Source: Nicoliella spurrieriana (GTDB taxonomy: Bacteria; Bacillota; Bacilli; Lactobacillales; Lactobacillaceae). Taken from it: a stretch of 64,000 bases of DNA. The position numbers were made by a program, and so were the translations under genes. Shown in pieces: positions 1 to 64,000 of this stretch (the stretch's first letter is position 1; each line of letters begins with the position of its first letter). The notes beneath the pieces are model-generated. The model was given only the letters and a program-made list of their open reading frames with translations, searched no databases and was not told the DNA's origin. The stretch spans positions 992,001-1,056,000 of the forward strand of contig NZ_CP093361.1 of NCBI RefSeq assembly GCF_023380205.1. The letters are read 5' to 3'.

Positions 1-1
1 G

Positions 2-949
2 AAGAACACTACTACTGGTGATTCATTAACTGATCCAAAGCACCCATTACACCTTGAATCAATGGAATTCCCTGACCCAGTTATTAGTGTTTCTGTTGAA
101 CCTAAGACTAAGGCTGACCAAGACAAGATGAACACTGCTTTACAAAAACTTGCTGAAGAAGATCCTACTTTTAAGGCTGAAACTAACCCTGAAACTGGTG
201 AAACCATTATCTCAGGAATGGGAGAACTTCACTTGAACATCATTGTTGATCGGATGAAACGTGAATTTAACGTTGAAGCTACTATTGGTGCTCCACAAGT
301 TGCTTATCGTGAAGCATTCACTAAGCCAACTAAGGCTCAAGGTAAGTTCATTCGTCAATCTGGTGGTAAGGGTCAATACGGGGACGTTTGGATTGAATTT
401 ACTCCAAATGAAGCCGGTAAAGGATTCGAATTCGAAGATGCTATCGTTGGTGGGGTTGTTCCTCGTGAATTTATCCCTTCAGTTGAACAAGGTTTGAAGG
501 AATCAATGGCAAACGGTGTCCTTGCTGGTTACCCATTGATTGATGTTAAGGCCAAGTTATACGATGGTAGTTACCATGATGTCGATTCTAGTGAAGCTGC
601 ATTTAAGATTGCTGCTTCAATTGCTTTAAGAAATGCTGCTAAGACTGCTGGTCCAGTTATTCTTGAACCAATTATGAAGGTTGATATCGTTGTTCCAGAA
701 GATAACATGGGTGATGTTATGGGACAAGTTACCGCTCGTCGTGGTAATGTTGATGGAATGGAAAGCCGTTCGAAGGCTCAATTGATTCATGCTTTCGTTC
801 CACTTTCTGAAATGTTTGGTTACGCAACGACATTGCGTTCAGCAACTCAAGGTCGTGGTACATTCTCAATGAGCTTTGACCACTACTCACCAGTTCCTAA
901 GGCCATTCAAGAAGAAATCATCAAGAAGAACGGCGGAAACGCTGAATAA
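2..949 (+). CDS. fusA: Elongation factor G, C-terminal part (5' end outside window)
   Basis: EF-G is the GTPase that drives ribosome translocation. The reading frame is open from the window edge (frame of base 2) to the TAA at 947-949, giving about 315 residues. These cover the end of domain II, then domains III, IV and V. The text TTTGDSLTD followed by [12 protein letters not shown] at the start is typical of the domain II/III boundary, and [10 protein letters not shown] plus [15 protein letters not shown] mark domain IV. The GTPase domain lies outside the window. In lactobacilli the str operon (rpsL-rpsG-fusA) usually sits directly before the S10 operon, as here. A strong terminator follows, so fusA closes its operon. 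Confidence 0.97.
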
Positions 950-962
950 TAATTATATTATT

Positions 963-992
963 AAAAGAGCTCGTAGCTATGAGCTCTTTTTT
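963..992 (+). terminator. Rho-independent terminator of the fusA operon
   Basis: Perfect 10-bp stem AAAAGAGCTC / GAGCTCTTTT with an 8-nt loop, followed by a T run, 14 nt after the fusA stop. It separates the str operon from the S10 operon. Confidence 0.9.
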
Positions 993-1108
993 CTATACAT
1001 AAATAAATTGATTTAAAATTAAATTGCTAACATAAAAAAGTAATGATAATGATTACAGAAAAGATTTTAAAAATAATTTTGAAATGATCAATTATTTTAT
1101 ACAAACCC

Positions 1109-1137
1109 TTGCAACTAAGCTATAAATCGGGTATTAT
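1109..1137 (+). promoter_or_regulatory. Promoter of the S10-spc-alpha superoperon
   Basis: TTGCAA (1109-1114) and TATTAT (1132-1137) are separated by exactly 17 nt, a good sigma-A type promoter. Transcription should begin near 1144 and leave a leader of about 155 nt before rpsJ. The AT-rich stretch 993-1108 between the fusA terminator and this promoter shows no gene. Confidence 0.75.
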
Positions 1138-1143
1138 AGTTAA

Positions 1144-1299
1144 GTACTGATTTTTGAGGGGTTAATATACCCTAAACAGGACAGATGATAGCATTGATGT
1201 GAGAGATTGCGGCACACCCGGTTGCATTGCCATGAGGGTTGAGTCGGGAACTTTCACGGAGTTAGTCTTATTTTTAAAATAGACGAAGGAGGGAATACA
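1144..1299 (+). promoter_or_regulatory. Structured 5' leader of the S10 operon
   Basis: The leader between the promoter and rpsJ folds by eye into nested helices. GTGAGAG (1199-1205) pairs with CTTTCAC (1251-1257), and inside this CCCG (1217-1220) pairs with CGGG (1245-1248). A second hairpin with outer arms GTCT (1265-1268) and AGAC (1281-1284) stands immediately before the AAGGAGG ribosome binding site. Ribosomal operons of Firmicutes often carry protein-binding leaders for feedback control (known of the class). That this one is bound by an operon product such as L4 is inference. Confidence 0.6.
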
Positions 1300-1608
1300 A
1301 TGGCAAAACAAAAAATTCGTATTCGATTAAAGGCTTATGAACACCGCATTTTAGATCAATCTGCTGAAAAGATTGTCGCTACGGCTCAAAGAACTGGTGC
1401 CAAGATTTCTGGTCCAATTCCATTGCCTACTGATCGGACTGTTTACACTCTTTTAGCTTCACCACATAAGTTTAAGAAGTCACGTGAACAATTCGAAATG
1501 TTAACTCACAAACGTTTAATCGACATCTTGAATCCAACACCTAAAACTGTTGATTCATTGATGAAACTTGATCTACCAAGTGGAGTAGATATCGAAATCA
1601 AATTATAA
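1300..1608 (+). CDS. rpsJ: Ribosomal protein S10
   Basis: 30S head protein S10, 102 residues, the usual length. It also takes part in transcription antitermination as NusE (known of the family). The sequence [22 protein letters not shown] at the N-terminus and [16 protein letters not shown] near residue 70 are family hallmarks. AAGGAGG lies 7 to 8 nt before the ATG. It is the first gene of the long ribosomal operon. Confidence 0.98.
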
Positions 1609-1642
1609 TTTTTAGAAATACAATCATATCGGAGGTGTACTC

Positions 1643-2278
1643 ATGACCAAAAAAGGAATCTTAGGTAAAAAAGTAGGAATGACTCAAGTATTCAGTGAAA
1701 ATGGTGAATTAACTCCAGTTACTGTTATTGATGTTACTCCTAATGTTGTTTTGCAAAAGAAGACCACTGAAAATGATGGTTACGAAGCAATTCAAGTTGG
1801 TTTTGACGACAAAAAAGCTGTTCGTTCAAATAAACCAGAAAAAGGTCATGCAGCAAAAGCAAAGACTAATCCTAAGCGCTTCATTAAAGAAATTCGAGAT
1901 GTTGAGCTTGGTGATTACAATGTAGCAGATGAAGTAAAGGCAGATGTCTTCCAAGCAGGTGACATCGTTGATGTTACTGGTATCTCAAAGGGTCATGGAT
2001 ACCAAGGTAACATTCATAAAGATGGTCAATCGCGTGGACCTGAAACTCATGGTTCTAGATACCACCGTCGTCCTGGTTCATTAGGTTCAATCATTAACCG
2101 TGTTGTTAAGGGTATGAAGCTACCAGGTCGGATGGGTAACAATACTGTTACCGTTCAAAACCTTGAAATTGTTAAGGCTGACACTGATAACAACGTTTTA
2201 CTTGTTAAGGGTAACGTTCCAGGTGCCAAAAAATCATTTTTAGTAGTTAGATCTGCAGCTCGTGGGTCTAAAAAATAA
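1643..2278 (+). CDS. rplC: Ribosomal protein L3
   Basis: 50S assembly-initiating protein L3, 211 residues, full length. It opens [17 protein letters not shown] and carries the [16 protein letters not shown] segment (about residues 132-147) that reaches toward the peptidyl transferase centre. CGGAGGTG precedes the ATG. It is followed by rplD after 17 nt. Confidence 0.98.
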
Positions 2279-2295
2279 GAAAGGAGGAACAATAA

Positions 2296-2919
2296 ATGAC
2301 AAGCGTAGCATTATACAAACAAGATGGTAGTAAAAATGGAAATGTTGACTTAAATGACGCCATTTTTAATATCGAACCAAACGATAGTGTTGTATTTGAT
2401 ACAATTACTATGCAACGTGCATCACAACGTCAAGGTACTCATGCTGTTAAAAACAGAAGTGCCGTTCGTGGTGGTGGTAAGAAGCCATGGCGTCAAAAGG
2501 GTACTGGTCGTGCTCGTCAAGGTTCCATTCGTTCACCACAATGGCGTGGCGGTGGAATTGTGTTCGGACCTACTCCTCGTTCATACGCATACCACCTTCC
2601 AAAGAAAGTTACTCGTTTAGCTGTTAAATCTGTTCTTTCTGAAAAGGTTGCTAACGATAACTTTGTTGTTGTTGATTCATTAGCATTTAGTGCTCCTAAG
2701 ACTAAGGACTTCAGCAATTTATTAAAGAATTTAGACGCTACTACTAAGACTTTAGTTGTTTTAGAAGATGACAATGAAAATGCTGCTTTATCAGCACGTA
2801 ACTTAGAAAATGTTACTGTAATCAGCGCTAAGGGTGTTAATACTCTTGATGTTGTTCACAGTGACAAGGTTGTTATCACTAAGGCTGCTCTTTCTCAAGT
2901 AGAGGAGGTGCTCGCATAA
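2296..2919 (+). CDS. rplD: Ribosomal protein L4
   Basis: 50S protein L4, 207 residues, lining the exit tunnel. The tunnel loop is visible as [20 protein letters not shown] (about residues 58-77). L4 is the classic repressor of the S10 operon in gamma-proteobacteria. Whether it acts on the leader at 1144 here is unknown. AAGGAGG precedes the ATG. Its stop codon overlaps the rplW start by one base, which suggests translational coupling. Confidence 0.98.
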
Positions 2920-3206
2920 TGGAATCACGCGATATCATTTTGCGTCCTGTTATCACTGAAGCAACTACTGCTTTAATGGATGACAAACGTTATACATTTG
3001 ATGTAGACGTACGGGCAACTAAGACGCAAGTTAAAAAGGCAATTGAAGACATCTTTGATGTTAAAGTTGTTAAAGTAAACATTATGAATCTTAAGGGTAA
3101 GAAGAAGCGCCAAGGATCATTCATTGGTTATACTAAGAAACGTCGTAAGGCGATTGTTACCTTATCTTCTGACTCAAAGGAAATTCAATTATTTAGTGAA
3201 AAATAA
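2919..3206 (+). CDS. rplW: Ribosomal protein L23
   Basis: 50S protein L23, 95 residues, at the tunnel exit where trigger factor and SRP dock. It begins [20 protein letters not shown]. The A of its ATG is the last base of the rplD TAA, and its ribosome binding site (AGAGGAGGTG) is inside rplD. Confidence 0.98.
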
Positions 3207-3231
3207 AATTTTAAAATAGGAGGGGAATACT

Positions 3232-4074
3232 TTGGCACTTAAAAAGTACAAACCAACCAGTAATGGTCGTCGTAATATGACTAGCCTTAACTATAAGGAA
3301 GTTATTACGACTGAAAAGCCTGAAAAGTCTTTATTGGCTGCCAAGAAACACCAAGCTGGTCGTAATAACTCTGGCCGCATGACTGTTCGTCATCGTGGTG
3401 GTGGTAACAAGAACCAATACCGTATCATTGACTTCAAGCGTAACAAAGATGATGTTATGGCTACGGTTCAATCAATCCAATATGATCCTAACCGGACTGC
3501 TAACATTGCTTTGTTAGTATACACTGATGGGGTTAAATCATACATCCTTGCTCCTAAGGGACTTAAGGTTGGCGATAAGGTTGAATCAGGTGTAAATGCT
3601 GATATTAAAGTTGGTAATGCTTTACCATTGAACAAAATCCCAGTTGGTAGTATTATTCATAACATCGAATTAAAGCCTGGTAAGGGTGGTCAATTAGTTC
3701 GTTCTGCTGGTGGTTCAGCTCAATTATTAGGTAACGAAGGTAAGTATGCTTTAGTTAAGCTATCATCTGGTGAAGTTCGAATGATTCTTTCTGTTAACCG
3801 TGCTACTATTGGTAGTGTTGGTAATGAAGAACATGGACTAGTTAATACTGGTAAAGCCGGTCGTACTCGTTACAAGGGTCAACGTCCACATGTTCGTGGT
3901 TCTGTAATGAACCCTAATGATCATCCACATGGTGGTGGGGAAGGTAAAGCACCTGTTGGGTACCCATCTCCATTATCACCATGGCACAAGAAGACTGTTG
4001 GAAAGAAGACTCGTTCTAAGCGTGCTCGTTCTAACAAGATGATTGTTCGTCGTCGTAAAGGTTCAAAGATGTAA
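3232..4074 (+). CDS. rplB: Ribosomal protein L2
   Basis: 50S protein L2, 280 residues, needed for subunit joining and peptidyl transfer. The C-terminal [18 protein letters not shown] segment (about residues 226-243) contains the conserved histidine region, followed by a strongly basic tail. The start is TTG at 3232, 8 to 9 nt after AGGAGGGG. Homologues begin [17 protein letters not shown], which supports this start. Confidence 0.98.
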
Positions 4075-4114
4075 TATAATTAATCATTGATGAAAATGTA
4101 AGGGAGGTTTTATA

Positions 4115-4393
4115 ATGAGTCGTAGTTTAAAGAAGGGACCATTCGCTGATGCCAGTCTTCTAAAGAAGATTGATGCTCAAAAAGATTCTGACAAGAAGTC
4201 AGTAATTAAAACTTGGTCTCGTCGGTCAACTATTTTTCCAAGCTTTATTGGTTATACTATTGCTGTTTATAACGGAAGAAGACACGTTCCCGTTTACGTT
4301 CAAGAAGACATGGTAGGACACAAGCTTGGTGAATTCGTACCAACCCGTACTTTCCATGGTCACGCTAAGGGTGACGATAAGAAAACTGTTTAA
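4115..4393 (+). CDS. rpsS: Ribosomal protein S19
   Basis: 30S head protein S19, 92 residues. It starts [18 protein letters not shown] and has the conserved [18 protein letters not shown] stretch near residues 68-85. AGGGAGG precedes the ATG. Its place between rplB and rplV is the universal S10-operon order. Confidence 0.98.
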
Positions 4394-4410
4394 ACAAGGA
4401 GGATTAATAA

Positions 4411-4758
4411 ATGGCTGAACAAGTTACATCAGCAAAAGCTACTGCAAGAACTGTTCGTATTGCCGCTCGTAAGGTCCGCCTTGTAGTTGATCTTATTAGA
4501 GGGAAGAGCGTGGCAGAAGCCAGTGCAATCTTGAAATTCACTCCCCGGGGTGCTTCTCCAGTTGTATCAAAGGTTCTTATGTCAGCTGTAGCTAATGCAG
4601 AAAATAATTTTGATTTAGATCGTGAAGACTTAGTTGTAAGTGAAGCATATGTAAATGAAGGACCAACCTTAAAGCGTTTCCGTCCTCGTGCAAAGGGTTC
4701 AGCTTCACCAATTAACAAGAGAACTAGTCATATCACTGTCGTAGTTTCTGAAAAGTAG
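4411..4758 (+). CDS. rplV: Ribosomal protein L22
   Basis: 50S protein L22, 115 residues, with the beta-hairpin [20 protein letters not shown] (about residues 89-108) that reaches the exit tunnel and where macrolide-resistance changes are known in other species. CAAGGAGG precedes the ATG. Confidence 0.98.
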
Positions 4759-4770
4759 GAGGTATAACGC

Positions 4771-5493
4771 GTGGGTCAAAAAGTAAATCCAAACGGATTC
4801 CGTGTGGGTATCATCCGTGATTGGGAAGCAAAATGGTATGCTGAACATGATTTTGCTGCTAATCTTAAGGAAGATCTCCAAATCCGTAAATATATCGCAG
4901 AAAGACTTTCTGATGCTTCTGTTTCTACTGTAGAAATTGAACGTGCTGCAAAGCGTGTTAACGTTTCTATTCATACTGCAAAACCTGGTATGGTTATTGG
5001 TAAGGGTGGATCCGAAGTTGAAAGTCTTCGTAAGCAATTAAATTCATTAACTGGTAAGCGTGTGCACATCAACATTATCGAAATCAAGAAACCTGATTTA
5101 GATGCAATTCTTGTTGGTGAAAACATTGCTGCTCAACTTGAGGGTCGTGTGGCCTTTCGTCGTGCAATGCGTCAAGCAATGCAACGTAGTGTTCGTTCAG
5201 GAGCTAAGGGAATTAAAACCCAAGTTGCTGGTCGTTTAAATGGTGCTGACATGGCTCGTATCGAATCATATGCTGATGGAACTGTTCCATTGCATACTTT
5301 ACGTGCCGACATTGATTATTCATGGGAAGAAGCACACACTACTTATGGTGCTATTGGTGTTAAGACTTGGATCTATCGTGGTGAAGTTTTACCAGGCCAA
5401 GCTGCAGTAAACAATGATGTTCCTGCAAACAACAATAACAACAACCGTCGTAACAATAATCGTCGTAATAATAACCGTAAAGGAGGGGAATAA
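4771..5493 (+). CDS. rpsC: Ribosomal protein S3 with Asn/Arg-rich tail
   Basis: 30S protein S3, 240 residues, part of the mRNA entry helicase. The KH domain [14 protein letters not shown] lies near residues 73-86. The GTG start at 4771 follows AGGAGGT by 7 nt and gives the standard [13 protein letters not shown]. The last 25 residues or so form a low-complexity tail of runs of Asn broken by Arg-Arg pairs and ending in KGGE. It replaces the usual short basic C-terminus. Confidence 0.98.
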
Positions 5494-5495
5494 GC

Positions 5496-5927
5496 ATGCT
5501 AGTACCAAAACGTGTAAAGCATCGTCGTGAACATCGTGGTAAATTACGTGGTCGCGCTAAGGGTGGTAGATCAGTTGCTTTCGGAACTTATGGTTTACAA
5601 TCATTAGATTCTCACTGGATTACCAACAGACAAATCGAAGCTTGTCGTGTTGCTATCACTCGTTACATGAAGCGTGGTGGGAAAGTTTGGATTAAAATTT
5701 TCCCTCATAAATCATATACTGAAAAAGGTGTCGGAGTTCGTATGGGTAATGGTAAAGGTGCTCCTGCTGGATGGGTTGCTCCTGTTAAACGTGGTAAGGT
5801 GTTGTTTGAAGTTGGCGAAACTTCTGACGAAGTTGCCAAAGAAGCTTTACGTTTAGCTGCTATGAAGCTTCCTGTACGTACTAAGATTGTTAAAAAGGAA
5901 GTAGGTGGCGAATCAAATGAAGGCTAA
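5496..5927 (+). CDS. rplP: Ribosomal protein L16
   Basis: 50S protein L16, 143 residues, near the A-site tRNA elbow. Starts [15 protein letters not shown] and holds [15 protein letters not shown] (about residues 82-96), where the conserved arginine before it is a known hydroxylation position in other bacteria. Its 3' end overlaps the rpmC start by 11 nt. Confidence 0.98.
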
Positions 5928-6111
5928 AGAAATTAATGAATTAACCACTGATCAAATGCACGAAAAAGAACAAGGTTACAAAGAAGAATTGTTTAACCTT
6001 CGTTTTCAATTGGCTACTGGACAATTGGAAAATACTGCAAGATTAAAACAAGTTCGTAAGAACATTGCACGTATTAAGACTGCACTTCGTCAAAAAGAAT
6101 TAAACAAGTAA
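5917..6111 (+). CDS. rpmC: Ribosomal protein L29
   Basis: 50S tunnel-exit protein L29, 64 residues. An in-frame GTG at 5905 would add four residues, but the ATG at 5917 gives the family-typical [14 protein letters not shown] and stands about 8 nt after AGGTGG, so I chose it. The helical hairpin and the motif [14 protein letters not shown] are clear. Confidence 0.95.
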
Positions 6112-6136
6112 GAATACGATAAAAGGAGGTTTATAC

Positions 6137-6403
6137 ATGAGCGAAGAACGTAATGAACGCAAGGTATACCGTGGTCGTGTTGTTTCTGACAAGATGGATA
6201 AGACTATTTCTGTAATTGTTGAAACTACTAAGACTCATTCAACTTACGGTAAGCGGGTTAAGTATTCAAAGAAATATAAAGCACATGATGAAAAGAATGA
6301 AGCTAAGAATGGCGACATTGTTGAAATTATGGAAACTCGACCATTATCAGCCACTAAGCATTTCCGCTTAGTTAACATTGTTGAAAAGGCTGTTACTATC
6401 TAG
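6137..6403 (+). CDS. rpsQ: Ribosomal protein S17
   Basis: 30S primary assembly protein S17, 88 residues, an OB-fold. Visible motifs are [19 protein letters not shown] and the C-terminal [27 protein letters not shown] precedes the ATG. Confidence 0.98.
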
Positions 6404-6451
6404 TCATTTTATCGTATTCCAACGATTCAAATACGAAGGGAGGATTTTACC

Positions 6452-6820
6452 GTGATTCAACAAGAAAGTCGTTTAAAAGTTGCCGATAACTCAGGTGCTC
6501 GTGAAATTTTAACTATTAAAGTTTTAGGTGGATCAAGCAGACGTTATGCAGGAATCGGTGATACTATTGTTGCTACTGTAAAACAAGCAACACCAGGTGG
6601 CGTTGTCAAAAAGGGTGACGTTGTTAGAGCTGTTATTGTTAGAACTAAGTCTGTATCTCGTCGTAAAGACGGTTCATACATTCGTTTTGACGAAAACGCT
6701 GCTGTTATCGTTAATGATGACAAGAGCCCTCGTGGAACTCGTATTTTCGGACCAGTTGCACGTGAATTACGTGACAACAATTTCATGAAGATCGTTTCAC
6801 TAGCTCCTGAAACACTATAA
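6452..6820 (+). CDS. rplN: Ribosomal protein L14
   Basis: 50S protein L14, 122 residues, the usual length, forming an intersubunit bridge. GTG start at 6452 after GGGAGG, giving [19 protein letters not shown], an almost universal N-terminus. [14 protein letters not shown] lies near residues 97-110. Confidence 0.98.
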
Positions 6821-6851
6821 TCACTACTAAACGCCAAGGAGGTGCCATAAT

Positions 6852-7160
6852 ATGTTAATTAAAACTGGTGACAAAGTTCGTGTAATCAGTGGTAAAGACA
6901 AGGGTAAAGAAGGAACTGTTACTAAGACTATTGCCTCAAACGATCGCGTAGTAGTTGAAGGTGTTAACATCGTTAAGAAGCATCAAAAAGCTTCACAAAC
7001 TAACCCACAAGGTGGGATTAATGATGTAGAAGCACCTATTCATGTTTCTAACGTTATGATCATTGACCCTTCTAATAACGAACCTACTAAGATCGGTATC
7101 AGAGAAGATAACGGTAAGAAAGTTCGTTTTTCAAAGAAAACTAATACTGCACTTGATTAA
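6852..7160 (+). CDS. rplX: Ribosomal protein L24
   Basis: 50S assembly initiator L24, 102 residues, with the KOW motif [16 protein letters not shown] at residues 8-23. AAGGAGG precedes the ATG. Confidence 0.98.
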
Positions 7161-7188
7161 TATTTAGTGAAAGGAGGATATCTCAGTT

Positions 7189-7731
7189 ATGCCAAGTCGT
7201 TTACAAGACAAATATGCTAATGAAATTTCAAAATCATTAGTTGAAAAATTCAAATACTCATCAATCATGCAAGCTCCTAAGCTTGATAAGATTGTTTTGA
7301 ACATGGGTGTTGGTGACGCTGTTACTAACGCTAAGAACTTAGATGAAGCAGTTTCTGAATTAGCTTTGATTTCTGGTCAAAAGCCCTTAGTTACTAAGGC
7401 AAAGAAGTCAATTGCTGGATTTAGATTGCGTGAAGGTATGTCAATTGGTGCTAAAGTTACTTTACGTGGCCAACGGATGTATGAATTCTTAGATAAGTTG
7501 ATCAACGTTTCACTACCACGAGTTCGTGATTTCCATGGAGTTAGCAAGAAATCATTCGATGGTCGCGGAAACTACACCTTAGGTGTTCGTGAACAATTAA
7601 TTTTCCCAGAAATTAACTACGATAACGTTAACCGTGTTCGTGGATTAGATGTTGTTATTGTTACTACTGCTAATAGTGATGAAGAATCACGTGAATTATT
7701 AGCACAATTCGGAATGCCATTCACTAAATAG
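7189..7731 (+). CDS. rplE: Ribosomal protein L5
   Basis: 50S central protuberance protein L5, 180 residues, binding 5S r[19 protein letters not shown] (about residues 30-45) and the C-terminal [20 protein letters not shown] are diagnostic. AAAGGAGG precedes the ATG. Confidence 0.98.
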
Positions 7732-7753
7732 TGAATAATAGGGAGGCTTTATA

Positions 7754-7939
7754 TTGGCTAGAAAAGCATTAGTTTTAAAAGCAAATCGTCCTGCAAAGTT
7801 CTCAACTCAAAACTATACAAGATGTGAACGCTGTGGACGTCCTCACTCTGTTTACAGAAAATTCCATCTATGCCGTCTTTGTATTCGTGATTTAGCCCAC
7901 AAGGGTCAAATTCCTGGTATGAAGAAGGCCAGCTGGTAA
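7754..7939 (+). CDS. rpsN: Ribosomal protein S14, zinc-binding (type Z)
   Basis: 30S head protein S14 in its short zinc form, 61 residues. The two pairs CERC (24-27) and CRLC (40-43) supply the zinc ligands. TTG start at 7754 after GGGAGG. Firmicutes often keep a second, zinc-free S14 elsewhere for zinc starvation. None is in this window. Confidence 0.97.
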
Positions 7940-7969
7940 AATTTAAAAATAAAGGGAGGTTTATCGTTT

Positions 7970-8383
7970 ATGTCTATGACAGATCCAATTGCAGATTTTT
8001 TAACTAGAATTCGTAACGCCAACATGGCTCGTCATGAATCAGTTGAAGCTCCTGCATCAAAAATTAAACGTGCCATTGCAGAAATCCTTAAGCGTGAAGG
8101 ATTCGTTCGCGATGTTGAATACATTGAAGACGACAAGCAAGGCGTTATCCGCGTATTCTTAAAGTACGGTAAGGATAGCGACGGTCGCAACAACCGTCGT
8201 GTTATCACTGGTTTGAAGCGTATTTCTAAGCCAGGGTTACGATCATATGTTGATTCACAATCTATTCCTAAGGTTTTAAATGGTTTAGGAATTGCTATTA
8301 TTTCAACATCTGAAGGCGTTATTACTGATAAAGAAGCTCGTGCCAAGAAGATTGGTGGAGAAGTATTAGCTTACATTTGGTAA
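7970..8383 (+). CDS. rpsH: Ribosomal protein S8
   Basis: 30S central assembly protein S8, 137 residues. A second ATG lies two codons later, but spacing to GGGAGG (10 nt against 16) favours 7970, giving [18 protein letters not shown]. The C-terminus ending GEVLAYIW is canonical. S8 is a known repressor of the spc operon in E. coli. No target structure was recognised here. Confidence 0.97.
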
Positions 8384-8410
8384 AATTCTAAAAGTATTGG
8401 AGGTGTAATT

Positions 8411-8950
8411 GTGAGTCGTATTGGTTATAAAAAGGTTGAATTACCTGAAAAGGTTGAATTCAGTCAAGATGATGATAAGTTAACTGTTAAGGGCCCTAAG
8501 GGAACTTTATCAACAGTTCTTTCACCAGAAATTGCGGTTAAGGTTGAAGGTAACGTTGTTACTTTTGAACCTAGTGTTCGTTACACTAACAAAGTTCGTG
8601 CACTTCATGGAACTATGCGTGCTAATTTCAACAACATCGTTGAAGGTGTTTCTAACGGTTTCAAGAAAACACTTAAGCTTGTTGGGGTTGGATACCGGAC
8701 TCAATTAAAGGGAAAGACTTTGATTCTTAATGTTGGTTATTCAAATCCAGTTGAAATGGAAGTTCCAGAAGATCTTGAACTAGAAGTTCCAGATAATACA
8801 ACTATTAACATTAGTGGAATCAACAAACAACATGTTGGAGATTTTGCTGCTAAGGTTCGTGCCGTTCGTTCACCTGAACCATATAAGGGTAAGGGTATTC
8901 GTTACGAAGACGAATATGTACGTCGTAAGGAAGGTAAAACTGGTAAGTAA
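8411..8950 (+). CDS. rplF: Ribosomal protein L6
   Basis: 50S protein L6 near the GTPase-associated centre, 179 residues. GTG start 8411 following TGGAGGTG. The signature [14 protein letters not shown] lies close to the C-terminus. Confidence 0.98.
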
Positions 8951-9001
8951 TATTATTATTACTTATTATTTTGCTACTATATTAAATTAGAGGTGACTAT
9001 T

Positions 9002-9358
9002 TTGATTTCAAAACCAGATAAGAACAAGACACGTCAACGTCGTCATTTGCGTGTCCGTAACAAGATTTCTGGTACTGCCGAGTGCCCACGCTTGAACGTT
9101 TTTCGTTCTAATAAAAACATCTACGCTCAAATTATTGATGATGTAGAGGGTGTGACGCTTGCTAGTGCCTCAACTCTCGATAGCGAAGTTAGTGAAGGAA
9201 ACAAGACTGATCAAGCTAAGCTCGTGGGTAAATTAGTTGCAGAACGTGCAACTAAGAAGAACGTTAAAAATGTTGTATTTGATCGTGGAGGTTATCTATA
9301 CCATGGCCGTGTTCAAGCCTTGGCAGAAGCCGCTCGTGAAAATGGACTAGAATTCTAA
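9002..9358 (+). CDS. rplR: Ribosomal protein L18
   Basis: 50S 5S-rRNA-binding protein L18, 118 residues. An in-frame GTG at 8993 would add three residues, but it lies inside the ribosome binding site AGAGGTG. The TTG at 9002 gives the family start [19 protein letters not shown] and a 6 to 7 nt spacing, so it is preferred. C-terminal [16 protein letters not shown]-type helix present (here ENGLEF). Confidence 0.95.
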
Positions 9359-9378
9359 AAAGGAGGAATTGACAACAA

Positions 9379-9897
9379 ATGGCTAAAAAAATTCGTCCGA
9401 ACCAAATTGACCCAAGCAAGTTAGAACTTGAAGATAATGTTGTTGCTATTAATCGGATTACCAAGGTTGTTAAAGGTGGACGTCGTCTACGTTTCTCAGC
9501 TTTAGTAGTTGTTGGTGACAAGAACGGACATGTTGGTTTCGGTACTGGTAAAGCTCAAGAAGTTCCAGAAGCAATTCGTAAGGCTGTTGAAGCTGGTCGC
9601 AAGAGTTTGATTGAAGTACCAATCGTTGGAACTACAATCCCTCATGAAGTTGTTGGTGTCTTCGGTGGTGGAAAGATCATGTTGAAGCCAGCCGTTGAAG
9701 GTTCTGGAGTTGCTGCTGGTGGAGCCGTTCGTGCCGTTATGGAATTAGCTGGTATCGGTGATGTTACTAGTAAGCGTTTAGGTTCAGATACACCAATCAA
9801 CTCTGTTCGTGCAACTTTTGAAGGATTAACTTCATTGAAGAGTGCAGAAGAAGTTTCTGCTTTACGTGGTGTTTCTGCTCAACACTTAGCAGAATAA
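9379..9897 (+). CDS. rpsE: Ribosomal protein S5
   Basis: 30S protein S5, 172 residues, at the mRNA entry channel. The dsRNA-binding fold [20 protein letters not shown] (residues 22-41) and [19 protein letters not shown] near the C-terminus are typical. AAGGAGG precedes the ATG. Confidence 0.98.
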
Positions 9898-9911
9898 GGA
9901 GGAGTTTAGAG

Positions 9912-10094
9912 ATGGCTCAATTAAAAATTACTTTAGCTCATAGTGCAACGCACCGTCTCCCTAAGCAACGTAAAATCGTTGAATCACTTGGTTTACACCG
10001 AATCAACAGTTCTGTTGTAAAACCAGATAACGAAGCTGTTCGTGGTGCTCTATTCAAGATTGCACATTTAGTTAAAGTTGAACAAGTTAAGTAA
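9912..10094 (+). CDS. rpmD: Ribosomal protein L30
   Basis: 50S protein L30, 60 residues. Begins [20 protein letters not shown], matching bacterial L30. AGGAGG precedes the ATG by 9 nt. It sits in the usual place between rpsE and rplO. Confidence 0.97.
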
Positions 10095-10124
10095 TTTATT
10101 AATTAATAAGGAGGTGTACTTTTA

Positions 10125-10556
10125 ATGAAGTTAAATGAATTAAAAGCTGCTGAAGGTTCACGTTCATCAAGATCAAGAATTGGTCGTGGTCGTGGAAGCA
10201 AGGGTAAGACCGCTGGACGTGGACAAAAAGGTCAAAAAGCTCGTAGCAAGACTCGTTTAGGTTTTGAAGGTGGGCAAATGCCTCTTTACCGTCAAATGCC
10301 AAAGCGTGGCTTTTCTAACATTAACCGTAAGGAATATGCAGTTGTTAACTTAGCATCACTAAATCAATTTGATGATGGTGCAGATGTTACTCCTGAAAGT
10401 CTTGCAGATGCTGGTTTAGTTAAAAACGTTAAGTTTGGAATTAAGGTTCTTGGCGATGGCGATTTGACTAAGAAATTGACTGTTAAAGCTAACAAGTTCT
10501 CTAAGTCAGCTCAATCAGCAATTGAAAACGCTGGCGGTAAAATTGAGGTGATCTAA
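10125..10556 (+). CDS. rplO: Ribosomal protein L15
   Basis: 50S protein L15, 143 residues. The Gly/Arg-rich N-terminal extension [20 protein letters not shown] (about 18-37) and [17 protein letters not shown] are diagnostic. Its TAA overlaps the secY ATG by one base. Confidence 0.98.
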
Positions 10557-11872
10557 TGCTATCAACCATAACGAACGCTTTTAAGATAAAGGATATTAGA
10601 AATAAAATTCTCTTTACTCTAGGAGTACTGATTGTTTTTAGACTTGGTTCATTTATTACGGTTCCTGGTATAAACGCTAAGGCACTTCAAAGCGTTTCAT
10701 CTTCTGGATTGGTTAGCATTTTAAACACCTTTAGTGGTGGTGGATTAACAAACTATTCCATCTTTGCTATGGGTGTTTCACCGTATATTACTGCGCAAAT
10801 TGTTGTTCAACTTCTCCAAATGGATATCGTTCCTAAATTTGTGGAATGGGGTAAACAAGGTGAAGTTGGTCGACGTAAATTAAATCAGGTTACTAGAATT
10901 ATGACCGTTTTTCTTGCGTTTATTCAATCAGTCGGAATTACTGCTGGATTTAATACTTTAAGTAGTTTGAATTTAGTTAAGAATCCCGGGATTGGAACTT
11001 ATGTAAGTATCGGGATTATTCTAACCGGTGGTTCCATGTTAACAACCTGGATGGGGGATATGATTACTGATCGAGGAATTGGTCAGGGTGTTTCAATGAT
11101 TATCTTTGCTGGGATTGTTGCAAGAGTTCCAGTTGGAATTCAACAATTATATACTGATTATATTCTTGGTGAAAACGGTTCTGGTTTGTGGCAAGGAATT
11201 GCTTTCTTAGCTGCAATTGCGGTTGCCGTTTTAATTATTATTACTTTTGTTACATGGGTTCAACAAGCTGAACGTCGAATTCCGATCCAATATACAAGAC
11301 GGGTTTCTAGTTCAAATGATAGTAGTTATCTACCATTGAAAGTTAACGTTGCTGGAGTTATTCCAGTTATCTTTGCGAGTTCGTTTATTTCAACTCCGCA
11401 AACGATTTTAATTTACTTTGCAAATAACCACCAAAATGATACTTGGTATCAAATAATGTCACAAATATTTAATATGCAATCTATTTATGGTTCTATATTA
11501 TATACACTTCTGATTGTTGTCTTTACTTTCTTCTATGCTTTCGTTCAGGTCAATCCAGAAAAGCTTTCTGAGAATTTAACAAAGCAAGGTAGTTATATTC
11601 CAGGCGTTTGGCCCGGTAATGAGACTCAAACTTATATTTCTAGATTGTTAATGCGTTTGAGTGTAGTTGGTTCTGTTTTCTTAGGAATCGTTGCTTTGAT
11701 CCCATTGATTGCTCAAAACGTTTGGAATTTGAGTGAATCCGTTGGTCTAGGTGGTACTAGTTTGTTGATTATCGTTGGGGTTGCCATCGAAGCAATCAGA
11801 CAAATCAAGGGATTGATGATGAAACGTGAATATGTTGGATTCATCAAAGGATCAAGACCAACTGATTTATAA
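10556..11872 (+). CDS. secY: Preprotein translocase subunit SecY
   Basis: Channel subunit of the SecYEG translocon in the cytoplasmic membrane, 438 residues with ten hydrophobic segments. Seen motifs are RLGSFITVPGIN (28-39), the plug and helix 2 region, and FIKGSRPTDL at the C-terminus. The start overlaps the end of rplO by one base, and its ribosome binding site GAGGTG lies inside rplO. secY in the spc operon is the usual arrangement. Confidence 0.98.
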   Translation: MLSTITNAFKIKDIRNKILFTLGVLIVFRLGSFITVPGINAKALQSVSSSGLVSILNTFSGGGLTNYSIFAMGVSPYITAQIVVQLLQMDIVPKFVEWGKQGEVGRRKLNQVTRIMTVFLAFIQSVGITAGFNTLSSLNLVKNPGIGTYVSIGIILTGGSMLTTWMGDMITDRGIGQGVSMIIFAGIVARVPVGIQQLYTDYILGENGSGLWQGIAFLAAIAVAVLIIITFVTWVQQAERRIPIQYTRRVSSSNDSSYLPLKVNVAGVIPVIFASSFISTPQTILIYFANNHQNDTWYQIMSQIFNMQSIYGSILYTLLIVVFTFFYAFVQVNPEKLSENLTKQGSYIPGVWPGNETQTYISRLLMRLSVVGSVFLGIVALIPLIAQNVWNLSESVGLGGTSLLIIVGVAIEAIRQIKGLMMKREYVGFIKGSRPTDL

Positions 11873-11891
11873 AATCTAGGGGGATAATAGT

Positions 11892-12554
11892 ATGTCAATG
11901 AATCTTATTTTAATGGGACTACCTGGTGCCGGTAAGGGTACTCAAGCAGAATATATTGTTGAAAAGTATGGGATTCCTCACATTTCGACTGGAGATATTT
12001 TCCGGGCTGCGATTAAAGATCAAACTCCAATGGGAGTTGAAGCCAAGAAGTATATTGATAAAGGTGAATTGGTACCTGATGAAGTTACTTCTGGAATTGT
12101 TAAGGATCGTTTATCCCAGGGAGATACCGACAAGGGCTACATGCTTGATGGTTTTCCAAGAACTTTACAACAAGCTAATGATTTAGAAACCATCACAAGT
12201 GATCTCAATAAACCAATTGATGCAGTAATTAACATTGATGTTGATCCTAAATTATTGGTTGAGAGATTATCTGGTCGCTTTATTTGTAAGAATTGTGGTG
12301 CTACTTATCACAAATTATACAAAATGCCAAAAGTTAAAGATACTTGTGATGTTTGTGGCGGACATGAATTTTATCAACGTAGTGATGATAAACCGGAGAC
12401 AGTTAAGAATCGATTGGATGTTAACATCAAGATGAATACACCATTAATTGATTTTTACAAGAATAAAAATGTATTATTCACTGTTGATGGTAATCAGTCT
12501 ATTGAAGATGTTACTAACGCAATTACAAAAATCCTTGATAAATTTACTGTATAA
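11892..12554 (+). CDS. adk: Adenylate kinase, zinc-lid type
   Basis: Catalyses ATP + AMP = 2 ADP in the cytoplasm. 220 residues of the long-lid type. The P-loop GLPGAGKGT is at residues 9-17, the AMP site STGD at 32-35, and the lid carries four cysteines (132, 135, 152, 155) of a structural zinc site. Two ATGs (11892, 11898) are possible. Spacing to AGGGGGAT supports the first. It lies directly after secY, as in other Firmicutes. Confidence 0.97.
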
Positions 12555-12587
12555 TTTCTCTTTAATATCAATTTATTGTTGATATAA

Positions 12588-12616
12588 TTGTTCAGTTGCA
12601 TTTTGTGTGCTAAACT
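12588..12616 (+). promoter_or_regulatory. Probable internal promoter before infA
   Basis: TTGTTC (12588-12593), 17-nt spacer, TAAACT (12611-12616). It stands in the 144-nt adk-infA gap and would let infA-rpmJ-rpsM-rpsK-rpoA-rplQ be transcribed apart from the upstream genes. Confidence 0.45.
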
Positions 12617-12667
12617 ATCCTATGTATGTAGGATTGAGAAGCTAATTACTATTGATTTAGTATTAGC
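12617..12667 (+). promoter_or_regulatory. Two hairpins in the infA leader
   Basis: Hairpin 1 is ATCCTA (12617-12622) with TAGGAT (12629-12634) around a 6-nt loop. Hairpin 2 has arms 12641-12651 and 12658-12667, ten base pairs with one bulged T, loop TTGATT. Neither is followed by a T run, so they are not plain terminators. A role in control of infA is inference. Confidence 0.5.
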
Positions 12668-12698
12668 ATAATCTATAAATTTCTAGGAGGATTTTTCT

Positions 12699-12917
12699 TT
12701 GTCAAAAGATAATGTCATTGAAGTTGAAGGTAAAGTTTTAGAAACTTTACCTAATGCAATGTTTCGTGTTGAATTAGAAAACGGACATGATATTTTGGCT
12801 CATGTTTCAGGTAAAATTAGGATGCATTACATTCGAATTTTACCTGGTGATAAGGTTACTGTGGAGTTATCTCCATATGATCTAACTAAGGGCCGAATAA
12901 CATACCGTTTCAAGTAA
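12699..12917 (+). CDS. infA: Translation initiation factor IF-1
   Basis: IF-1 binds the 30S A site during initiation. 72 residues, one OB-fold. [21 protein letters not shown] and GRITYRFK at the end are canonical. TTG start at 12699 after CTAGGAGG. It is followed by rpmJ, as in B. subtilis. Confidence 0.98.
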
Positions 12918-12942
12918 AACTTTTGTTTAGGAGGCAATTAGA

Positions 12943-13059
12943 ATGAAAGTACGTCCATCAGTAAAACCAATGTGTGAAAATTGTAAAGTTATTAGACGTA
13001 AGGGCCGTGTTATGGTTATTTGTACTAACCCTAAGCACAAGCAACGTCAAGGTAAGTAA
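12943..13059 (+). CDS. rpmJ: Ribosomal protein L36, zinc-binding
   Basis: The smallest 50S protein, 38 residues: starts [19 protein letters not shown] and ends KHKQRQGK. Cys11, Cys14, Cys27 and a C-terminal His form the zinc ribbon typical of the C+ type. AGGAGG precedes the ATG. It sits between infA and rpsM. Confidence 0.97.
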
Positions 13060-13088
13060 TTTATTATAAAAATAGGAGGTGAAAATTA

Positions 13089-13439
13089 ATGGCTCGTATC
13101 GCTGGAATTGATTTACCACGTGACAAGCGTATCGTAATCGGTTTAACTTACATCTTTGGTATCGGTAAGTCAAGATCACAAGAAATTCTTTCAAAAGCAA
13201 ATGTTTCTGAAGATGTTCGTGTTCGTGACTTAACTCCTGATCAAGAAGATAAGATTCGTGAAGTTGTTGACAATTACAAAATTGAAGGTGACTTGCGTCG
13301 TGAAGTAAGTATGAACATCAAGTTATTACAAGAAATTGGTTCATACCGTGGAATGCGTCACCGTCGTGGTTTACCTGTTAGAGGTCAACACACTAAGAAC
13401 AATGCTCGTACTCGTAAGGGTAAAAAGGGTAGTAAGTAA
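13089..13439 (+). CDS. rpsM: Ribosomal protein S13
   Basis: 30S head protein S13, 116 residues, contacting the 50S subunit and tRNA. Begins [40 protein letters not shown] lies near the C-terminus. AGGAGGTG precedes the ATG. Confidence 0.98.
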
Positions 13440-13470
13440 AAATAATTATAGAAGGAGGTAAATAATTCTC

Positions 13471-13863
13471 ATGGCAACTAAGAAAAGAAATACACGTAAG
13501 CGTCGTGTAAAGAAAAATATTGAATCCGGTGTTGCTCATATTCACTCTACATTCAATAATACTTTAGTAATGATTACTGATACTCAAGGAAATGCAATTG
13601 CCTGGTCTTCTGCTGGTGCTTTAGGTTTCCGTGGTAGTCGTAAATCAACTCCTTTTGCTGCTCAAATGGCTGCAGAAGCTGCTGCTAAGACTTCAATGGA
13701 ACATGGTATGAAAACCGTTGAAGTAGCTGTTAAGGGTCCTGGTTCAGGTCGTGAATCAGCTATTCGTGCACTTCAATCTACTGGATTAGAAGTTTCAGCT
13801 ATTCGTGATGTAACTCCTGTTCCTCATAACGGATCTCGTCCTCCAAAGCGTCGTCGGGTTTAA
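13471..13863 (+). CDS. rpsK: Ribosomal protein S11
   Basis: 30S platform protein S11, 130 residues. [18 protein letters not shown] (residues 20-37) and the basic [11 protein letters not shown] end are diagnostic. GAAGGAGG precedes the ATG. Confidence 0.98.
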
Positions 13864-13868
13864 GGTTA

Positions 13869-13906
13869 TTTATCCGTTATTTGCTTAACGGGAATAAACT
13901 TTTATT
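13869..13906 (+). promoter_or_regulatory. Hairpin between rpsK and rpoA
   Basis: CCGTTA (13874-13879) pairs with TAACGG (13886-13891). After a small internal loop TTTA (13869-13872) pairs with TAAA (13895-13898), followed by a short CTTTTATT. It looks like a weak attenuator or an mRNA-processing site before rpoA rather than a full terminator. Its function is not shown. Confidence 0.4.
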
Positions 13907-13941
13907 GACTCGCAACGCTTTGAAAGGGGTAGAAGATAAGA

Positions 13942-14892
13942 ATGATTGAATTTGAAAAACCTGATATTCATAAAATTGATGAAACCGATAACTATGGTGA
14001 AGTTGTTGTAGAACCATTAGAACGTGGTTATGGAACAACCCTTGGTAATTCTTTAAGAAGAATTTTACTTTCATCTTTACCTGGTGCTGCAATTACCAGT
14101 GTTCAAATCGATGATGTTTTACATGAATTTTCTACCATTAAGGGTGTTGTGGAAGATGTTACGCAAATTATTCTTAATGTTAAAAAAATTGATTTGAAAA
14201 TTGAAGGTTCAGATGATGTCGAAAAATCTTTTGAGATCAATGTTACTGGGCCCGCTAATGTTACTGCTGGTGATATTGAAGCTGACGCAGATGTTACGAT
14301 CTTAAATAAGGATTTACACATCGCTACGGTTGCAGAAGGAACTACTTTCCATATGCGTTTAACAGCAAATAAGGGTCGTGGTTATGTATCTGCAGATGAA
14401 AATAAGGAACAAAATGAAGGAATGCCAATCGGTGTTTTACCAGTTGATTCCATTTATACCCCAATCGAACGTGTAAACTATCAAGTTGAAAATGCACGGG
14501 TTGGTCACAAAGCTGATTATGATAAGTTAACGCTAGATGTTTGGACCAATGGTTCCATGACTCCTAGTGAAGCTGTTAGTTTAGCTGCTAAAATTCTAAC
14601 TGATCACCTTAATATGTTTGTTAACCTTACTGATGAAGCTAAGAATACAAAAGTAATGGTAGAAAAAGAAGAAACGCATAAGGAAAAGATGTTAGAAATG
14701 ACAATTGAAGAATTGGATCTTTCTGTTCGTTCTTACAATTGTTTAAAACGTGCTGGGATTAACACGGTTCAAGAACTTACTGATAAAAGTGAACCAGATA
14801 TGATGAAGGTTCGTAACTTAGGTCGTAAGTCACTTGATGAAGTTAAGGTTAAGCTAAATAACCTTGGTTTATCCCTACGTAAAGAAGATTAA
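13942..14892 (+). CDS. rpoA: RNA polymerase alpha subunit
   Basis: 316 residues. The N-terminal dimerisation domain (about 1-230) has [21 protein letters not shown]. The C-terminal domain (about 250-316) has [22 protein letters not shown] and [11 protein letters not shown] for UP-element and activator contacts. ATG preceded by AAAGGGG. Standard place between rpsK and rplQ. Confidence 0.98.
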
Positions 14893-14909
14893 AAGGAGGA
14901 TATCCAGAT

Positions 14910-15293
14910 ATGAGTTACCGTAAATTACAACGCACTAGTGCTCACCGTCGTTCATTACTTCGTAATTTAACCACTGATTTATTAGTTAATGGTCAAATTA
15001 AGACTACTGAAGCACGTGCTAAAGAAGTTCGCTCAACCACTGACAAGATGATTACTCTTGGTAAGCGTGGAGATCTTAGTGCTCGTCGTAAGGCTGCAGC
15101 ATTTTTACAAAATGTTGTTGCTGATGCTAAGGAAAGTGGCGACACTGTAACTGTTCAAACTGCTTTACAAAAGCTCTTTGATGACGTTGCGCCTAAGTAT
15201 TCCGACCGTAATGGTGGATACACTCGCATGTACAAGACCATGCCTCGTCGTGGTGATGGTGCTGCGATGGTTATTTTACAATTAGTTGATTAA
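14910..15293 (+). CDS. rplQ: Ribosomal protein L17
   Basis: 50S protein L17, 127 residues, last gene of the superoperon. Begins [23 protein letters not shown] and ends [22 protein letters not shown] precedes the ATG. The next element is a structured RNA with a terminal T run. Confidence 0.98.
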
Positions 15294-15317
15294 TTGTTTA
15301 TAATTTCATATTAAGTG

Positions 15318-15423
15318 AAATCACTAGGGTTAGTAATATAGAACGTTATGATGATGGGAATCCCGAGTCTAGTTCGAATGTAGATTTTTATCTACGCATT
15401 GCTAACCTGTTAGTGATTTTTTT
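15318..15423 (+). ncRNA. Unidentified structured RNA ending in a terminator, rplQ-ecfA1 gap
   Basis: A 9-bp perfect outer helix pairs 15318-15326 with 15411-15419, stacked on a 10-bp helix (one G-U) between 15328-15337 and 15398-15407, then a T run to 15423. The 60-nt interior is not a simple loop. GTAGAT (15380-15385) pairs with ATCTAC (15390-15395) around TTTT. GAAC (15341-15344) can pair with GTTC (15372-15375), enclosing GGG/CCC. This makes a branched, three-way-junction-like fold on a terminator stem. It surely can stop transcription after rplQ. Whether it is also a riboswitch-like or small-RNA element is open. I could not match it to a known family by eye. Confidence 0.6.
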
Positions 15424-15461
15424 ATACATAAATTTACTAAAGTAGAATTGAGGGATTACCA

Positions 15462-16301
15462 ATCGAGGATTACATTATTAAAGTTAATCATTTAAAATAT
15501 AGATACTCAGAAAATGATGACTATTCATTGAATGACGTTTCATTTAATGTTAAACGGGGTGAATGGCTATCGATTATCGGTCACAACGGTAGTGGGAAAA
15601 GCACTCTGGTTAGCGCGTTAGATGGACTAATTAGTATTGATAGTGGTTCAATTGAAGTGGATTCGATTGATTTAAATCCTGATTCGGTTTGGGAAGTTCG
15701 GGATCGAATTGGATTGGTGTTTCAAAATCCTGATGATCAATTTGTTGGTGCAACTGTTGAAGATGATGTTGCATTTGGTCTGCAAAATCATAATATTGAA
15801 TATAATCAGATGCATCAAATTGTTAATAAAGCATTAGATGCAGTTGGTATGAGTGCCTTTAAAATGAAATCGCCGTCTAATTTATCTGGTGGCCAAAAAC
15901 AACGAGTTGCGCTAGCTGGAATTATCGCTTTGCATCCACAAATTATTATTTTAGATGAATCTACTAATATGTTAGATCCAGCTGGTAAAGAACAAATTCT
16001 GTCAGTAATAATGGATTTAAAAGAACGCTATAAATTAACCGTCATTTCAATTACACATGACGTAAATGAATTAAAATTAGCTAACCGCATTCTAGTTATG
16101 AATGATGGGAAGGTTGTTGATGAAAACACGCCATCAGAAATATTTAGCCAACCTCAAAAATTGATTAATATGGGGTTAACATTGCCATATCCGGAAATAA
16201 TTAAACGCCATCTAAACAAGTTAGGAGTTGAAACTCCTGACCAATATCTAAATGAAGGAGCATTTATAAAATGGATTCAACAATTTCCTTTGAAAAAGTA
16301 A
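15462..16301 (+). CDS. ecfA1: ECF transporter ATPase EcfA1 (probable ATC start)
   Basis: One of the two ATPases powering energy-coupling-factor vitamin uptake. Walker A GHNGSGKST at residues 40-48, signature LSGGQKQR, Walker B IIILDE. The first TTG in frame (15528) would remove the first beta strand and the A-loop tyrosines. The frame is open upstream and encodes IIKVNHLKYRY, typical of EcfA1. The only well-placed start after TTGAGGGA (6 nt spacing) is ATC at 15462, giving 279 residues, the usual family size. No ATG, GTG or TTG exists between the upstream stop (15438) and 15528. Confidence 0.9.
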   Translation: MEDYIIKVNHLKYRYSENDDYSLNDVSFNVKRGEWLSIIGHNGSGKSTLVSALDGLISIDSGSIEVDSIDLNPDSVWEVRDRIGLVFQNPDDQFVGATVEDDVAFGLQNHNIEYNQMHQIVNKALDAVGMSAFKMKSPSNLSGGQKQRVALAGIIALHPQIIILDESTNMLDPAGKEQILSVIMDLKERYKLTVISITHDVNELKLANRILVMNDGKVVDENTPSEIFSQPQKLINMGLTLPYPEIIKRHLNKLGVETPDQYLNEGAFIKWIQQFPLKK

Positions 16302-17152
16302 ATTATCTGTATCAACCCAATACACCATTTGAATCTAGGGCATTATTTGATATTGATTTTAATGTTGCCCATAAAGATTTTATTGCGTTAGTGGGACATA
16401 CTGGAAGTGGTAAATCAACTTTAATTCAACAAATTAATGGGTTGTTAATACCTACCTCTGGCTCAGTTATGATCAACGATATCATTTTAAATTTAAAGAC
16501 TGCTGTTAAACAAATTGATGGAGTTAAAAAAATAGTTGGAATGGTGTTTCAACAACCAGAAAATCAGCTATTTGAAGAAACGGTTGAAAAAGACATTGTT
16601 TTTGGCCCCCGTAATTTTGGGGTTCCTGAAGCTGAGCTCCATCAATTAGCAATTGATAGCCTAAAAATGGTCGGATTGAGTGAAAAGCTACTTAAACGCT
16701 CACCATTTGAATTATCAGGTGGACAGATGCGACGAGTCGCAATTGCTGGGATTCTAGCAATTCACCCGCAAATATTAGTATTAGATGAACCAACCGCAGG
16801 GCTGGATCCGGTGGGGCAGGCTGATATTATGAACCTAGTTGAGAAACTACGGACAAAATATGGGACGACTGTCGTATTAGTGACCCATCAAATGGAGCTA
16901 GTGGCAGAATTTGCTAATCGGGTCATTGTTTTAAGCCATGGGAAGTTGAAATTTAATGGGACTCCTAGAGAACTATTTAATGCCCCTGGCTTATTAACTA
17001 AAATGAATTTAGCAGTTCCACAGACAATTAGTTTTGTTGATCGGTTAACTAGTGCTGGCATTAAGCTTGATTCGTTTCCACTAACGCCCGATGAATTAAC
17101 AATGGCGCTGATGGATAAAATAAATTTTAAAATGAGTGGTGAAAATGAATAA
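16271..17152 (+). CDS. ecfA2: ECF transporter ATPase EcfA2
   Basis: Second ATPase of the ECF module, 293 residues. Walker A GHTGSGKST at 42-50, Q-loop MVFQQPENQLFEETV, signature LSGGQMRR, Walker B ILVLDEPTAGLDP. The start lies 31 nt inside the end of ecfA1, so the two are translationally coupled. AAGGAG precedes the ATG by 10 nt. Confidence 0.96.
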   Translation: MDSTISFEKVNYLYQPNTPFESRALFDIDFNVAHKDFIALVGHTGSGKSTLIQQINGLLIPTSGSVMINDIILNLKTAVKQIDGVKKIVGMVFQQPENQLFEETVEKDIVFGPRNFGVPEAELHQLAIDSLKMVGLSEKLLKRSPFELSGGQMRRVAIAGILAIHPQILVLDEPTAGLDPVGQADIMNLVEKLRTKYGTTVVLVTHQMELVAEFANRVIVLSHGKLKFNGTPRELFNAPGLLTKMNLAVPQTISFVDRLTSAGIKLDSFPLTPDELTMALMDKINFKMSGENE

Positions 17153-17939
17153 ATTATTACTAGGTCGATACATTCCGGGTGATTCTATTGTTCATCGAAT
17201 GGATCCTGCTTCTAAAATTATGTTATCAATCTTCTTTGTTTTGATTATTTTTTTTGCTAATAATGTGCTTACCTATGGCTTAATGATTGGATTGGCGTTT
17301 GTTTCTGTAGTAGCATCCAAAACGCCGCTACGGTTTTTTATTAGGGGAATTAGACCACTAATTTGGGTAATCATCTTTACAGTAGTGATTCAAATTTTAT
17401 TTGATAATACTGGTCGCATTATATTTAAGTATGGTTTTTTAATGGTGACCGATGATGGATTAAAGACGGCTGGATTTATTTTCTTACGATTTTTATTAAT
17501 TATTATTTTTTCAACCGTATTAACATTAACGACAGATCCGTTAGCAATTGCGACTGGAATTGAAAAGTTATTAATGCCATTAAAACGATTTAAATTTCCG
17601 GTTTATACCATGTCGCTTATGATTTCAATATCATTACGATTTGTGCCAACCCTAATGGATGAAACCGAGACGATTATTAAGGCCCAAAGTTCACGAGGGG
17701 TTAATTTTAAACAGGGGAATATTATTGTTCGTGCTAAAAAGATGGTTCCAATTTTAATTCCATTGTTTATTAGTTCATTTAAACATGCTGAAGGGCTGGG
17801 ACGTGCAATGGAAGCACGTGGATACCGCGATGGTGATAACCGTAGTCGTTATCATATTTATAAGGTTACCAAATTAGATATTTATACATGGTTGATTTTT
17901 ATTTTAGTGGGTATTTTAGTAATTACATTTAGGGGGTAA
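17145..17939 (+). CDS. ecfT: ECF transporter transmembrane scaffold EcfT
   Basis: Membrane coupling protein that joins EcfA1A2 to exchangeable S-components. About 264 residues with several hydrophobic helices. The cytoplasmic coupling helices contain two Ala-Arg-Gly-like motifs, SSRGVNF (about residue 185) and EARGYRDG (about 223), which bind the ATPases. An in-frame GTG at 17136 is possible, but the ATG at 17145 follows AGTGGTG and overlaps ecfA2 by 8 nt, so it is preferred. Confidence 0.94.
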   Translation: MNKLLLGRYIPGDSIVHRMDPASKIMLSIFFVLIIFFANNVLTYGLMIGLAFVSVVASKTPLRFFIRGIRPLIWVIIFTVVIQILFDNTGRIIFKYGFLMVTDDGLKTAGFIFLRFLLIIIFSTVLTLTTDPLAIATGIEKLLMPLKRFKFPVYTMSLMISISLRFVPTLMDETETIIKAQSSRGVNFKQGNIIVRAKKMVPILIPLFISSFKHAEGLGRAMEARGYRDGDNRSRYHIYKVTKLDIYTWLIFILVGILVITFRG

Positions 17940-17943
17940 GCAG

Positions 17944-18741
17944 TTGGCAAGGTTTAAAGTGGTGTTAGCTTATGATGGGACTAATTTTGCTGGATTTCAA
18001 AGGCAGCCGCATCAACGAACAGTTGAGGGTGTATTGACTAATGTTATTAATAAGATGGCTAAGCATCCTAATCCAGCAATTATTGTTTATGGTTCAGGTC
18101 GAACCGATGCTGGAGTGCATGCACTGGGTCAGGTGATTCACTTTGATTTTCCATTTAAAATTAGTGAAATTGGGATGTTAAAGGGAATTAATAGTATGTT
18201 GCCACTGGACATGGAAGTGAGCCAAGTTATCATTGTTGATGATGATTTTCATGCTAGATACGACGTTTCTGGAAAACGGTATCTGTATCGATTTGATTTA
18301 AGTGAATTTATAAACCCCTTTAAACGGTTTTATACTGGTCATTGGCGGTTTCCTGTGGATATCAATAGAATTAAGCAGGCAATTCCGTCGTTAGTCGGTG
18401 AACATGATTTTTCTAGCTTTGTTGCTTCTGGTTCCACGGCGAAAACAAACGTTAGAACAATTTATGAAGCCACTTGTTACTTAGATCGTAAGCAAAATGA
18501 AGTTGTGTTAGAATTTTATGGAAATGGATTTTTGTATAACATGGTTAGAATTATGGCTGGAGTATTGATTGAAATTGGCTCAAATCGAAGAGATGTCAAT
18601 GATATTGAGCGACTTTTTAAAGTTAAAAATCGGAATCAAGCTCGATTGACGGCACCGGCTAGTGGGCTTTATTTAAAAAGAGTTTACTATGAAGGTGATG
18701 ATCCTGACCACCCAACTAAATTACCAGTTAAACAAAGGTAA
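17944..18741 (+). CDS. truA: tRNA pseudouridine(38-40) synthase TruA
   Basis: Makes pseudouridine in the tRNA anticodon stem-loop. 265 residues. The catalytic Asp is D55 in GSGRTDAGVHALGQ. TTG start at 17944 after AGGGGG, 4 nt after the ecfT stop. ecfA1-ecfA2-ecfT-truA-rplM-rpsI is the common Firmicutes order. Confidence 0.97.
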   Translation: MARFKVVLAYDGTNFAGFQRQPHQRTVEGVLTNVINKMAKHPNPAIIVYGSGRTDAGVHALGQVIHFDFPFKISEIGMLKGINSMLPLDMEVSQVIIVDDDFHARYDVSGKRYLYRFDLSEFINPFKRFYTGHWRFPVDINRIKQAIPSLVGEHDFSSFVASGSTAKTNVRTIYEATCYLDRKQNEVVLEFYGNGFLYNMVRIMAGVLIEIGSNRRDVNDIERLFKVKNRNQARLTAPASGLYLKRVYYEGDDPDHPTKLPVKQR

Positions 18742-18748
18742 TTTTTTA

Positions 18749-18777
18749 TTGACTTTATTAGCTAATCTTTGTATCAT
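18749..18777 (+). promoter_or_regulatory. Promoter of rplM-rpsI
   Basis: TTGACT (18749-18754), 17-nt spacer, TATCAT (18772-18777), right after truA. Confidence 0.7.
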
Positions 18778-18783
18778 TGTAGT

Positions 18784-18855
18784 TGGTATTGTTTGCCCCA
18801 CAATAAAGCCCCGGAAACTTTTAGTTGGTGTCGAACAAACACAGAAACATGGAGG
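18784..18855 (+). promoter_or_regulatory. L13-type ribosomal leader
   Basis: The leader between the promoter and rplM is closed by GTTTG (18791-18795) pairing with CAAAC (18836-18840). Its inner part holds GCCCC, CCCCGGAAACTTTT and GGTGTCGAA blocks. This resembles the L13 leader described upstream of rplM in Firmicutes (family knowledge, recalled from memory). Feedback by L13 is the accepted idea for that family. Confidence 0.55.
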
Positions 18856-18863
18856 AATTCAAA

Positions 18864-19307
18864 TTGCGTACAACATATATGGCAAAACCAGGTGAAGTAG
18901 AACGCAAATGGTACGTAGTCGATGCAGATGGTATCGAACTAGGTCGTTTATCAACCGTAGTTGCTTCTATTTTAAGAGGAAAAAATAAACCTACATTTAC
19001 ACCAAACGTTGATACTGGTGATAATGTTATTGTTATTAATGCTTCAAAGATTGCTTTATCAGGTCGTAAGGCCGCTAACAAGGTTTACTACCATCACTCA
19101 AGTTACATTGGTGGTTTAAAATCTAAGACAGCTGGTCAAATGCGTGAAGATACCCCAGAAAAGTTAATTGAAACTTCTGTTAAGGGGATGTTACCTCATG
19201 GTACTTTGGGTCACCAAGTATTCTTGAAGTTACACGTATACGCTGGTGAAGATCACAAGCATGAAGCTCAAAACCCAGAAAAGTTAGACATTAGTAAATT
19301 AATTTAA
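18864..19307 (+). CDS. rplM: Ribosomal protein L13
   Basis: 50S assembly protein L13, 147 residues. A longer frame opens at 18825, but TTG at 18864 is 8 nt after GGAGG and gives the family start [20 protein letters not shown], so it is chosen. [20 protein letters not shown] near residue 110 is typical. Confidence 0.97.
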
Positions 19308-19320
19308 GGAGGGGACTAAT

Positions 19321-19713
19321 TTGGCTCAAGTACAATATCGCGGCACTGGTCGTCGTAAAGATTCAACTGCACGAGTACTCTTAGTACCCGGTACTGGTAA
19401 GGTTATCATTAATGATAAGCCAGTAGAAGAATACATTCCATTTCCAAACTTACGTGAAGTAATCATGCAACCATTCAATGTTACTGAAACTTTAGGTAAC
19501 TACGATGTTCATGCAAACGTAAATGGTGGTGGTTACTCTGGTCAATCTGGAGCAACTCGTCACGGAATTGCACGTGCATTACTAGATGTTGACCCTGATT
19601 TTCGTGGTCCATTGAAGCGTGCTGGTTTATTAACTCGTGACCCTCGGATGAAGGAACGTAAGAAACCAGGTTTGAAGAAGGCCCGTAAGGCTGGACAATT
19701 CTCAAAACGTTAA
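19321..19713 (+). CDS. rpsI: Ribosomal protein S9
   Basis: 30S protein S9, 130 residues, whose C-terminal tail (ending KAGQFSKR) reaches the P-site t[13 protein letters not shown] at the N-terminus, [16 protein letters not shown] near residues 65-80. TTG start at 19321 after GGAGGGG. Confidence 0.98.
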
Positions 19714-19733
19714 AATTCAATTTTATACATTTT

Positions 19734-19766
19734 GGCTCTGTTTCCGTTTGGAAGCAGGGTTTTTTT
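19734..19766 (+). terminator. Terminator after rpsI
   Basis: Imperfect 10-bp hairpin with arms CTCTGTTTCC and GGAAGCAGGG around a GTTT loop, followed by seven T. It lies just before the ECF S-component gene, so some read-through may feed that gene. Confidence 0.8.
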
Positions 19767-19785
19767 ATTCGGAGGGCTAATTTTA

Positions 19786-20361
19786 ATGAATAGAAACTAT
19801 CATTTGGTAGCTAGATCAATCTTCATTGCACTAATTTTAATTCAAACAACGATTCCAGGATTGGGTTATATTCCATTTGGACCATTAAGTTTAACCATTA
19901 TTCCAGTCACTGTAATACTAGCTGCAGTTTTATTAGGAACTACTGATGGAATGCTAATTGGTGGAATTTGGGGAATCATTACATTTATCCGGGCGTTCTT
20001 CTGGCCGACTAGTCCATTAGCACAGTATGTCTTTATTAATCCACTCGTGTCCATTTTACCAAGAATACTGATTGGACTAGTGGCAGGAGTAATCTTTAAT
20101 AGGATTATCCGCTATAATCACCGAAAAGCATGGCTAGCGATTGTTGGTGGATTGGGATCGTTAACTAATACGATTTTCTTACTCGGCATGATTTATGTAT
20201 TTTATCATGGTTATGCACACGAACTTTATCATATTAATGTAAAAGCACTGCTCCCTTATCTTTTGACTGTGTTAGCAACTAATGGATTGTTAGAAGCGTT
20301 AATCGCAGCTGGATTAACTCCGCTAATTGCCACGCCATTATTGAAATTTACCAAAAAATAA
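19786..20361 (+). CDS. ECF transporter S-component, substrate uncertain (PanT-like)
   Basis: Small integral membrane protein of 191 residues with about six hydrophobic segments, of the ECF substrate-capture type. After the first helix come GYIPFGPLSLTIIPVTVILA and LGTTDGMLIGGIWGIITFIRAF, a pattern I associate with the pantothenate (PanT) or related branch. The substrate cannot be fixed from sequence alone. ATG at 19786 follows GGAGGG by 9 nt. A longer in-frame start at 19732 overlaps the terminator and is unlikely. It would use EcfA1A2T encoded 2-4 kb upstream. Confidence 0.8.
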   Translation: MNRNYHLVARSIFIALILIQTTIPGLGYIPFGPLSLTIIPVTVILAAVLLGTTDGMLIGGIWGIITFIRAFFWPTSPLAQYVFINPLVSILPRILIGLVAGVIFNRIIRYNHRKAWLAIVGGLGSLTNTIFLLGMIYVFYHGYAHELYHINVKALLPYLLTVLATNGLLEALIAAGLTPLIATPLLKFTKK

Positions 20362-20398
20362 AAATAACAGCATCCAATTTTGGATGCTGTTATTTTTA
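20362..20398. terminator. Bidirectional terminator between convergent genes
   Basis: 14-bp perfect stem AATAACAGCATCCA (20363-20376) with its complement (20381-20394), 4-nt loop, T-rich on both strands. Serves the S-component gene and the minus-strand gene at 20403. Confidence 0.9.
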
Positions 20399-20402
20399 TT
20401 AA

Positions 20403-20657
20403 CTAATCTTCTTTTTTAGGTTCTTCCTTCTTATGAGGCGCAGCTTTAATCATCTTTAACTTCTTATTATTGATAACCACCTTATTATGGTATTTATCCA
20501 CAATTGCAGGATCATCAGAATTAAATGAAATAAGGAATGAATTGGTGTATCTTTTTTCAACAATTCCAGCAAATTTTTGTTTTTCTAATGTAAAAGCAAC
20601 TTGATCACCAACATCGTACTTGGCTTGTTCAGGACTAAGTTCAGTATTTTTAGCCAA
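20403..20657 (-). CDS. Small DUF2187-like protein
   Basis: 84 residues, cytoplasmic, function unknown. The core YDVGDQVAFTLEKQKFAGIVEK, then NSFLISF and KVVINNKKLKMI, fits the DUF2187 (B. subtilis YkvS-like) small beta fold. The C-terminus is a charged Lys/Glu tail. An ATG at 20666 touches the AGGAG directly, which leaves no spacing. The TTG at 20657 lies 9 nt after it and is the better start. It has its own promoter at 20692-20720. Confidence 0.75.
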   Translation of the reverse strand: MAKNTELSPEQAKYDVGDQVAFTLEKQKFAGIVEKRYTNSFLISFNSDDPAIVDKYHNKVVINNKKLKMIKAAPHKKEEPKKED

Positions 20658-20691
20658 AAAGCTCATCTCCTAAAAACAGTTTATCCTTTGC

Positions 20692-20720
20692 AATATAACT
20701 AAAAATTGATTGAATGTCAA
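20692..20720 (-). promoter_or_regulatory. Promoter of the DUF2187-like gene
   Basis: On the minus strand TTGACA (20720 to 20715), 17-nt spacer, TATATT (20697 to 20692). A near-consensus sigma-A promoter. Confidence 0.75.
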
Positions 20721-20825
20721 TTTATTTTATTAAAAATTGTTACATATCATTGAAATAAGATTGTTTTTAATTTTAAATCTAGTTAAAATAAAGCATAAAT
20801 AGATTCTTTTGATGGGAGCACTATA

Positions 20826-21398
20826 ATGAAAATACTTGAAGAGCGGATTAAATCTGAAGGCTTGGTTTTACCTGATAACATTCTAAAGGTTGATCGTTTT
20901 TTAAATCATCAAATCGATCCTAAATTAATGGATCAAATTGGGGCTGAGTTTGCAAAGTTATTTAAAAATGATCGAATCACTAGAATTTTAACTGTGGAAT
21001 CATCTGGAATTGCACCGGCAGTGTTTGCTGGACTTCACTTAGGCGTACCGGTGGTATTTGCAAGAAAGCATAAGAGTTTAACTCATAATTCTAATGTTTA
21101 TTCTGCTGATGTTTATTCATATACTAAGCAGGTTACTAATCAAATTAGTATTGATGAACGCTTTGTTAACGCTAATGATCGGGTATTAATTATTGATGAT
21201 TTTTTAGCCAATGGACAGGCAGTATTAGGTTTGCTAAAAATAATTAATGACGCTGGTGCTATGGCATGTGGAGTGGGAATTGTAATTGAAAAGAGTTTTC
21301 AAGACGGCCATAAATTAATTACTGATCGTGGAATTAAACTAGAGTCACTTGCTAGAATTAAATCCCTTTCAGGAAACCAAGTTACGTTCGTGAAATAA
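20826..21398 (+). CDS. xpt: Xanthine phosphoribosyltransferase
   Basis: Purine salvage: xanthine + PRPP to XMP. 190 residues. The PRPP-binding loop [13 protein letters not shown] is at 120-132, and the residues KHKSLT near 81-86 match Xpt. ATG after GGGAGC. The 160-nt upstream gap has no recognisable purine riboswitch, unlike xpt of B. subtilis. It is followed by the PurK-like gene. Confidence 0.93.
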
Positions 21399-21421
21399 TT
21401 TATTTGAAAGTAGTGGTTTAA

Positions 21422-22540
21422 TTGGCAAATAATTTTATTTATCCTGGTGATACACTTGGGATTATTAATAATGATGTAAATTCATTTAACTTAATTATGG
21501 AAGCTAAGAAGAATGGAATCAAAGTCGGAATGTACACTGATAATGCTGATAATCAATATGATTCGATTGCAGATTTTGTAATCAACGGTTCGCTTAAGGA
21601 TGCTGATAAATTGATTGACTTTGCAAAAAAGTGTGACGTTGTTACCTATAATTCCATTAGGACTGATGCTGACTTAGTTAATTTTATTTCACAGTTCACC
21701 CGGGTTCCACAGGGACATGATATGTTAGAAATTATGAACGATCGATTGATTGAGCAAGCTTTTTTAAGTGAGTTAAACGTTAATACGCTTCCTTACGTTA
21801 CAATTGTTGAATTGACGGATATTTATAATTCGATTGATTCAATTGGGTATCCAGCAATTTTAAAGCCAATCCAAAAATCGTTTTTTAATGATCAACAATT
21901 AGTGATTAATAATCAAGTTGATATTGCTAAGGCTTCGATAATGCTTGATCGAGGAACCTATATTTTGGAACCATATATTGAACATGAATTCGAATATACT
22001 TTAAACATCGTTCATGGCATGAAGGATGCTCCCAAATTAATGCCATTAGTACAATGCAGATATAATGGTAATCAATTAGTTAGTGCTTCAAATATTACTA
22101 ATTTATCTAAGGCTGCACAAAATGAAATGAATCGAATTGGATATAACATTGCTGATCATCTGAACTACTTTGGTGCTTTTAAAATTAAGTTTATGATTAA
22201 TAATAGTGATACCATCTACATTAAAATGATTGAGCCAAAGCTAGATATAGATGCAATGATTTTTGATCGATGCATTGAAAGCGTTACCCAGGGGCATTTA
22301 AGAGCAATCTGCGGTTTGCCTACTTATCCTGAAGTGGATGATGATACGTTCTTCTTGAGGACGTTTACTCAAAATCAAATGGATGAAATAAAACGACAGT
22401 GGGCGTTGAAACCGGGGTGGCAATTCGTATTTTATACTAAGGGCGAAAATGAATATGGGGTAGTTGGTCATATTTTGGTTCCCACAAAGGATTTAAATAA
22501 AACTTTAGAACAAGTTAATAATTCTGATATTTGGAATTGA
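21422..22540 (+). CDS. PurK-like ATP-grasp protein
   Basis: 372 residues related to N5-carboxyaminoimidazole ribonucleotide synthetase. The N-terminal domain begins YPGDTLGIINNDVNSF. An ATP-grasp middle follows with GYPAILKPIQKSFFNDQQ (about 143-160) and MIEPKLDID (about 266). True PurK has a catalytic Glu/Asn pattern ending in EIAPRPHNSGH, here replaced by IEPKLDIDAM, so classical PurK activity is doubtful. No other pur gene is nearby. It sits between xpt and pcrA, with TTG start at 21422 and a weak ribosome binding site. I would call it a PurK paralogue of unknown substrate. Confidence 0.75.
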   Translation: MANNFIYPGDTLGIINNDVNSFNLIMEAKKNGIKVGMYTDNADNQYDSIADFVINGSLKDADKLIDFAKKCDVVTYNSIRTDADLVNFISQFTRVPQGHDMLEIMNDRLIEQAFLSELNVNTLPYVTIVELTDIYNSIDSIGYPAILKPIQKSFFNDQQLVINNQVDIAKASIMLDRGTYILEPYIEHEFEYTLNIVHGMKDAPKLMPLVQCRYNGNQLVSASNITNLSKAAQNEMNRIGYNIADHLNYFGAFKIKFMINNSDTIYIKMIEPKLDIDAMIFDRCIESVTQGHLRAICGLPTYPEVDDDTFFLRTFTQNQMDEIKRQWALKPGWQFVFYTKGENEYGVVGHILVPTKDLNKTLEQVNNSDIWN

Positions 22541-22542
22541 TT

Positions 22543-22576
22543 GAGCGTCGGTATATTTAATATACCGACTCTTTTA
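22543..22576 (+). terminator. Terminator after the PurK-like gene
   Basis: GTCGGTATA and TATACCGAC arms around a short AT loop, flanked by GAG and CTC-like pairs, followed by TTTTAT. Confidence 0.85.
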
Positions 22577-22647
22577 TGTTATTAGTGCTTAAAAAATGGC
22601 TATGCTATAATAATAAAGATAAGAAACTGAGAGAGGATTGAATAGAG

Positions 22648-24918
22648 TTGTCCAAAAACGAACTTTTAGTAGGGATGAACGATAAGCAAACTGAAGCGGT
22701 CTTAAACACCGATGGCCCGCTTTTAATTATGGCTGGAGCTGGAAGCGGGAAAACTCGCGTTTTAACCCATCGAATTGCATACTTAATCCAAGATAAGCAA
22801 GTTTTGCCTTGGCACATTTTGGCAATTACATTTACTAATAAAGCTGCTCGTGAAATGAAGGAACGGGTAGTTAATTTGTTAGGTCCCAGTGGGAATGAAG
22901 TTTGGGTTTCGACATTCCATGCTCTTTGTGTAAGGATTTTAAGACGGAATATTGATAAATTAGGCTATGACCGTGCATTTACGATTGCTGGAACTAGTGA
23001 ACAGCAGACGTTAATTAAAAATATTTTGAAGGATTTAAATTATGATCCTAAAACTTATAATCCACGGTCGATTTTATCATCAATTTCTAATGCTAAAAAT
23101 GATTTACAGTCACCAGCTGAATTCATCGCCAAGAATGAATCAGTGGGGAATCCATTTATTAAGGTGATTGGTGAAGTTTATGATCGTTATCAAAAAGAAC
23201 TCCACCGGAATCAGTCGGTTGATTTTGATGACTTAATTATGATGACAATTCAATTATTTGAACAAGAACCAGAAGTTCTGAAATACTATCAGGATAAATT
23301 CCAATACATCCATGTTGACGAATATCAAGATACTAATGAAGCCCAATATCGTCTAGTTCACATGTTGGGTGAAAAGTATGAAAACGTTTGTGTAGTTGGG
23401 GATGCTGATCAAAGTATCTACGGCTGGCGTGGTGCGAATATGAATAATATTTTGGATTTTCAAGATGATTATCCAAGTGCCCACGTTACACTGTTGGAAC
23501 AAAATTACCGTTCAACGAAAACGATATTAAAGGCTGCTAATTCAGTTATTCAAAATAATGATGAACGAAGGGATAAGAACCTTTGGACAGAGAATGCTGT
23601 AGGTGAAAAAATTACTTACTATCGAGCTCAAAGCGAGGCCGATGAATCACGGTTTGTAGTTACAAATATTAAATCTGAAATGAATGATAATCATTATTCA
23701 TATGGTGATTTTGCTGTTTTATACCGGACCAATGCACAATCACGGGTAATCGAAGAAACATTACTTAAATCTAATATTCCATATACCATTGTCGGTGGTC
23801 ATAAGTTTTACGATCGAAAGGAAATTCAAGACATCTTAGCGTACCTAACGCTAATGGCTAACCCTAGTGATTCAATGAGTTTACAACGGATCATTAACGA
23901 ACCTAAACGTGGAATTGGTGCTGCCAGCGTTGATAAGTTAGTTACGTTTGCTAATGAAAATAATTGGAGTGTTTTCGAGGCTTGTCAAAACGTTGAACTA
24001 AATAATGAGCTCGGAAGTCGTGCCCGGAAGGCAATTGATAATTTTGGTGCAGTGATGACTGATTTACAAAATCAGGTTCCTAAACTATCCGTAACTGATT
24101 TAACGAATGAAATTTTGGAAAAAACAGGCTATTTGGCTACGTTAAAGGCTTCTAAAACTCTGGAAGCTAGTGCTAGAATTGAAAATATTGAAGAATTTTT
24201 ATCCGTAACGAAGCAATTTGATGACGCCCACCCAGATAGTGAAGAGGCGGGCAGTGCACTTGTTGATTTCTTATCTGATTTATCATTGGTTTCTGCACAG
24301 GATGATATTGCTGAAAACACGCCCGAAGTAACTCTAATGACGTTACACGCTGCTAAGGGATTGGAATTTCCCGTGGTCTTTATGATTGGGATGGAAGATA
24401 ACATCTTCCCACTTTCAAAGGCAATGAGTGACTCAAAGGAACTAGAAGAGGAGCGTCGTCTAGCATACGTTGGAATTACTCGAGCGCAAAAGAAGTTGTA
24501 CTTAACGAATACCTTTTCTAGAATGCTTTATGGACGTCGGCAGACCAACCCAGCATCTCAATTTATTGAGGAAATTAATCCTGATTTGATTGATGCAGTT
24601 AATTCCAATGGCCGAAGTACCAATGGTGGTGGTTTAAAAACGCCGTTCGATACACCAAACAACCGGCAGGCGCGTTTTGCTAACTCTTCACCGTACCAGG
24701 GGCCTACTAGCCATAATAAGAAAACAAGTTCCAATCAATCAGGTGCTGCAAGCCAGTCTTGGATCGTTGGTGATAAGGTTTCGCATAAGGCATGGGGAAC
24801 TGGAACCGTAGTCAAAGTTGATGGAACGGGTGAAAACATGGAACTAGACATTGCATTTCCAGATCCGACCGGAATTAAGCGGTTATTAGCTGCATTTGCA
24901 CCAATTACTAAGGAATAG
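22648..24918 (+). CDS. pcrA: ATP-dependent DNA helicase PcrA
   Basis: UvrD/PcrA superfamily 1 3'-5' helicase for repair and rolling-circle replication. 756 residues. Walker A MAGAGSGKT at 28-36, motif II DEYQDTN, motif III GDADQSIYGWRGA, motif V/VI near LMTLHAAKGLEFPVVF and EEERRLAYVGITRA. The C-terminal 60 residues form the RNA-polymerase-interacting Tudor-like domain (VGDKVSHKAWGTGTV). TTG start at 22648 after GAGAGGA. First gene of the pcrA-ligA-camS-gat cluster. Confidence 0.97.
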   Translation: MSKNELLVGMNDKQTEAVLNTDGPLLIMAGAGSGKTRVLTHRIAYLIQDKQVLPWHILAITFTNKAAREMKERVVNLLGPSGNEVWVSTFHALCVRILRRNIDKLGYDRAFTIAGTSEQQTLIKNILKDLNYDPKTYNPRSILSSISNAKNDLQSPAEFIAKNESVGNPFIKVIGEVYDRYQKELHRNQSVDFDDLIMMTIQLFEQEPEVLKYYQDKFQYIHVDEYQDTNEAQYRLVHMLGEKYENVCVVGDADQSIYGWRGANMNNILDFQDDYPSAHVTLLEQNYRSTKTILKAANSVIQNNDERRDKNLWTENAVGEKITYYRAQSEADESRFVVTNIKSEMNDNHYSYGDFAVLYRTNAQSRVIEETLLKSNIPYTIVGGHKFYDRKEIQDILAYLTLMANPSDSMSLQRIINEPKRGIGAASVDKLVTFANENNWSVFEACQNVELNNELGSRARKAIDNFGAVMTDLQNQVPKLSVTDLTNEILEKTGYLATLKASKTLEASARIENIEEFLSVTKQFDDAHPDSEEAGSALVDFLSDLSLVSAQDDIAENTPEVTLMTLHAAKGLEFPVVFMIGMEDNIFPLSKAMSDSKELEEERRLAYVGITRAQKKLYLTNTFSRMLYGRRQTNPASQFIEEINPDLIDAVNSNGRSTNGGGLKTPFDTPNNRQARFANSSPYQGPTSHNKKTSSNQSGAASQSWIVGDKVSHKAWGTGTVVKVDGTGENMELDIAFPDPTGIKRLLAAFAPITKE

Positions 24919-24927
24919 CTCTTTTGA

Positions 24928-26952
<2,025 letters not shown>

Positions 26953-26971
26953 TGCATAGGAGGAATCATTT

Positions 26972-28099
26972 TTGAAACGTTTAAGTGTATTTATCGCTGC
27001 TTTTGCATCGGTATTTTTATTGGCTGCCTGTGGAGATGGGGGCAATAGCAACAGCAGTAGTAGTAAGAATAGTAGTTCCAGTGAAACTCAGTTGACGGGG
27101 CAATCTGACAGTGATTATTACCAAAGTGTAATTAAAAACGGACATTATCTAACTAGCAAGTCACGGGGAGTCAATGTCCAACAAGACAGTAATCAACTTA
27201 ATTTAAAGAGCTTTGAAGCTGGGTTGATGAATATTTCAAAGAAACAATTTTCAACCAGTAAGTATGTTTTCCAAGAGGGCCAATACGTTTCGACTGATAC
27301 AGCTGAAAAGTGGTTGGGACGGAAAACAAAGAGTAATCCTGAGGGATTAAATCCAGCTGGAAAAGCAACTAAGACGCCGCTATACCTCCAACAAATGGAT
27401 GAACAAGACTTCTTAACTCAAGATGGGAATTCACTTAAGATGAGTGGAATGACAATTGGGTTAGGAATTAATTCCATTTATTACTATCAAAAGCAAGCTT
27501 ATGGTGCTACTTATCAAATGAAACTAAGCGATGCTGAAATTAAGGCACAGGGAAAGAAAATGGCTAGTGAAGTGTTAGCTAGATTACGGAAAAATAAAGC
27601 CCTAAAGAATATTCCAATTGTAATTGCGTTATATAAGCAAGCACCTGACGATAGTTTAGTCGGTGGTAATTTCTTTGCTTACTCGGTAAACAACGGATCA
27701 TCCACTAGCGTTTCTAATTGGAAATCAATTAACGCCCAAAACTATGTGTTCCCGGTTGCTTCTGGACAAAAGGGACCTTCCAACAATAGTGACGAAAATG
27801 ATTTCTCAAATTTCAAGACCCAGGTACAAAACTTCTTTCCAAACTTAAGTGGAGTAACGGCGCAAGCACAATATATAAATGGATCGTTAACGGGAATGAA
27901 CGTTAATATTACGACCCAGTTCTATAGTCAAACTGAGATTATTAGTTTTACCCAGTATTTACAATCAACGGCATCTAAGTATCTTCCAACTGGAATTCCA
28001 ATTGATATTACGGTGGGCTCGACAACTGGGGTGCAAAGCTTCTTATCAAGAGACACTAATGAAAAGAACTTTACATTCCATATCTTTAACAGCTATTAA
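26972..28099 (+). CDS. camS: CamS-family sex-pheromone lipoprotein
   Basis: 375-residue secreted lipoprotein. A lipobox LLAAC ends at Cys20, then a Ser/Asn-rich linker (to about 45), then the CamS domain. In enterococci and staphylococci the cleaved signal peptide gives a pheromone (known). Whether that holds here is not shown. TTG start at 26972 after AGGAGG. The pcrA-ligA-camS-gatCAB order is conserved in Firmicutes. Confidence 0.93.
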   Translation: MKRLSVFIAAFASVFLLAACGDGGNSNSSSSKNSSSSETQLTGQSDSDYYQSVIKNGHYLTSKSRGVNVQQDSNQLNLKSFEAGLMNISKKQFSTSKYVFQEGQYVSTDTAEKWLGRKTKSNPEGLNPAGKATKTPLYLQQMDEQDFLTQDGNSLKMSGMTIGLGINSIYYYQKQAYGATYQMKLSDAEIKAQGKKMASEVLARLRKNKALKNIPIVIALYKQAPDDSLVGGNFFAYSVNNGSSTSVSNWKSINAQNYVFPVASGQKGPSNNSDENDFSNFKTQVQNFFPNLSGVTAQAQYINGSLTGMNVNITTQFYSQTEIISFTQYLQSTASKYLPTGIPIDITVGSTTGVQSFLSRDTNEKNFTFHIFNSY

Positions 28100-28159
28100 T
28101 AATAAATAGTGTTAAAATATGTTATGAGATCAAATTAAATTCAGAAAGAGGGACAATTG

Positions 28160-28465
28160 ATGGCTGACAGAATTGATAAAGAAACGGTTAATCACGTTGC
28201 TGAACTAGCAAAGTTATCTTTGACCAAGGATCAATTACCTTACTTCACTGATCAATTAGGTAGTATCATGGACTTAATTGACACATTAAGTGAAGTTGAC
28301 ACTGAAGGGGTAGAACCAACTTACAGTGTTACCGATCAAATTAATGTAATGCGCGAAGACGTTGCTCAAAATTGGGGTGAACGGGATGCATTACTAAACA
28401 ATGCACCTGAAGTAGCTGACGGTTTAATTCGGGTACCAACGATCATTGACGAAAGCGAGGATTAA
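28160..28465 (+). CDS. gatC: Asp/Glu-tRNA amidotransferase subunit C
   Basis: Small subunit of the GatCAB complex that converts Glu-tRNA(Gln) or Asp-tRNA(Asn) to the amides. 101 residues, [17 protein letters not shown] at the N-terminus and [10 protein letters not shown] near the end. A TTG three bases upstream is in frame, but the ATG at 28160 is the natural start after GAGGGA. Its TAA overlaps the gatA ATG. Confidence 0.96.
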
Positions 28466-29931
28466 TGATGAATTATTTTGATAAAGATATTACCAGTATT
28501 CACCAAGCGCTAGTTAATGGTGATATTACTGCCGAAGAATTAACTAAGCAAACCCTTGATAATATCAAAGCTTCAGACTCAGACATCAATGCCTTCATTA
28601 ATTTAGATGAAGATGGCGCAATTAAGGCTGCCCAAGCAGTTGATCAAGCTGGAATTGAACCAGATAACGTCTTATCAGGGATTCCAAGTGCAATCAAGGA
28701 TAATATCCTAACGAATGGATTTAAGACCACTGCAGCATCTAAAATGCTTGAAAACTTCAAGCCAATCTTTGACGCTACGGTGATGAAGAAGTTAAATGCT
28801 AAGCAAACCATTACCGTTGGAAAAACAAACATGGATGAATTTGCGATGGGTGGTTCAACTGAAAACTCAGCATTTAAAAAGACCCATAATCCATGGAACC
28901 TTAGTAAGGTTCCTGGTGGTTCTTCCGGTGGCTCTGCTGCTGCCGTTGCTGCCGGGCAAATTATTTTTGCCTTAGGTTCTGACACTGGTGGTTCAATTAG
29001 ACAACCAGCTGCATACAATGGAATTGTGGGCTTAAAACCAACTTATGGTCGTGTTTCACGGTGGGGTTTAATTGCCTTTGGTTCTAGTTTGGACCAAATT
29101 GGACCGTTGACTAGAAATGTATTAGATAATGCTTATGTATTGAATGCAATTGCAGGGCATGATGAACATGATCTAACTAGTTCTGATAAGGAAGTTCCTG
29201 ACTACACTAAGTCCATTAAGGACGGGGTTAAGGGCATGAAGATCGCATTGCCTAAGGAATACCTTGCTGAAGGAATCGATCAAGACGTTAAGGATGCCAT
29301 TTTAAAGGCAGCTGAAACTTATAAACAATTAGGAGCAACCGTTGAAGAGGTCTCACTTCCACATACTAAGTATGGAGTTGCTGCGTACTACATTTTAGCT
29401 TCATCAGAAGCTTCCTCTAACTTACAACGATTTGATGGGATTCGGTATGGTTACCGTTCACCAGAAGCTAAGAACTTGGAAGAAGTTTACGTTAAGAGTC
29501 GTTCTGAAGGCTTTGGGGACGAAGTTAAACGGCGGATTATGTTAGGGACGTTCTCCCTTTCTGCTGGTGCTTTCGATGCCTACTTCCAAAAGGCTGCTAA
29601 GGTTAGAACCCTTATGATTGAAGACTTCAAGAAGGTCTTTCAAGATTACGATTTAATCTTAGGGCCAACTGCACCAACGACTGCATTTGGAATTGGTGAA
29701 GATATCTCTGATCCAGTTACGATGTACTTGAACGATGCAATGACAATTCCAGTTAACTTAGCTGGTCTTCCTGCGATGTCATTACCAGCTGGATTTAGCG
29801 ATGGGATGCCAATTGGAATGCAATTGATTGGACGCCCATTCGATGAATCAACCATCTACAAGGCTGGTTACGCATTCGAACAAAATACTGATTTCCATAA
29901 GGAAACGCCAAAAGTGGGAGGGGACAAATAA
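28465..29931 (+). CDS. gatA: Asp/Glu-tRNA amidotransferase subunit A
   Basis: Amidase subunit that frees ammonia from glutamine. 488 residues. The Ser-cisSer-Lys triad is visible as K78 (IPSAIKDN), S153 in the GGSSGGS motif and S177 in DTGGSIRQ. Two adjacent ATGs exist. The first overlaps the gatC stop. One-base overlap with gatB at the end. Confidence 0.97.
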
Positions 29932-31352
29932 TGAATTTTGAAACAACCATTGGTTTGGAAGTTCATATTGAATTAAAGACCAACTCTAAAATTTTTAGTC
30001 CTTCACCAGTTGAATATGGTGATGAGCCTAACTCAAACACCAACGTTATTGATTGGGGATACCCAGGAGTATTGCCCACCACTAACAAGCAGGTAGTTGC
30101 TGATGGAATTACCGCTGCGTTGGCATTAAATGCTGAAATAGAAAGAAATCCACATTTTGATCGTAAAAATTACTTCTATCCAGATAACCCTAAGGCCTAC
30201 CAAATTACCCAAAATGATAAACCAGATGCTCATGATGGTTGGTTAGAAATCGAAGTTGATGGTAAGAAGAAGAAAATTGGAATTGCAGAAATGCATATTG
30301 AAGAAGATGCCGGAAAAAATAGCCACGGCAGAAATTATTCCTACGTGGATTTGAACCGGCAAGGTACGCCACTGATTGAAATTGTTTCTAAGCCTGAAAT
30401 TTCGACTCCTGATGAAGCGTATGCTTACCTTGAAACATTAAGACAACGAATCCAGTTTACTGGGATTTCGGACGTTAAAATGGAAGAAGGTTCCATGCGT
30501 GCCGATGTTAATATTTCAATTCGCCCAATTGGCCAAAAAGAATTGGGCAATAAGGTTGAAATTAAGAATATGAACTCATTTAACTACGTTCGGCGGGCAT
30601 TAGCATATGAACAACAACGGCAACGCCAAGTTCTTATGTCTGGTGGAAAGGTCCAACAAGAAACCCGGCGGTTTGATGAAAAGAATAATACCACCATTCT
30701 AATGCGGGTCAAGGAAGGTGCTGATGATTATCGTTACTTCCCAGAACCGGACCTTCCATCATTGGATATTTCAGATGAGTGGATTGATCAGCTTAAAACT
30801 GAACTTCCTGAAATGCCAAATGAACGGAAGCAACGTTACGTTAGTGAATTAGGATTAACTGACTACGATGCAATGGTTTTAACTCAAACTAAGGAAATGT
30901 CAGATTTCTTTGATCAACTAGTTAAATTGGGTGCTGATGCTAAGATTGCATCAAACTACCTTCAAGGAAACGTAAATGCTTACTTGAACGAAGAACAAGT
31001 GGATTTAGCTGATACTAAGATCACTCCTGAAAACTTAGCTACCATGATTAAGTTAATTAGTGATGGGACGATTTCAAGTAAGATGGCTAAAAAAGTCTTT
31101 AAGGCGGTTACCGATGGTGAAGAACCAAAGGCATTCGTTGAGAAGAAGGGCTTGGTCCAATTATCAGACCCAGCTAAATTACAACCAATTATTGATGAAA
31201 TTTTGGCTGCAAATCCACAGTCGATCGAAGACTTTAATAATGGTAAGGACCGTGCTAAGGGCTTCTTAGTTGGTCAAATTATGAAACAAACACGTGGAAA
31301 AGCTAATCCACAAGTAGTTAACGAGCTACTAATGAAATCTTTAAACAAATAG
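29931..31352 (+). CDS. gatB: Asp/Glu-tRNA amidotransferase subunit B
   Basis: tRNA-binding kinase subunit of GatCAB, 473 residues. [15 protein letters not shown] (8-22), the conserved [12 protein letters not shown] (about 121-132) and the C-terminal YqeY/helical tail ending [13 protein letters not shown]. Start overlaps the gatA stop, with GGGAGGGG upstream. Confidence 0.97.
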
Positions 31353-31368
31353 GAAAGTTGTGTAAGTA

Positions 31369-32352
31369 ATGCGAAAGCGGGCACGAATAATTTATAACCC
31401 GACTGCTGGACGTGAAGCCCTTAAGCAAAAGATGATTGACATTTTAGGTGTTTATGAACAAGCTGGTTATGAAACCAGTGTTTTTGCGACGACTCCTGAG
31501 CCTAATTCTGCAAAGAATGAGGCGACTCGAGTTGCAAAAGAGGGTTTTGAGTTAGTGGTTGCTGCTGGTGGCGATGGAACGTTAAACGAGGTCGTAAACG
31601 GGTTAGCACCACTTCCGAAACGGCCAAAGCTAGCAATCATTCCAGCTGGAACGACTAATGATTATGCACGGGCCCTTCACATCCCACGTGAGGATCCAGT
31701 GGATGCTGCTAAGGTGGTATTAAAGCAGCAGTCACTAAAAATGGACGTTGGTCAAGCTGGCGATAATTATTTTATTAATATTGCAGGTGGTGGGTTATTA
31801 ACTGAATTAACTTATGATGTTCCTTCAGATTTAAAAACTATTTTTGGGTACTTGGCATACTTAGTCAAGGGCGCTGAAATGCTACCTCGAATTAGACCCA
31901 TCCAAATGGATTTAAAATATGACGGAGGCCATTTTAAAGGAAAGGCCTCGATGTTCTTGCTAGCAATGACTAATTCAATCGGTGGGTTAGAAAGAATCGT
32001 TCCTGACGCATCATTAGATGACGGTCAGTTTACTTTAATTATCGTAAAGACCAGTAATATGGTTCAAATTGCTAGGTTATTGGCGAAGGTAATTAATGGT
32101 GGTCGGCATATTGATGATCCTAAAATCATCTACAAAAAGACGACCAAGTTAACTGCTAAACCAGTTAATAATAAAATGCAGATTAATTTAGATGGTGAAT
32201 ACGGTGGAGATGCTCCAATGGTGTTTACGAATTTAAAACAACATCTAGATACAATCGTTGACCTTGATAATTTACCGGATACTGCGGTCAGTGATACTAA
32301 TACGATTGAAGCTGAACAAAAGTTTGTTCAAAAGGTTGATAAATTAAGCTAA
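31369..32352 (+). CDS. dagK: Diacylglycerol kinase (DagK/DgkB type)
   Basis: Soluble lipid kinase returning diacylglycerol, a by-product of lipoteichoic acid synthesis, to phosphatidic acid. 327 residues. Catalytic-domain motif AAGGDGTLNEVVNGL with GGDG at 67-70, and NLDGEYGGDAP near the end. This fits functionally with the ltaS operon far downstream in the window. ATG follows a weak GGAAAG ribosome binding site, 16 nt after gatB. Confidence 0.92.
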   Translation: MRKRARIIYNPTAGREALKQKMIDILGVYEQAGYETSVFATTPEPNSAKNEATRVAKEGFELVVAAGGDGTLNEVVNGLAPLPKRPKLAIIPAGTTNDYARALHIPREDPVDAAKVVLKQQSLKMDVGQAGDNYFINIAGGGLLTELTYDVPSDLKTIFGYLAYLVKGAEMLPRIRPIQMDLKYDGGHFKGKASMFLLAMTNSIGGLERIVPDASLDDGQFTLIIVKTSNMVQIARLLAKVINGGRHIDDPKIIYKKTTKLTAKPVNNKMQINLDGEYGGDAPMVFTNLKQHLDTIVDLDNLPDTAVSDTNTIEAEQKFVQKVDKLS

Positions 32353-32369
32353 CACATGTTTTTAAAATG

Positions 32370-32412
32370 AAAAATTTTGCTGTATGATAATAGCATATAG
32401 CAAAATTTTTTT
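32370..32412 (+). terminator. Strong terminator between dagK and the rRNA methyltransferase gene
   Basis: Long hairpin with arms AAATTTTGCTGTATG and CATATAGCAAAATTT (one G-U) around ATAATAG, followed by seven T. Confidence 0.85.
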
Positions 32413-32437
32413 ATTTAGAGAGAATAGGGGATTTAAT

Positions 32438-33799
32438 TTGAAAACGCCAGTAGAAGTAGGAAAAACTTATAACGTTAAAATCGTGGATTTAACGTACCAG
32501 GGGCTCGGAGTTGCTAAAGTCGATGACTTTCCGGTATTCGTTAATAACACGCTTCCAGGTGAAACCGCGATCATTAAAGTGAAAACCATCAAAAAGAACT
32601 TTGCGTTTGGTTCACTAGTGGAATTAATCACTAAGAGTCCGGATCGGGTGGAAAATGTCAATTGGGATTACCTACAAACCGGCATTGCACCACTTCAACA
32701 CCTTAGTTATGAAGGGCAACTGCGGTTTAAGCAACATCAAATCGAGGAGCTATTTGCTAAGCAAAAAATTAATGTCGACGTCTTACCAACGATGGGAATG
32801 GAACATCCAGACCATTATCGGAATAAGGCTCTAATCCCAGTTAAAAAAATTAATGGTGAACTAACGACTGGTTTTTACAAGAACCATTCTCATGACCTGG
32901 TGCCAATTGAAGATTTTTACATCCAACAACCAGAAATCGATCATGCAATCCTAGTAGTTCGTGATGTTTTACGGAAATATAAAGTGCGTCCTTATGACGA
33001 GGGTAGCCATAGTGGGGTTATCAGAAATATTATGGTCCGGCGTGGTTACTACAGTCATGAAATGATGATTGGCCTAATTACACGGACCAAGAAACTCCAA
33101 TTAGCTGAACCCATCGTGAACGAAATTATCGATCAATTACCAGAAGTGAAGAGCATCGTTCAAAACGTGAATTTAAAGGACAATAATGTTTTACTGGGGA
33201 AGAAAAATAACGTTCTATATGGGAAACCATACATCACAGACGAATTATTAGGCCTTAAATTTGCGATTTCATTGAATTCGTTCTACCAAGTCAACCCGGT
33301 CCAGACTGAGAAGTTATATTCACTTGCAATCGACCATGCTGAATTAGGGCCTAATGATACCGTTATCGATGCTTATTGTGGAATTGGAACCATTTCATTA
33401 GCCGTTGCTAAGCACGTTAAGAAGGTTTACGGTGTGGAAGTAGTAGCCCAAGCAATTGAGGATGCTAAGATTAATGCGCAAAAGAATCATATTAACAATG
33501 TGCAATTTGTTACTGCTAAGGCCGAAGATCAAATGGCCAAATGGCAGGAACAGGGCTTAAAACCGGATGCAATCATCGTTGATCCACCACGCAAGGGCCT
33601 TGCTTCATCATTCATCGACAGTGCGGTTGAAATGCAACCTAAGAAGTTAATCTATGTATCTTGTGGACCATCAACATTGGTTCGGGATGCTAAACGTTTA
33701 ATGGAAAAGGGTTATCACATTGCCAAACCAATCCAACCCGTTGATCAATTCCCACAAACGGTGCATGTTGAAAGTGTTACGATTTTTGAAAGAGATTAG
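32438..33799 (+). CDS. rlmCD: 23S rRNA (uracil-5-)-methyltransferase, RlmD/RlmCD type
   Basis: SAM-dependent m5U methyltransferase of 23S rRNA. 453 residues: N-terminal TRAM domain (about 5-67), RNA-binding middle, methyltransferase domain with DAYCGIGTISLAVA and DPPRKGL. The nucleophile is Cys409 in YVSCGPSTL. The segment at residues 70-90 where most family members hold iron-sulfur cysteines contains none (NWDYLQTGIAPLQHL). The frame is open from 32384, but that start lies in the terminator. TTG at 32438 follows TAGGGGA. The RlmCD name is by similarity, and the target uridine is not proven. Confidence 0.88.
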   Translation: MKTPVEVGKTYNVKIVDLTYQGLGVAKVDDFPVFVNNTLPGETAIIKVKTIKKNFAFGSLVELITKSPDRVENVNWDYLQTGIAPLQHLSYEGQLRFKQHQIEELFAKQKINVDVLPTMGMEHPDHYRNKALIPVKKINGELTTGFYKNHSHDLVPIEDFYIQQPEIDHAILVVRDVLRKYKVRPYDEGSHSGVIRNIMVRRGYYSHEMMIGLITRTKKLQLAEPIVNEIIDQLPEVKSIVQNVNLKDNNVLLGKKNNVLYGKPYITDELLGLKFAISLNSFYQVNPVQTEKLYSLAIDHAELGPNDTVIDAYCGIGTISLAVAKHVKKVYGVEVVAQAIEDAKINAQKNHINNVQFVTAKAEDQMAKWQEQGLKPDAIIVDPPRKGLASSFIDSAVEMQPKKLIYVSCGPSTLVRDAKRLMEKGYHIAKPIQPVDQFPQTVHVESVTIFERD

Positions 33800-33809
33800 T
33801 TAAATTTAG

Positions 33810-33841
33810 AGAGCTATCCGTTAGAGATAGTTCTTTTTTAT
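33810..33841 (+). terminator. Terminator after the rRNA methyltransferase gene
   Basis: 9-bp stem AGAGCTATC / GATAGTTCT (one G-U), 7-nt loop, then six T. Confidence 0.85.
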
Positions 33842-33848
33842 TAGGTTA

Positions 33849-33880
33849 TTTTTGACTATTTAGTCAAAAACATATATGAT
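33849..33880 (+). promoter_or_regulatory. Promoter with overlapping perfect palindromic operator
   Basis: Perfect inverted repeat TTTTTGACT / AGTCAAAAA (33849-33870) with a 4-nt centre. The left arm contains the -35 TTGACT (33852-33857). After 17 nt comes TATGAT (33875-33880). The only downstream gene is a TetR regulator, so autorepression at this site is the natural reading (inference). The expected transcription start falls on the A of the ATG at 33887. Confidence 0.8.
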
Positions 33881-33886
33881 GTAATC

Positions 33887-34279
33887 ATGGGAAGAAGAAA
33901 AAGTTTTAACCAATCAGAAGTATTAAATAAAATTAGTATGGTTTTCGTCCAATATGGCTTTGAAGGAACTTCACTAGATTTACTAGTTAATGCCACCGGA
34001 TTGTTAAGAGGTAGCCTTTATGCTGCTTTCGGCAGTAAGTTAGGGATGTTCATTGCAGCTTTGAAGGAAAATATTAATCATGGAAAGGATTCGTTTGTAA
34101 CAACTTATTTAATGGTTATTGCAATGATGGAATTAACTAGTAACAATGTTGAGGTAAAGCAAATTGTTTTAAATTGGTATCATACTCAATCCCAAGTTGA
34201 TATTGAATTAACGTTGGGGAGGGCATTGCTACATAAAAGCGGATTATTAGGAGGAATTGATGATGGAAAACAAAGTTAA
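33887..34279 (+). CDS. TetR-family transcriptional regulator, probably leaderless
   Basis: 130 residues, shorter than most TetR proteins (about 190). N-terminal helix-turn-helix: FVQYGFEGTSLDLLVNATGLLRGSLYAAFGSK (residues about 19-50) is a standard TetR DNA-binding domain. The C-terminal ligand domain is cut down to roughly 70 residues. No ribosome binding site is visible before the ATG. The mapped promoter puts the transcript start at the ATG itself. It overlaps the next gene by 17 nt, so both form one unit. Effector unknown. Confidence 0.85.
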   Translation: MGRRKSFNQSEVLNKISMVFVQYGFEGTSLDLLVNATGLLRGSLYAAFGSKLGMFIAALKENINHGKDSFVTTYLMVIAMMELTSNNVEVKQIVLNWYHTQSQVDIELTLGRALLHKSGLLGGIDDGKQS

Positions 34280-34625
34280 AATTAATTCAAGAAACTTAGT
34301 TGTGATTCCACAGGGCGTTGATAAGTTATTAAGTTTTAAAAAGTCATTAACGTTTCAAGCAGATCATGTATTAGGGGCTACAATTGATAACGAAATTCTA
34401 AACGAATCAAAGGGAATTAAAGATGGTGGAACTAATATTCCAGGATATTATGCCGGAACTTTTATTAAAAATAATCGTAAATCGTTTTTTAATATTAAGA
34501 GATCTAGTACTGCCGTTGTTATTGAATTAACTAATGAAAATTATAATCAGCTGTTCATTGGAGTTGATAATCCTAGAGAATTAGTTGATCAAATTAATAA
34601 TTTAGCTGCGGCTAATAGTAAATAG
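34263..34625 (+). CDS. Unknown protein paired with TetR regulator (PH-like fold possible)
   Basis: About 120 residues, soluble, no signal peptide. Pattern VVIPQGVDKLLSFKKSLTF, then PGYYAGTFIKNNRKSFFNI and TAVVIELTNENYNQLFIGVDNP suggests an all-beta domain ending in one helix, like bacterial PH-type domains. That is only an impression. Start choice: ATG at 34263 is 8 nt from AGGAGG (another ATG at 34260, TTG at 34257). It overlaps tetR and so is probably the gene the regulator controls. Function unknown. Confidence 0.75.
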   Translation: MENKVKINSRNLVVIPQGVDKLLSFKKSLTFQADHVLGATIDNEILNESKGIKDGGTNIPGYYAGTFIKNNRKSFFNIKRSSTAVVIELTNENYNQLFIGVDNPRELVDQINNLAAANSK

Positions 34626-34666
34626 TTAGCTATTTATGCTTAAACTACAAACTAAATACCCCCACA

Positions 34667-34694
34667 AAAAAGAAGCCAATCCAGGCTTCTTTTC
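34667..34694. terminator. Bidirectional terminator between convergent genes
   Basis: Perfect 10-bp stem AAAAGAAGCC / GGCTTCTTTT with loop AATCCA. Serves the plus-strand tetR unit and the minus-strand permease. Confidence 0.85.
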
Positions 34695-34697
34695 ATT

Positions 34698-36017
34698 TTA
34701 CTTATTAATTTGTCTTTGATGTAAATAATAAACTGGAACTCCAATTGCGGTTAAAATCACTCCTGCAATTACCAATCCAGTTTGCGTAAAGATGGTAACG
34801 ATCAATACGAATAAGGCACCGACTAGTGCTAACAGTGGCACAATGGGGTAACCAGGGACCTTGTAAGGTCGACTTAAGTCAGGCCGTTTCTTTCTAAGCA
34901 TAATCACTTCAACAAATAGTAAACAGAAGAATGACCAAACAATAAACATCGACATGTCAGTTAAAATATCGAAACTACCTGAACACATCATCAATACCGC
35001 AACTACGAATTGGAAAATGGCAGCAACGTAGGGGGCACCATTCTTACTAACCTTAGCAAAATGCTTGCTAAATGGAATCATGTTTTCGCTTCCCAGTACG
35101 CGGGGGATTTGAATCCCGGTAAAGAGATAACCATTAATAGCTCCGTAAACTGAGACTAAGATTCCAATGGTTACTAGCTTCCCACCATAAGCACCGAAGA
35201 GGTGACTAGCAACTTGGGATGCGGTATTTTGATTTCCCGCAATTGCGTTGATTGGCATATTCTTTAAGAACACGAAGTTAATCAGCGTATAAATGATGGT
35301 TACTAAACTAAGCCCGATAATAATTGCTTTAGGTAAATCACTCTTCGGGTTCTTCAATTCACCAGCGATGTTACTAATTCCAATCCAACCATCGTATGCG
35401 AACATGGTAGCAAGAAGTCCCTGTCCAAATGCGGACCACACGTTAGCATGATTAATTGGGGTAAATGGCCATAGCTGTACGTGTACTTGGCCGGGGATGA
35501 ATAGACCGACGATTGCAATGATTAGAATTGGAATTAATTTAATAATCAACGCAATTGATTGGACCCGTCCGGCCAGTTGGCTTCCCAATAAATTAATTAC
35601 CAGAATTGTTAGTCCACATAAAATCGCTACCATTAGGTTCATTCCGCTGGATAGGTGGAATAAATTGACGAACTGAGTTCCAAATACTAAACACAACCCG
35701 GCAACATTGCCGGGAGTATAGACTAGCGATTGTGCCCACCCGAATAAGAAACCAGTTAATTTTCCATACCCGAGTTCCAAAAATTTAACCGGCCCACCAG
35801 TTTCAGGAAGGGCAGCGGCTAATTCAGAAACCGTTAATCCTGCACAAATGGTCAATAGACCAGAAACAATCCAGACTAAAATTGTCAAACCAAAAGAGTA
35901 GGTGCTGGCAACAACGCTAGCGGTTTTGAAGAAAACTCCTCCACCGATAACAGTTCCCATTACCGTCGCAAACGCGGCAAAGGGGCCAATCCCACTCTTA
36001 TTAACATCACTTTTCAC
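34698..36017 (-). CDS. APC-family amino acid permease (SteT/LAT-like)
   Basis: Integral membrane transporter of about 439 residues with 12 hydrophobic segments. The consensus substrate loop GTVIGGGVFFKTASVVAS after the first charged residues is typical of the APC superfamily. LPETGGPVKFLELGYGKLTGFLFGW supports the LAT/serine-threonine exchanger branch. Substrate unproven. Two ATGs exist at 36035 and 36032, but they lie upstream of GGAGG, which stands 8 nt before GTG 36017. I therefore place the start at the GTG. Confidence 0.87.
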   Translation of the reverse strand: MKSDVNKSGIGPFAAFATVMGTVIGGGVFFKTASVVASTYSFGLTILVWIVSGLLTICAGLTVSELAAALPETGGPVKFLELGYGKLTGFLFGWAQSLVYTPGNVAGLCLVFGTQFVNLFHLSSGMNLMVAILCGLTILVINLLGSQLAGRVQSIALIIKLIPILIIAIVGLFIPGQVHVQLWPFTPINHANVWSAFGQGLLATMFAYDGWIGISNIAGELKNPKSDLPKAIIIGLSLVTIIYTLINFVFLKNMPINAIAGNQNTASQVASHLFGAYGGKLVTIGILVSVYGAINGYLFTGIQIPRVLGSENMIPFSKHFAKVSKNGAPYVAAIFQFVVAVLMMCSGSFDILTDMSMFIVWSFFCLLFVEVIMLRKKRPDLSRPYKVPGYPIVPLLALVGALFVLIVTIFTQTGLVIAGVILTAIGVPVYYLHQRQINK

Positions 36018-36084
36018 TTTTAATTCCTCCATCATAAGTTATGCAATTAGTTTAACACTTTTTTAAGAATTAGTCATTACTATC

Positions 36085-36126
36085 AAAAAGAAAGCCATTC
36101 GGACTAACGAATAGCTTTCTTTTTGA
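36085..36126 (-). terminator. Terminator after gluconokinase
   Basis: Arms AAAAAGAAAGC and GCTTTCTTTTT extended by ATTCG / CGAAT with one bulged C, loop GACTAA. On the minus strand it ends in a T run just after the gluconokinase stop. Confidence 0.85.
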
Positions 36127-36134
36127 TCAAGATG

Positions 36135-37682
36135 TTAATTGCTTAAATCAACATCATGTTTCCGTTGAAAATCAGCAATGTTTTTATATTCGCTTTCGAA
36201 CTCACGGGTCAAACGAATGTAAATTGGGAGCAATTCCCGGTAAATTTCGTAGTTTTCTTGGTTGGGTTCAAGTGCGAAACTCTTGCCCACGAAGTTTTTA
36301 ACTTCAGATAGGCTATCAATCATTCCTAAACTATACATCCCAAGCGTTGCAGCTCCGAGCGCGGTTCCTTCAACACTTTCTGGAATGTGGACTTCTTGTT
36401 CGAAGATATCCGAAATGATTTGACGACAGATTGCAGACTGTGCAAATCCACCGGTAACTTGAATCGACTTAGGATCACCAACCACTTCCTTCAACGCAAG
36501 TGAGACGGTGTATAGGTTGTATACGATTCCTTCTAGCGCTGCTCTAATCATGTGGGCACGGGTATGAATTCTAGTTAATCCAAAGAATGATCCCCGGGCG
36601 TTGGCGTTCCAAATGGGCGCTCTTTCCCCACCCAGATATGGATGGAAGATTAATCCATCTGATCCAGGATGAATTCGGGCTGCAATCTTAGTCAAGATTT
36701 CATAAGGACTAACGCCCATTTGTTCCGCAGTCACTTTTTCAGGAGCACAGAGTTGATCACGAACCCACTTAAAGACGCTCCCGCCATTATTAACGGGGCC
36801 ACCAATGACCCACATTCCCTTAGTCAGGTAGTAACAAAAGACCCGGCCCTTTTTATCGGTCAATGGCTTATCAGACGTAATTCGCACCGCACCTGAAGTT
36901 CCAATTGTAACGGCTTCCACTCCAGGTTCAATTGCGTTCACGCCGAGGTTGGCTAATGGACCGTCTGATGAACCAATTACGAATGGCGTATCGGCATCCA
37001 AGCCTAATAACTTGGCGGTGTGGCGATGGAGTCCCCTGATTTGATAAGTGGTATCAACCAATTCAGGAAGTTGGTCTCGACTCACCCCGGTCAACTTGAG
37101 GGCATCTTCGTCCCAATCCATGTTATAGATGTTGAACATTCCGGTAGCGTTAGCAATGGAGTAGTCCTCCTTTAAAACCCCGAAGAAACGGTGGAGCACA
37201 TATTCCTTAATTCCAATGAACCAACTTGCCTTATCGTAAATATCCTTATGGTCATTTTTTAACCAAAGAATCTTAGATAGGGGGGTCATGGGATGAATGG
37301 GTGTCCCCGTGGCTTCATATAACTTTTGCCCCATATCACTTTCCTTTAGTTCATGGGCATATTTGTAAGCACGATTATCTCCCCAAGTGATGGCACGCGT
37401 CAAAGGTTTATATTCGTCATCTAAGACGATTAAACTATGCATGGCACAGGAAAACGAAACCCCCTTAATCGTATCCTTTTGTTGGTCAACGGTGGCGGTT
37501 AACTTCCGAATTCCCCGAACGGTAGCCCCCAAAATTTCATCTGGATCTTCTTCTGACATGTCAGGAGTATCTTGATACATTTGGTAACCGTTATTTTGTT
37601 CACCCGCAATTTTGCCGTTTTGATCATACAAGAGGACCTTGGTACTTGTGGTCCCGATATCCACACCGATAATATAATTCAT
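36135..37682 (-). CDS. gntK: Gluconokinase (FGGY family)
   Basis: FGGY sugar kinase of 515 residues. GVDIGTTSTKVLLYD (6-20) is the phosphate-binding start, GTSGAVR and GGFAQSAICRQI (about 418) are family motifs, and the acid-base Asp lies in GSSDGPLANLG (about 240). Closest by eye to lactobacillus gluconokinases rather than xylulokinase. Xylulokinase is the alternative. It would make 6-phosphogluconate for the phosphoketolase pathway. The gluconate permease and 6PG dehydrogenase are not adjacent. Own promoter at 37737-37765. Confidence 0.85.
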   Translation of the reverse strand: MNYIIGVDIGTTSTKVLLYDQNGKIAGEQNNGYQMYQDTPDMSEEDPDEILGATVRGIRKLTATVDQQKDTIKGVSFSCAMHSLIVLDDEYKPLTRAITWGDNRAYKYAHELKESDMGQKLYEATGTPIHPMTPLSKILWLKNDHKDIYDKASWFIGIKEYVLHRFFGVLKEDYSIANATGMFNIYNMDWDEDALKLTGVSRDQLPELVDTTYQIRGLHRHTAKLLGLDADTPFVIGSSDGPLANLGVNAIEPGVEAVTIGTSGAVRITSDKPLTDKKGRVFCYYLTKGMWVIGGPVNNGGSVFKWVRDQLCAPEKVTAEQMGVSPYEILTKIAARIHPGSDGLIFHPYLGGERAPIWNANARGSFFGLTRIHTRAHMIRAALEGIVYNLYTVSLALKEVVGDPKSIQVTGGFAQSAICRQIISDIFEQEVHIPESVEGTALGAATLGMYSLGMIDSLSEVKNFVGKSFALEPNQENYEIYRELLPIYIRLTREFESEYKNIADFQRKHDVDLSN

Positions 37683-37736
37683 TTTGTTCCCTCATCTCTT
37701 AAGTATTATTTACTAATAATGGTTAATATCGCTTAT

Positions 37737-37765
37737 ATTATATGAAATCAATTATACACCTTCAA
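37737..37765 (-). promoter_or_regulatory. Promoter of gntK
   Basis: Minus strand: TTGAAG (37765 to 37760), 17-nt spacer, consensus TATAAT (37742 to 37737). No operator repeat was recognised nearby. Confidence 0.75.
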
Positions 37766-37866
37766 GCAATAGACGTAATAAATTCGATTCTATGATATTT
37801 GTAATGTATAATTGATTTATTAATAAAAATGGAATGATTAATTTGGTTAATAAAAGGGTTGCTAAT

Positions 37867-38625
37867 ATGAGTCGACTAGCACGGACCCGTCGTAAAAAGC
37901 GCCATTTTGGTTGCCTAAAATTACTCAGCTTGGTAATACTGGGATGGTTAGTGGTGATGGGCATTAATTGGTATCACCAGTACCAAGATAATAAATTAAA
38001 TCAATATGCAATTCGGGGGGTCACAGTTAGCCAACAAAATAGCTATGTCGACTTTATCTCGCTTGCAAATATTGGTGAACGCTTTGTTTACATCCGTGCT
38101 AGTCAGGGTGCGATTTATACTGATAATGATTTTGCGGATAACTATCAACGGGCTCAGGGCTCTAATCTAAAGGTTGGTGTTTACCACTCATTTAGCCTTA
38201 ATAGTAGTGCGGATGCTCAGTTTACTAATTTTAGTAGCGAGGTGGATAATAATGTTGGTATTTTACCCATCGCAATTCAAATTACCGAAAATGAAACTAC
38301 ACTAACTAAAAAACAAATTCAATCGGTAAGGCACTTTATTAATCTAGTTCAACAGCGTTATGACCGCCGAATCATAATTTGGTCCACTAATCGAATTTAT
38401 GATCAAGTCCGTTTTAAGGGCAACCTATGCCTATTTTGGTCATTAAATAACGAGTTAGTTGATGGACAACATGCGTTAAAAACTTATAATCCCAATCAAA
38501 CATTGAAAAATGACGGACAAAGCCAACAGTTCGTCCAGTCTGTATTTAATGGCAATGAACGACAGTGGCGTGAATATATTAAGTCACGACTTTCTAAAAA
38601 TGGAGGAATCGCACTTGAAAACTAA
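37867..38625 (+). CDS. Membrane-anchored GH25-like protein, catalytic residues lost
   Basis: 252 residues. Basic N-terminus RTRRKKR, then a membrane segment (about 18-35) and an extracellular domain resembling family 25 lysozymes. GVTVSQQNSYVDF aligns with the GxDVSxxQ strand, FVYIRASQG with FxxIKATEG, VGVYHSFS with GAYHF. The usual catalytic Asp is Thr53, the TEG glutamate is Gln80, and the DxE strand reads AIQIT, so hydrolase activity is unlikely. Start: ATG 37867 after AAAGGG is preferred over ATG 37834. A TATAAT at 37807-37812 may be its -10. The 3' end overlaps the helicase start by 11 nt. Confidence 0.8.
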   Translation: MSRLARTRRKKRHFGCLKLLSLVILGWLVVMGINWYHQYQDNKLNQYAIRGVTVSQQNSYVDFISLANIGERFVYIRASQGAIYTDNDFADNYQRAQGSNLKVGVYHSFSLNSSADAQFTNFSSEVDNNVGILPIAIQITENETTLTKKQIQSVRHFINLVQQRYDRRIIIWSTNRIYDQVRFKGNLCLFWSLNNELVDGQHALKTYNPNQTLKNDGQSQQFVQSVFNGNERQWREYIKSRLSKNGGIALEN

Positions 38626-39991
38626 TTTTGCACAACACTTTACTCAATTGGGCTTTGATCAACTGACCCCAATTCAAGAGCAAGTATATCAACCCATTAT
38701 TGATGGGCAATCTATTGTTGGGCTTTCACCAACTGGTTCTGGAAAAACGGTCGCATTTACCATTCCAATTATTGAGCAGTTGATGCCCAGAGAGGGCACA
38801 CAAGTATTGATTTTAGAGCCATCCCAGGAGTTAGCGATGCAAACGACTTCGGTAATGCGGGATTGGGCGAAGTTAAACGATGCAAAGGTGCTAGCACTAA
38901 CTGGTGGAGCCAATGTTAAGCGGCAAATTGAAAAGCTAAAGAAACGTCCCGAAGTAGTGGTAGGAACTCCTGGTCGGGTTTTGAACCTCTTGGATGATCA
39001 TAAATTAAAGCTGCACCATTTGAAGACGGTGGTAATCGATGAAGCCGACGATTTACTTCAGGATACGACGTTATCATCAGTTCGTGAAATCCTTAATCAA
39101 GGGCCATCTGATGTTCAATTAACGTTCTTTTCAGCGACTGATACAGAAATTTTGCATTCATTAAAAAAGTGGTTCAATGTTGAGCCGCAATTGATTGATG
39201 TCCGTAAAATTGACCATAGTGCAGGTGAAGTGAAGCACCGGTTATTAAATGTTTCACGTGGGAAACGAAATCAAATGTTAAACCGATTGACCCATATTAA
39301 TGGCTTTAAAGCGTTGGTGTTTTTTGATCAGTTGCTAGATTTAAATCGGGCGTACAGTTTCTTTCGGCATAATCACGTTAATAATGTTGCTTCTCTAACT
39401 AGTAACATGAATCAAATGCAACGCCAAAGGGCCATTACTGGTTTTCGGAAGGGGCATTATAAACTATTATTAACTACCGATGTTGCTGCCCGGGGATTGG
39501 ATATTGCAAAATTACCAGCGGTGGTTAACTTTGACTTACCAAATGAGGCCAATCAATATGTTCATCGGGTCGGACGAACCGGTCGAATGGGGGAGCCTGG
39601 GTTAGTAATTAACTTTGGGAATGACCATGATTTCCGGGACTTAAAACGTTTGGTATTGGATAATGGTTACGATCTAGAACCAACTTTCTTTTATAAAAAC
39701 CAGTTAGTGGATCATGTGCCCGCTCAAAAACCAGGGCATGCTAATAAAGCCACCCAATCGGTTAAATCAGTCGAATCAATTGCAAATGATAAGGCTGATT
39801 CACGCTCAAAAACCACAGTAGAAAAGGAAAAGAAGGTTGCTAAATCAGATCAGAACGTCACCCATAAAGCATTAGTAAATACCCCATTGCCGGATTCTGC
39901 ACACCCCACTAAGAAACAAATGAAACGCCGCAATAAAAAACATTTAAAGAATAAGGGAATGCGTAAAAAATGGCGGAATGCTAATAAATAA
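38615..39991 (+). CDS. cshB: DEAD-box RNA helicase (CshB-like)
   Basis: 458 residues, cytoplasmic. Q-motif LTPIQEQV, Walker A SPTGSGKT (38-45), VIDEADDLL, SAT in TFFSATDTE, and HRVGRTGRMG of motif VI. The last 90 residues form a Lys-rich tail (KKQMKRRNKKHLKNKG) typical of RNA-binding extensions. TTG at 38615 stands 8 nt after GGAGG, inside the end of the preceding gene. Longer in-frame starts upstream lack such a site. CshB is a likely but not certain name. Confidence 0.92.
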   Translation: MKTNFAQHFTQLGFDQLTPIQEQVYQPIIDGQSIVGLSPTGSGKTVAFTIPIIEQLMPREGTQVLILEPSQELAMQTTSVMRDWAKLNDAKVLALTGGANVKRQIEKLKKRPEVVVGTPGRVLNLLDDHKLKLHHLKTVVIDEADDLLQDTTLSSVREILNQGPSDVQLTFFSATDTEILHSLKKWFNVEPQLIDVRKIDHSAGEVKHRLLNVSRGKRNQMLNRLTHINGFKALVFFDQLLDLNRAYSFFRHNHVNNVASLTSNMNQMQRQRAITGFRKGHYKLLLTTDVAARGLDIAKLPAVVNFDLPNEANQYVHRVGRTGRMGEPGLVINFGNDHDFRDLKRLVLDNGYDLEPTFFYKNQLVDHVPAQKPGHANKATQSVKSVESIANDKADSRSKTTVEKEKKVAKSDQNVTHKALVNTPLPDSAHPTKKQMKRRNKKHLKNKGMRKKWRNANK

Positions 39992-40036
39992 TCCCTTTAC
40001 TTTACATTGTAAAAATGAGAAAATAAGGGATGTTGT

Positions 40037-40109
40037 GGCCCCATAGCACAACAGGATAGGGCACCCGCCTCCTAAGCGGATGATCCCGGTTCGAGTCCGG
40101 GTGGGGTCA
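40037..40109 (+). tRNA. tRNA-Arg (anticodon CCT)
   Basis: 73 nt. The acceptor stem GGCCCCA pairs with TGGGGTC (one G-U), discriminator A. The anticodon loop is CTCCTAA with anticodon CCT, reading AGG. The T arm contains GGTTCGAGTCC. No CCA is encoded: the next bases are TTT. Stands alone between the helicase gene and pstS. Confidence 0.93.
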
Positions 40110-40132
40110 TTTGTAATGAATCAATTACAAAA

Positions 40133-40186
40133 TTTACACAAAATTTACACAAATCAGATATTATATTTACATTCCCTTGTTAGAAT
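40133..40186 (+). promoter_or_regulatory. PHO-box-like repeats and promoter of the pst operon
   Basis: TTTACA occurs at 40133, 40144 and 40166, all on an 11-bp phase (the copy expected at 40155 is missing). B. subtilis PhoP recognises TTAACA-like hexamers separated by 5 nt, the same geometry. TAGAAT (40181-40186) is a fair -10. Control by a PhoP-type regulator is inferred. Confidence 0.65.
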
Positions 40187-40229
40187 GAGTTTGTTAAATA
40201 AATAAAGGACTTTCAGGGAGGCTCTTTTA

Positions 40230-41120
40230 ATGCTTAGTATGAAAAAAGCGTTATCATTTGTAACAATTTTAGGTGTATCTGGTGTTTTACTTGCAGGATG
40301 TGGATCAAATAGTGGTTCAGGAACTGGTTCATCTAGTTCAAGCAGCAAGGTAACTGCTGTTGGATCAACGGCTTTACAACCATTAGTTGAACAAGCTGCT
40401 ACTGATTTCCAAAGTGCTAACTCTGGTGCAAGCATTACCGTTCAAGGTGGTGGTTCAGGAACTGGTTTAAGCCAAGTTCAACAAAAGGCGGTTCAAATTG
40501 GTAACTCTGATATCTTCGCTGAAAAGCAAGCAGGGATTAAAGCCAATGAGTTAAAGGATCATCAAGTTGCAGTTGTTGGAATGGCTCCGGTAGTTAACAA
40601 GGATGCCGGTGTTAAGAACGTTACGATGGCGCAATTAAAGAAAATCTTTACTGGTAAGATTACTAACTGGAAACAAGTTGGTGGTAAGGATGAAAAGATT
40701 AGCGTTGTTAACCGTGCTAAGGGTAGTGGTACCCGTGCTACGTTCGAACAAGCCGTTTTAGGTGGTGCTAGTGCTGTTAAGGCGCAAGAACAAGACTCTA
40801 ACGGAACCGTTCAAAAAATTGTTCAATCAACACCAGGAGCAGTTAGTTACCTTGCTTTCTCATTCTTAAACAGTAAGTTACAACCACTTTCAATTGATAA
40901 CGTTAAGCCAACTGATGCTAACGTTGAAACTAATAAGTGGAAGATTTGGTCATACGAACACATGTACACTCAAGCTAAGCCAAATAAGGAAGCTGAAAAG
41001 TTCATTAAGTACATTCAATCAAGCAAGGTTCAAGACGGCCTAGTTAAGAAGCTTGGTTACATCAGCATCTCAAATATGAAGGTTACTAAGGATGCTAACA
41101 ATAAAGTTACTAATAAGTAA
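40230..41120 (+). CDS. pstS: Phosphate ABC transporter, substrate-binding lipoprotein
   Basis: Captures phosphate outside the membrane. 296 residues. Signal peptide with lipobox LAGC (Cys24), Ser/Gly linker, then AVGSTALQPLVEQAA and GGGSGTGLSQV that form the phosphate site, and AKGSGTRATFE near 170. ATG 7 nt after GGGAGG. First gene of the pst operon, separated from pstC by a hairpin that may keep pstS expression higher. Confidence 0.96.
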   Translation: MLSMKKALSFVTILGVSGVLLAGCGSNSGSGTGSSSSSSKVTAVGSTALQPLVEQAATDFQSANSGASITVQGGGSGTGLSQVQQKAVQIGNSDIFAEKQAGIKANELKDHQVAVVGMAPVVNKDAGVKNVTMAQLKKIFTGKITNWKQVGGKDEKISVVNRAKGSGTRATFEQAVLGGASAVKAQEQDSNGTVQKIVQSTPGAVSYLAFSFLNSKLQPLSIDNVKPTDANVETNKWKIWSYEHMYTQAKPNKEAEKFIKYIQSSKVQDGLVKKLGYISISNMKVTKDANNKVTNK

Positions 41121-41147
41121 TTAATAACAATTTTATTATTAATAGTG

Positions 41148-41187
41148 GGACTGGAGGACGTACATTTAGTACCCTATCCAGTTCTTT
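41148..41187 (+). terminator. Attenuator-like hairpin between pstS and pstC
   Basis: ACTGGA (41150-41155) pairs with TCCAGT (41177-41182) and GTAC (41160-41163) with GTAC (41169-41172), loop ATTTA, followed by a broken T run TCTTTCT. Likely a partial terminator that reduces transcription of the distal pst genes. Confidence 0.6.
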
Positions 41188-41215
41188 CTATTTATGTTAT
41201 GGGGGATTAAGTTAA

Positions 41216-42139
41216 ATGGATCAAATTAAAGCAAAGTTGATGAAGCCTTCTCGCGAAACTAAGCAGGAAACAGTGGGTAAAATCATTAGTTATACCTGTA
41301 TCGTCGCAATTATGCTTTTAGTTCTATTGGTGTTATATTTCATTATTTCATTTGGGATGTCGACGTTTACGACCAATCACGTTAATTTATGGTCATTCCT
41401 TTCTGGGACTAACTGGAATCCAAGTCAATTAGATGCCCATGGTAATCCAGAAGTGGGTGCACTACCAATGATCGTTACTTCGTTTGCAGTTACGGTATTG
41501 TCTGCGTTAGTTGCAACACCATTTGCAATTGCAGTCGCATTGTTTATGACCATCATTGCACCTAAGCATGGGAAGGGATTCTTACAATCCATTATTGAAT
41601 TATTAGTCGGGATACCTTCAGTTGTTTATGGTTATATTGGTTTAACACTGGTAGTTCCATTCATTCGTGGCATTTATGGTGGGACTGGATTTGGAATTTT
41701 ATCCGGAACAATCGTGCTATTCGTAATGGTATTGCCAACAATTACTTCAATGACTGTTGATAGTTTAAAAGCGGTCCCACGCTACTATCTTGAGGCATCA
41801 CTTGCATTAGGTGCCACTCGTTGGCAGACGATTTATAAAGTGATTTTAAGAGCTGCGACCCCTGGAATCTTAACTGCGATTATTTTTGGGATGGCACGGG
41901 CGTTCGGTGAAGCATTAGCCGTTCAAATGGTAATTGGGAACGCAACCCTAATGCCAAAGAGTTTATTAACTCCAGCTGCGACCTTGACTAGTCAACTAAC
42001 AACTGGAATTGGAAACACCGTTATGGGCTCGCTACCAAATAATGCGCTTTGGTCATTGGCATTGATTCTATTATTAATGTCATTAGTATTTAATATCGCC
42101 GTTAAGTTTGTCGGTTCGAAGGGAGACTTAAATAAATAA
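41216..42139 (+). CDS. pstC: Phosphate ABC transporter permease PstC
   Basis: Membrane subunit, 307 residues with six helices. The binding-protein-dependent transport loop EASLALGATRWQTIYKVILRAA (about 192-213) contacts the ATPase. ATG after GGGGGA. Stop overlaps pstA by one base. Confidence 0.96.
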   Translation: MDQIKAKLMKPSRETKQETVGKIISYTCIVAIMLLVLLVLYFIISFGMSTFTTNHVNLWSFLSGTNWNPSQLDAHGNPEVGALPMIVTSFAVTVLSALVATPFAIAVALFMTIIAPKHGKGFLQSIIELLVGIPSVVYGYIGLTLVVPFIRGIYGGTGFGILSGTIVLFVMVLPTITSMTVDSLKAVPRYYLEASLALGATRWQTIYKVILRAATPGILTAIIFGMARAFGEALAVQMVIGNATLMPKSLLTPAATLTSQLTTGIGNTVMGSLPNNALWSLALILLLMSLVFNIAVKFVGSKGDLNK

Positions 42140-43026
42140 TGAATCCAAAAATTGCTAATAAAATTGCGGATGCAGTGATTTACATTCTGGTGGCAGTGGT
42201 TGTCATCATTCTAGCTTTATTAATTGGTTTTATTTTAATTACTGGGGTGCCTCATATTTCATGGCACTTCTTAACTTCGGTGTCACAAGCCTTTGCAGCT
42301 GGTGGTGGAATTAGGGATCAGCTGTTTAATTCAATTTATCTATTGATTTTAACCCTAATTATTTCATTTCCAATTGCGTTAGGTTCAGGAATTTACTTAG
42401 CTGAATACGCACCTAAGAATTGGTTCACTAACTTGATTCAAACTGCAATTGAAGTATTAAGTTCACTCCCATCAATTATCGTTGGTTTATTCTGTTACCT
42501 ATTATTTGTTATTAAGCTGCAATTAGGATTCTCAATTCTTTCTGGTGCAATTGCGCTGACCTTCTTTAATTTGCCATTGCTGACCAGAAACATTCAAGAA
42601 TCCTTGGAATCCGTCCCCGATTTACAAAGAGAAGCCGGAGCATCATTAGGACTTTCTAGATGGAAAACCATTACTGGCATCATTTTCCCAATTGCTATCC
42701 CTGGAATTATTACTGGAATTATCCTTAGTGCAGGACGTGTGTTTGGTGAAGCCGCTGCTCTAATTTACACTGCTGGTGAAAGTGCACCGGTCATTAATTA
42801 TGGTGATTTTAATCCGTTTAACACCGCTAGTTTCTTAAATCCAATGCGTCCAGCCGAAACCTTAGCCGTTCATATTTGGAAGGTTAATACTGAAGGAGTT
42901 ACCCCTGACGCATCAGCCATTTCCAGTGGTTCTTCAGCTGTTTTGATTATTGTAATTTTGATCTTTAACCTAGGGGCACATTATATTGGGAAACGGCTCT
43001 ACGCTAAGATGACTGCTAGCAAGTAA
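42139..43026 (+). CDS. pstA: Phosphate ABC transporter permease PstA
   Basis: Second membrane subunit, 295 residues. Coupling loop EAGASLGLSRWKTITGIIFPIA (about 176-197) and GRVFGEAAALIYTAG. ATG overlaps the pstC stop. Followed by pstB1 after 20 nt. Confidence 0.96.
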   Translation: MNPKIANKIADAVIYILVAVVVIILALLIGFILITGVPHISWHFLTSVSQAFAAGGGIRDQLFNSIYLLILTLIISFPIALGSGIYLAEYAPKNWFTNLIQTAIEVLSSLPSIIVGLFCYLLFVIKLQLGFSILSGAIALTFFNLPLLTRNIQESLESVPDLQREAGASLGLSRWKTITGIIFPIAIPGIITGIILSAGRVFGEAAALIYTAGESAPVINYGDFNPFNTASFLNPMRPAETLAVHIWKVNTEGVTPDASAISSGSSAVLIIVILIFNLGAHYIGKRLYAKMTASK

Positions 43027-43046
43027 TCAGATAAGGAGAAATTATC

Positions 43047-43847
43047 GTGGCATTTAAAGATTATGATTTTAATGATACCTACTTCGCTTCTTTTGATGAT
43101 GAAAAAGCGTTAGTAACTAAGGATTTACAGGTGTATTATGGCGATAACCATGCATTTCACGACGGGAACTTATCGTTTTCGCGTAATAAGATTACTGCTC
43201 TAATTGGTGCATCTGGATCCGGGAAGTCGACTTATTTAAGGTGTTTGAACCGAATGAATGATAATGTAGCGCGGGTAACTGGTGAAATTATGTACCGTGG
43301 GACCAATATTAATTCGGATGATGTAAATGTTTATGAAGTCCGGAGTCATATTGGAATGGTATTTCAAAGACCGAATCCGTTTGCAAAATCAATTCGCGAA
43401 AATATTACCTTTGCATTGAAACAACACGGGCTAACTGATAAGTCTGAATTGGACCAACGGGTTGAAGAAAGCCTAAGGGGCGCATCACTTTGGGATGAAG
43501 TAAAGGATCGTTTGGATAAAAGTGCGCTCTCACTTTCAGGTGGACAAGCTCAACGACTATGTATTGCCCGTTCGATTGCAATGAAACCTGACATTCTATT
43601 AATGGATGAACCAGCTAGTGCCTTGGATCCAATTTCAACTAAAAACATTGAAAACACTTTAAACCAGTTGAAAAAGGAATATACAATTATTATCGTGACG
43701 CATAATATGCAGCAAGCATCTAGAATTAGTGACTATACTTCATTCTTTCACTTGGGACATGCCCTTGAATTTGATCGAACTGAACGAATCTTTACTAATC
43801 CGCATGTAAAAGCAACGGAAGATTATATTTCAGGGAACTTCGGTTAA
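43047..43847 (+). CDS. pstB1: Phosphate ABC transporter ATPase PstB (first copy)
   Basis: 266 residues. Walker [10 protein letters not shown] at 54-62, signature [13 protein letters not shown], Walker [15 protein letters not shown]-loop VTHNMQQ. It has a longer N-terminus than pstB2 (about 20 residues). GTG start 43047 after AAGGAG. Two adjacent pstB genes are common in lactobacilli. Confidence 0.96.
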
Positions 43848-43864
43848 TTGGAGGGATTGAATTA

Positions 43865-44629
43865 ATGACGGAAAATGTAATTACATCAGAAAACGTGCGC
43901 CTCTACTATGGTGAAAAAGAGGCTTTGCATGGAGTAAATTTGGACTTCAAGCAAAATGAGATTACAGCCTTGATCGGACCTTCTGGATCTGGTAAATCCA
44001 CTTATCTAAGATGTTTAAATCGAATTAATGATTTAATTCCAGATGTTACCGTAACTGGGAGTATTAAATTCGATAAGAAGGATATTTACGCTCCAGACGT
44101 TGATATTACTGAGTTACGGAAGCGCATTGGGATGGTGTTTCAACAACCAAATCCATTTCCGTTTTCAGTGTATGAAAATGTAGCATATGGAGTTAAATTA
44201 GCAGGACGGAATAAGGTTTCTAAGCAAGAAATGGATAAAATTGTTGAAGATAGTTTGAAAAAAGCTGCTGTTTGGGATGAAGTTAAGGACAACTTGAATG
44301 ATAGTGCACTATCGTTTTCAGGTGGTCAGCAACAACGAATCTGTATCGCACGGGTGTTAGCAGTTAAACCAGAAATTATTCTATTGGATGAACCAACTAG
44401 TGCCTTGGATCCAATTTCTAGTTATGCGATTGAAAATACGTTGCTTGATATTAAAAATGATTATACAATTATCATTGTTACCCATAATATGCAACAAGCA
44501 TCCAGAATTTCTGATAAAACTGCTTTCCTATTGGATGGAAAGTTGGTTGAATTTGGACCAACCCAAGAAATTTTTATTAATCCACAGAAAAAAGAAACCA
44601 ATGATTACCTTAATGGTAAGTTTGGATAG
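43865..44629 (+). CDS. pstB2: Phosphate ABC transporter ATPase PstB (second copy)
   Basis: 254 residues, paralogue of the preceding gene. Walker [10 protein letters not shown] at 38-46, [17 protein letters not shown], signature [27 protein letters not shown] after GGAGGG. The two ATPases may form a heterodimer or serve alternately, which is not known here. Confidence 0.96.
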
Positions 44630-44640
44630 GGGGAAATAAG

Positions 44641-45396
44641 ATGCATGATGATTTTTTAGAACAACTTAAAAAGCTCCAAAGTACTTTTATGAATATGGGA
44701 ATCAACGTTAGTGAACAGATTTATCAAGCTTCTACTACTTTTATGACCCATGATAAATCTAAAGCTAAATTGATTGTTAGTGATGATTCCCAAGTTAACA
44801 CTGAAGAAGTGGATCTAGAAAAAGAAGCGTTGAACTTAATTGCATTGCAACAACCGGTTGCTGCATACTTTAGACAAATTATCTGTATTCTAAAGTCTAG
44901 TTCTGATCTTGAAAGAATTGGTGATCATGCAAGTTCAATCGCTCAAGAAACTTTACGAATGAAGAAAAAGCAAAAGCTACCTGATGTTGATGCAATCATT
45001 TCAAAAATGACGCTAAAAATTCGTGAAATGTTAGAATCAACGCTGGATGCATATCTTCATGAAAATGAATCAGCAGCTCGTTTAATTGCTCAAGATGATT
45101 TGACAATTGATAAGTACTTTGTTGAATGTCGAAACTTAATTATTGCTGAAATTGAAAAGGATACTAAGAAAATCCCATCTGCTGCCAGTTACTTACTAGT
45201 GGTTCGGCTATTAGAACGGATTGGGGACCACATTGTTAACTTAGATGAATGGGTAGTATACAATCATTCTGGGAAGTTAATTGAATTAAATCCCGGGAAA
45301 ATTGAACCAGATTTAATTAAAAAGGAATTAAAAACTGAAAAGAATGAATTGGATAAATCATCTGAAAATAAAGAAACTCCTTCATCTAATAAATAA
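44641..45396 (+). CDS. phoU: Phosphate transport regulator PhoU
   Basis: 251 residues of two three-helix bundles, each with the metal-binding pattern: DLERIGDHASSIAQ (about 97-110) and LLERIGDHIVNLDEW (about 196-210). PhoU links the Pst transporter to the PhoR-type sensor and restrains uptake. The last 30 residues are a charged Lys/Glu/Ser tail beyond the usual end. Confidence 0.95.
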   Translation: MHDDFLEQLKKLQSTFMNMGINVSEQIYQASTTFMTHDKSKAKLIVSDDSQVNTEEVDLEKEALNLIALQQPVAAYFRQIICILKSSSDLERIGDHASSIAQETLRMKKKQKLPDVDAIISKMTLKIREMLESTLDAYLHENESAARLIAQDDLTIDKYFVECRNLIIAEIEKDTKKIPSAASYLLVVRLLERIGDHIVNLDEWVVYNHSGKLIELNPGKIEPDLIKKELKTEKNELDKSSENKETPSSNK

Positions 45397-45443
45397 TTAA
45401 AAATGATATGATTTTTTTAATTAATTAGCGTTGGGGTGGAAGT

Positions 45444-46166
45444 ATGAATACGATTCTGTTATTGACGAATCATTTAAAATTAGCAATGAAGATTAATGCT
45501 GCTGGTAATAATCGGGGCTTCTTTATTAATAACTTTACTAATATTTCTGATATTGATAGTTACCTTAATAACTCAAAAATTGTTGGAATTGTTTGGGATT
45601 TGGAAGTAACTAAAACTTTTAAGGATTCTTTGAAAGCTTTAAAAGCAGTTCGGAAAAGTTTCGGTGGTCCAATCATTGCAATTGAAAAAAAGCACAATTT
45701 AGAGCACGAGCAAGCAATTTTTGAGTCGCATATTGATGACTATATGTTTGATCTGACTGAAGGGTTAGGGGTTATTTTAAGGATTGAACAACGAAATTGG
45801 GTTTACAATCGCTTAAATAATAGTGATACGAATGAAACAAAAATTAGTAAACAAAATAACCTAATTAAATATAAAAACTTTACGGTGGATTTAAAACATT
45901 TTCAGGTAAAGTACTATGATGAAAATATGAAATTAACTCCTAAGGAGTTTTATTTAATGAACTACTTGATTCGACATAGCGGAATGGTTCTTAGTCGTGA
46001 AAAAATTTATAATGGCGTTTGGGGATCTGAACAGGATGAATTTTCTTATATTTCATCGCGAATCGTTGATATGCACGTTAGTCACCTCCGTGATAAATTA
46101 AAAAATTTAGCCAATGATGAAGCGAAAATCAAGACGATTCGTGGATTTGGGTATCAATTTGAATAA
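45444..46166 (+). CDS. OmpR/PhoP-type regulator with degenerate receiver
   Basis: 240 residues. The C-terminal half (about 140-240) is a clean OmpR winged helix: LTPKEFYLMNYLIRHSGMVLSREKI, then VDMHVSHLRDKL and IKTIRGFGYQF. The N-terminal half has the receiver length and Asp52 in VWDLEV, but the acidic pair after the first strand is TNH, the Thr/Ser after strand 4 is Glu (IIAIEKK) and the conserved Lys near DDY is absent. No histidine kinase adjoins it. Its place after phoU suggests a role in phosphate control, perhaps without phosphorylation (inference). The upstream 47 nt contain GGGTGG-type ribosome binding. Confidence 0.85.
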   Translation: MNTILLLTNHLKLAMKINAAGNNRGFFINNFTNISDIDSYLNNSKIVGIVWDLEVTKTFKDSLKALKAVRKSFGGPIIAIEKKHNLEHEQAIFESHIDDYMFDLTEGLGVILRIEQRNWVYNRLNNSDTNETKISKQNNLIKYKNFTVDLKHFQVKYYDENMKLTPKEFYLMNYLIRHSGMVLSREKIYNGVWGSEQDEFSYISSRIVDMHVSHLRDKLKNLANDEAKIKTIRGFGYQFE

Positions 46167-46170
46167 AAGT

Positions 46171-46215
46171 ATAAAAAGAAAGCACTCTAGATTTCATCTG
46201 GAGTGCCTTCTTTTT
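46171..46215. terminator. Bidirectional terminator
   Basis: AAAAAGAA with TTCTTTTT and GCACTC with GAGTGC, continued by TAGA / TCTG pairs, loop TTTCA. Serves the regulator gene (+) and the sugar transporter gene (-). Confidence 0.9.
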
Positions 46216-46227
46216 ATATTATTATAA

Positions 46228-47112
46228 TTATAGAAAAGCAGTTACGGTTGCTGAAATAAGGATTAAAATTAATCCAATTACCGTTACGGCTAATTCTTTA
46301 CCAGTTTTTCTTTGATTTAAGAAGAAAATTCCAGTGATTGTAGCAACAATCACAGAGGTTTGTGAAAGAACGAAACCGGTTGCTAAACCGTTCATATTGG
46401 GTTGGGCAGATACTAAGTAAGTAAGTGCTGCGAATCCAAAGAAGAATCCAGCAAAGATTTGCATGTACGATACCTTTTCCTTAAAAACATTTTCCTTTTT
46501 GATGGAAAAGAGATTGTAGATAACAGCACCTAGAACCATTCCAATTGCTTGTGGCAAGAAGGCATGAACACCATCAACATTAGCAGCTTGTGGTCCTGCT
46601 GAATAAAACCAATATCCAAAGACCCCAATGACCAATAAAACCGTAGCTTTACTTAAATTAGCAGAACTAGTCTGATCCCTTTTTTCTTGCCAAGAGGTCA
46701 TAATGGCCCCGATGATAATTACAATTAATGCAGCAATTCCAACTATTTTTTCATTAATGGATGGCCAATTACCAAGAGCGAATACACCCCATAATGATGT
46801 CACGATCAATTGTAAAGCAGTAGTAATTGGCATCGTCCGTGAAGAACCAATTAATTGGTATGACTTGAATGCCAAAATCTGCCCAAAATCCCAACCGATT
46901 CCAGATAACATTGATAAGATAAAAGCGCTTCCTGTTGGAATCTTTAATCCCCTAATTAATGCGAATAGGATTGCTAAAAATAACGTTCCAATGGTTGTTC
47001 CAAGAATTTGGTTATTAGGTTTACCACCAATTTTAGATGCAATCGTGGGAAATAGTCCCCATCCGAACAACGGCCCTAATCCAATTAACAATGCAACAGT
47101 ATTCACATTCAT
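46228..47112 (-). CDS. GRP-family sugar transporter (GlcU/RbsU)
   Basis: 294 residues, ten hydrophobic helices in two halves. Begins NTVALLIGLGPLFGWGLFPTIASKIGG and has SGIGWDFGQILAFKSYQLIGSSRTMP, both typical of the glucose/ribose porter family (GRP). Substrate, glucose or ribose, cannot be told. GGGGG before the ATG. Follows gtrA on the same strand after 58 nt containing an inverted repeat. Confidence 0.88.
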   Translation of the reverse strand: MNVNTVALLIGLGPLFGWGLFPTIASKIGGKPNNQILGTTIGTLFLAILFALIRGLKIPTGSAFILSMLSGIGWDFGQILAFKSYQLIGSSRTMPITTALQLIVTSLWGVFALGNWPSINEKIVGIAALIVIIIGAIMTSWQEKRDQTSSANLSKATVLLVIGVFGYWFYSAGPQAANVDGVHAFLPQAIGMVLGAVIYNLFSIKKENVFKEKVSYMQIFAGFFFGFAALTYLVSAQPNMNGLATGFVLSQTSVIVATITGIFFLNQRKTGKELAVTVIGLILILISATVTAFL

Positions 47113-47122
47113 TCCCCCTAAG

Positions 47123-47152
47123 TGTAAAATGATTTAACTAATCTATTTTACA
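47123..47152. repeat. Inverted repeat upstream of the sugar transporter gene
   Basis: TGTAAAAT (47123-47130) and ATTTTACA (47145-47152), with GATT / AATC continuing inward around a 5-nt loop and one bulged base. Not followed by a T run on the minus strand. It may be a regulator site or an mRNA hairpin between gtrA and the transporter gene. Confidence 0.5.
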
Positions 47153-47170
47153 TTAATTTAAATCGCTTTA

Positions 47171-47605
47171 CTATCTTTTTCTAAAGACGGCAAACTTAGA
47201 CCAAACGTAGTTAAATACAATTACAAAGATTTCTCCGATTACCTTCATAATCAAAGTGGAAACGCCGAAATAGACATGCCCAATGGACATAATAACGTCT
47301 TCCATTACGATTGATCCTAGTCGACCAGGAACAAAGATACTTAGTTCTTTAATATAGTTTTTCAGGCCAGTGCTTTTAGAGTGAAATACAAATTTACGGT
47401 TTGTAACGAATGCAAATAGGGTACAAATGATACCTACTAATGTGTTGTAGAAATTAAGCCAAAATCCAGAGTTATTGATTTGCGCACCAGTAACTGGCGA
47501 CTTAGATAGAATAAAAAACAGGATGTAATTTAGGACCGTTGTTAAGACGCCCCAGAATAGATAGTCAATTGCTTCCTTATTTTTTTGATATATTTTATTT
47601 AACAT
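47171..47605 (-). CDS. gtrA: GtrA-family membrane protein
   Basis: 144 residues, four membrane segments. YLFWGVLTTVLNYILFFILSK near the N-terminus and the closing FNYVWSKFAVFRKR are typical of GtrA, proposed flippase for polyprenyl-linked sugars. It starts 2 nt after the gtrB stop. Confidence 0.92.
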   Translation of the reverse strand: MLNKIYQKNKEAIDYLFWGVLTTVLNYILFFILSKSPVTGAQINNSGFWLNFYNTLVGIICTLFAFVTNRKFVFHSKSTGLKNYIKELSIFVPGRLGSIVMEDVIMSIGHVYFGVSTLIMKVIGEIFVIVFNYVWSKFAVFRKR

Positions 47606-47607
47606 AA

Positions 47608-48546
47608 TTACTTCTTTTCTTTTATAATGTATTTTGGTCGTTCCTTAGTTTCAAGGTAAATTTTGCCAATGTAGTTACCAACAAGCCCTAAGCAGAATAG
47701 TTGAATTCCGCCAATTAATAGAATCACCGATACCATTGATGGCCAACCAGCTACGGATCCACCAAAAAATAAAGCTCGAATGATAACGAATAATAAACCA
47801 ATGATGGATAAAAAGCATGAAAATAGTCCCACAAAGGTTGATAACTTGAGTGGGGCATCTGAAAAGTCTACAATCCCCTCTAATGAGTAGTTAATTAGTT
47901 GATACATTGACCAGTGGGTTTGACCAACTGCCCTTGGAACTCCATCATATTCAATATATTTGGTTTTAAAGCCAACCCAGCTAAAAATCCCCTTAGTAAA
48001 TCGATTGTATTCCTTTAATTCAAGAACGCTATCGACATATTGACGGGTCATAAGGCGGTAATCACGGACGTTAGGTTTAATGTGAACTGCCGAAATCCAA
48101 TTAATAACCCGATAAAAGCTAGTAGATAAAAAGGCTCGAAGTGGATTTTGTTTTCTAGATTTTTGGACACAACCCACGCAGTCGTAATCCTCGGTGTTTA
48201 TGATTTTTAACATTTTAGGCAGCAATGCTGGAGGGTCTTGTAAATCAACGTCCATGATTGCAATGAATTTACCCTTGACATTTTTTAAACCAGCAGCCAT
48301 TGCAGATTCTTTTCCAAAGTTTCTTGAAAATGAGATGTAGTGAATCGCATCAGGGTGGGCAGTTTGTAGTTGTTTAATTTTAACTAGGGTATTATCTGAT
48401 GACCCATCATCGATAAATAAATAGTATGGTTCATACTTAAACGCATTTTGGTTCATTTCTTGAAAGACCCTTTCCGTTGTTTGAAAGAATAGGTCAATTG
48501 ACTCTTCTTCATTATAACAAGGAATGATTAGCCCAATTTGTTCCAT
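47608..48546 (-). CDS. gtrB: Polyprenyl-phosphate glycosyltransferase (GtrB-like, GT2)
   Basis: 312 residues. GT-A fold with IPCYNEEESIDLFF, the DxD-type IAIMDVDLQDPPALLP (about 93-108), then two C-terminal membrane helices (about 230-300). Transfers a sugar to polyprenyl phosphate on the inner membrane face. It pairs with gtrA. The third partner that attaches the sugar to an envelope polymer is not adjacent. Confidence 0.92.
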   Translation of the reverse strand: MEQIGLIIPCYNEEESIDLFFQTTERVFQEMNQNAFKYEPYYLFIDDGSSDNTLVKIKQLQTAHPDAIHYISFSRNFGKESAMAAGLKNVKGKFIAIMDVDLQDPPALLPKMLKIINTEDYDCVGCVQKSRKQNPLRAFLSTSFYRVINWISAVHIKPNVRDYRLMTRQYVDSVLELKEYNRFTKGIFSWVGFKTKYIEYDGVPRAVGQTHWSMYQLINYSLEGIVDFSDAPLKLSTFVGLFSCFLSIIGLLFVIIRALFFGGSVAGWPSMVSVILLIGGIQLFCLGLVGNYIGKIYLETKERPKYIIKEKK

Positions 48547-48639
48547 CGTGATAGCTCCCTTAAGTGTATCGTTTTTACTAATTTTTATTTTATCATACCA
48601 GCTAATTAAAAAATTGAAATTAGATAATCTTTTACAAAA

Positions 48640-48668
48640 TCTACAATCCTTAAATATTTTGTTATAAT
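48640..48668 (+). promoter_or_regulatory. Promoter of wecB
   Basis: TCTACA (48640-48645), 17-nt spacer, TATAAT (48663-48668). The divergent gtrB gene starts about 95 nt to the left and shows only a weak -10 (TATGAT on the minus strand). Confidence 0.6.
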
Positions 48669-48702
48669 TAAAGTTAAGTATAAAATTAGTGGAGGTCTTG
48701 TT

Positions 48703-49830
48703 ATGAATGCCCCAATCAAAGTAATGACTATTTTTGGAACGCGTCCTGAAGCAATTAAGATGGCGCCAATTATATTAGCAATGAAAAAGCAACCGGAACA
48801 ATTTAAACCAATTACTGTTGTGTCAGCTCAACATCGTGAAATGCTAGATCAGGTACTGAACGTATTTAAAATTAAACCGGATTATGATTTAAATGTAATG
48901 AAACCCAATCAGACATTGGGGGGGATTACAAATGCAGTAATTAGCGGATTGGCACCAATTATTGATGAAGCTAGGCCAGACATCATCCTGGTTCATGGGG
49001 ATACCACGACCACATTTGCCGCAGCGATTAGTAGTTTTTACCATCAAATTCCGCTGGGACACGTTGAAGCAGGTTTAAGGACATGGGATAAGTATTCTCC
49101 ATACCCAGAGGAAATGAATCGCCAGATGACTGATGTATTAGCTGATTTATACTTTGCACCGACTCAGTTAAGTATGGATAATTTATTACTTGAAAATCAT
49201 CGTAAACAAAATATCTTTATAACTGGCAATACGGCAATTGATGCTTTGGAACAAACTGTGGCTCATAATTATCAACATTCTGTCCTGTCTGAAATTAATT
49301 CAAATCATCGAATGATTTTGTTAACGATGCACCGGCGTGAAAACCATGGTGAACCAATGCGTCGAACTTTTAATACCATTAAAGCTGAGTTAAATCGCCA
49401 TCCCGATGTTGAAGTGGTTTATCCTGTTCATTTAAGCCCAGTCGTTCAAAAAGTAGCTCATGAATGCTTTGATGGTGATTCCAGAGTCCATTTGATTGAT
49501 CCACTTGGGGTTGTAGATTTTCATAATATGGCCGCACGTAGTTATTTTATTATGACTGATTCTGGTGGGGTTCAGGAAGAAGCGCCATCACTTGGGAAAC
49601 CAGTTTTAGTTTTGCGTGATGAAACTGAACGTCCTGAAGGGGTCGATGCAGGAACTTTAAAATTAGTGGGTACCGATCCTACCAAAATCAAGCAAGGAAT
49701 GGAATCATTATTAGATAACGAGCAAGCATATCAAAAAATGGCAAATGCTCAAAATCCATATGGCGATGGAAAAGCAGCTACGCGAATTTTAGCTGCAATT
49801 AAGAATAATTTAAAGCGGGTGACCCATTAA
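48703..49830 (+). CDS. wecB: UDP-N-acetylglucosamine 2-epimerase (non-hydrolysing)
   Basis: Interconverts UDP-GlcNAc and UDP-ManNAc for wall teichoic acid linkage or capsule. 375 residues. FGTRPEAIKMAP (10-21), LVHGDTTTTFAAA, GHVEAGLRT (about 115-123) and TDSGGVQEEAPSLGKPVL (about 285-302) are diagnostic. GGAGG precedes the ATG. One-base overlap with the next gene. Confidence 0.96.
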   Translation: MNAPIKVMTIFGTRPEAIKMAPIILAMKKQPEQFKPITVVSAQHREMLDQVLNVFKIKPDYDLNVMKPNQTLGGITNAVISGLAPIIDEARPDIILVHGDTTTTFAAAISSFYHQIPLGHVEAGLRTWDKYSPYPEEMNRQMTDVLADLYFAPTQLSMDNLLLENHRKQNIFITGNTAIDALEQTVAHNYQHSVLSEINSNHRMILLTMHRRENHGEPMRRTFNTIKAELNRHPDVEVVYPVHLSPVVQKVAHECFDGDSRVHLIDPLGVVDFHNMAARSYFIMTDSGGVQEEAPSLGKPVLVLRDETERPEGVDAGTLKLVGTDPTKIKQGMESLLDNEQAYQKMANAQNPYGDGKAATRILAAIKNNLKRVTH

Positions 49831-50711
49831 TGTTGAAATTAGTTCCACCTAAACTACGGAAAGTGATTACAGTTTTTACTTCCCATTATCAAGCTGCTAA
49901 TGTTTCTGATTCAGCAGTTGTTGTTGCATATTACATCTTACTATCGATTTTTCCATTATTGTTTATTGTTGGAAGTGTGTTGAGCTTCTCTGGAATTAAT
50001 AGTAATGCTATTTTAAATTATCTCCATCCTTTATTACCACCCCAAATTAATCAAACCTTGGGGCCAATTATTAATACGGCACTCAGTGGTGGCGGGAAGC
50101 AATTATCAGTGGGAATTGTCATTACGATTTGGTCTGCTAGTCGGGTTACTGCGGCTCTGAAGCGAACGGTAGATAGTGCATATGGGATTAATAATAACCG
50201 AGGTGCATTTTTGACCAGGATTTTCTCATTTGCTTGGATGATTTTATTTTTTGTTGTCATTACCGTTACGCTTATCTTCTTTAGTTTTGGGAATGAATTT
50301 ATTCTATCAAAGTTACAGGTGCCAGAGATTATTTACCGTTTAATTGATGAAATTAGAATTCCCGTATCACTAGGAGCGTTATTTTTAGTCTTTTTATTTA
50401 TGTACTATGTACTTCCAACTGCTGCGACCAAGTTTAAATATGTATGGGCAGGTGCGTTGACCGTTACAGTTGGCATGTTAGTTTTATCACAGGGCTTTTC
50501 ATTTTATCTGACGTACTTTGCAAAGGGCTTTTCAACCTATAAGGCACTGGGAACTTTTATTATTTTAATGTTTTGGTTATATTTTATGGGGATGTTAATT
50601 TTAATTGGGGCTGTTATTAATGCCACCATTCAAGAACTACACAGTGGTGAAATCAAGCCAAAGTCCATCAAAACAACAATTAAAAAGGCCACCAAACAAC
50701 AATTAAGTTGA
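49830..50711 (+). CDS. YihY/BrkB-family membrane protein
   Basis: 293 residues, about six membrane helices. VVAYYILLSIFPLLFIVGS, then GIVITIWSASRVTAALKRTVDSAYG is the family core. Often mislabelled ribonuclease BN. The real function of the family is unsettled. Start overlaps the wecB stop. A short hairpin AGCTAAT / ATTAGCT at 50723-50741 lies between it and the convergent flavodoxin gene. Confidence 0.88.
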   Translation: MLKLVPPKLRKVITVFTSHYQAANVSDSAVVVAYYILLSIFPLLFIVGSVLSFSGINSNAILNYLHPLLPPQINQTLGPIINTALSGGGKQLSVGIVITIWSASRVTAALKRTVDSAYGINNNRGAFLTRIFSFAWMILFFVVITVTLIFFSFGNEFILSKLQVPEIIYRLIDEIRIPVSLGALFLVFLFMYYVLPTAATKFKYVWAGALTVTVGMLVLSQGFSFYLTYFAKGFSTYKALGTFIILMFWLYFMGMLILIGAVINATIQELHSGEIKPKSIKTTIKKATKQQLS

Positions 50712-50728
50712 TTGATGGTCCTAGCTAA

Positions 50729-51175
50729 TTATCGATTAGCTGATTTAACTAATTGTGCTGCAAATTGATCAAGGGTTTTAATATCGTCATCTTCTGGTTC
50801 AAGATTAATTTTAACGTTATCAGCACCCTGAGTTGCATGTGCCTGTTTAAATGCATCGCTGAACGCATCCACTGCAACGTTATAAAATTCTTCGTAGTAC
50901 TCATCACCAGACCCAGCAACCCCATATACCTTACCGCTTAAGTCGAGGGTTTTTAAATCATCGAAGAAATCAAGCCCCTCTTCTGGTAGGTGTCCTTCAT
51001 CATAAGTATAGGGACACACAACACAAATGTCGCTATCTAAAAATTCATTGGGATCAGTTTGTGAGATTTCGGTTTCAGTAACGGTTACTCCAAGGTCTTC
51101 TAGTCCTTCTGTAACAATATCTGCAACGTCCTCGTTATTTCCAGTAATTGTGGCAAACACAACGTGTGCTTTCAT
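50729..51175 (-). CDS. fld: Flavodoxin
   Basis: 148 residues, FMN-binding electron carrier. Phosphate loop ATITGNNEDVAD (8-19), flavin-contact loops CPYTYDEGHLPEE (about 54-66) and GSGDEYYEEF (about 88-97). Very acidic, as usual. The first loop is T-I-T-G-N-N instead of TxTGNT. The ATG is preceded on the minus strand by AGGGAACGATGAATAATA. Confidence 0.9.
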   Translation of the reverse strand: MKAHVVFATITGNNEDVADIVTEGLEDLGVTVTETEISQTDPNEFLDSDICVVCPYTYDEGHLPEEGLDFFDDLKTLDLSGKVYGVAGSGDEYYEEFYNVAVDAFSDAFKQAHATQGADNVKINLEPEDDDIKTLDQFAAQLVKSANR

Positions 51176-51256
51176 TATTATTCATCGTTCCCTTCGTAAA
51201 ATCTTAATTAAAATATTAGCGTATATTAGGATTAAAAACAATAGGAGTTATTTTAA

Positions 51257-52051
51257 ATGCAATCAAAGATTACTAAAATTACCGCCCAAAAGAGGAAGGG
51301 GCGGTTTAATATTTTTATCGATGGCCACTATGCATTTCCAGTTAGTGAGAACGTTTTGATTCAGTTTCAATTGGTTAAAGATATGGAAATTGATGAACCG
51401 TTGGAAAAACAAATTTTGAATGCAGAACAAATTGATAAAATTTATCAAAAAGCCATTAACTACATTGCAAGTCAACTACGGACTGAAAAAGAAGTTGTCG
51501 ATAAGTTGAAGACACAGGTTGATGATTTAGATATAATAGAGTTAGTAATTCGAAAATTACACGATAATTTATTATTAAATGATCAAAACTATGCTAATAG
51601 TTATGTTCGTAGTGAAGTTCGCATTATGGATAAGGGGCCAGTCGCAATTACACAACATCTAAAACAAAAAGGAATTACAGCTGACCGCATCCAATGCGCT
51701 CTGGACGCTTACTATGGTGATGATGATTTAATTAACAATGGCTTACATCAGGCGAATAAGATGTTTAAACGTTATCGGAATGATTCATTCAATCAGGTAA
51801 TGATTAAAATTAAGAATGGATTGGTCAGAAAGGGCTATACTTTTGATACAATTAATGAAATTATTGATCGAGCTGCCTTTCAACCAGATCCTGATAATCA
51901 AGCTGCGGTCCTAGCAAAGCAATTTGAAAAGACGTGGCATCGCTACCGTGGATTAGATGAACGAAATCGAAAGTATAAAACCAAGCAATTTCTTTATCGA
52001 AATGGATTTGCACTTGAAGATATTGACCGCTTGATTGATGAACAAGGATAG
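51257..52051 (+). CDS. recX: Regulatory protein RecX
   Basis: 264 residues, three-helix repeat protein that inhibits RecA filaments (family knowledge). KITKITAQKRKGRFNIFIDGHYAFPVSENVL is the N-terminal extension common in lactobacilli. Repeats follow with YIASQLRTEKEVVDKL, VIRKLHDNLLLND and IKNGLVRKGY. AGGAGT precedes the ATG. Confidence 0.92.
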   Translation: MQSKITKITAQKRKGRFNIFIDGHYAFPVSENVLIQFQLVKDMEIDEPLEKQILNAEQIDKIYQKAINYIASQLRTEKEVVDKLKTQVDDLDIIELVIRKLHDNLLLNDQNYANSYVRSEVRIMDKGPVAITQHLKQKGITADRIQCALDAYYGDDDLINNGLHQANKMFKRYRNDSFNQVMIKIKNGLVRKGYTFDTINEIIDRAAFQPDPDNQAAVLAKQFEKTWHRYRGLDERNRKYKTKQFLYRNGFALEDIDRLIDEQG

Positions 52052-52066
52052 GGGGATTCATTAATA

Positions 52067-53194
52067 ATGAATGAACATTTTAAACGATCAAAATTGTTAT
52101 TTTGGTCGTTAGAGATTTTGATTGTGGTAGCAATTATTTACTTCTGCAATAAAATTAGCTTTATTTTTTCACCCATTGGTATTTTTATTTCAACCGTTTT
52201 TGTTCCGATCCTAGTTGCAGGAGCGTTATTTTACATGTTAAATCCAATCGTTGAGTTATTAATGAAAATTCACTATAAAAAATTTAGGGTTGGTCGAACC
52301 ACCGCTGTGGCAATTATTTTCATTGCTTTCTTGGGCGCACTTGTTTACCTAGGAGTATCATTTATACCAAATATTTTTACCCAGGTTACTAATCTCTTTA
52401 ACCAATTACCAGATGTTGCCGAATCAACTGAAAAAACAATTGAGGATATTACTAATCACGGGTGGTTACAAAATATTGATATTACTGATTATATTAATCA
52501 AATTCAAACTTATTTAACTAATTATACTCAAAATGTTTTGAGTAGTGTTACCACTAGTTTGGGGAACATCATTTCAATGGCCACTAGTGTTGTTATTGTG
52601 ATTATTACGGTTCCAGTAATTCTATTCTACATGCTAAAAGATGGTCATAAATTAATGCCAACAATTAAAAAAATGATTCCTGCCGATCATCAGAAACAGA
52701 CCATTTCATTGCTAGGCAAAATGAATGAAACAATTGCTCGTTATATTGGTGGTCAGATGATTGAATGTCTCTTTGTCGGTATTTTTACGTCCCTAGGGTA
52801 TGTGTTTATTGGCCAGAAGTATGCCCTATTACTTGGTGTTTTTGCGGGAGTATGTAATATTATTCCATACGTTGGACCATATATTGGTATTTTACCGTCA
52901 CTACTAGTTGCATTTTCGAATAGTGTTACCCAGGTAATCTATGTGATTATCGTGGTATTGATCGTACAACAACTAGATGGAAATTTGGTATATCCAAATG
53001 TAATTGGGAAAAGCTTGCAGATTCACCCACTAACAATTATCGTTATTCTACTAGCTGCTGGAAACATCTCTGGATTAATTGGAATGATTTTAGCAATTCC
53101 ACTATATGCAGTTGTAAAAGTAGTGGTTCAATATTTATACAACATTTGGTTAGTTCAACATAACTATGAAATAAAAAACGACCCCAGAAAATAA
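52067..53194 (+). CDS. AI-2E family transporter (PerM-like)
   Basis: 375 residues, seven or eight membrane helices. The central soluble loop (about 100-160) is followed by TVPVILFYMLKDGHKLMPTIKKMIP and VFAGVCNIIPYVGPYIGILPSLLVAF, the conserved core of the UPF0118/AI-2E family. Substrates of the family are varied, and it is not evidence of autoinducer export. AGGGGGA precedes the ATG. Confidence 0.9.
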   Translation: MNEHFKRSKLLFWSLEILIVVAIIYFCNKISFIFSPIGIFISTVFVPILVAGALFYMLNPIVELLMKIHYKKFRVGRTTAVAIIFIAFLGALVYLGVSFIPNIFTQVTNLFNQLPDVAESTEKTIEDITNHGWLQNIDITDYINQIQTYLTNYTQNVLSSVTTSLGNIISMATSVVIVIITVPVILFYMLKDGHKLMPTIKKMIPADHQKQTISLLGKMNETIARYIGGQMIECLFVGIFTSLGYVFIGQKYALLLGVFAGVCNIIPYVGPYIGILPSLLVAFSNSVTQVIYVIIVVLIVQQLDGNLVYPNVIGKSLQIHPLTIIVILLAAGNISGLIGMILAIPLYAVVKVVVQYLYNIWLVQHNYEIKNDPRK

Positions 53195-53252
53195 TATTGG
53201 TTGGAAAAATGTGATAGAATAAAACCATTAACAATATTAGGAGAATTTATTA

Positions 53253-53663
53253 ATGAAAAAAGTAATTACTTATGGAACCTTTGATTTATTACACAAGGGT
53301 CATGTTAGACTTTTGAAACGAGCTCGAGAATTAGGCGACTATTTAATGGTTGGCCTTTCGAGTGATGAATTTAATGCCGAAAAGGGTAAGAAAGCATATA
53401 CCTCATTTGAGGATCGTAAGTATGTATTAGAAGCAATTCGTTATGTGGATAAAGTTGTTCCAGAAAGTGGCTGGGATCAAAAAATTAAAGATGTCCAAGA
53501 AAATGACATTGATGTATTTGTAATGGGGGATGATTGGAAGGGCAAGTTTGACTTCCTTAAGGAATACTGTGAAGTGGTCTATCTTCCCCGGACTGAAGGA
53601 ATTTCAACTTCAAAAATTAAAAAGGATCTTGGGATTAAGGATTCTGATAATTGGAAATCTTAA
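53253..53663 (+). CDS. tagD: Glycerol-3-phosphate cytidylyltransferase
   Basis: Makes CDP-glycerol for wall teichoic acid. 136 residues. TYGTFDLLHKGHVRLLKRA (6-24) with the HxGH motif, and RTEGISTSKI (about 113-122). TagD implies poly(glycerol phosphate) teichoic acid in this organism. The polymerase genes are elsewhere. AGGAGA precedes the ATG. Confidence 0.95.
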   Translation: MKKVITYGTFDLLHKGHVRLLKRARELGDYLMVGLSSDEFNAEKGKKAYTSFEDRKYVLEAIRYVDKVVPESGWDQKIKDVQENDIDVFVMGDDWKGKFDFLKEYCEVVYLPRTEGISTSKIKKDLGIKDSDNWKS

Positions 53664-53666
53664 TTT

Positions 53667-53702
53667 TAAAAAGTCTATCTTGATTATCTAGATAGACTTT
53701 TT
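53667..53702 (+). terminator. Terminator after tagD
   Basis: 12-bp stem AAAAGTCTATCT / AGATAGACTTTT with a 9-nt loop, followed by T. Confidence 0.9.
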
Positions 53703-53755
53703 AGTTCCAATACGTTTATTATATTTTAATGTTTTAAATTAGAAGGGATTTTAAT

Positions 53756-55333
53756 ATGGCTAACACACTAGATCAGAGCGTTTCAAAACGGAGAACGTTC
53801 GCAATTATTTCCCATCCGGATGCTGGGAAAACAACGATTACTGAACAATTACTTCTATATGGTGGAATCGTGCGAGAAGCCGGAACCGTTAAGGGGAAGA
53901 AAAGCGGTAACTTTGCTAAGTCAGATTGGATGGAAATCGAACAAAAACGTGGGATTTCAGTTACCAGTTCAGTGATGCAATTTGATTACCAGGGCAAGCG
54001 AATCAATATTTTGGATACCCCTGGACACGAAGATTTCTCAGAAGATACCTACCGGACCCTAATGGCGGTCGATTCAGCAGTGATGGTAATCGATGCTGCA
54101 AAGGGGATTGAAGCACAAACTAAAAAACTATTTAAGATTTGTAAAATGCGTGGAATTCCTATTTTTACATTTATGAATAAAATGGATCGTGATAGTCGGG
54201 ATCCCATGGAATTAATTAGCCAATTGGAAGATGTATTGGGGATTGAAGGGTATCCAATGAACTGGCCAATTGGATCAGGGCGTGTGTTACGAGGATTGTA
54301 TGACCGTTATAATAAGCGGGTGGCGCTTTACCGTCCAGATGAAAATAGTGAAAAATACCTGCCACTTGATGATGATGGGAATTTAACTGTAGCCAGTGAC
54401 TTACCTGACGATGAAGTGTATCAAGATGCTAAATCGAACATGGATTTAATTCAAGAAGCTGGAAATCAATTTGATTTAGATAAAATTAAAAGTGGTGATC
54501 AAACACCAGTCTTTTTCGGATCAGCACTTGCTAATTTTGGGGTGGAGACATTTTTGAATGCTTACTTGGATTTTGCACCAGAGCCTGGTGAACATGAAAA
54601 CACCTTGGATGATACGGAAGTAGAGCCAGATAATCAGGAATTTTCTGGATTTATTTTTAAGATTCAAGCTAATATGAATCCTAGACATCGAGATCGAATT
54701 GCATTTGTACGGGTTTGTTCTGGTGAGTTTGACCGAGGAATGGATGTCGTCCTCCAACGAACTGATAAGAAGTTGCGACTATCTAACGTTACTGAATTTG
54801 TTGCTAACACCCGTGAGAATGTTGAAAAGGCAGTTGCTGGTGATATTATAGGACTTTATGATACCGGTAATTTTCAAATTGGTGATACCATTTTTAATGG
54901 GAAACAGGCAGTTAAATTTCCGCCACTTCCTCAGTTTACTCCAGAATTATTCATGCGTGTTTCTGCTAAGAACGTAATGAAACAAAAATCATTTCATAAG
55001 GGGATTCATCAACTAGTGCAAGAGGGGGCTGTCCAATTATATACCACCTATTCGACTGGTGATTATATCTTAGGGGCAGTTGGTCAACTTCAATTTGAGG
55101 TGTTCCAATTTAGAATGCAAAATGAATACAATTCAGAAGTGGTAATGGAACCACTAGGCCATAAAACAGCTCGTTGGATCAGACCTGACCAGTTAGATGA
55201 AAAAATGTCATCATCCAGAAATATTTTAGTTAGGGATATTCACGATCAGCCATTATTTCTATTCGAAAATGCATTTGCTGAGCGTTGGTTCCATGATAAA
55301 TATCCTGATGTGGAATTAATGACTAAACTATAA
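53756..55333 (+). CDS. prfC: Peptide chain release factor 3
   Basis: GTPase that recycles RF1/RF2 after termination. 525 residues. G1 SHPDAGKTT (about 20-28), G3 [13 protein letters not shown]4 NKMDRDSRD. The RF3 C-terminal domain with [18 protein letters not shown] distinguishes it from EF-G. AAGGGA precedes the ATG. Confidence 0.96.
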
Positions 55334-55340
55334 TATGTAT

Positions 55341-55380
55341 AAATAAAGCGCTACTCTAATGAGTAACGCTTTATTTATTA
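55341..55380. terminator. Bidirectional terminator between prfC and clpE
   Basis: AATAAAGCG with CGCTTTATT and TACTC with GAGTA, one unpaired base on each arm, loop TAAT. T-rich on both strands. Confidence 0.9.
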
Positions 55381-55384
55381 ATGA

Positions 55385-57547
55385 TTATTTAGTTGCAGGC
55401 TTAACGGTAATTTCATGCTTAGGACTAAGGGTTGCGGTTAAATGAGTGACATCTTGATGATCAAGATAAAAATCAGCTACTTGATCCTCAACCGTTTCTT
55501 GAATTAATCTCCGTAGTGGTCTTGCTCCCATTGCGGGATTATATCCTAAATCAACAATTTTATCCCTAACACCATCACTAACATCAACGTGAATTCCTTG
55601 TTGAGAAAGCATTTGATTCATGTTATTAAGCATTAAACTTACAATCCGTTTCAAACTTTCCTTTGAAAGTGGGTTAAATTCAACAATATCATCGAACCGG
55701 TTCAAAAATTCTGGCTTGAAATAATCACCGAGATGATTTAAAGCAGAATGTGATTTACCAGTTGAGCTTGCGCCAAACCCAACGTTAGCTTCTACCCGGC
55801 CAGTTCCAGCATTACTAGTCATAATAATGACCGTATCCTTAAATGAAACCGTCCGTCCTTGCGAATCGGTTAAACGACCATCATCTAGAATTTGAAGGAA
55901 GGCATGTAATACGTCCGGATTAGCCTTTTCAATTTCATCGAATAGAATTAAACTATAAGGATTTCTCCGAACTTTTTCAGTGAGCTGGCCTGCCTCTTCG
56001 TAACCAACGTAGCCAGGAGGTGAACCAATCAATTTAGAAATTGAATGTGGTTCCCGGTATTCAGACATGTCGAATCTAATCATTGCATCCTCAGAACCAA
56101 AGAGTTCATTGGCTAACTGTTTAGCAAGTTCAGTCTTACCAACGCCAGTGGTTCCAACAAATAAGAATGATCCAATCGGACGTCCGGTTCCATTGAAGCC
56201 GACCCGGTTACGTTTAATGGCCTTTGCAACGGTGTCAACCGCAGTATCTTGACCAATGATTTTAGATTTCAAATCACTACCCAGATTCTTTAGTTGTTGT
56301 TGTTCCTTTGTCTGAAGTTCGCCAACTGGAATGTTAGTGATTTCTTCGACAATTTTTTGAATATCCCTTACGGTTACTTCAGGGGTCTTTTCGTCGGTAC
56401 CATGGTTTTGCTTTTTGGCATCTTTAAATTTATTGACCTGGTCTCGGTAGTAAGCTGCTTTTTCATAGTCTTCCTGAGCGAGGGCATTTTTCTTTTGGTT
56501 TTCAGCATCTGTAATTTGTTTTTCGATTTCATTAGGGTCAACTACGTTAATTGTCAAATTCTTTCTAGAACCAGCTTCATCGATTAAATCAATTGCCTTA
56601 TCTGGAAGAAAACGACCCTGAATGTAGCGATCAGATAGCTTTACCGCTGCTTTGATGGACTCTGCAGAGTACTTAACATGATGGTATGATTCATACTTAC
56701 TTTGAATTCCCTTTAAAATTTTAACTGCTTCTTTGGGTTCTGGTTCTTGAACCGTAACGGTTTGGAAACGCCGTGCTAAGGCTGCATCCTTTTCAATGTT
56801 TCGATATTCATTTAAGGTCGTAGCTCCAATTAATTGAAATTCACCACGAGCAAGGGCTGGTTTTAATACGTTTCCAGCATCCATTCCACCTTCAGCATTT
56901 CCGGCGCCCATAATTTCATGAATCTCATCAATGAATAATACAATGTTAGGATTTGCTTGAACTTCCTTTACTAACGATTGCATTCTTTCTTCAAATTGAC
57001 CTCGAACACCAGTTCCTTGAACTAGTGAAACAACATCTAATCTAATCACCTGTTTTTCACGTAATTTAGCTGGAACGTTACCAGAAGCAATCTCAAGGGC
57101 TAGTCCTTCAACGACTGCGGTTTTACCGACCCCAGCTTCTCCAATTAGGACGGGATTGTTCTTAGTACGACGGTTCAAAATTTCAATTACCCGTTTGATT
57201 TCACCATCCCGACCAATTACTGGATCAATTTTACCGTCCTTAGCCAATTGGGTCATATTAATACCGAACTTAGCTAATACACTATTTCCGTTTCCAGTTT
57301 TATTTGCGCTTTGTGGGCGTGGTGAATCGGGCTTTTGTCCCTGATTACCACTACCCTGCATTGAACGGAAGATATCGTTTAAATCTCCAAATCCAAATGG
57401 ATCTTGTGCCATATTAGCACCTCCATTTCTTTCATTTTTTAAAAGTTGATAGCAATTTTGGCATAGGTCAATTCGCTGCCTATTACCATTTTGACTAACA
57501 TATAAATGAATGGTAGCCTCATTTTTATGACAGTTTTGACACAACAT
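55385..57547 (-). CDS. clpE: ATP-dependent Clp protease ATP-binding subunit ClpE
   Basis: 720-residue HSP100 unfoldase. N-terminal zinc finger with Cys3, Cys6, Cys29, Cys32, then a linker, AAA module 1 (Walker [10 protein letters not shown]), a UVR motif ([16 protein letters not shown]) in the middle, and AAA module 2 (GTTGVGKTE). A longer frame opens at 57604, but ATG 57547 follows AGGGAGGG and gives the family N-terminus [18 protein letters not shown] CtsR box lies in the leader (57586-57602). Confidence 0.95.
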
Positions 57548-57585
57548 ATTGCTACCCTCCCTTTCGTTTAGTTGATCAATATAAG

Positions 57586-57602
57586 TTTGACCTTTACTGA
57601 CC
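57586..57602 (-). promoter_or_regulatory. CtsR operator upstream of clpE
   Basis: Minus strand reads GGTCAGT-AAA-GGTCAAA, against the known CtsR heptad repeat RGTCAAA-NAN-RGTCAAA: two mismatches in the first heptad, perfect second. It lies just downstream of the -10, a normal repression site. Confidence 0.8.
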
Positions 57603-57612
57603 ATGTAGCATC

Positions 57613-57640
57613 ATTATACCGCTTACTAAATTTGATTCAA
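57613..57640 (-). promoter_or_regulatory. Promoter of clpE
   Basis: Minus strand TTGAAT (57640 to 57635), 16-nt spacer, TATAAT (57618 to 57613), directly before the CtsR box. Confidence 0.7.
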
Positions 57641-57730
57641 GCAATTTGATTTTATAGCCAAATGTTTTTATTTCTTGAAAATGAGCAGATTAATTCAATA
57701 TAATAATATTGGAAACAAAGGGGTGATCTT

Positions 57731-57913
57731 TTGATTAAGAATTATCGAGAGCTTTTGGAACAACTAAAAAATGGTCAAATTGATAAGATTGAAGTTGATC
57801 CAAAATCATTTATGGACTTTCAAGCTGCATTTATGGATTTTGAAAGTCGTAAACGGGTCGTAGGAGTTGCTTCACGAGATGGAAACGTCGTTTATCATTT
57901 TGAATCACATTAA
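57731..57913 (+). CDS. Small conserved-looking protein upstream of ptsH
   Basis: 60 residues, soluble, about half helical by composition: starts IKNYRELLEQLKNGQIDKIEV and ends NVVYHFESH, with a likely helix then beta hairpin (RKRVVGVASRDGNVVYHF). TTG start at 57731, 5 nt after GGGGTGAT. I recall similar short proteins in lactobacilli but know no function. It has its own gap of 123 nt before ptsH, so may be a separate unit. Confidence 0.7.
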   Translation: MIKNYRELLEQLKNGQIDKIEVDPKSFMDFQAAFMDFESRKRVVGVASRDGNVVYHFESH

Positions 57914-58036
57914 ATGATTCAATTGGATTTAAGGTCGTTTTAAGTTAAAGTAGTTATAGATATGTTATAATTAAGAAAACATGAAATTACTTATTTATTT
58001 CTAATTAAATAGTAATTTAAATTAGGAGGATGAATA

Positions 58037-58303
58037 ATGGAACAACGTCAATTTAAAATCATTGCTGAAACCGGAATTCACGCAAGACCTGCGACATTGT
58101 TAGTTCAATCAGCAAGTAAGTATTCTTCTGATATTAACTTGGAGTATGATGGCAAGAAGGTCAATTTAAAATCAATTATGGGGGTTATGTCACTTGGGGT
58201 TGGCCAAAATGCAGAAATTACCATTTCTGCTGATGGTGATGATGAAAAGGATGCTTTGGATGCTGTCACTGCAACCCTAAAAAAAGAGGGTTTATCTGAC
58301 TAA
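58037..58303 (+). CDS. ptsH: Phosphocarrier protein HPr
   Basis: 88 residues. His15 in TGIHARPAT accepts phosphate from enzyme I. Ser46 in [10 protein letters not shown] is the HPr-kinase site used in carbon catabolite control. TAGGAGG precedes the ATG. A TATAAT is visible near 57965-57970 as its probable -10. ptsI follows after 2 nt. Confidence 0.97.
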
Positions 58304-58305
58304 AA

Positions 58306-60039
58306 ATGCACAAAATAGAGGGAATTTCTGCTAGCGAGGGAATTTCGATTGCACGGGCTTATAAAATTATTGAGCCTGATTTATCGTTTCCTGAAGTTAC
58401 TGTTAAGAATAAGGAAGCAGAAATTAATAGATTACATGATGCACTAAGGGCATCAATTAATGAATTATCTGCGATTAAGAAGAGCGTTGTTGATGATTTG
58501 GGTAACAAAGAGGGAATGGTGTTTGAATCCCATATTCAAATGCTTTCCGACCCTGATTTTATTAGTTCAATTGAGCAGTTGATTTTAGACAAGGGCGTTT
58601 GTGCTGAAAAAGCGCTTGATGTTACTTCTAATAACTTTATTCATCTTTTTAAATCCAACGTTACTAATGTTTGGATGCGAGCTCAAATTAGGGAACGAAC
58701 AAGTGATGTGATCGATATTAAAAGACGGGTACTAAGTCACTTGCTCAACGTTAAATTACCTGACTTATCACTTGTGGACCGGCCAGTAATCATTGTTGCT
58801 AAGGATATTACACCTAGTGATATTGCCCAACTAAATGGAAAATACGTTAAGGGGATTATTGCTGAGTTTGGCGCTCAGACTTCACATTCTACGATTATGG
58901 CACGAACTCTCAAACTACCGATGATTTTAAGGGCTAAGGGTGCAATTAATGGTATTCGTAACGATGATCAGTTAATAGTAGATGGATTATCCGGGATGAT
59001 TATTGTTAACCCTACTCAGTTACAAATTATTGAATACCATAAAAAAAGTCGGGCTTTTCATATTGAAATGAAAAAATTAGTTAATTTTAAAGAAAAGCTA
59101 ACCACTACTCAAGATGGTCGACAGTTAAGTATTGAAGCTAATATTGGCAATGATAATGATCTTGTAGCGGCTACTAATTCATCTGCTGAGGGAATCGGTC
59201 TTTATCGGACCGAATTTTTATTTTTAGGGAAACAGCATCTCCCTACTGAAGATGAGCAGTTTGAAAGTTATCGCAAAGCGGTTTTTCGAATGAACGGCCG
59301 GCCCACTGTATTCCGCACTTTAGATATTGGAAATGATAAGCAGCTTAATGGAATTGAATTGCCTGATGAAGAAAATCCAGCTCTGGGAATTCGTGGTATT
59401 AGGGTCAGTTTAAGTGCCGACCAGTTATTTCGGACCCAGCTACGTGCATTAATTCGAGCGTCTAGTTATGGTGAAATTTCAATTATTTTCCCTATGATTT
59501 CAACCATTCATGAATATCGGCGTGCTCGTAAAATATATGATGAGGAACGAGCTGCTATGAAACGCGATGGTCAAAATATGGGCAGCGTTAACCTTGGAGT
59601 GATGATTGAAGTCCCGTCAGCAGCATTGTTAGCTGATGAATTTGCTAAAGAGGTTGACGTGGTTAGTATTGGGACTAATGATTTAGTTCAATACATTATG
59701 GCTGCTGATCGAATGGATAGTCGGGTGGCTGATTTATATCAACAATTAAATCCTGCTGTTTTAAGGATTCTTAAGTATGTAGTTGATGCTTTTCACGTTG
59801 AAGGAAAGTCAGTTAGTATCTGTGGTGAAATGGCCTCATCTCGTCTTGCCGTTCCATTATTAGTTGGAATGGGAGTTGACTGTTTTTCAATGAATAGTGA
59901 TTCAATTTTAAAAATCAGGAAATTGATTAGTCAAATTGATTCTAAATATGCTAAAAAGATTGTTAATGATGTAATTACAAATGCTGCGACTTCTGATGAA
60001 GTCGTTCAAAAGCTAAATGATTTCTTAGATAAAATTTAA
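58306..60039 (+). CDS. ptsI: Phosphoenolpyruvate-protein phosphotransferase (PTS enzyme I)
   Basis: Transfers phosphate from PEP to HPr. 577 residues. Active His194 in GAQTSHSTIMAR, GIGLYRTEFLFLG (about 296-308), PEP-site EVPSAALLADEF and the active Cys in VSICGEMAS (about 508). Ends with LDKI. Its ATG has only a weak GAGGG upstream, fitting translational coupling with ptsH. Confidence 0.97.
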   Translation: MHKIEGISASEGISIARAYKIIEPDLSFPEVTVKNKEAEINRLHDALRASINELSAIKKSVVDDLGNKEGMVFESHIQMLSDPDFISSIEQLILDKGVCAEKALDVTSNNFIHLFKSNVTNVWMRAQIRERTSDVIDIKRRVLSHLLNVKLPDLSLVDRPVIIVAKDITPSDIAQLNGKYVKGIIAEFGAQTSHSTIMARTLKLPMILRAKGAINGIRNDDQLIVDGLSGMIIVNPTQLQIIEYHKKSRAFHIEMKKLVNFKEKLTTTQDGRQLSIEANIGNDNDLVAATNSSAEGIGLYRTEFLFLGKQHLPTEDEQFESYRKAVFRMNGRPTVFRTLDIGNDKQLNGIELPDEENPALGIRGIRVSLSADQLFRTQLRALIRASSYGEISIIFPMISTIHEYRRARKIYDEERAAMKRDGQNMGSVNLGVMIEVPSAALLADEFAKEVDVVSIGTNDLVQYIMAADRMDSRVADLYQQLNPAVLRILKYVVDAFHVEGKSVSICGEMASSRLAVPLLVGMGVDCFSMNSDSILKIRKLISQIDSKYAKKIVNDVITNAATSDEVVQKLNDFLDKI

Positions 60040-60051
60040 CAACAGCAATGC

Positions 60052-60098
60052 TAAAAGAGTGTTATCCCCCTTCAATAGCGGGATAGCGCTCTTTTTAA
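60052..60098 (+). terminator. Terminator after ptsI
   Basis: AAAGAGTGTTATCCC pairs with GGGATAGCGCTCTTT (G-U allowed) around an 11-nt loop, followed by T. Confidence 0.9.
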
Positions 60099-60100
60099 AA

Positions 60101-60140
60101 TTGGTGGTTGTTTGCAAACTAACCATCAAAACCATATAAT
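60101..60140 (+). promoter_or_regulatory. Promoter with palindrome over the -35, LTA glycolipid operon
   Basis: TTGCAA (60112-60117), 17-nt spacer, TATAAT (60135-60140). A near-palindrome runs 60101-60129: perfect core GTTTGCAAAC (60110-60119), with outer arms TTGGTGGTT and AACCATCAA offset by one base. It covers the -35 and is placed like a repressor operator. The regulator is unknown. Confidence 0.65.
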
Positions 60141-60199
60141 ACTAATGATATAGCGGCCTTAGGAAGCATGTTCATTATAACTGAAAGGAAGTGGATAAA

Positions 60200-61384
60200 A
60201 TTAATATTGGAATATTTACTGACACTTATTTTCCACAGGTAAGTGGGGTAGCTACTTCTATCAAAACACTTAAAAATCAACTAGAAAAGGATGGTCATCA
60301 AGTCTACATATTTACGACTACTGACCCCCATGTTGACAAGGAAACCTATGAACGGAATATCTTTCGATTTTCCAGTATTCCATTTATTTCGTTTTCAGAT
60401 CGAAGAATTGCAATTCGTGGATTATTTCAAGCATATCAAATTGCAAAAAAGCTGAATTTAGACATTATCCATACGCAGACTGAATTTTCAATGGGGATTA
60501 TTGGTAAATTCGTTGCTAAGAATTTAAGAATTCCATGTCTTCATACCTATCATACGATGTATGAAGATTATCTACATTACGTTGCAAACGGGAAGCTGTT
60601 AAAGCCGGTGCATGTTAAGGAAGCAACCCTTGCCTTTTGTCATAATATGACCGGAGTAGTTGCACCTAGTAAACGAGTGTTAGACGCACTAACATCATAT
60701 GGGGTTAAGAGTCCAATTAGGGTCATTCCCACTGGAATTGATGTTTCTAAGTATGACCAAATTGATCATCAAAATCTTCGGGCTAAATTTGGTTTTGCTG
60801 ATTCCACTCCCGTACTACTTTCAATTAGTCGATTAGCATTTGAAAAGAACATTAATGAAATGATTGATGCAATGCCTAAAATTATTGCATTAAATCCAGA
60901 TGTTAAGTTGGTAATTGTGGGGGATGGACCAGCTCGTGATGCATTAGAAGCCCAAGTTAAAGAACTTAATTTAGAGCAATCAATCATCTTTGTGGGTGAG
61001 ATTAATAATGATGATGTTAATCATTATTATCATATGGCAAATATATTTGTGTCTACCTCTAATTCTGAGTCACAAGGATTAACTTATATTGAAGCAATGG
61101 CTGCTGGAGTCAAAGTTATCGTTGTCAAGAGTGCTTATACTGATGATTTATTGAATGATAAATCATTGGGGATGACTTTCTCAACTGAACAGCAATTTGT
61201 TGACGACGTGCATGAATACCTAATTCATCCTGAAAGATACCGGGTTGTATCTGAGGAATTACGTAAACAAAAGCTTAACAATATTTCTGCTGATAATTTT
61301 GCAAAGCAAATTGTCCAATTTTATCGTAGCTCACAGTTAGAATATGAAGAAACCATTGATGATTCTGCTGAAATTGATTATTAA
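60200..61384 (+). CDS. lafA: Diacylglycerol glucosyltransferase, GT4 (LafA-like; probable ATT start)
   Basis: About 394 residues, cytoplasmic face of the membrane. Makes monoglucosyl-diacylglycerol, the first step to the lipoteichoic acid anchor (by similarity to LafA/BgsB/Spr0982). NIGIFTDTYFPQVSGVATSI at the N-terminus, VIPTGIDVSKY, LLSISRLAFEKN, and EX7E region SESQGLTYIEAMAAG (about 288-302). GTG at 60191 is only 1-2 nt from AAGGA and thus unlikely. ATT at 60200, about 10 nt away, gives MNIGIFTDTYFPQ as in homologues. First gene of the operon. Confidence 0.88.
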   Translation: MNIGIFTDTYFPQVSGVATSIKTLKNQLEKDGHQVYIFTTTDPHVDKETYERNIFRFSSIPFISFSDRRIAIRGLFQAYQIAKKLNLDIIHTQTEFSMGIIGKFVAKNLRIPCLHTYHTMYEDYLHYVANGKLLKPVHVKEATLAFCHNMTGVVAPSKRVLDALTSYGVKSPIRVIPTGIDVSKYDQIDHQNLRAKFGFADSTPVLLSISRLAFEKNINEMIDAMPKIIALNPDVKLVIVGDGPARDALEAQVKELNLEQSIIFVGEINNDDVNHYYHMANIFVSTSNSESQGLTYIEAMAAGVKVIVVKSAYTDDLLNDKSLGMTFSTEQQFVDDVHEYLIHPERYRVVSEELRKQKLNNISADNFAKQIVQFYRSSQLEYEETIDDSAEIDY

Positions 61385-61396
61385 AGGATGTAAGAA

Positions 61397-62419
61397 ATGT
61401 TACAAATTAATATGTTTTCAACCGCTGATAAGGTAAAGGGTCAGGGTGTGGGAAGCGCATATGATGAATTGATTGCAATGCTTAATGCCCATTTTTCCAA
61501 CGAGTTCGATATTCGAATTAATGATTGGATTAGTTCTGATATTAGTCACTACCACACCATTAATCCGACGTTTTATATTTCAACTTTTTTTAAAAAACGA
61601 GGACGCAAAATTGGCTACGTTCATTTTCTTCCAGAAACTTTGGAAGGTAGTTTGAAAATGCCTTGGTTGATTAGAAAGTTCTTTTATAGGTATGTAATTG
61701 CTTTTTATAAACGAATGGATCATATTGTGGTCGTAAATCCGATGTTTATTGATAAACTAGCTAAATATGGAATTGATAGGGATAAAATCACCTACATTCC
61801 TAATTTTGTTAGTAAGGATGAATTCTATCCTGCTAATCAGAGCCAGCAATCAATGTTAAAGCAACAATTTGGCTATTCCTCAGATGATTTCATTGTTCTT
61901 GGCACGGGGCAAGTACAGACCAGAAAGGGTATTTTAGATTTTGCAAAATTAGCTCGTAAAAATCCAACGATTCAATTCATTTGGGCCGGTGGTTTTTCAT
62001 TCGGTCAAATCACGGATGGATATAAGGAATTAAAGCAAATTGTGGATAATCCACCTCAGAATCTTTCGTTTCCTGGAATTGTGGATCGTAAAAAATTAGT
62101 TGATTTTTATAACATGTGTGACTTGTTTTTGCTACCTTCATTTAATGAATTATTTCCAATGTCGGTCCTTGAGGCATTTTCGTGTGGGAAACCGGTATTA
62201 TTGAGAAATCTAGATTTGTATAAGGTAATTATTGAGGGATATTATCAATCGTTTGATGATTTTAATCAGCTAAACGATCAACTCCATAGGCTAATTAATG
62301 ATCCGAAGTTATTAGTTCAAATGGGTAAAAAATCAATTGAGGCGTCTAATTATTATTCAGAAGATCATTTAGCTAAAATTTGGCATTCATTTTATATCGA
62401 GCAAGCAAAAAAGGGGTAG
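61397..62419 (+). CDS. lafB: Glycolipid glycosyltransferase, GT4 (LafB-like)
   Basis: 340 residues. Adds the second sugar to the glucosyl-diacylglycerol anchor (by similarity). N-terminus LQINMFSTADKVKGQGVGSAYDE, KIGYVHFLPETLEGSLKMP (about 74-92), YIPNFVSKDEFYP and nucleotide-sugar segment NELFPMSVLEAFSCGKPVL (about 246-264). ATG after AAGGATGT, 12 nt after lafA. Confidence 0.88.
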   Translation: MLQINMFSTADKVKGQGVGSAYDELIAMLNAHFSNEFDIRINDWISSDISHYHTINPTFYISTFFKKRGRKIGYVHFLPETLEGSLKMPWLIRKFFYRYVIAFYKRMDHIVVVNPMFIDKLAKYGIDRDKITYIPNFVSKDEFYPANQSQQSMLKQQFGYSSDDFIVLGTGQVQTRKGILDFAKLARKNPTIQFIWAGGFSFGQITDGYKELKQIVDNPPQNLSFPGIVDRKKLVDFYNMCDLFLLPSFNELFPMSVLEAFSCGKPVLLRNLDLYKVIIEGYYQSFDDFNQLNDQLHRLINDPKLLVQMGKKSIEASNYYSEDHLAKIWHSFYIEQAKKG

Positions 62420-62422
62420 TAT

Positions 62423-63463
62423 ATGACAAGAAGAAATTTATTATCGCTCGTTGGCATGTTTCTGATTGGAATCCTGATTTTCTGGTATTTCATTAGGGAT
62501 GTTAATATCAACTTATTAATTGCCGATTTTTTTAATATTAATTGGATTTGGATGGCAGTTGCCACCGCTTGTATGTTTGCTTATTTTGGTTTTGAATCTT
62601 GGATTACCCATACCCTAGTTAAAGACCAAGGTGGGAATCATTTTACTTTTAGGGATGCCATTCGGGTGCCGTTAGTTGAGCAACTATTTAATGGGATTAC
62701 CCCATTTTCTTCAGGTGGTCAGCCAGCTCAATTGGTAGTTATGATTCAAACTGGAATTGATGGCGGTAGGGCTAGCTCAGTCCTTTTGATGAAGTTCGTT
62801 GTCTATCAGGCAATGATTGTAATTAACTTCATATTTAGTTTATTCATCGGCTTTCATTACATTGCTGAAAAGCTACATTATTTATCGTTATTTGTATTAT
62901 TTGGGTTTATAATTCATTTGATAGTAATTATTGTATTGTTGATGATAATGTATTGGCATGGCTTCACTAAAAAATTTGTGAATGGAATTATGAAACCAGC
63001 TAAATTATTTGTGAGTGCCGAACGATACCTAAAATGGCAAACGGTATTAAATCAAAAAATTGATAACTTTTATAGTGAAAGCGTTAGAATTGCTAGAAAA
63101 TGGAAGTTACTATTTAAAATTGCTGTAATTACTTTTTTCCAATTACTATTGTATTATCTGGTTCCCTATTTTATTATGCTTGCGTTGGGTTATGATCAAG
63201 CTAACATTGTTATGATTGTTAGTCTACACGTTTTAATTGTAATGATCATTTCGCTATTTCCAATTCCAGGCGGAGCCGGTGGAGCCGAATATAGTTTTGA
63301 AATGCTGTTTAAAAGTTATATTGTTAATAGTAGTAAGTTAGTTTTAGCACTTGTTTTATGGCGAATTTTAACTTATTATCTGGGAATGATATTGGGAACG
63401 ATTGCTTTATTCATTAAGCCTGACCGGGTTAGGAATAAGGATCATAAAAAATTAAATATATAA
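62423..63463 (+). CDS. Flippase-like membrane protein (UPF0104/LPG synthase TM region family)
   Basis: 346 residues, about eight membrane helices. GITPFSSGGQPAQLVVMIQTGI (about 91-112) and PIPGGAGGAEYSFEMLF (about 279-295) are the family motifs. No lysyltransferase domain. Placed between lafB and ltaS, it may move the glycolipid anchor across the membrane (inference). Starts 3 nt after lafB with GGGG before the ATG. Confidence 0.88.
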   Translation: MTRRNLLSLVGMFLIGILIFWYFIRDVNINLLIADFFNINWIWMAVATACMFAYFGFESWITHTLVKDQGGNHFTFRDAIRVPLVEQLFNGITPFSSGGQPAQLVVMIQTGIDGGRASSVLLMKFVVYQAMIVINFIFSLFIGFHYIAEKLHYLSLFVLFGFIIHLIVIIVLLMIMYWHGFTKKFVNGIMKPAKLFVSAERYLKWQTVLNQKIDNFYSESVRIARKWKLLFKIAVITFFQLLLYYLVPYFIMLALGYDQANIVMIVSLHVLIVMIISLFPIPGGAGGAEYSFEMLFKSYIVNSSKLVLALVLWRILTYYLGMILGTIALFIKPDRVRNKDHKKLNI

Positions 63464-63485
63464 CAATTAGTGGAGGCACTATATA

Positions 63486-64000
63486 ATGTCTAGTCATATT
63501 AAGAAGGTTAAGAATGGAAATCGATTCCTAAATTCTAGGTTAGGATTCTTTATCCTTGTTTTGTTTTTATTCTGGGCGAAAACTTATTTCGCCTATCAAG
63601 TTGAATTTACATTAGGTGCAAAGGGCGCCTTGCAACAATTTTTGTTAGTTGTAAATCCCTTACCCGCTGGAATTCTGTTATTTGGGATTGCGCTTTACTT
63701 TAGGGGCCGCCTATCATATTGGTTAATGCTATTAATGGATTTGATTCAATCAATCTGGTTATTTGCTAACATTGTTTATTACCGTGAATTTTCTGATTTC
63801 TTGACCTTTGGGATTATTAAGGGTTCTGGCGATGTTCAAAATAACTTAGGAAAGAGTTTGGCAGAGATTATTCATCCGATTGATTTCATTGTCTTTTTAG
63901 ACGTGATTGTTTTAATATTATTATTATCATTTAAAATTATTAAAATTGATAAACGCCCTTATAAGATTCGAAATGCGTTTGCAGTAACGGTCTTATCATT
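63486..64000 (+). CDS. ltaS: Lipoteichoic acid synthase, N-terminal part (3' end outside window)
   Basis: Poly(glycerol phosphate) polymerase of the membrane. 171 codons are seen. N-terminus begins MSSHIKKVKNGNRFLNSRLG, then membrane helices including FILVLFLFWAKTYFAYQVEF and a block AGILLFGIALYFRGRLSYWL. The segment IVYYREFSDFLTFGIIKGSG joins helices before the extracellular sulfatase-like domain, which is outside. GTGGAGG precedes the ATG. Confidence 0.93.
   Translation, partial: MSSHIKKVKNGNRFLNSRLGFFILVLFLFWAKTYFAYQVEFTLGAKGALQQFLLVVNPLPAGILLFGIALYFRGRLSYWLMLLMDLIQSIWLFANIVYYREFSDFLTFGIIKGSGDVQNNLGKSLAEIIHPIDFIVFLDVIVLILLLSFKIIKIDKRPYKIRNAFAVTVLS

Follow-up and report, generated by a model that had tools for sequence, protein, structure and literature searches.

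Gene content of the locus

The RNA element described here lies in a window of 64,000 nt (the whole stretch of DNA that was analysed), on the plus strand and 3' of rplQ, in the 3' part of an alpha operon which runs ... rpsM-rpsK-rpoA-rplQ. The next gene on the same strand after the element is ecfA1, which is followed by a second ABC ATPase gene (ecfA2), a gene for a CbiQ-type protein (ecfT), truA and rplM, the ecf names being taken from a preliminary description of this DNA and from the gene order. The coordinates of the features are collected in Table 1. Two other Rfam matches were recorded in the window, namely L13_leader (RF00555, 49.9 bits) at 18785–18845, before rplM, and the S10-Clostridia ribosomal leader (RF03136) at 1186–1295, the latter with 35.8 bits at a cut-off of 35.1 and in what appears to be a Lactobacillaceae genome.

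Table 1. Features of the rplQ–ecfA1 region (positions in the window)
Feature	Position	Strand	Evidence or remark
rpoA	13942–14892		Upstream of rplQ
rplQ, ribosomal protein L17, last alpha operon gene	14910–15293	+	ORF; Pfam PF01196, E 2.1e-35
Sigma-70-like promoter match, TTTACA-N18-TATAAT, 11/12	15275–15304	+	Across the rplQ end, just before the element
P1, outer closing helix, 5' strand (10 bp + 11 bp)	15317–15337	+	Fold; double-sided changes
Match to Rfam RF01708, L17DE	15340–15396	+	37.1 bits, gathering cut-off 37
P2 hairpin, conserved core GTTATGATGATGG...CCCGAGTCTAG	15341–15375	+	Fold; near-invariant GAU/GUC
P3 hairpin, variable in sequence, covarying (5/5 modelled pairs)	15380–15395	+	Fold, alignments
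P1, outer helix, 3' strand, running into the T run	15398–15420	+	Fold
T run of the composite terminator	15417–15423	+	Sequence
ecfA1 (ABC ATPase)	15462–16301	+	Pfam ABC_tran; start inferred

Predicted secondary structure

The element (15317–15421) was found to fold at −36.9 kcal/mol, compared with a mean of −18.7 (sd 3.0) for 200 dinucleotide shuffles, none of which folded as well (z −6.1). The longer stretch 15300–15440, the folding of which had been proposed in the preliminary description, was likewise more stable than its shuffles (z −4.4). The fold of the reverse strand is weaker (−24.2), yet it is also far better than that of its own shuffles (z −4.7).

The two outer helices that had been described were recovered base for base, the perfect one of 9 bp pairing 15318–15326 with 15411–15419 and the second of 10 bp, with a single G-U pair (15334–15401), pairing 15328–15337 with 15398–15407. 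In the minimum-energy fold each gains one further G-U pair, resulting in helices of 10 and 11 bp with a 2-nt bulge at 15409–15410. Together they form an outer helix (P1) which encloses a two-hairpin junction and ends in a T run. Both inner hairpins of the preliminary description were also present, P2 with GAAC/GTTC (15341–15344 with 15372–15375), GAT/GTC (15350–15352 with 15367–15369) and TGGG/CCCG (15355–15358 with 15362–15365), and P3 with GTAGAT/ATCTAC (15380–15385 with 15390–15395). The structure is absent from the list of a terminator scan which covered loops of 3–8 nt only. As in a simple intrinsic terminator, the predicted fold has a stem followed directly by a T run, termination itself being a prediction; however, the loop of a simple terminator is short, whereas the interior here is branched, covarying and of about 60 nt.

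Assignment to the L17DE family

The element was matched to the L17DE family by a search of Rfam release 15 (Table 1). The preliminary description had recognised no known family, and an Rfam entry already naming the element was one of the outcomes that it had set against its own proposal; with a match above the gathering score this part of it is not supported. As the Rfam score is borderline (0.1 bit above the cut-off), a further test was made with a covariance model, R2, which was trained on 45 elements from Lactobacillaceae, those of the window and of its only compared congener being excluded. R2 gave 89.2 bits on the window (E 4.5e-20), the next match within the window being at E 6.9; because the structure string of R2 was drawn on an alignment including the window, this test is independent in its letters but not in its structure.

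The element is a divergent copy of L17DE, a catalogued element, and its membership of the family is established here. It is found directly 3' of rplQ and on the same strand (rplQ ends at 15293 and the match starts at 15340), and it has a covarying two-hairpin structure with a conserved core. Position after rplQ, strand, two-hairpin layout, Lactobacillales range and the core GUUAUGAUG / AGUCUAG are all common to the element and L17DE. The matched stretch of 57 nt is nevertheless shorter than the 78 positions of the Rfam model, with a shorter second hairpin, and the structure line of that model is without an enclosing helix, whereas P1 here encloses the hairpins and runs into the T run. P1 is therefore an addition to the Rfam model. 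What is added here is the closing helix, the way in which it runs into the T run, and a census of wider scope, although P1 is not claimed as unpublished.

A candidate RNA tied to rplQ has also been described in Actinobacteria and Proteobacteria, namely an L17 ribosomal leader (PMC7247131). That leader is located in a 5' UTR, while L17DE is said there to occur in distinct organisms and in Firmicutes only; the two are likened here by their description in that source and not by sequence. Ribosomal protein leaders are located in the 5' UTR of the r-protein gene that they regulate, which is not the position of the present element.

Covariation and conserved core

Covariation, which the preliminary description had proposed as a check, was found to be strong in two alignments, A2 and A3, and in A3 to include the outer helix. 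Alignment A2 comprises 47 elements, 35 of them found by the core pattern, and its rows had to carry ATCAC[TC] and GTGAT where the helix ends; its invariant outermost pairs and core carry no weight, as the rows were selected for them. Pairing according to the 31-pair structure is seen in 93.4% of the cells of A2, compared with 83.1% when the 3' letters are shuffled, and 19 pairs have changes on both sides. The covariation score is 0.410 vs. 0.201 for shuffled alignments (reached in 0 of 500 shuffles) and no higher than 0.140 in slid controls. A register problem of A2 leaves three of the outer pairs open, in 17, 27, and 17 of its 47 rows.

Alignment A3 (54 elements including other families, of which three were found by pattern and two, L001 and L068, are partial matches) leans toward the model because it was fitted to it. 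Here 92.6% of the cells are paired vs. 69.6% after shuffling, double changes are seen in 27 of 31 pairs (a number reached by 2 of 500 shuffles) and the covariation score is 0.534 vs. 0.192, which none of 500 shuffles reached, with slid controls at 0.102 or less. Changes on both sides are seen in each of the 16 pairs modelled for P1. The branched, structured RNA on a terminator-like stem is real, lies where the preliminary description had placed it and covaries as a three-way junction.

The GAU/GUC pairs of P2, on the other hand, are near-constant, being the same in 53, 54, and 54 of the 54 sequences of A3. The core was also kept in all eight elements that were found only through rplQ, in the form G(U/C)(U/A)A(U/C/A)GAUG and AGU(C/U)UAG. 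A near-invariant core inside covarying helices suggests a candidate binding site. In two loci (L001 and L002) a GAGTGTT/AACACTC pairing is predicted after rplQ which would compete with the base of P2 and might act as a switch.

Fusion of the closing helix with the T run

Fusion was scored where a stem of at least 8 pairs around the core ended no more than 3 nt from a T run. Of 139 distinct loci in which both a core and a T run were recognised, 115 satisfy this rule, compared with 179 of 695 controls (five per locus) in which the flanks were mononucleotide-shuffled. From the 172 distinct loci at the outset 33 were dropped: in 18 no core was matched (the seven loci lacking the element are among them), and in 15 a core was matched but no T run was recognised. 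Fusion is thus not universal, with 24 of the 139 loci failing the rule in addition to those 15. Three loci (L001–L003, probably streptococcal, although the name is a guess) have a separate strong hairpin downstream of the element. An [AG]TAC motif downstream of the T run, the conservation of which was striking by eye, was present in only 33 of the 115 loci and was rejected.

Distribution and linkage to rplQ

At a threshold of E 0.001 the Rfam model matched 181 of the 198 genomes sampled from the order (Lactobacillales, judging from the named records), 162 of them over the cut-off, i.e., the gathering score. Among 60 relatives 46 genomes matched, 36 of them above the cut-off; among 41 genomes of the family 26 did (15 above it), and among 200 of the class 22 did (17 above it). 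In the phylum sample of 149 genomes the one match was the genome under study itself. Names follow the titles of the records, and the family is taken to be Lactobacillaceae on the strength of sequences in common, such as L020 and L146. Each listed matching genome had a single match. The census of order, class and phylum is consistent with the Lactobacillales part of the published range of L17DE, which is given as Lactobacillales and Listeria (Weinberg et al., 2010; PMC2864571).

An extended model, R1, biased to Lactobacillaceae, matched 123 of 151 family genomes and 32 of 40 genera, and only 4 of 151 class genomes, as is to be expected of a model built on Lactobacillaceae. Fifteen of 69 sources had no R1 match at E 0.1; seven of these are without the element, and the remaining eight (L003, L014, L018, and L041–L045) were matched by the Rfam model at E 0.001 or better, five of them under the cut-off. 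Among the 15 Lactobacillaceae genomes missed by the Rfam model, R1 found the element in eight (one a partial match). In the other seven R1 detected no element and rplQ is followed by a plain hairpin, which suggests that the element is dispensable there.

When one genome per species was scanned with the pattern, at least 119 stretches were obtained, and rplQ was directly upstream in all 117 loci in which this could be tested; the other two (L166 and L186) were left unscored for linkage, being stretches without upstream DNA. The core lies 18–105 nt after the rplQ stop (117 loci among the matches listed). The loci are a convenience sample of pattern-scan matches listed and sampled genomes, and those numbered from L195 onward enter no locus count. 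The element is linked to rplQ and probably belongs to it and not to the neighbouring vitamin transporter.

A record titled Sedimentibacter sp. SX930 (L125, 6819–6955) was also found to carry rplQ and L17DE. In the offsets of its element and in its gap to ecfA1 it is identical to Trichococcus loci, and the record is therefore probably mislabelled or mixed. In the congener (L203; G001 C1 967313–967336) a 24-nt stretch elsewhere in the genome is 96% like the end of rplQ.

Relationship to ecfA1

The downstream context was scored in 149 distinct element loci that are followed by 900 nt or more of sequence, 16 with less being left out. The gene ecfA1 is located within 600 nt in 107 of them and not in 42. 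In 39 of those 42 the longest ORF is another one (on the opposite strand in 12), with ecfA1 at 676–1024 nt in seven of the 39, and in three no ORF was found. The element is thus independent of ecfA1 and is not consistently upstream of ECF genes, as an ECF riboswitch would be.

The start of ecfA1 is non-standard, as the preliminary description had stated, with no ATG, GTG, or TTG in 15438–15527; the frame has a TAA at 15438 and none of the three codons from that stop to codon 8. The ATC at 15462, located 7 nt after GAGGG and kept in the congener, is the likely start judging from the sequence, and it lies 38 nt beyond the final T of the run. The program default, TTG 15528, is not conserved in the congener and was discarded. 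A canonical start is missing in only two of 116 distinct ecfA1 starts, those of this genome and of its only compared congener.

The upstream promoter match is also confined to this genus. At 11/12 there are two matches in 139 loci vs. 0.3 in shuffles, both in this genus, and at ≥10/12 these loci remain the only ones, the other 137 having none. A promoter conserved upstream of the element was considered and rejected, with 24 matches vs. 14.85 in shuffles at ≥9/12 and 2 vs. 2.45 at ≥10. The upstream promoter match, together with the short distance between the T run and ecfA1 and the position of its start, allows that in this genus the element may also be a leader for ecfA1.

Proposed role and alternative explanations

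It has been proposed that L17 exerts feedback from the 3' UTR through L17DE, for which no obvious rRNA similarity was noted in that report; few bacterial precedents exist for feedback from this position (Weinberg et al., 2010; PMC2864571). As possible ligands of the RNA, L17 and the other proteins encoded in the operon upstream have been named (PMC7247131). RNA maps of E. faecalis and E. faecium have placed a predicted L17DE in an rplQ 3' UTR of about 180 nt with a terminator (PMC7724050), and a terminator has been placed after rplQ in B. subtilis (PMC4495994). In the relevant parts of PMC6064168 and PMC7160235 the family is merely listed. No functional test of L17DE was found in the open-licence literature.

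A role for the mRNA of the upstream operon is indicated, as the context ties the element to rplQ and not to ecfA1. We read it as a 3'-UTR r-protein feedback element of the alpha operon which is fused to the terminator, with L17 as the preferred protein, and give this reading a probability of about 0.5. The closing helix is also the stem abutting the T run, here and in most loci, so that the alpha-operon mRNA would end in a three-way junction of P1, P2, and P3 if, as we infer, transcription ends there. The P2 core (GUUAUGAUG / AGUCUAG) would be the most likely predicted site for the binding of an r-protein of the upstream operon, putatively L17. In the direction of control that is envisaged, excess bound protein would result in less operon output, by way of termination or of decay from the 3' end. 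With respect to rRNA mimicry, the rRNA locus of the window itself was scanned crudely for motifs, which gave partial words such as GATGTTGG and no paired site.

The alternative which survives best, and which we regard as possible though somewhat unlikely, is a passive 3'-end device, i.e., a strongly folded terminator that would shield the alpha-operon mRNA from 3' exonucleases with no ligand involved. The very stable fold and the abutment of stem and T run in 115 of 139 loci agree with such a device. However, a near-invariant internal-loop core within covarying helices, kept in eight of eight unselected elements, exceeds what stability needs, and loci L001–L003 retain the element beside their separate hairpin.

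A more far-reaching form of the feedback proposal is rather doubtful in our estimation. According to it L17DE would be a protein-gated composite terminator, in which L17 or another alpha-operon r-protein on the P2 core alters termination or 3'-end decay; the operon would regulate itself from its 3' end, and in lactobacilli with a short gap the ECF transporter would be tied to ribosome supply as well. Distinct from this, and clearly unlikely, is a protein-gated terminator which sets read-through and couples ecfA1-ecfA2-ecfT-truA to ribosome supply where ecfA1 follows closely. It would suit the 24 loci in which the rplQ–ecfA1 gap is ≤184 nt and the aligned ecfA1 start is 28–85 nt from the first T, and also the window, where transcription from the sole promoter-like match after the T run, TTTATA-16-TAGAAT (9/12, ending at 15448), would start at about the ribosome-binding site. 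In its favour, too, longer rplQ–ecfA1 gaps often contain promoter-like sequence (by eye). Against it, transcription of ecfA1 may start at a weaker TATACA after the T run. As a general role it is contradicted by the 42 of 149 loci without ecfA1 within 600 nt, 12 of 39 longest ORFs there being on the opposite strand.

We consider it improbable that the element acts as a small RNA, whether set free from the 3' UTR of rplQ or transcribed from a promoter of its own. An RNA detected by microarray, SR79100, overlaps an L17DE according to Weinberg et al. (2010; PMC2864571), on whom this overlap rests, the name itself appearing in PMC2765633, and in this genus the 11/12 promoter match lies just upstream; but a match of 10 or better occurs in only two of 139 loci, both of this genus. 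A ligand-sensing terminator for the ECF vitamin transporter, as suggested in the preliminary description, may be dismissed as highly improbable, for although 107 of the 149 loci have ecfA1 at a distance of no more than 600 nt, the element tracks rplQ and stays with it in the 42 where ecfA1 is absent or further away, and two rplQ–ecfA1 junctions (L071 and L075) are without the element.

How the r-protein genes of the alpha operon are regulated in Bacilli is described as still unknown (PMC10931766), and in Lactobacillales L17DE is the obvious candidate. With a covarying closing helix that runs into a T run, the element offers a concrete construct for testing in non-pathogenic lactobacilli. If L17DE is a protein-gated terminator, expression of the ECF transporter would be tied to ribosome supply in those lactobacilli in which the gap is short.
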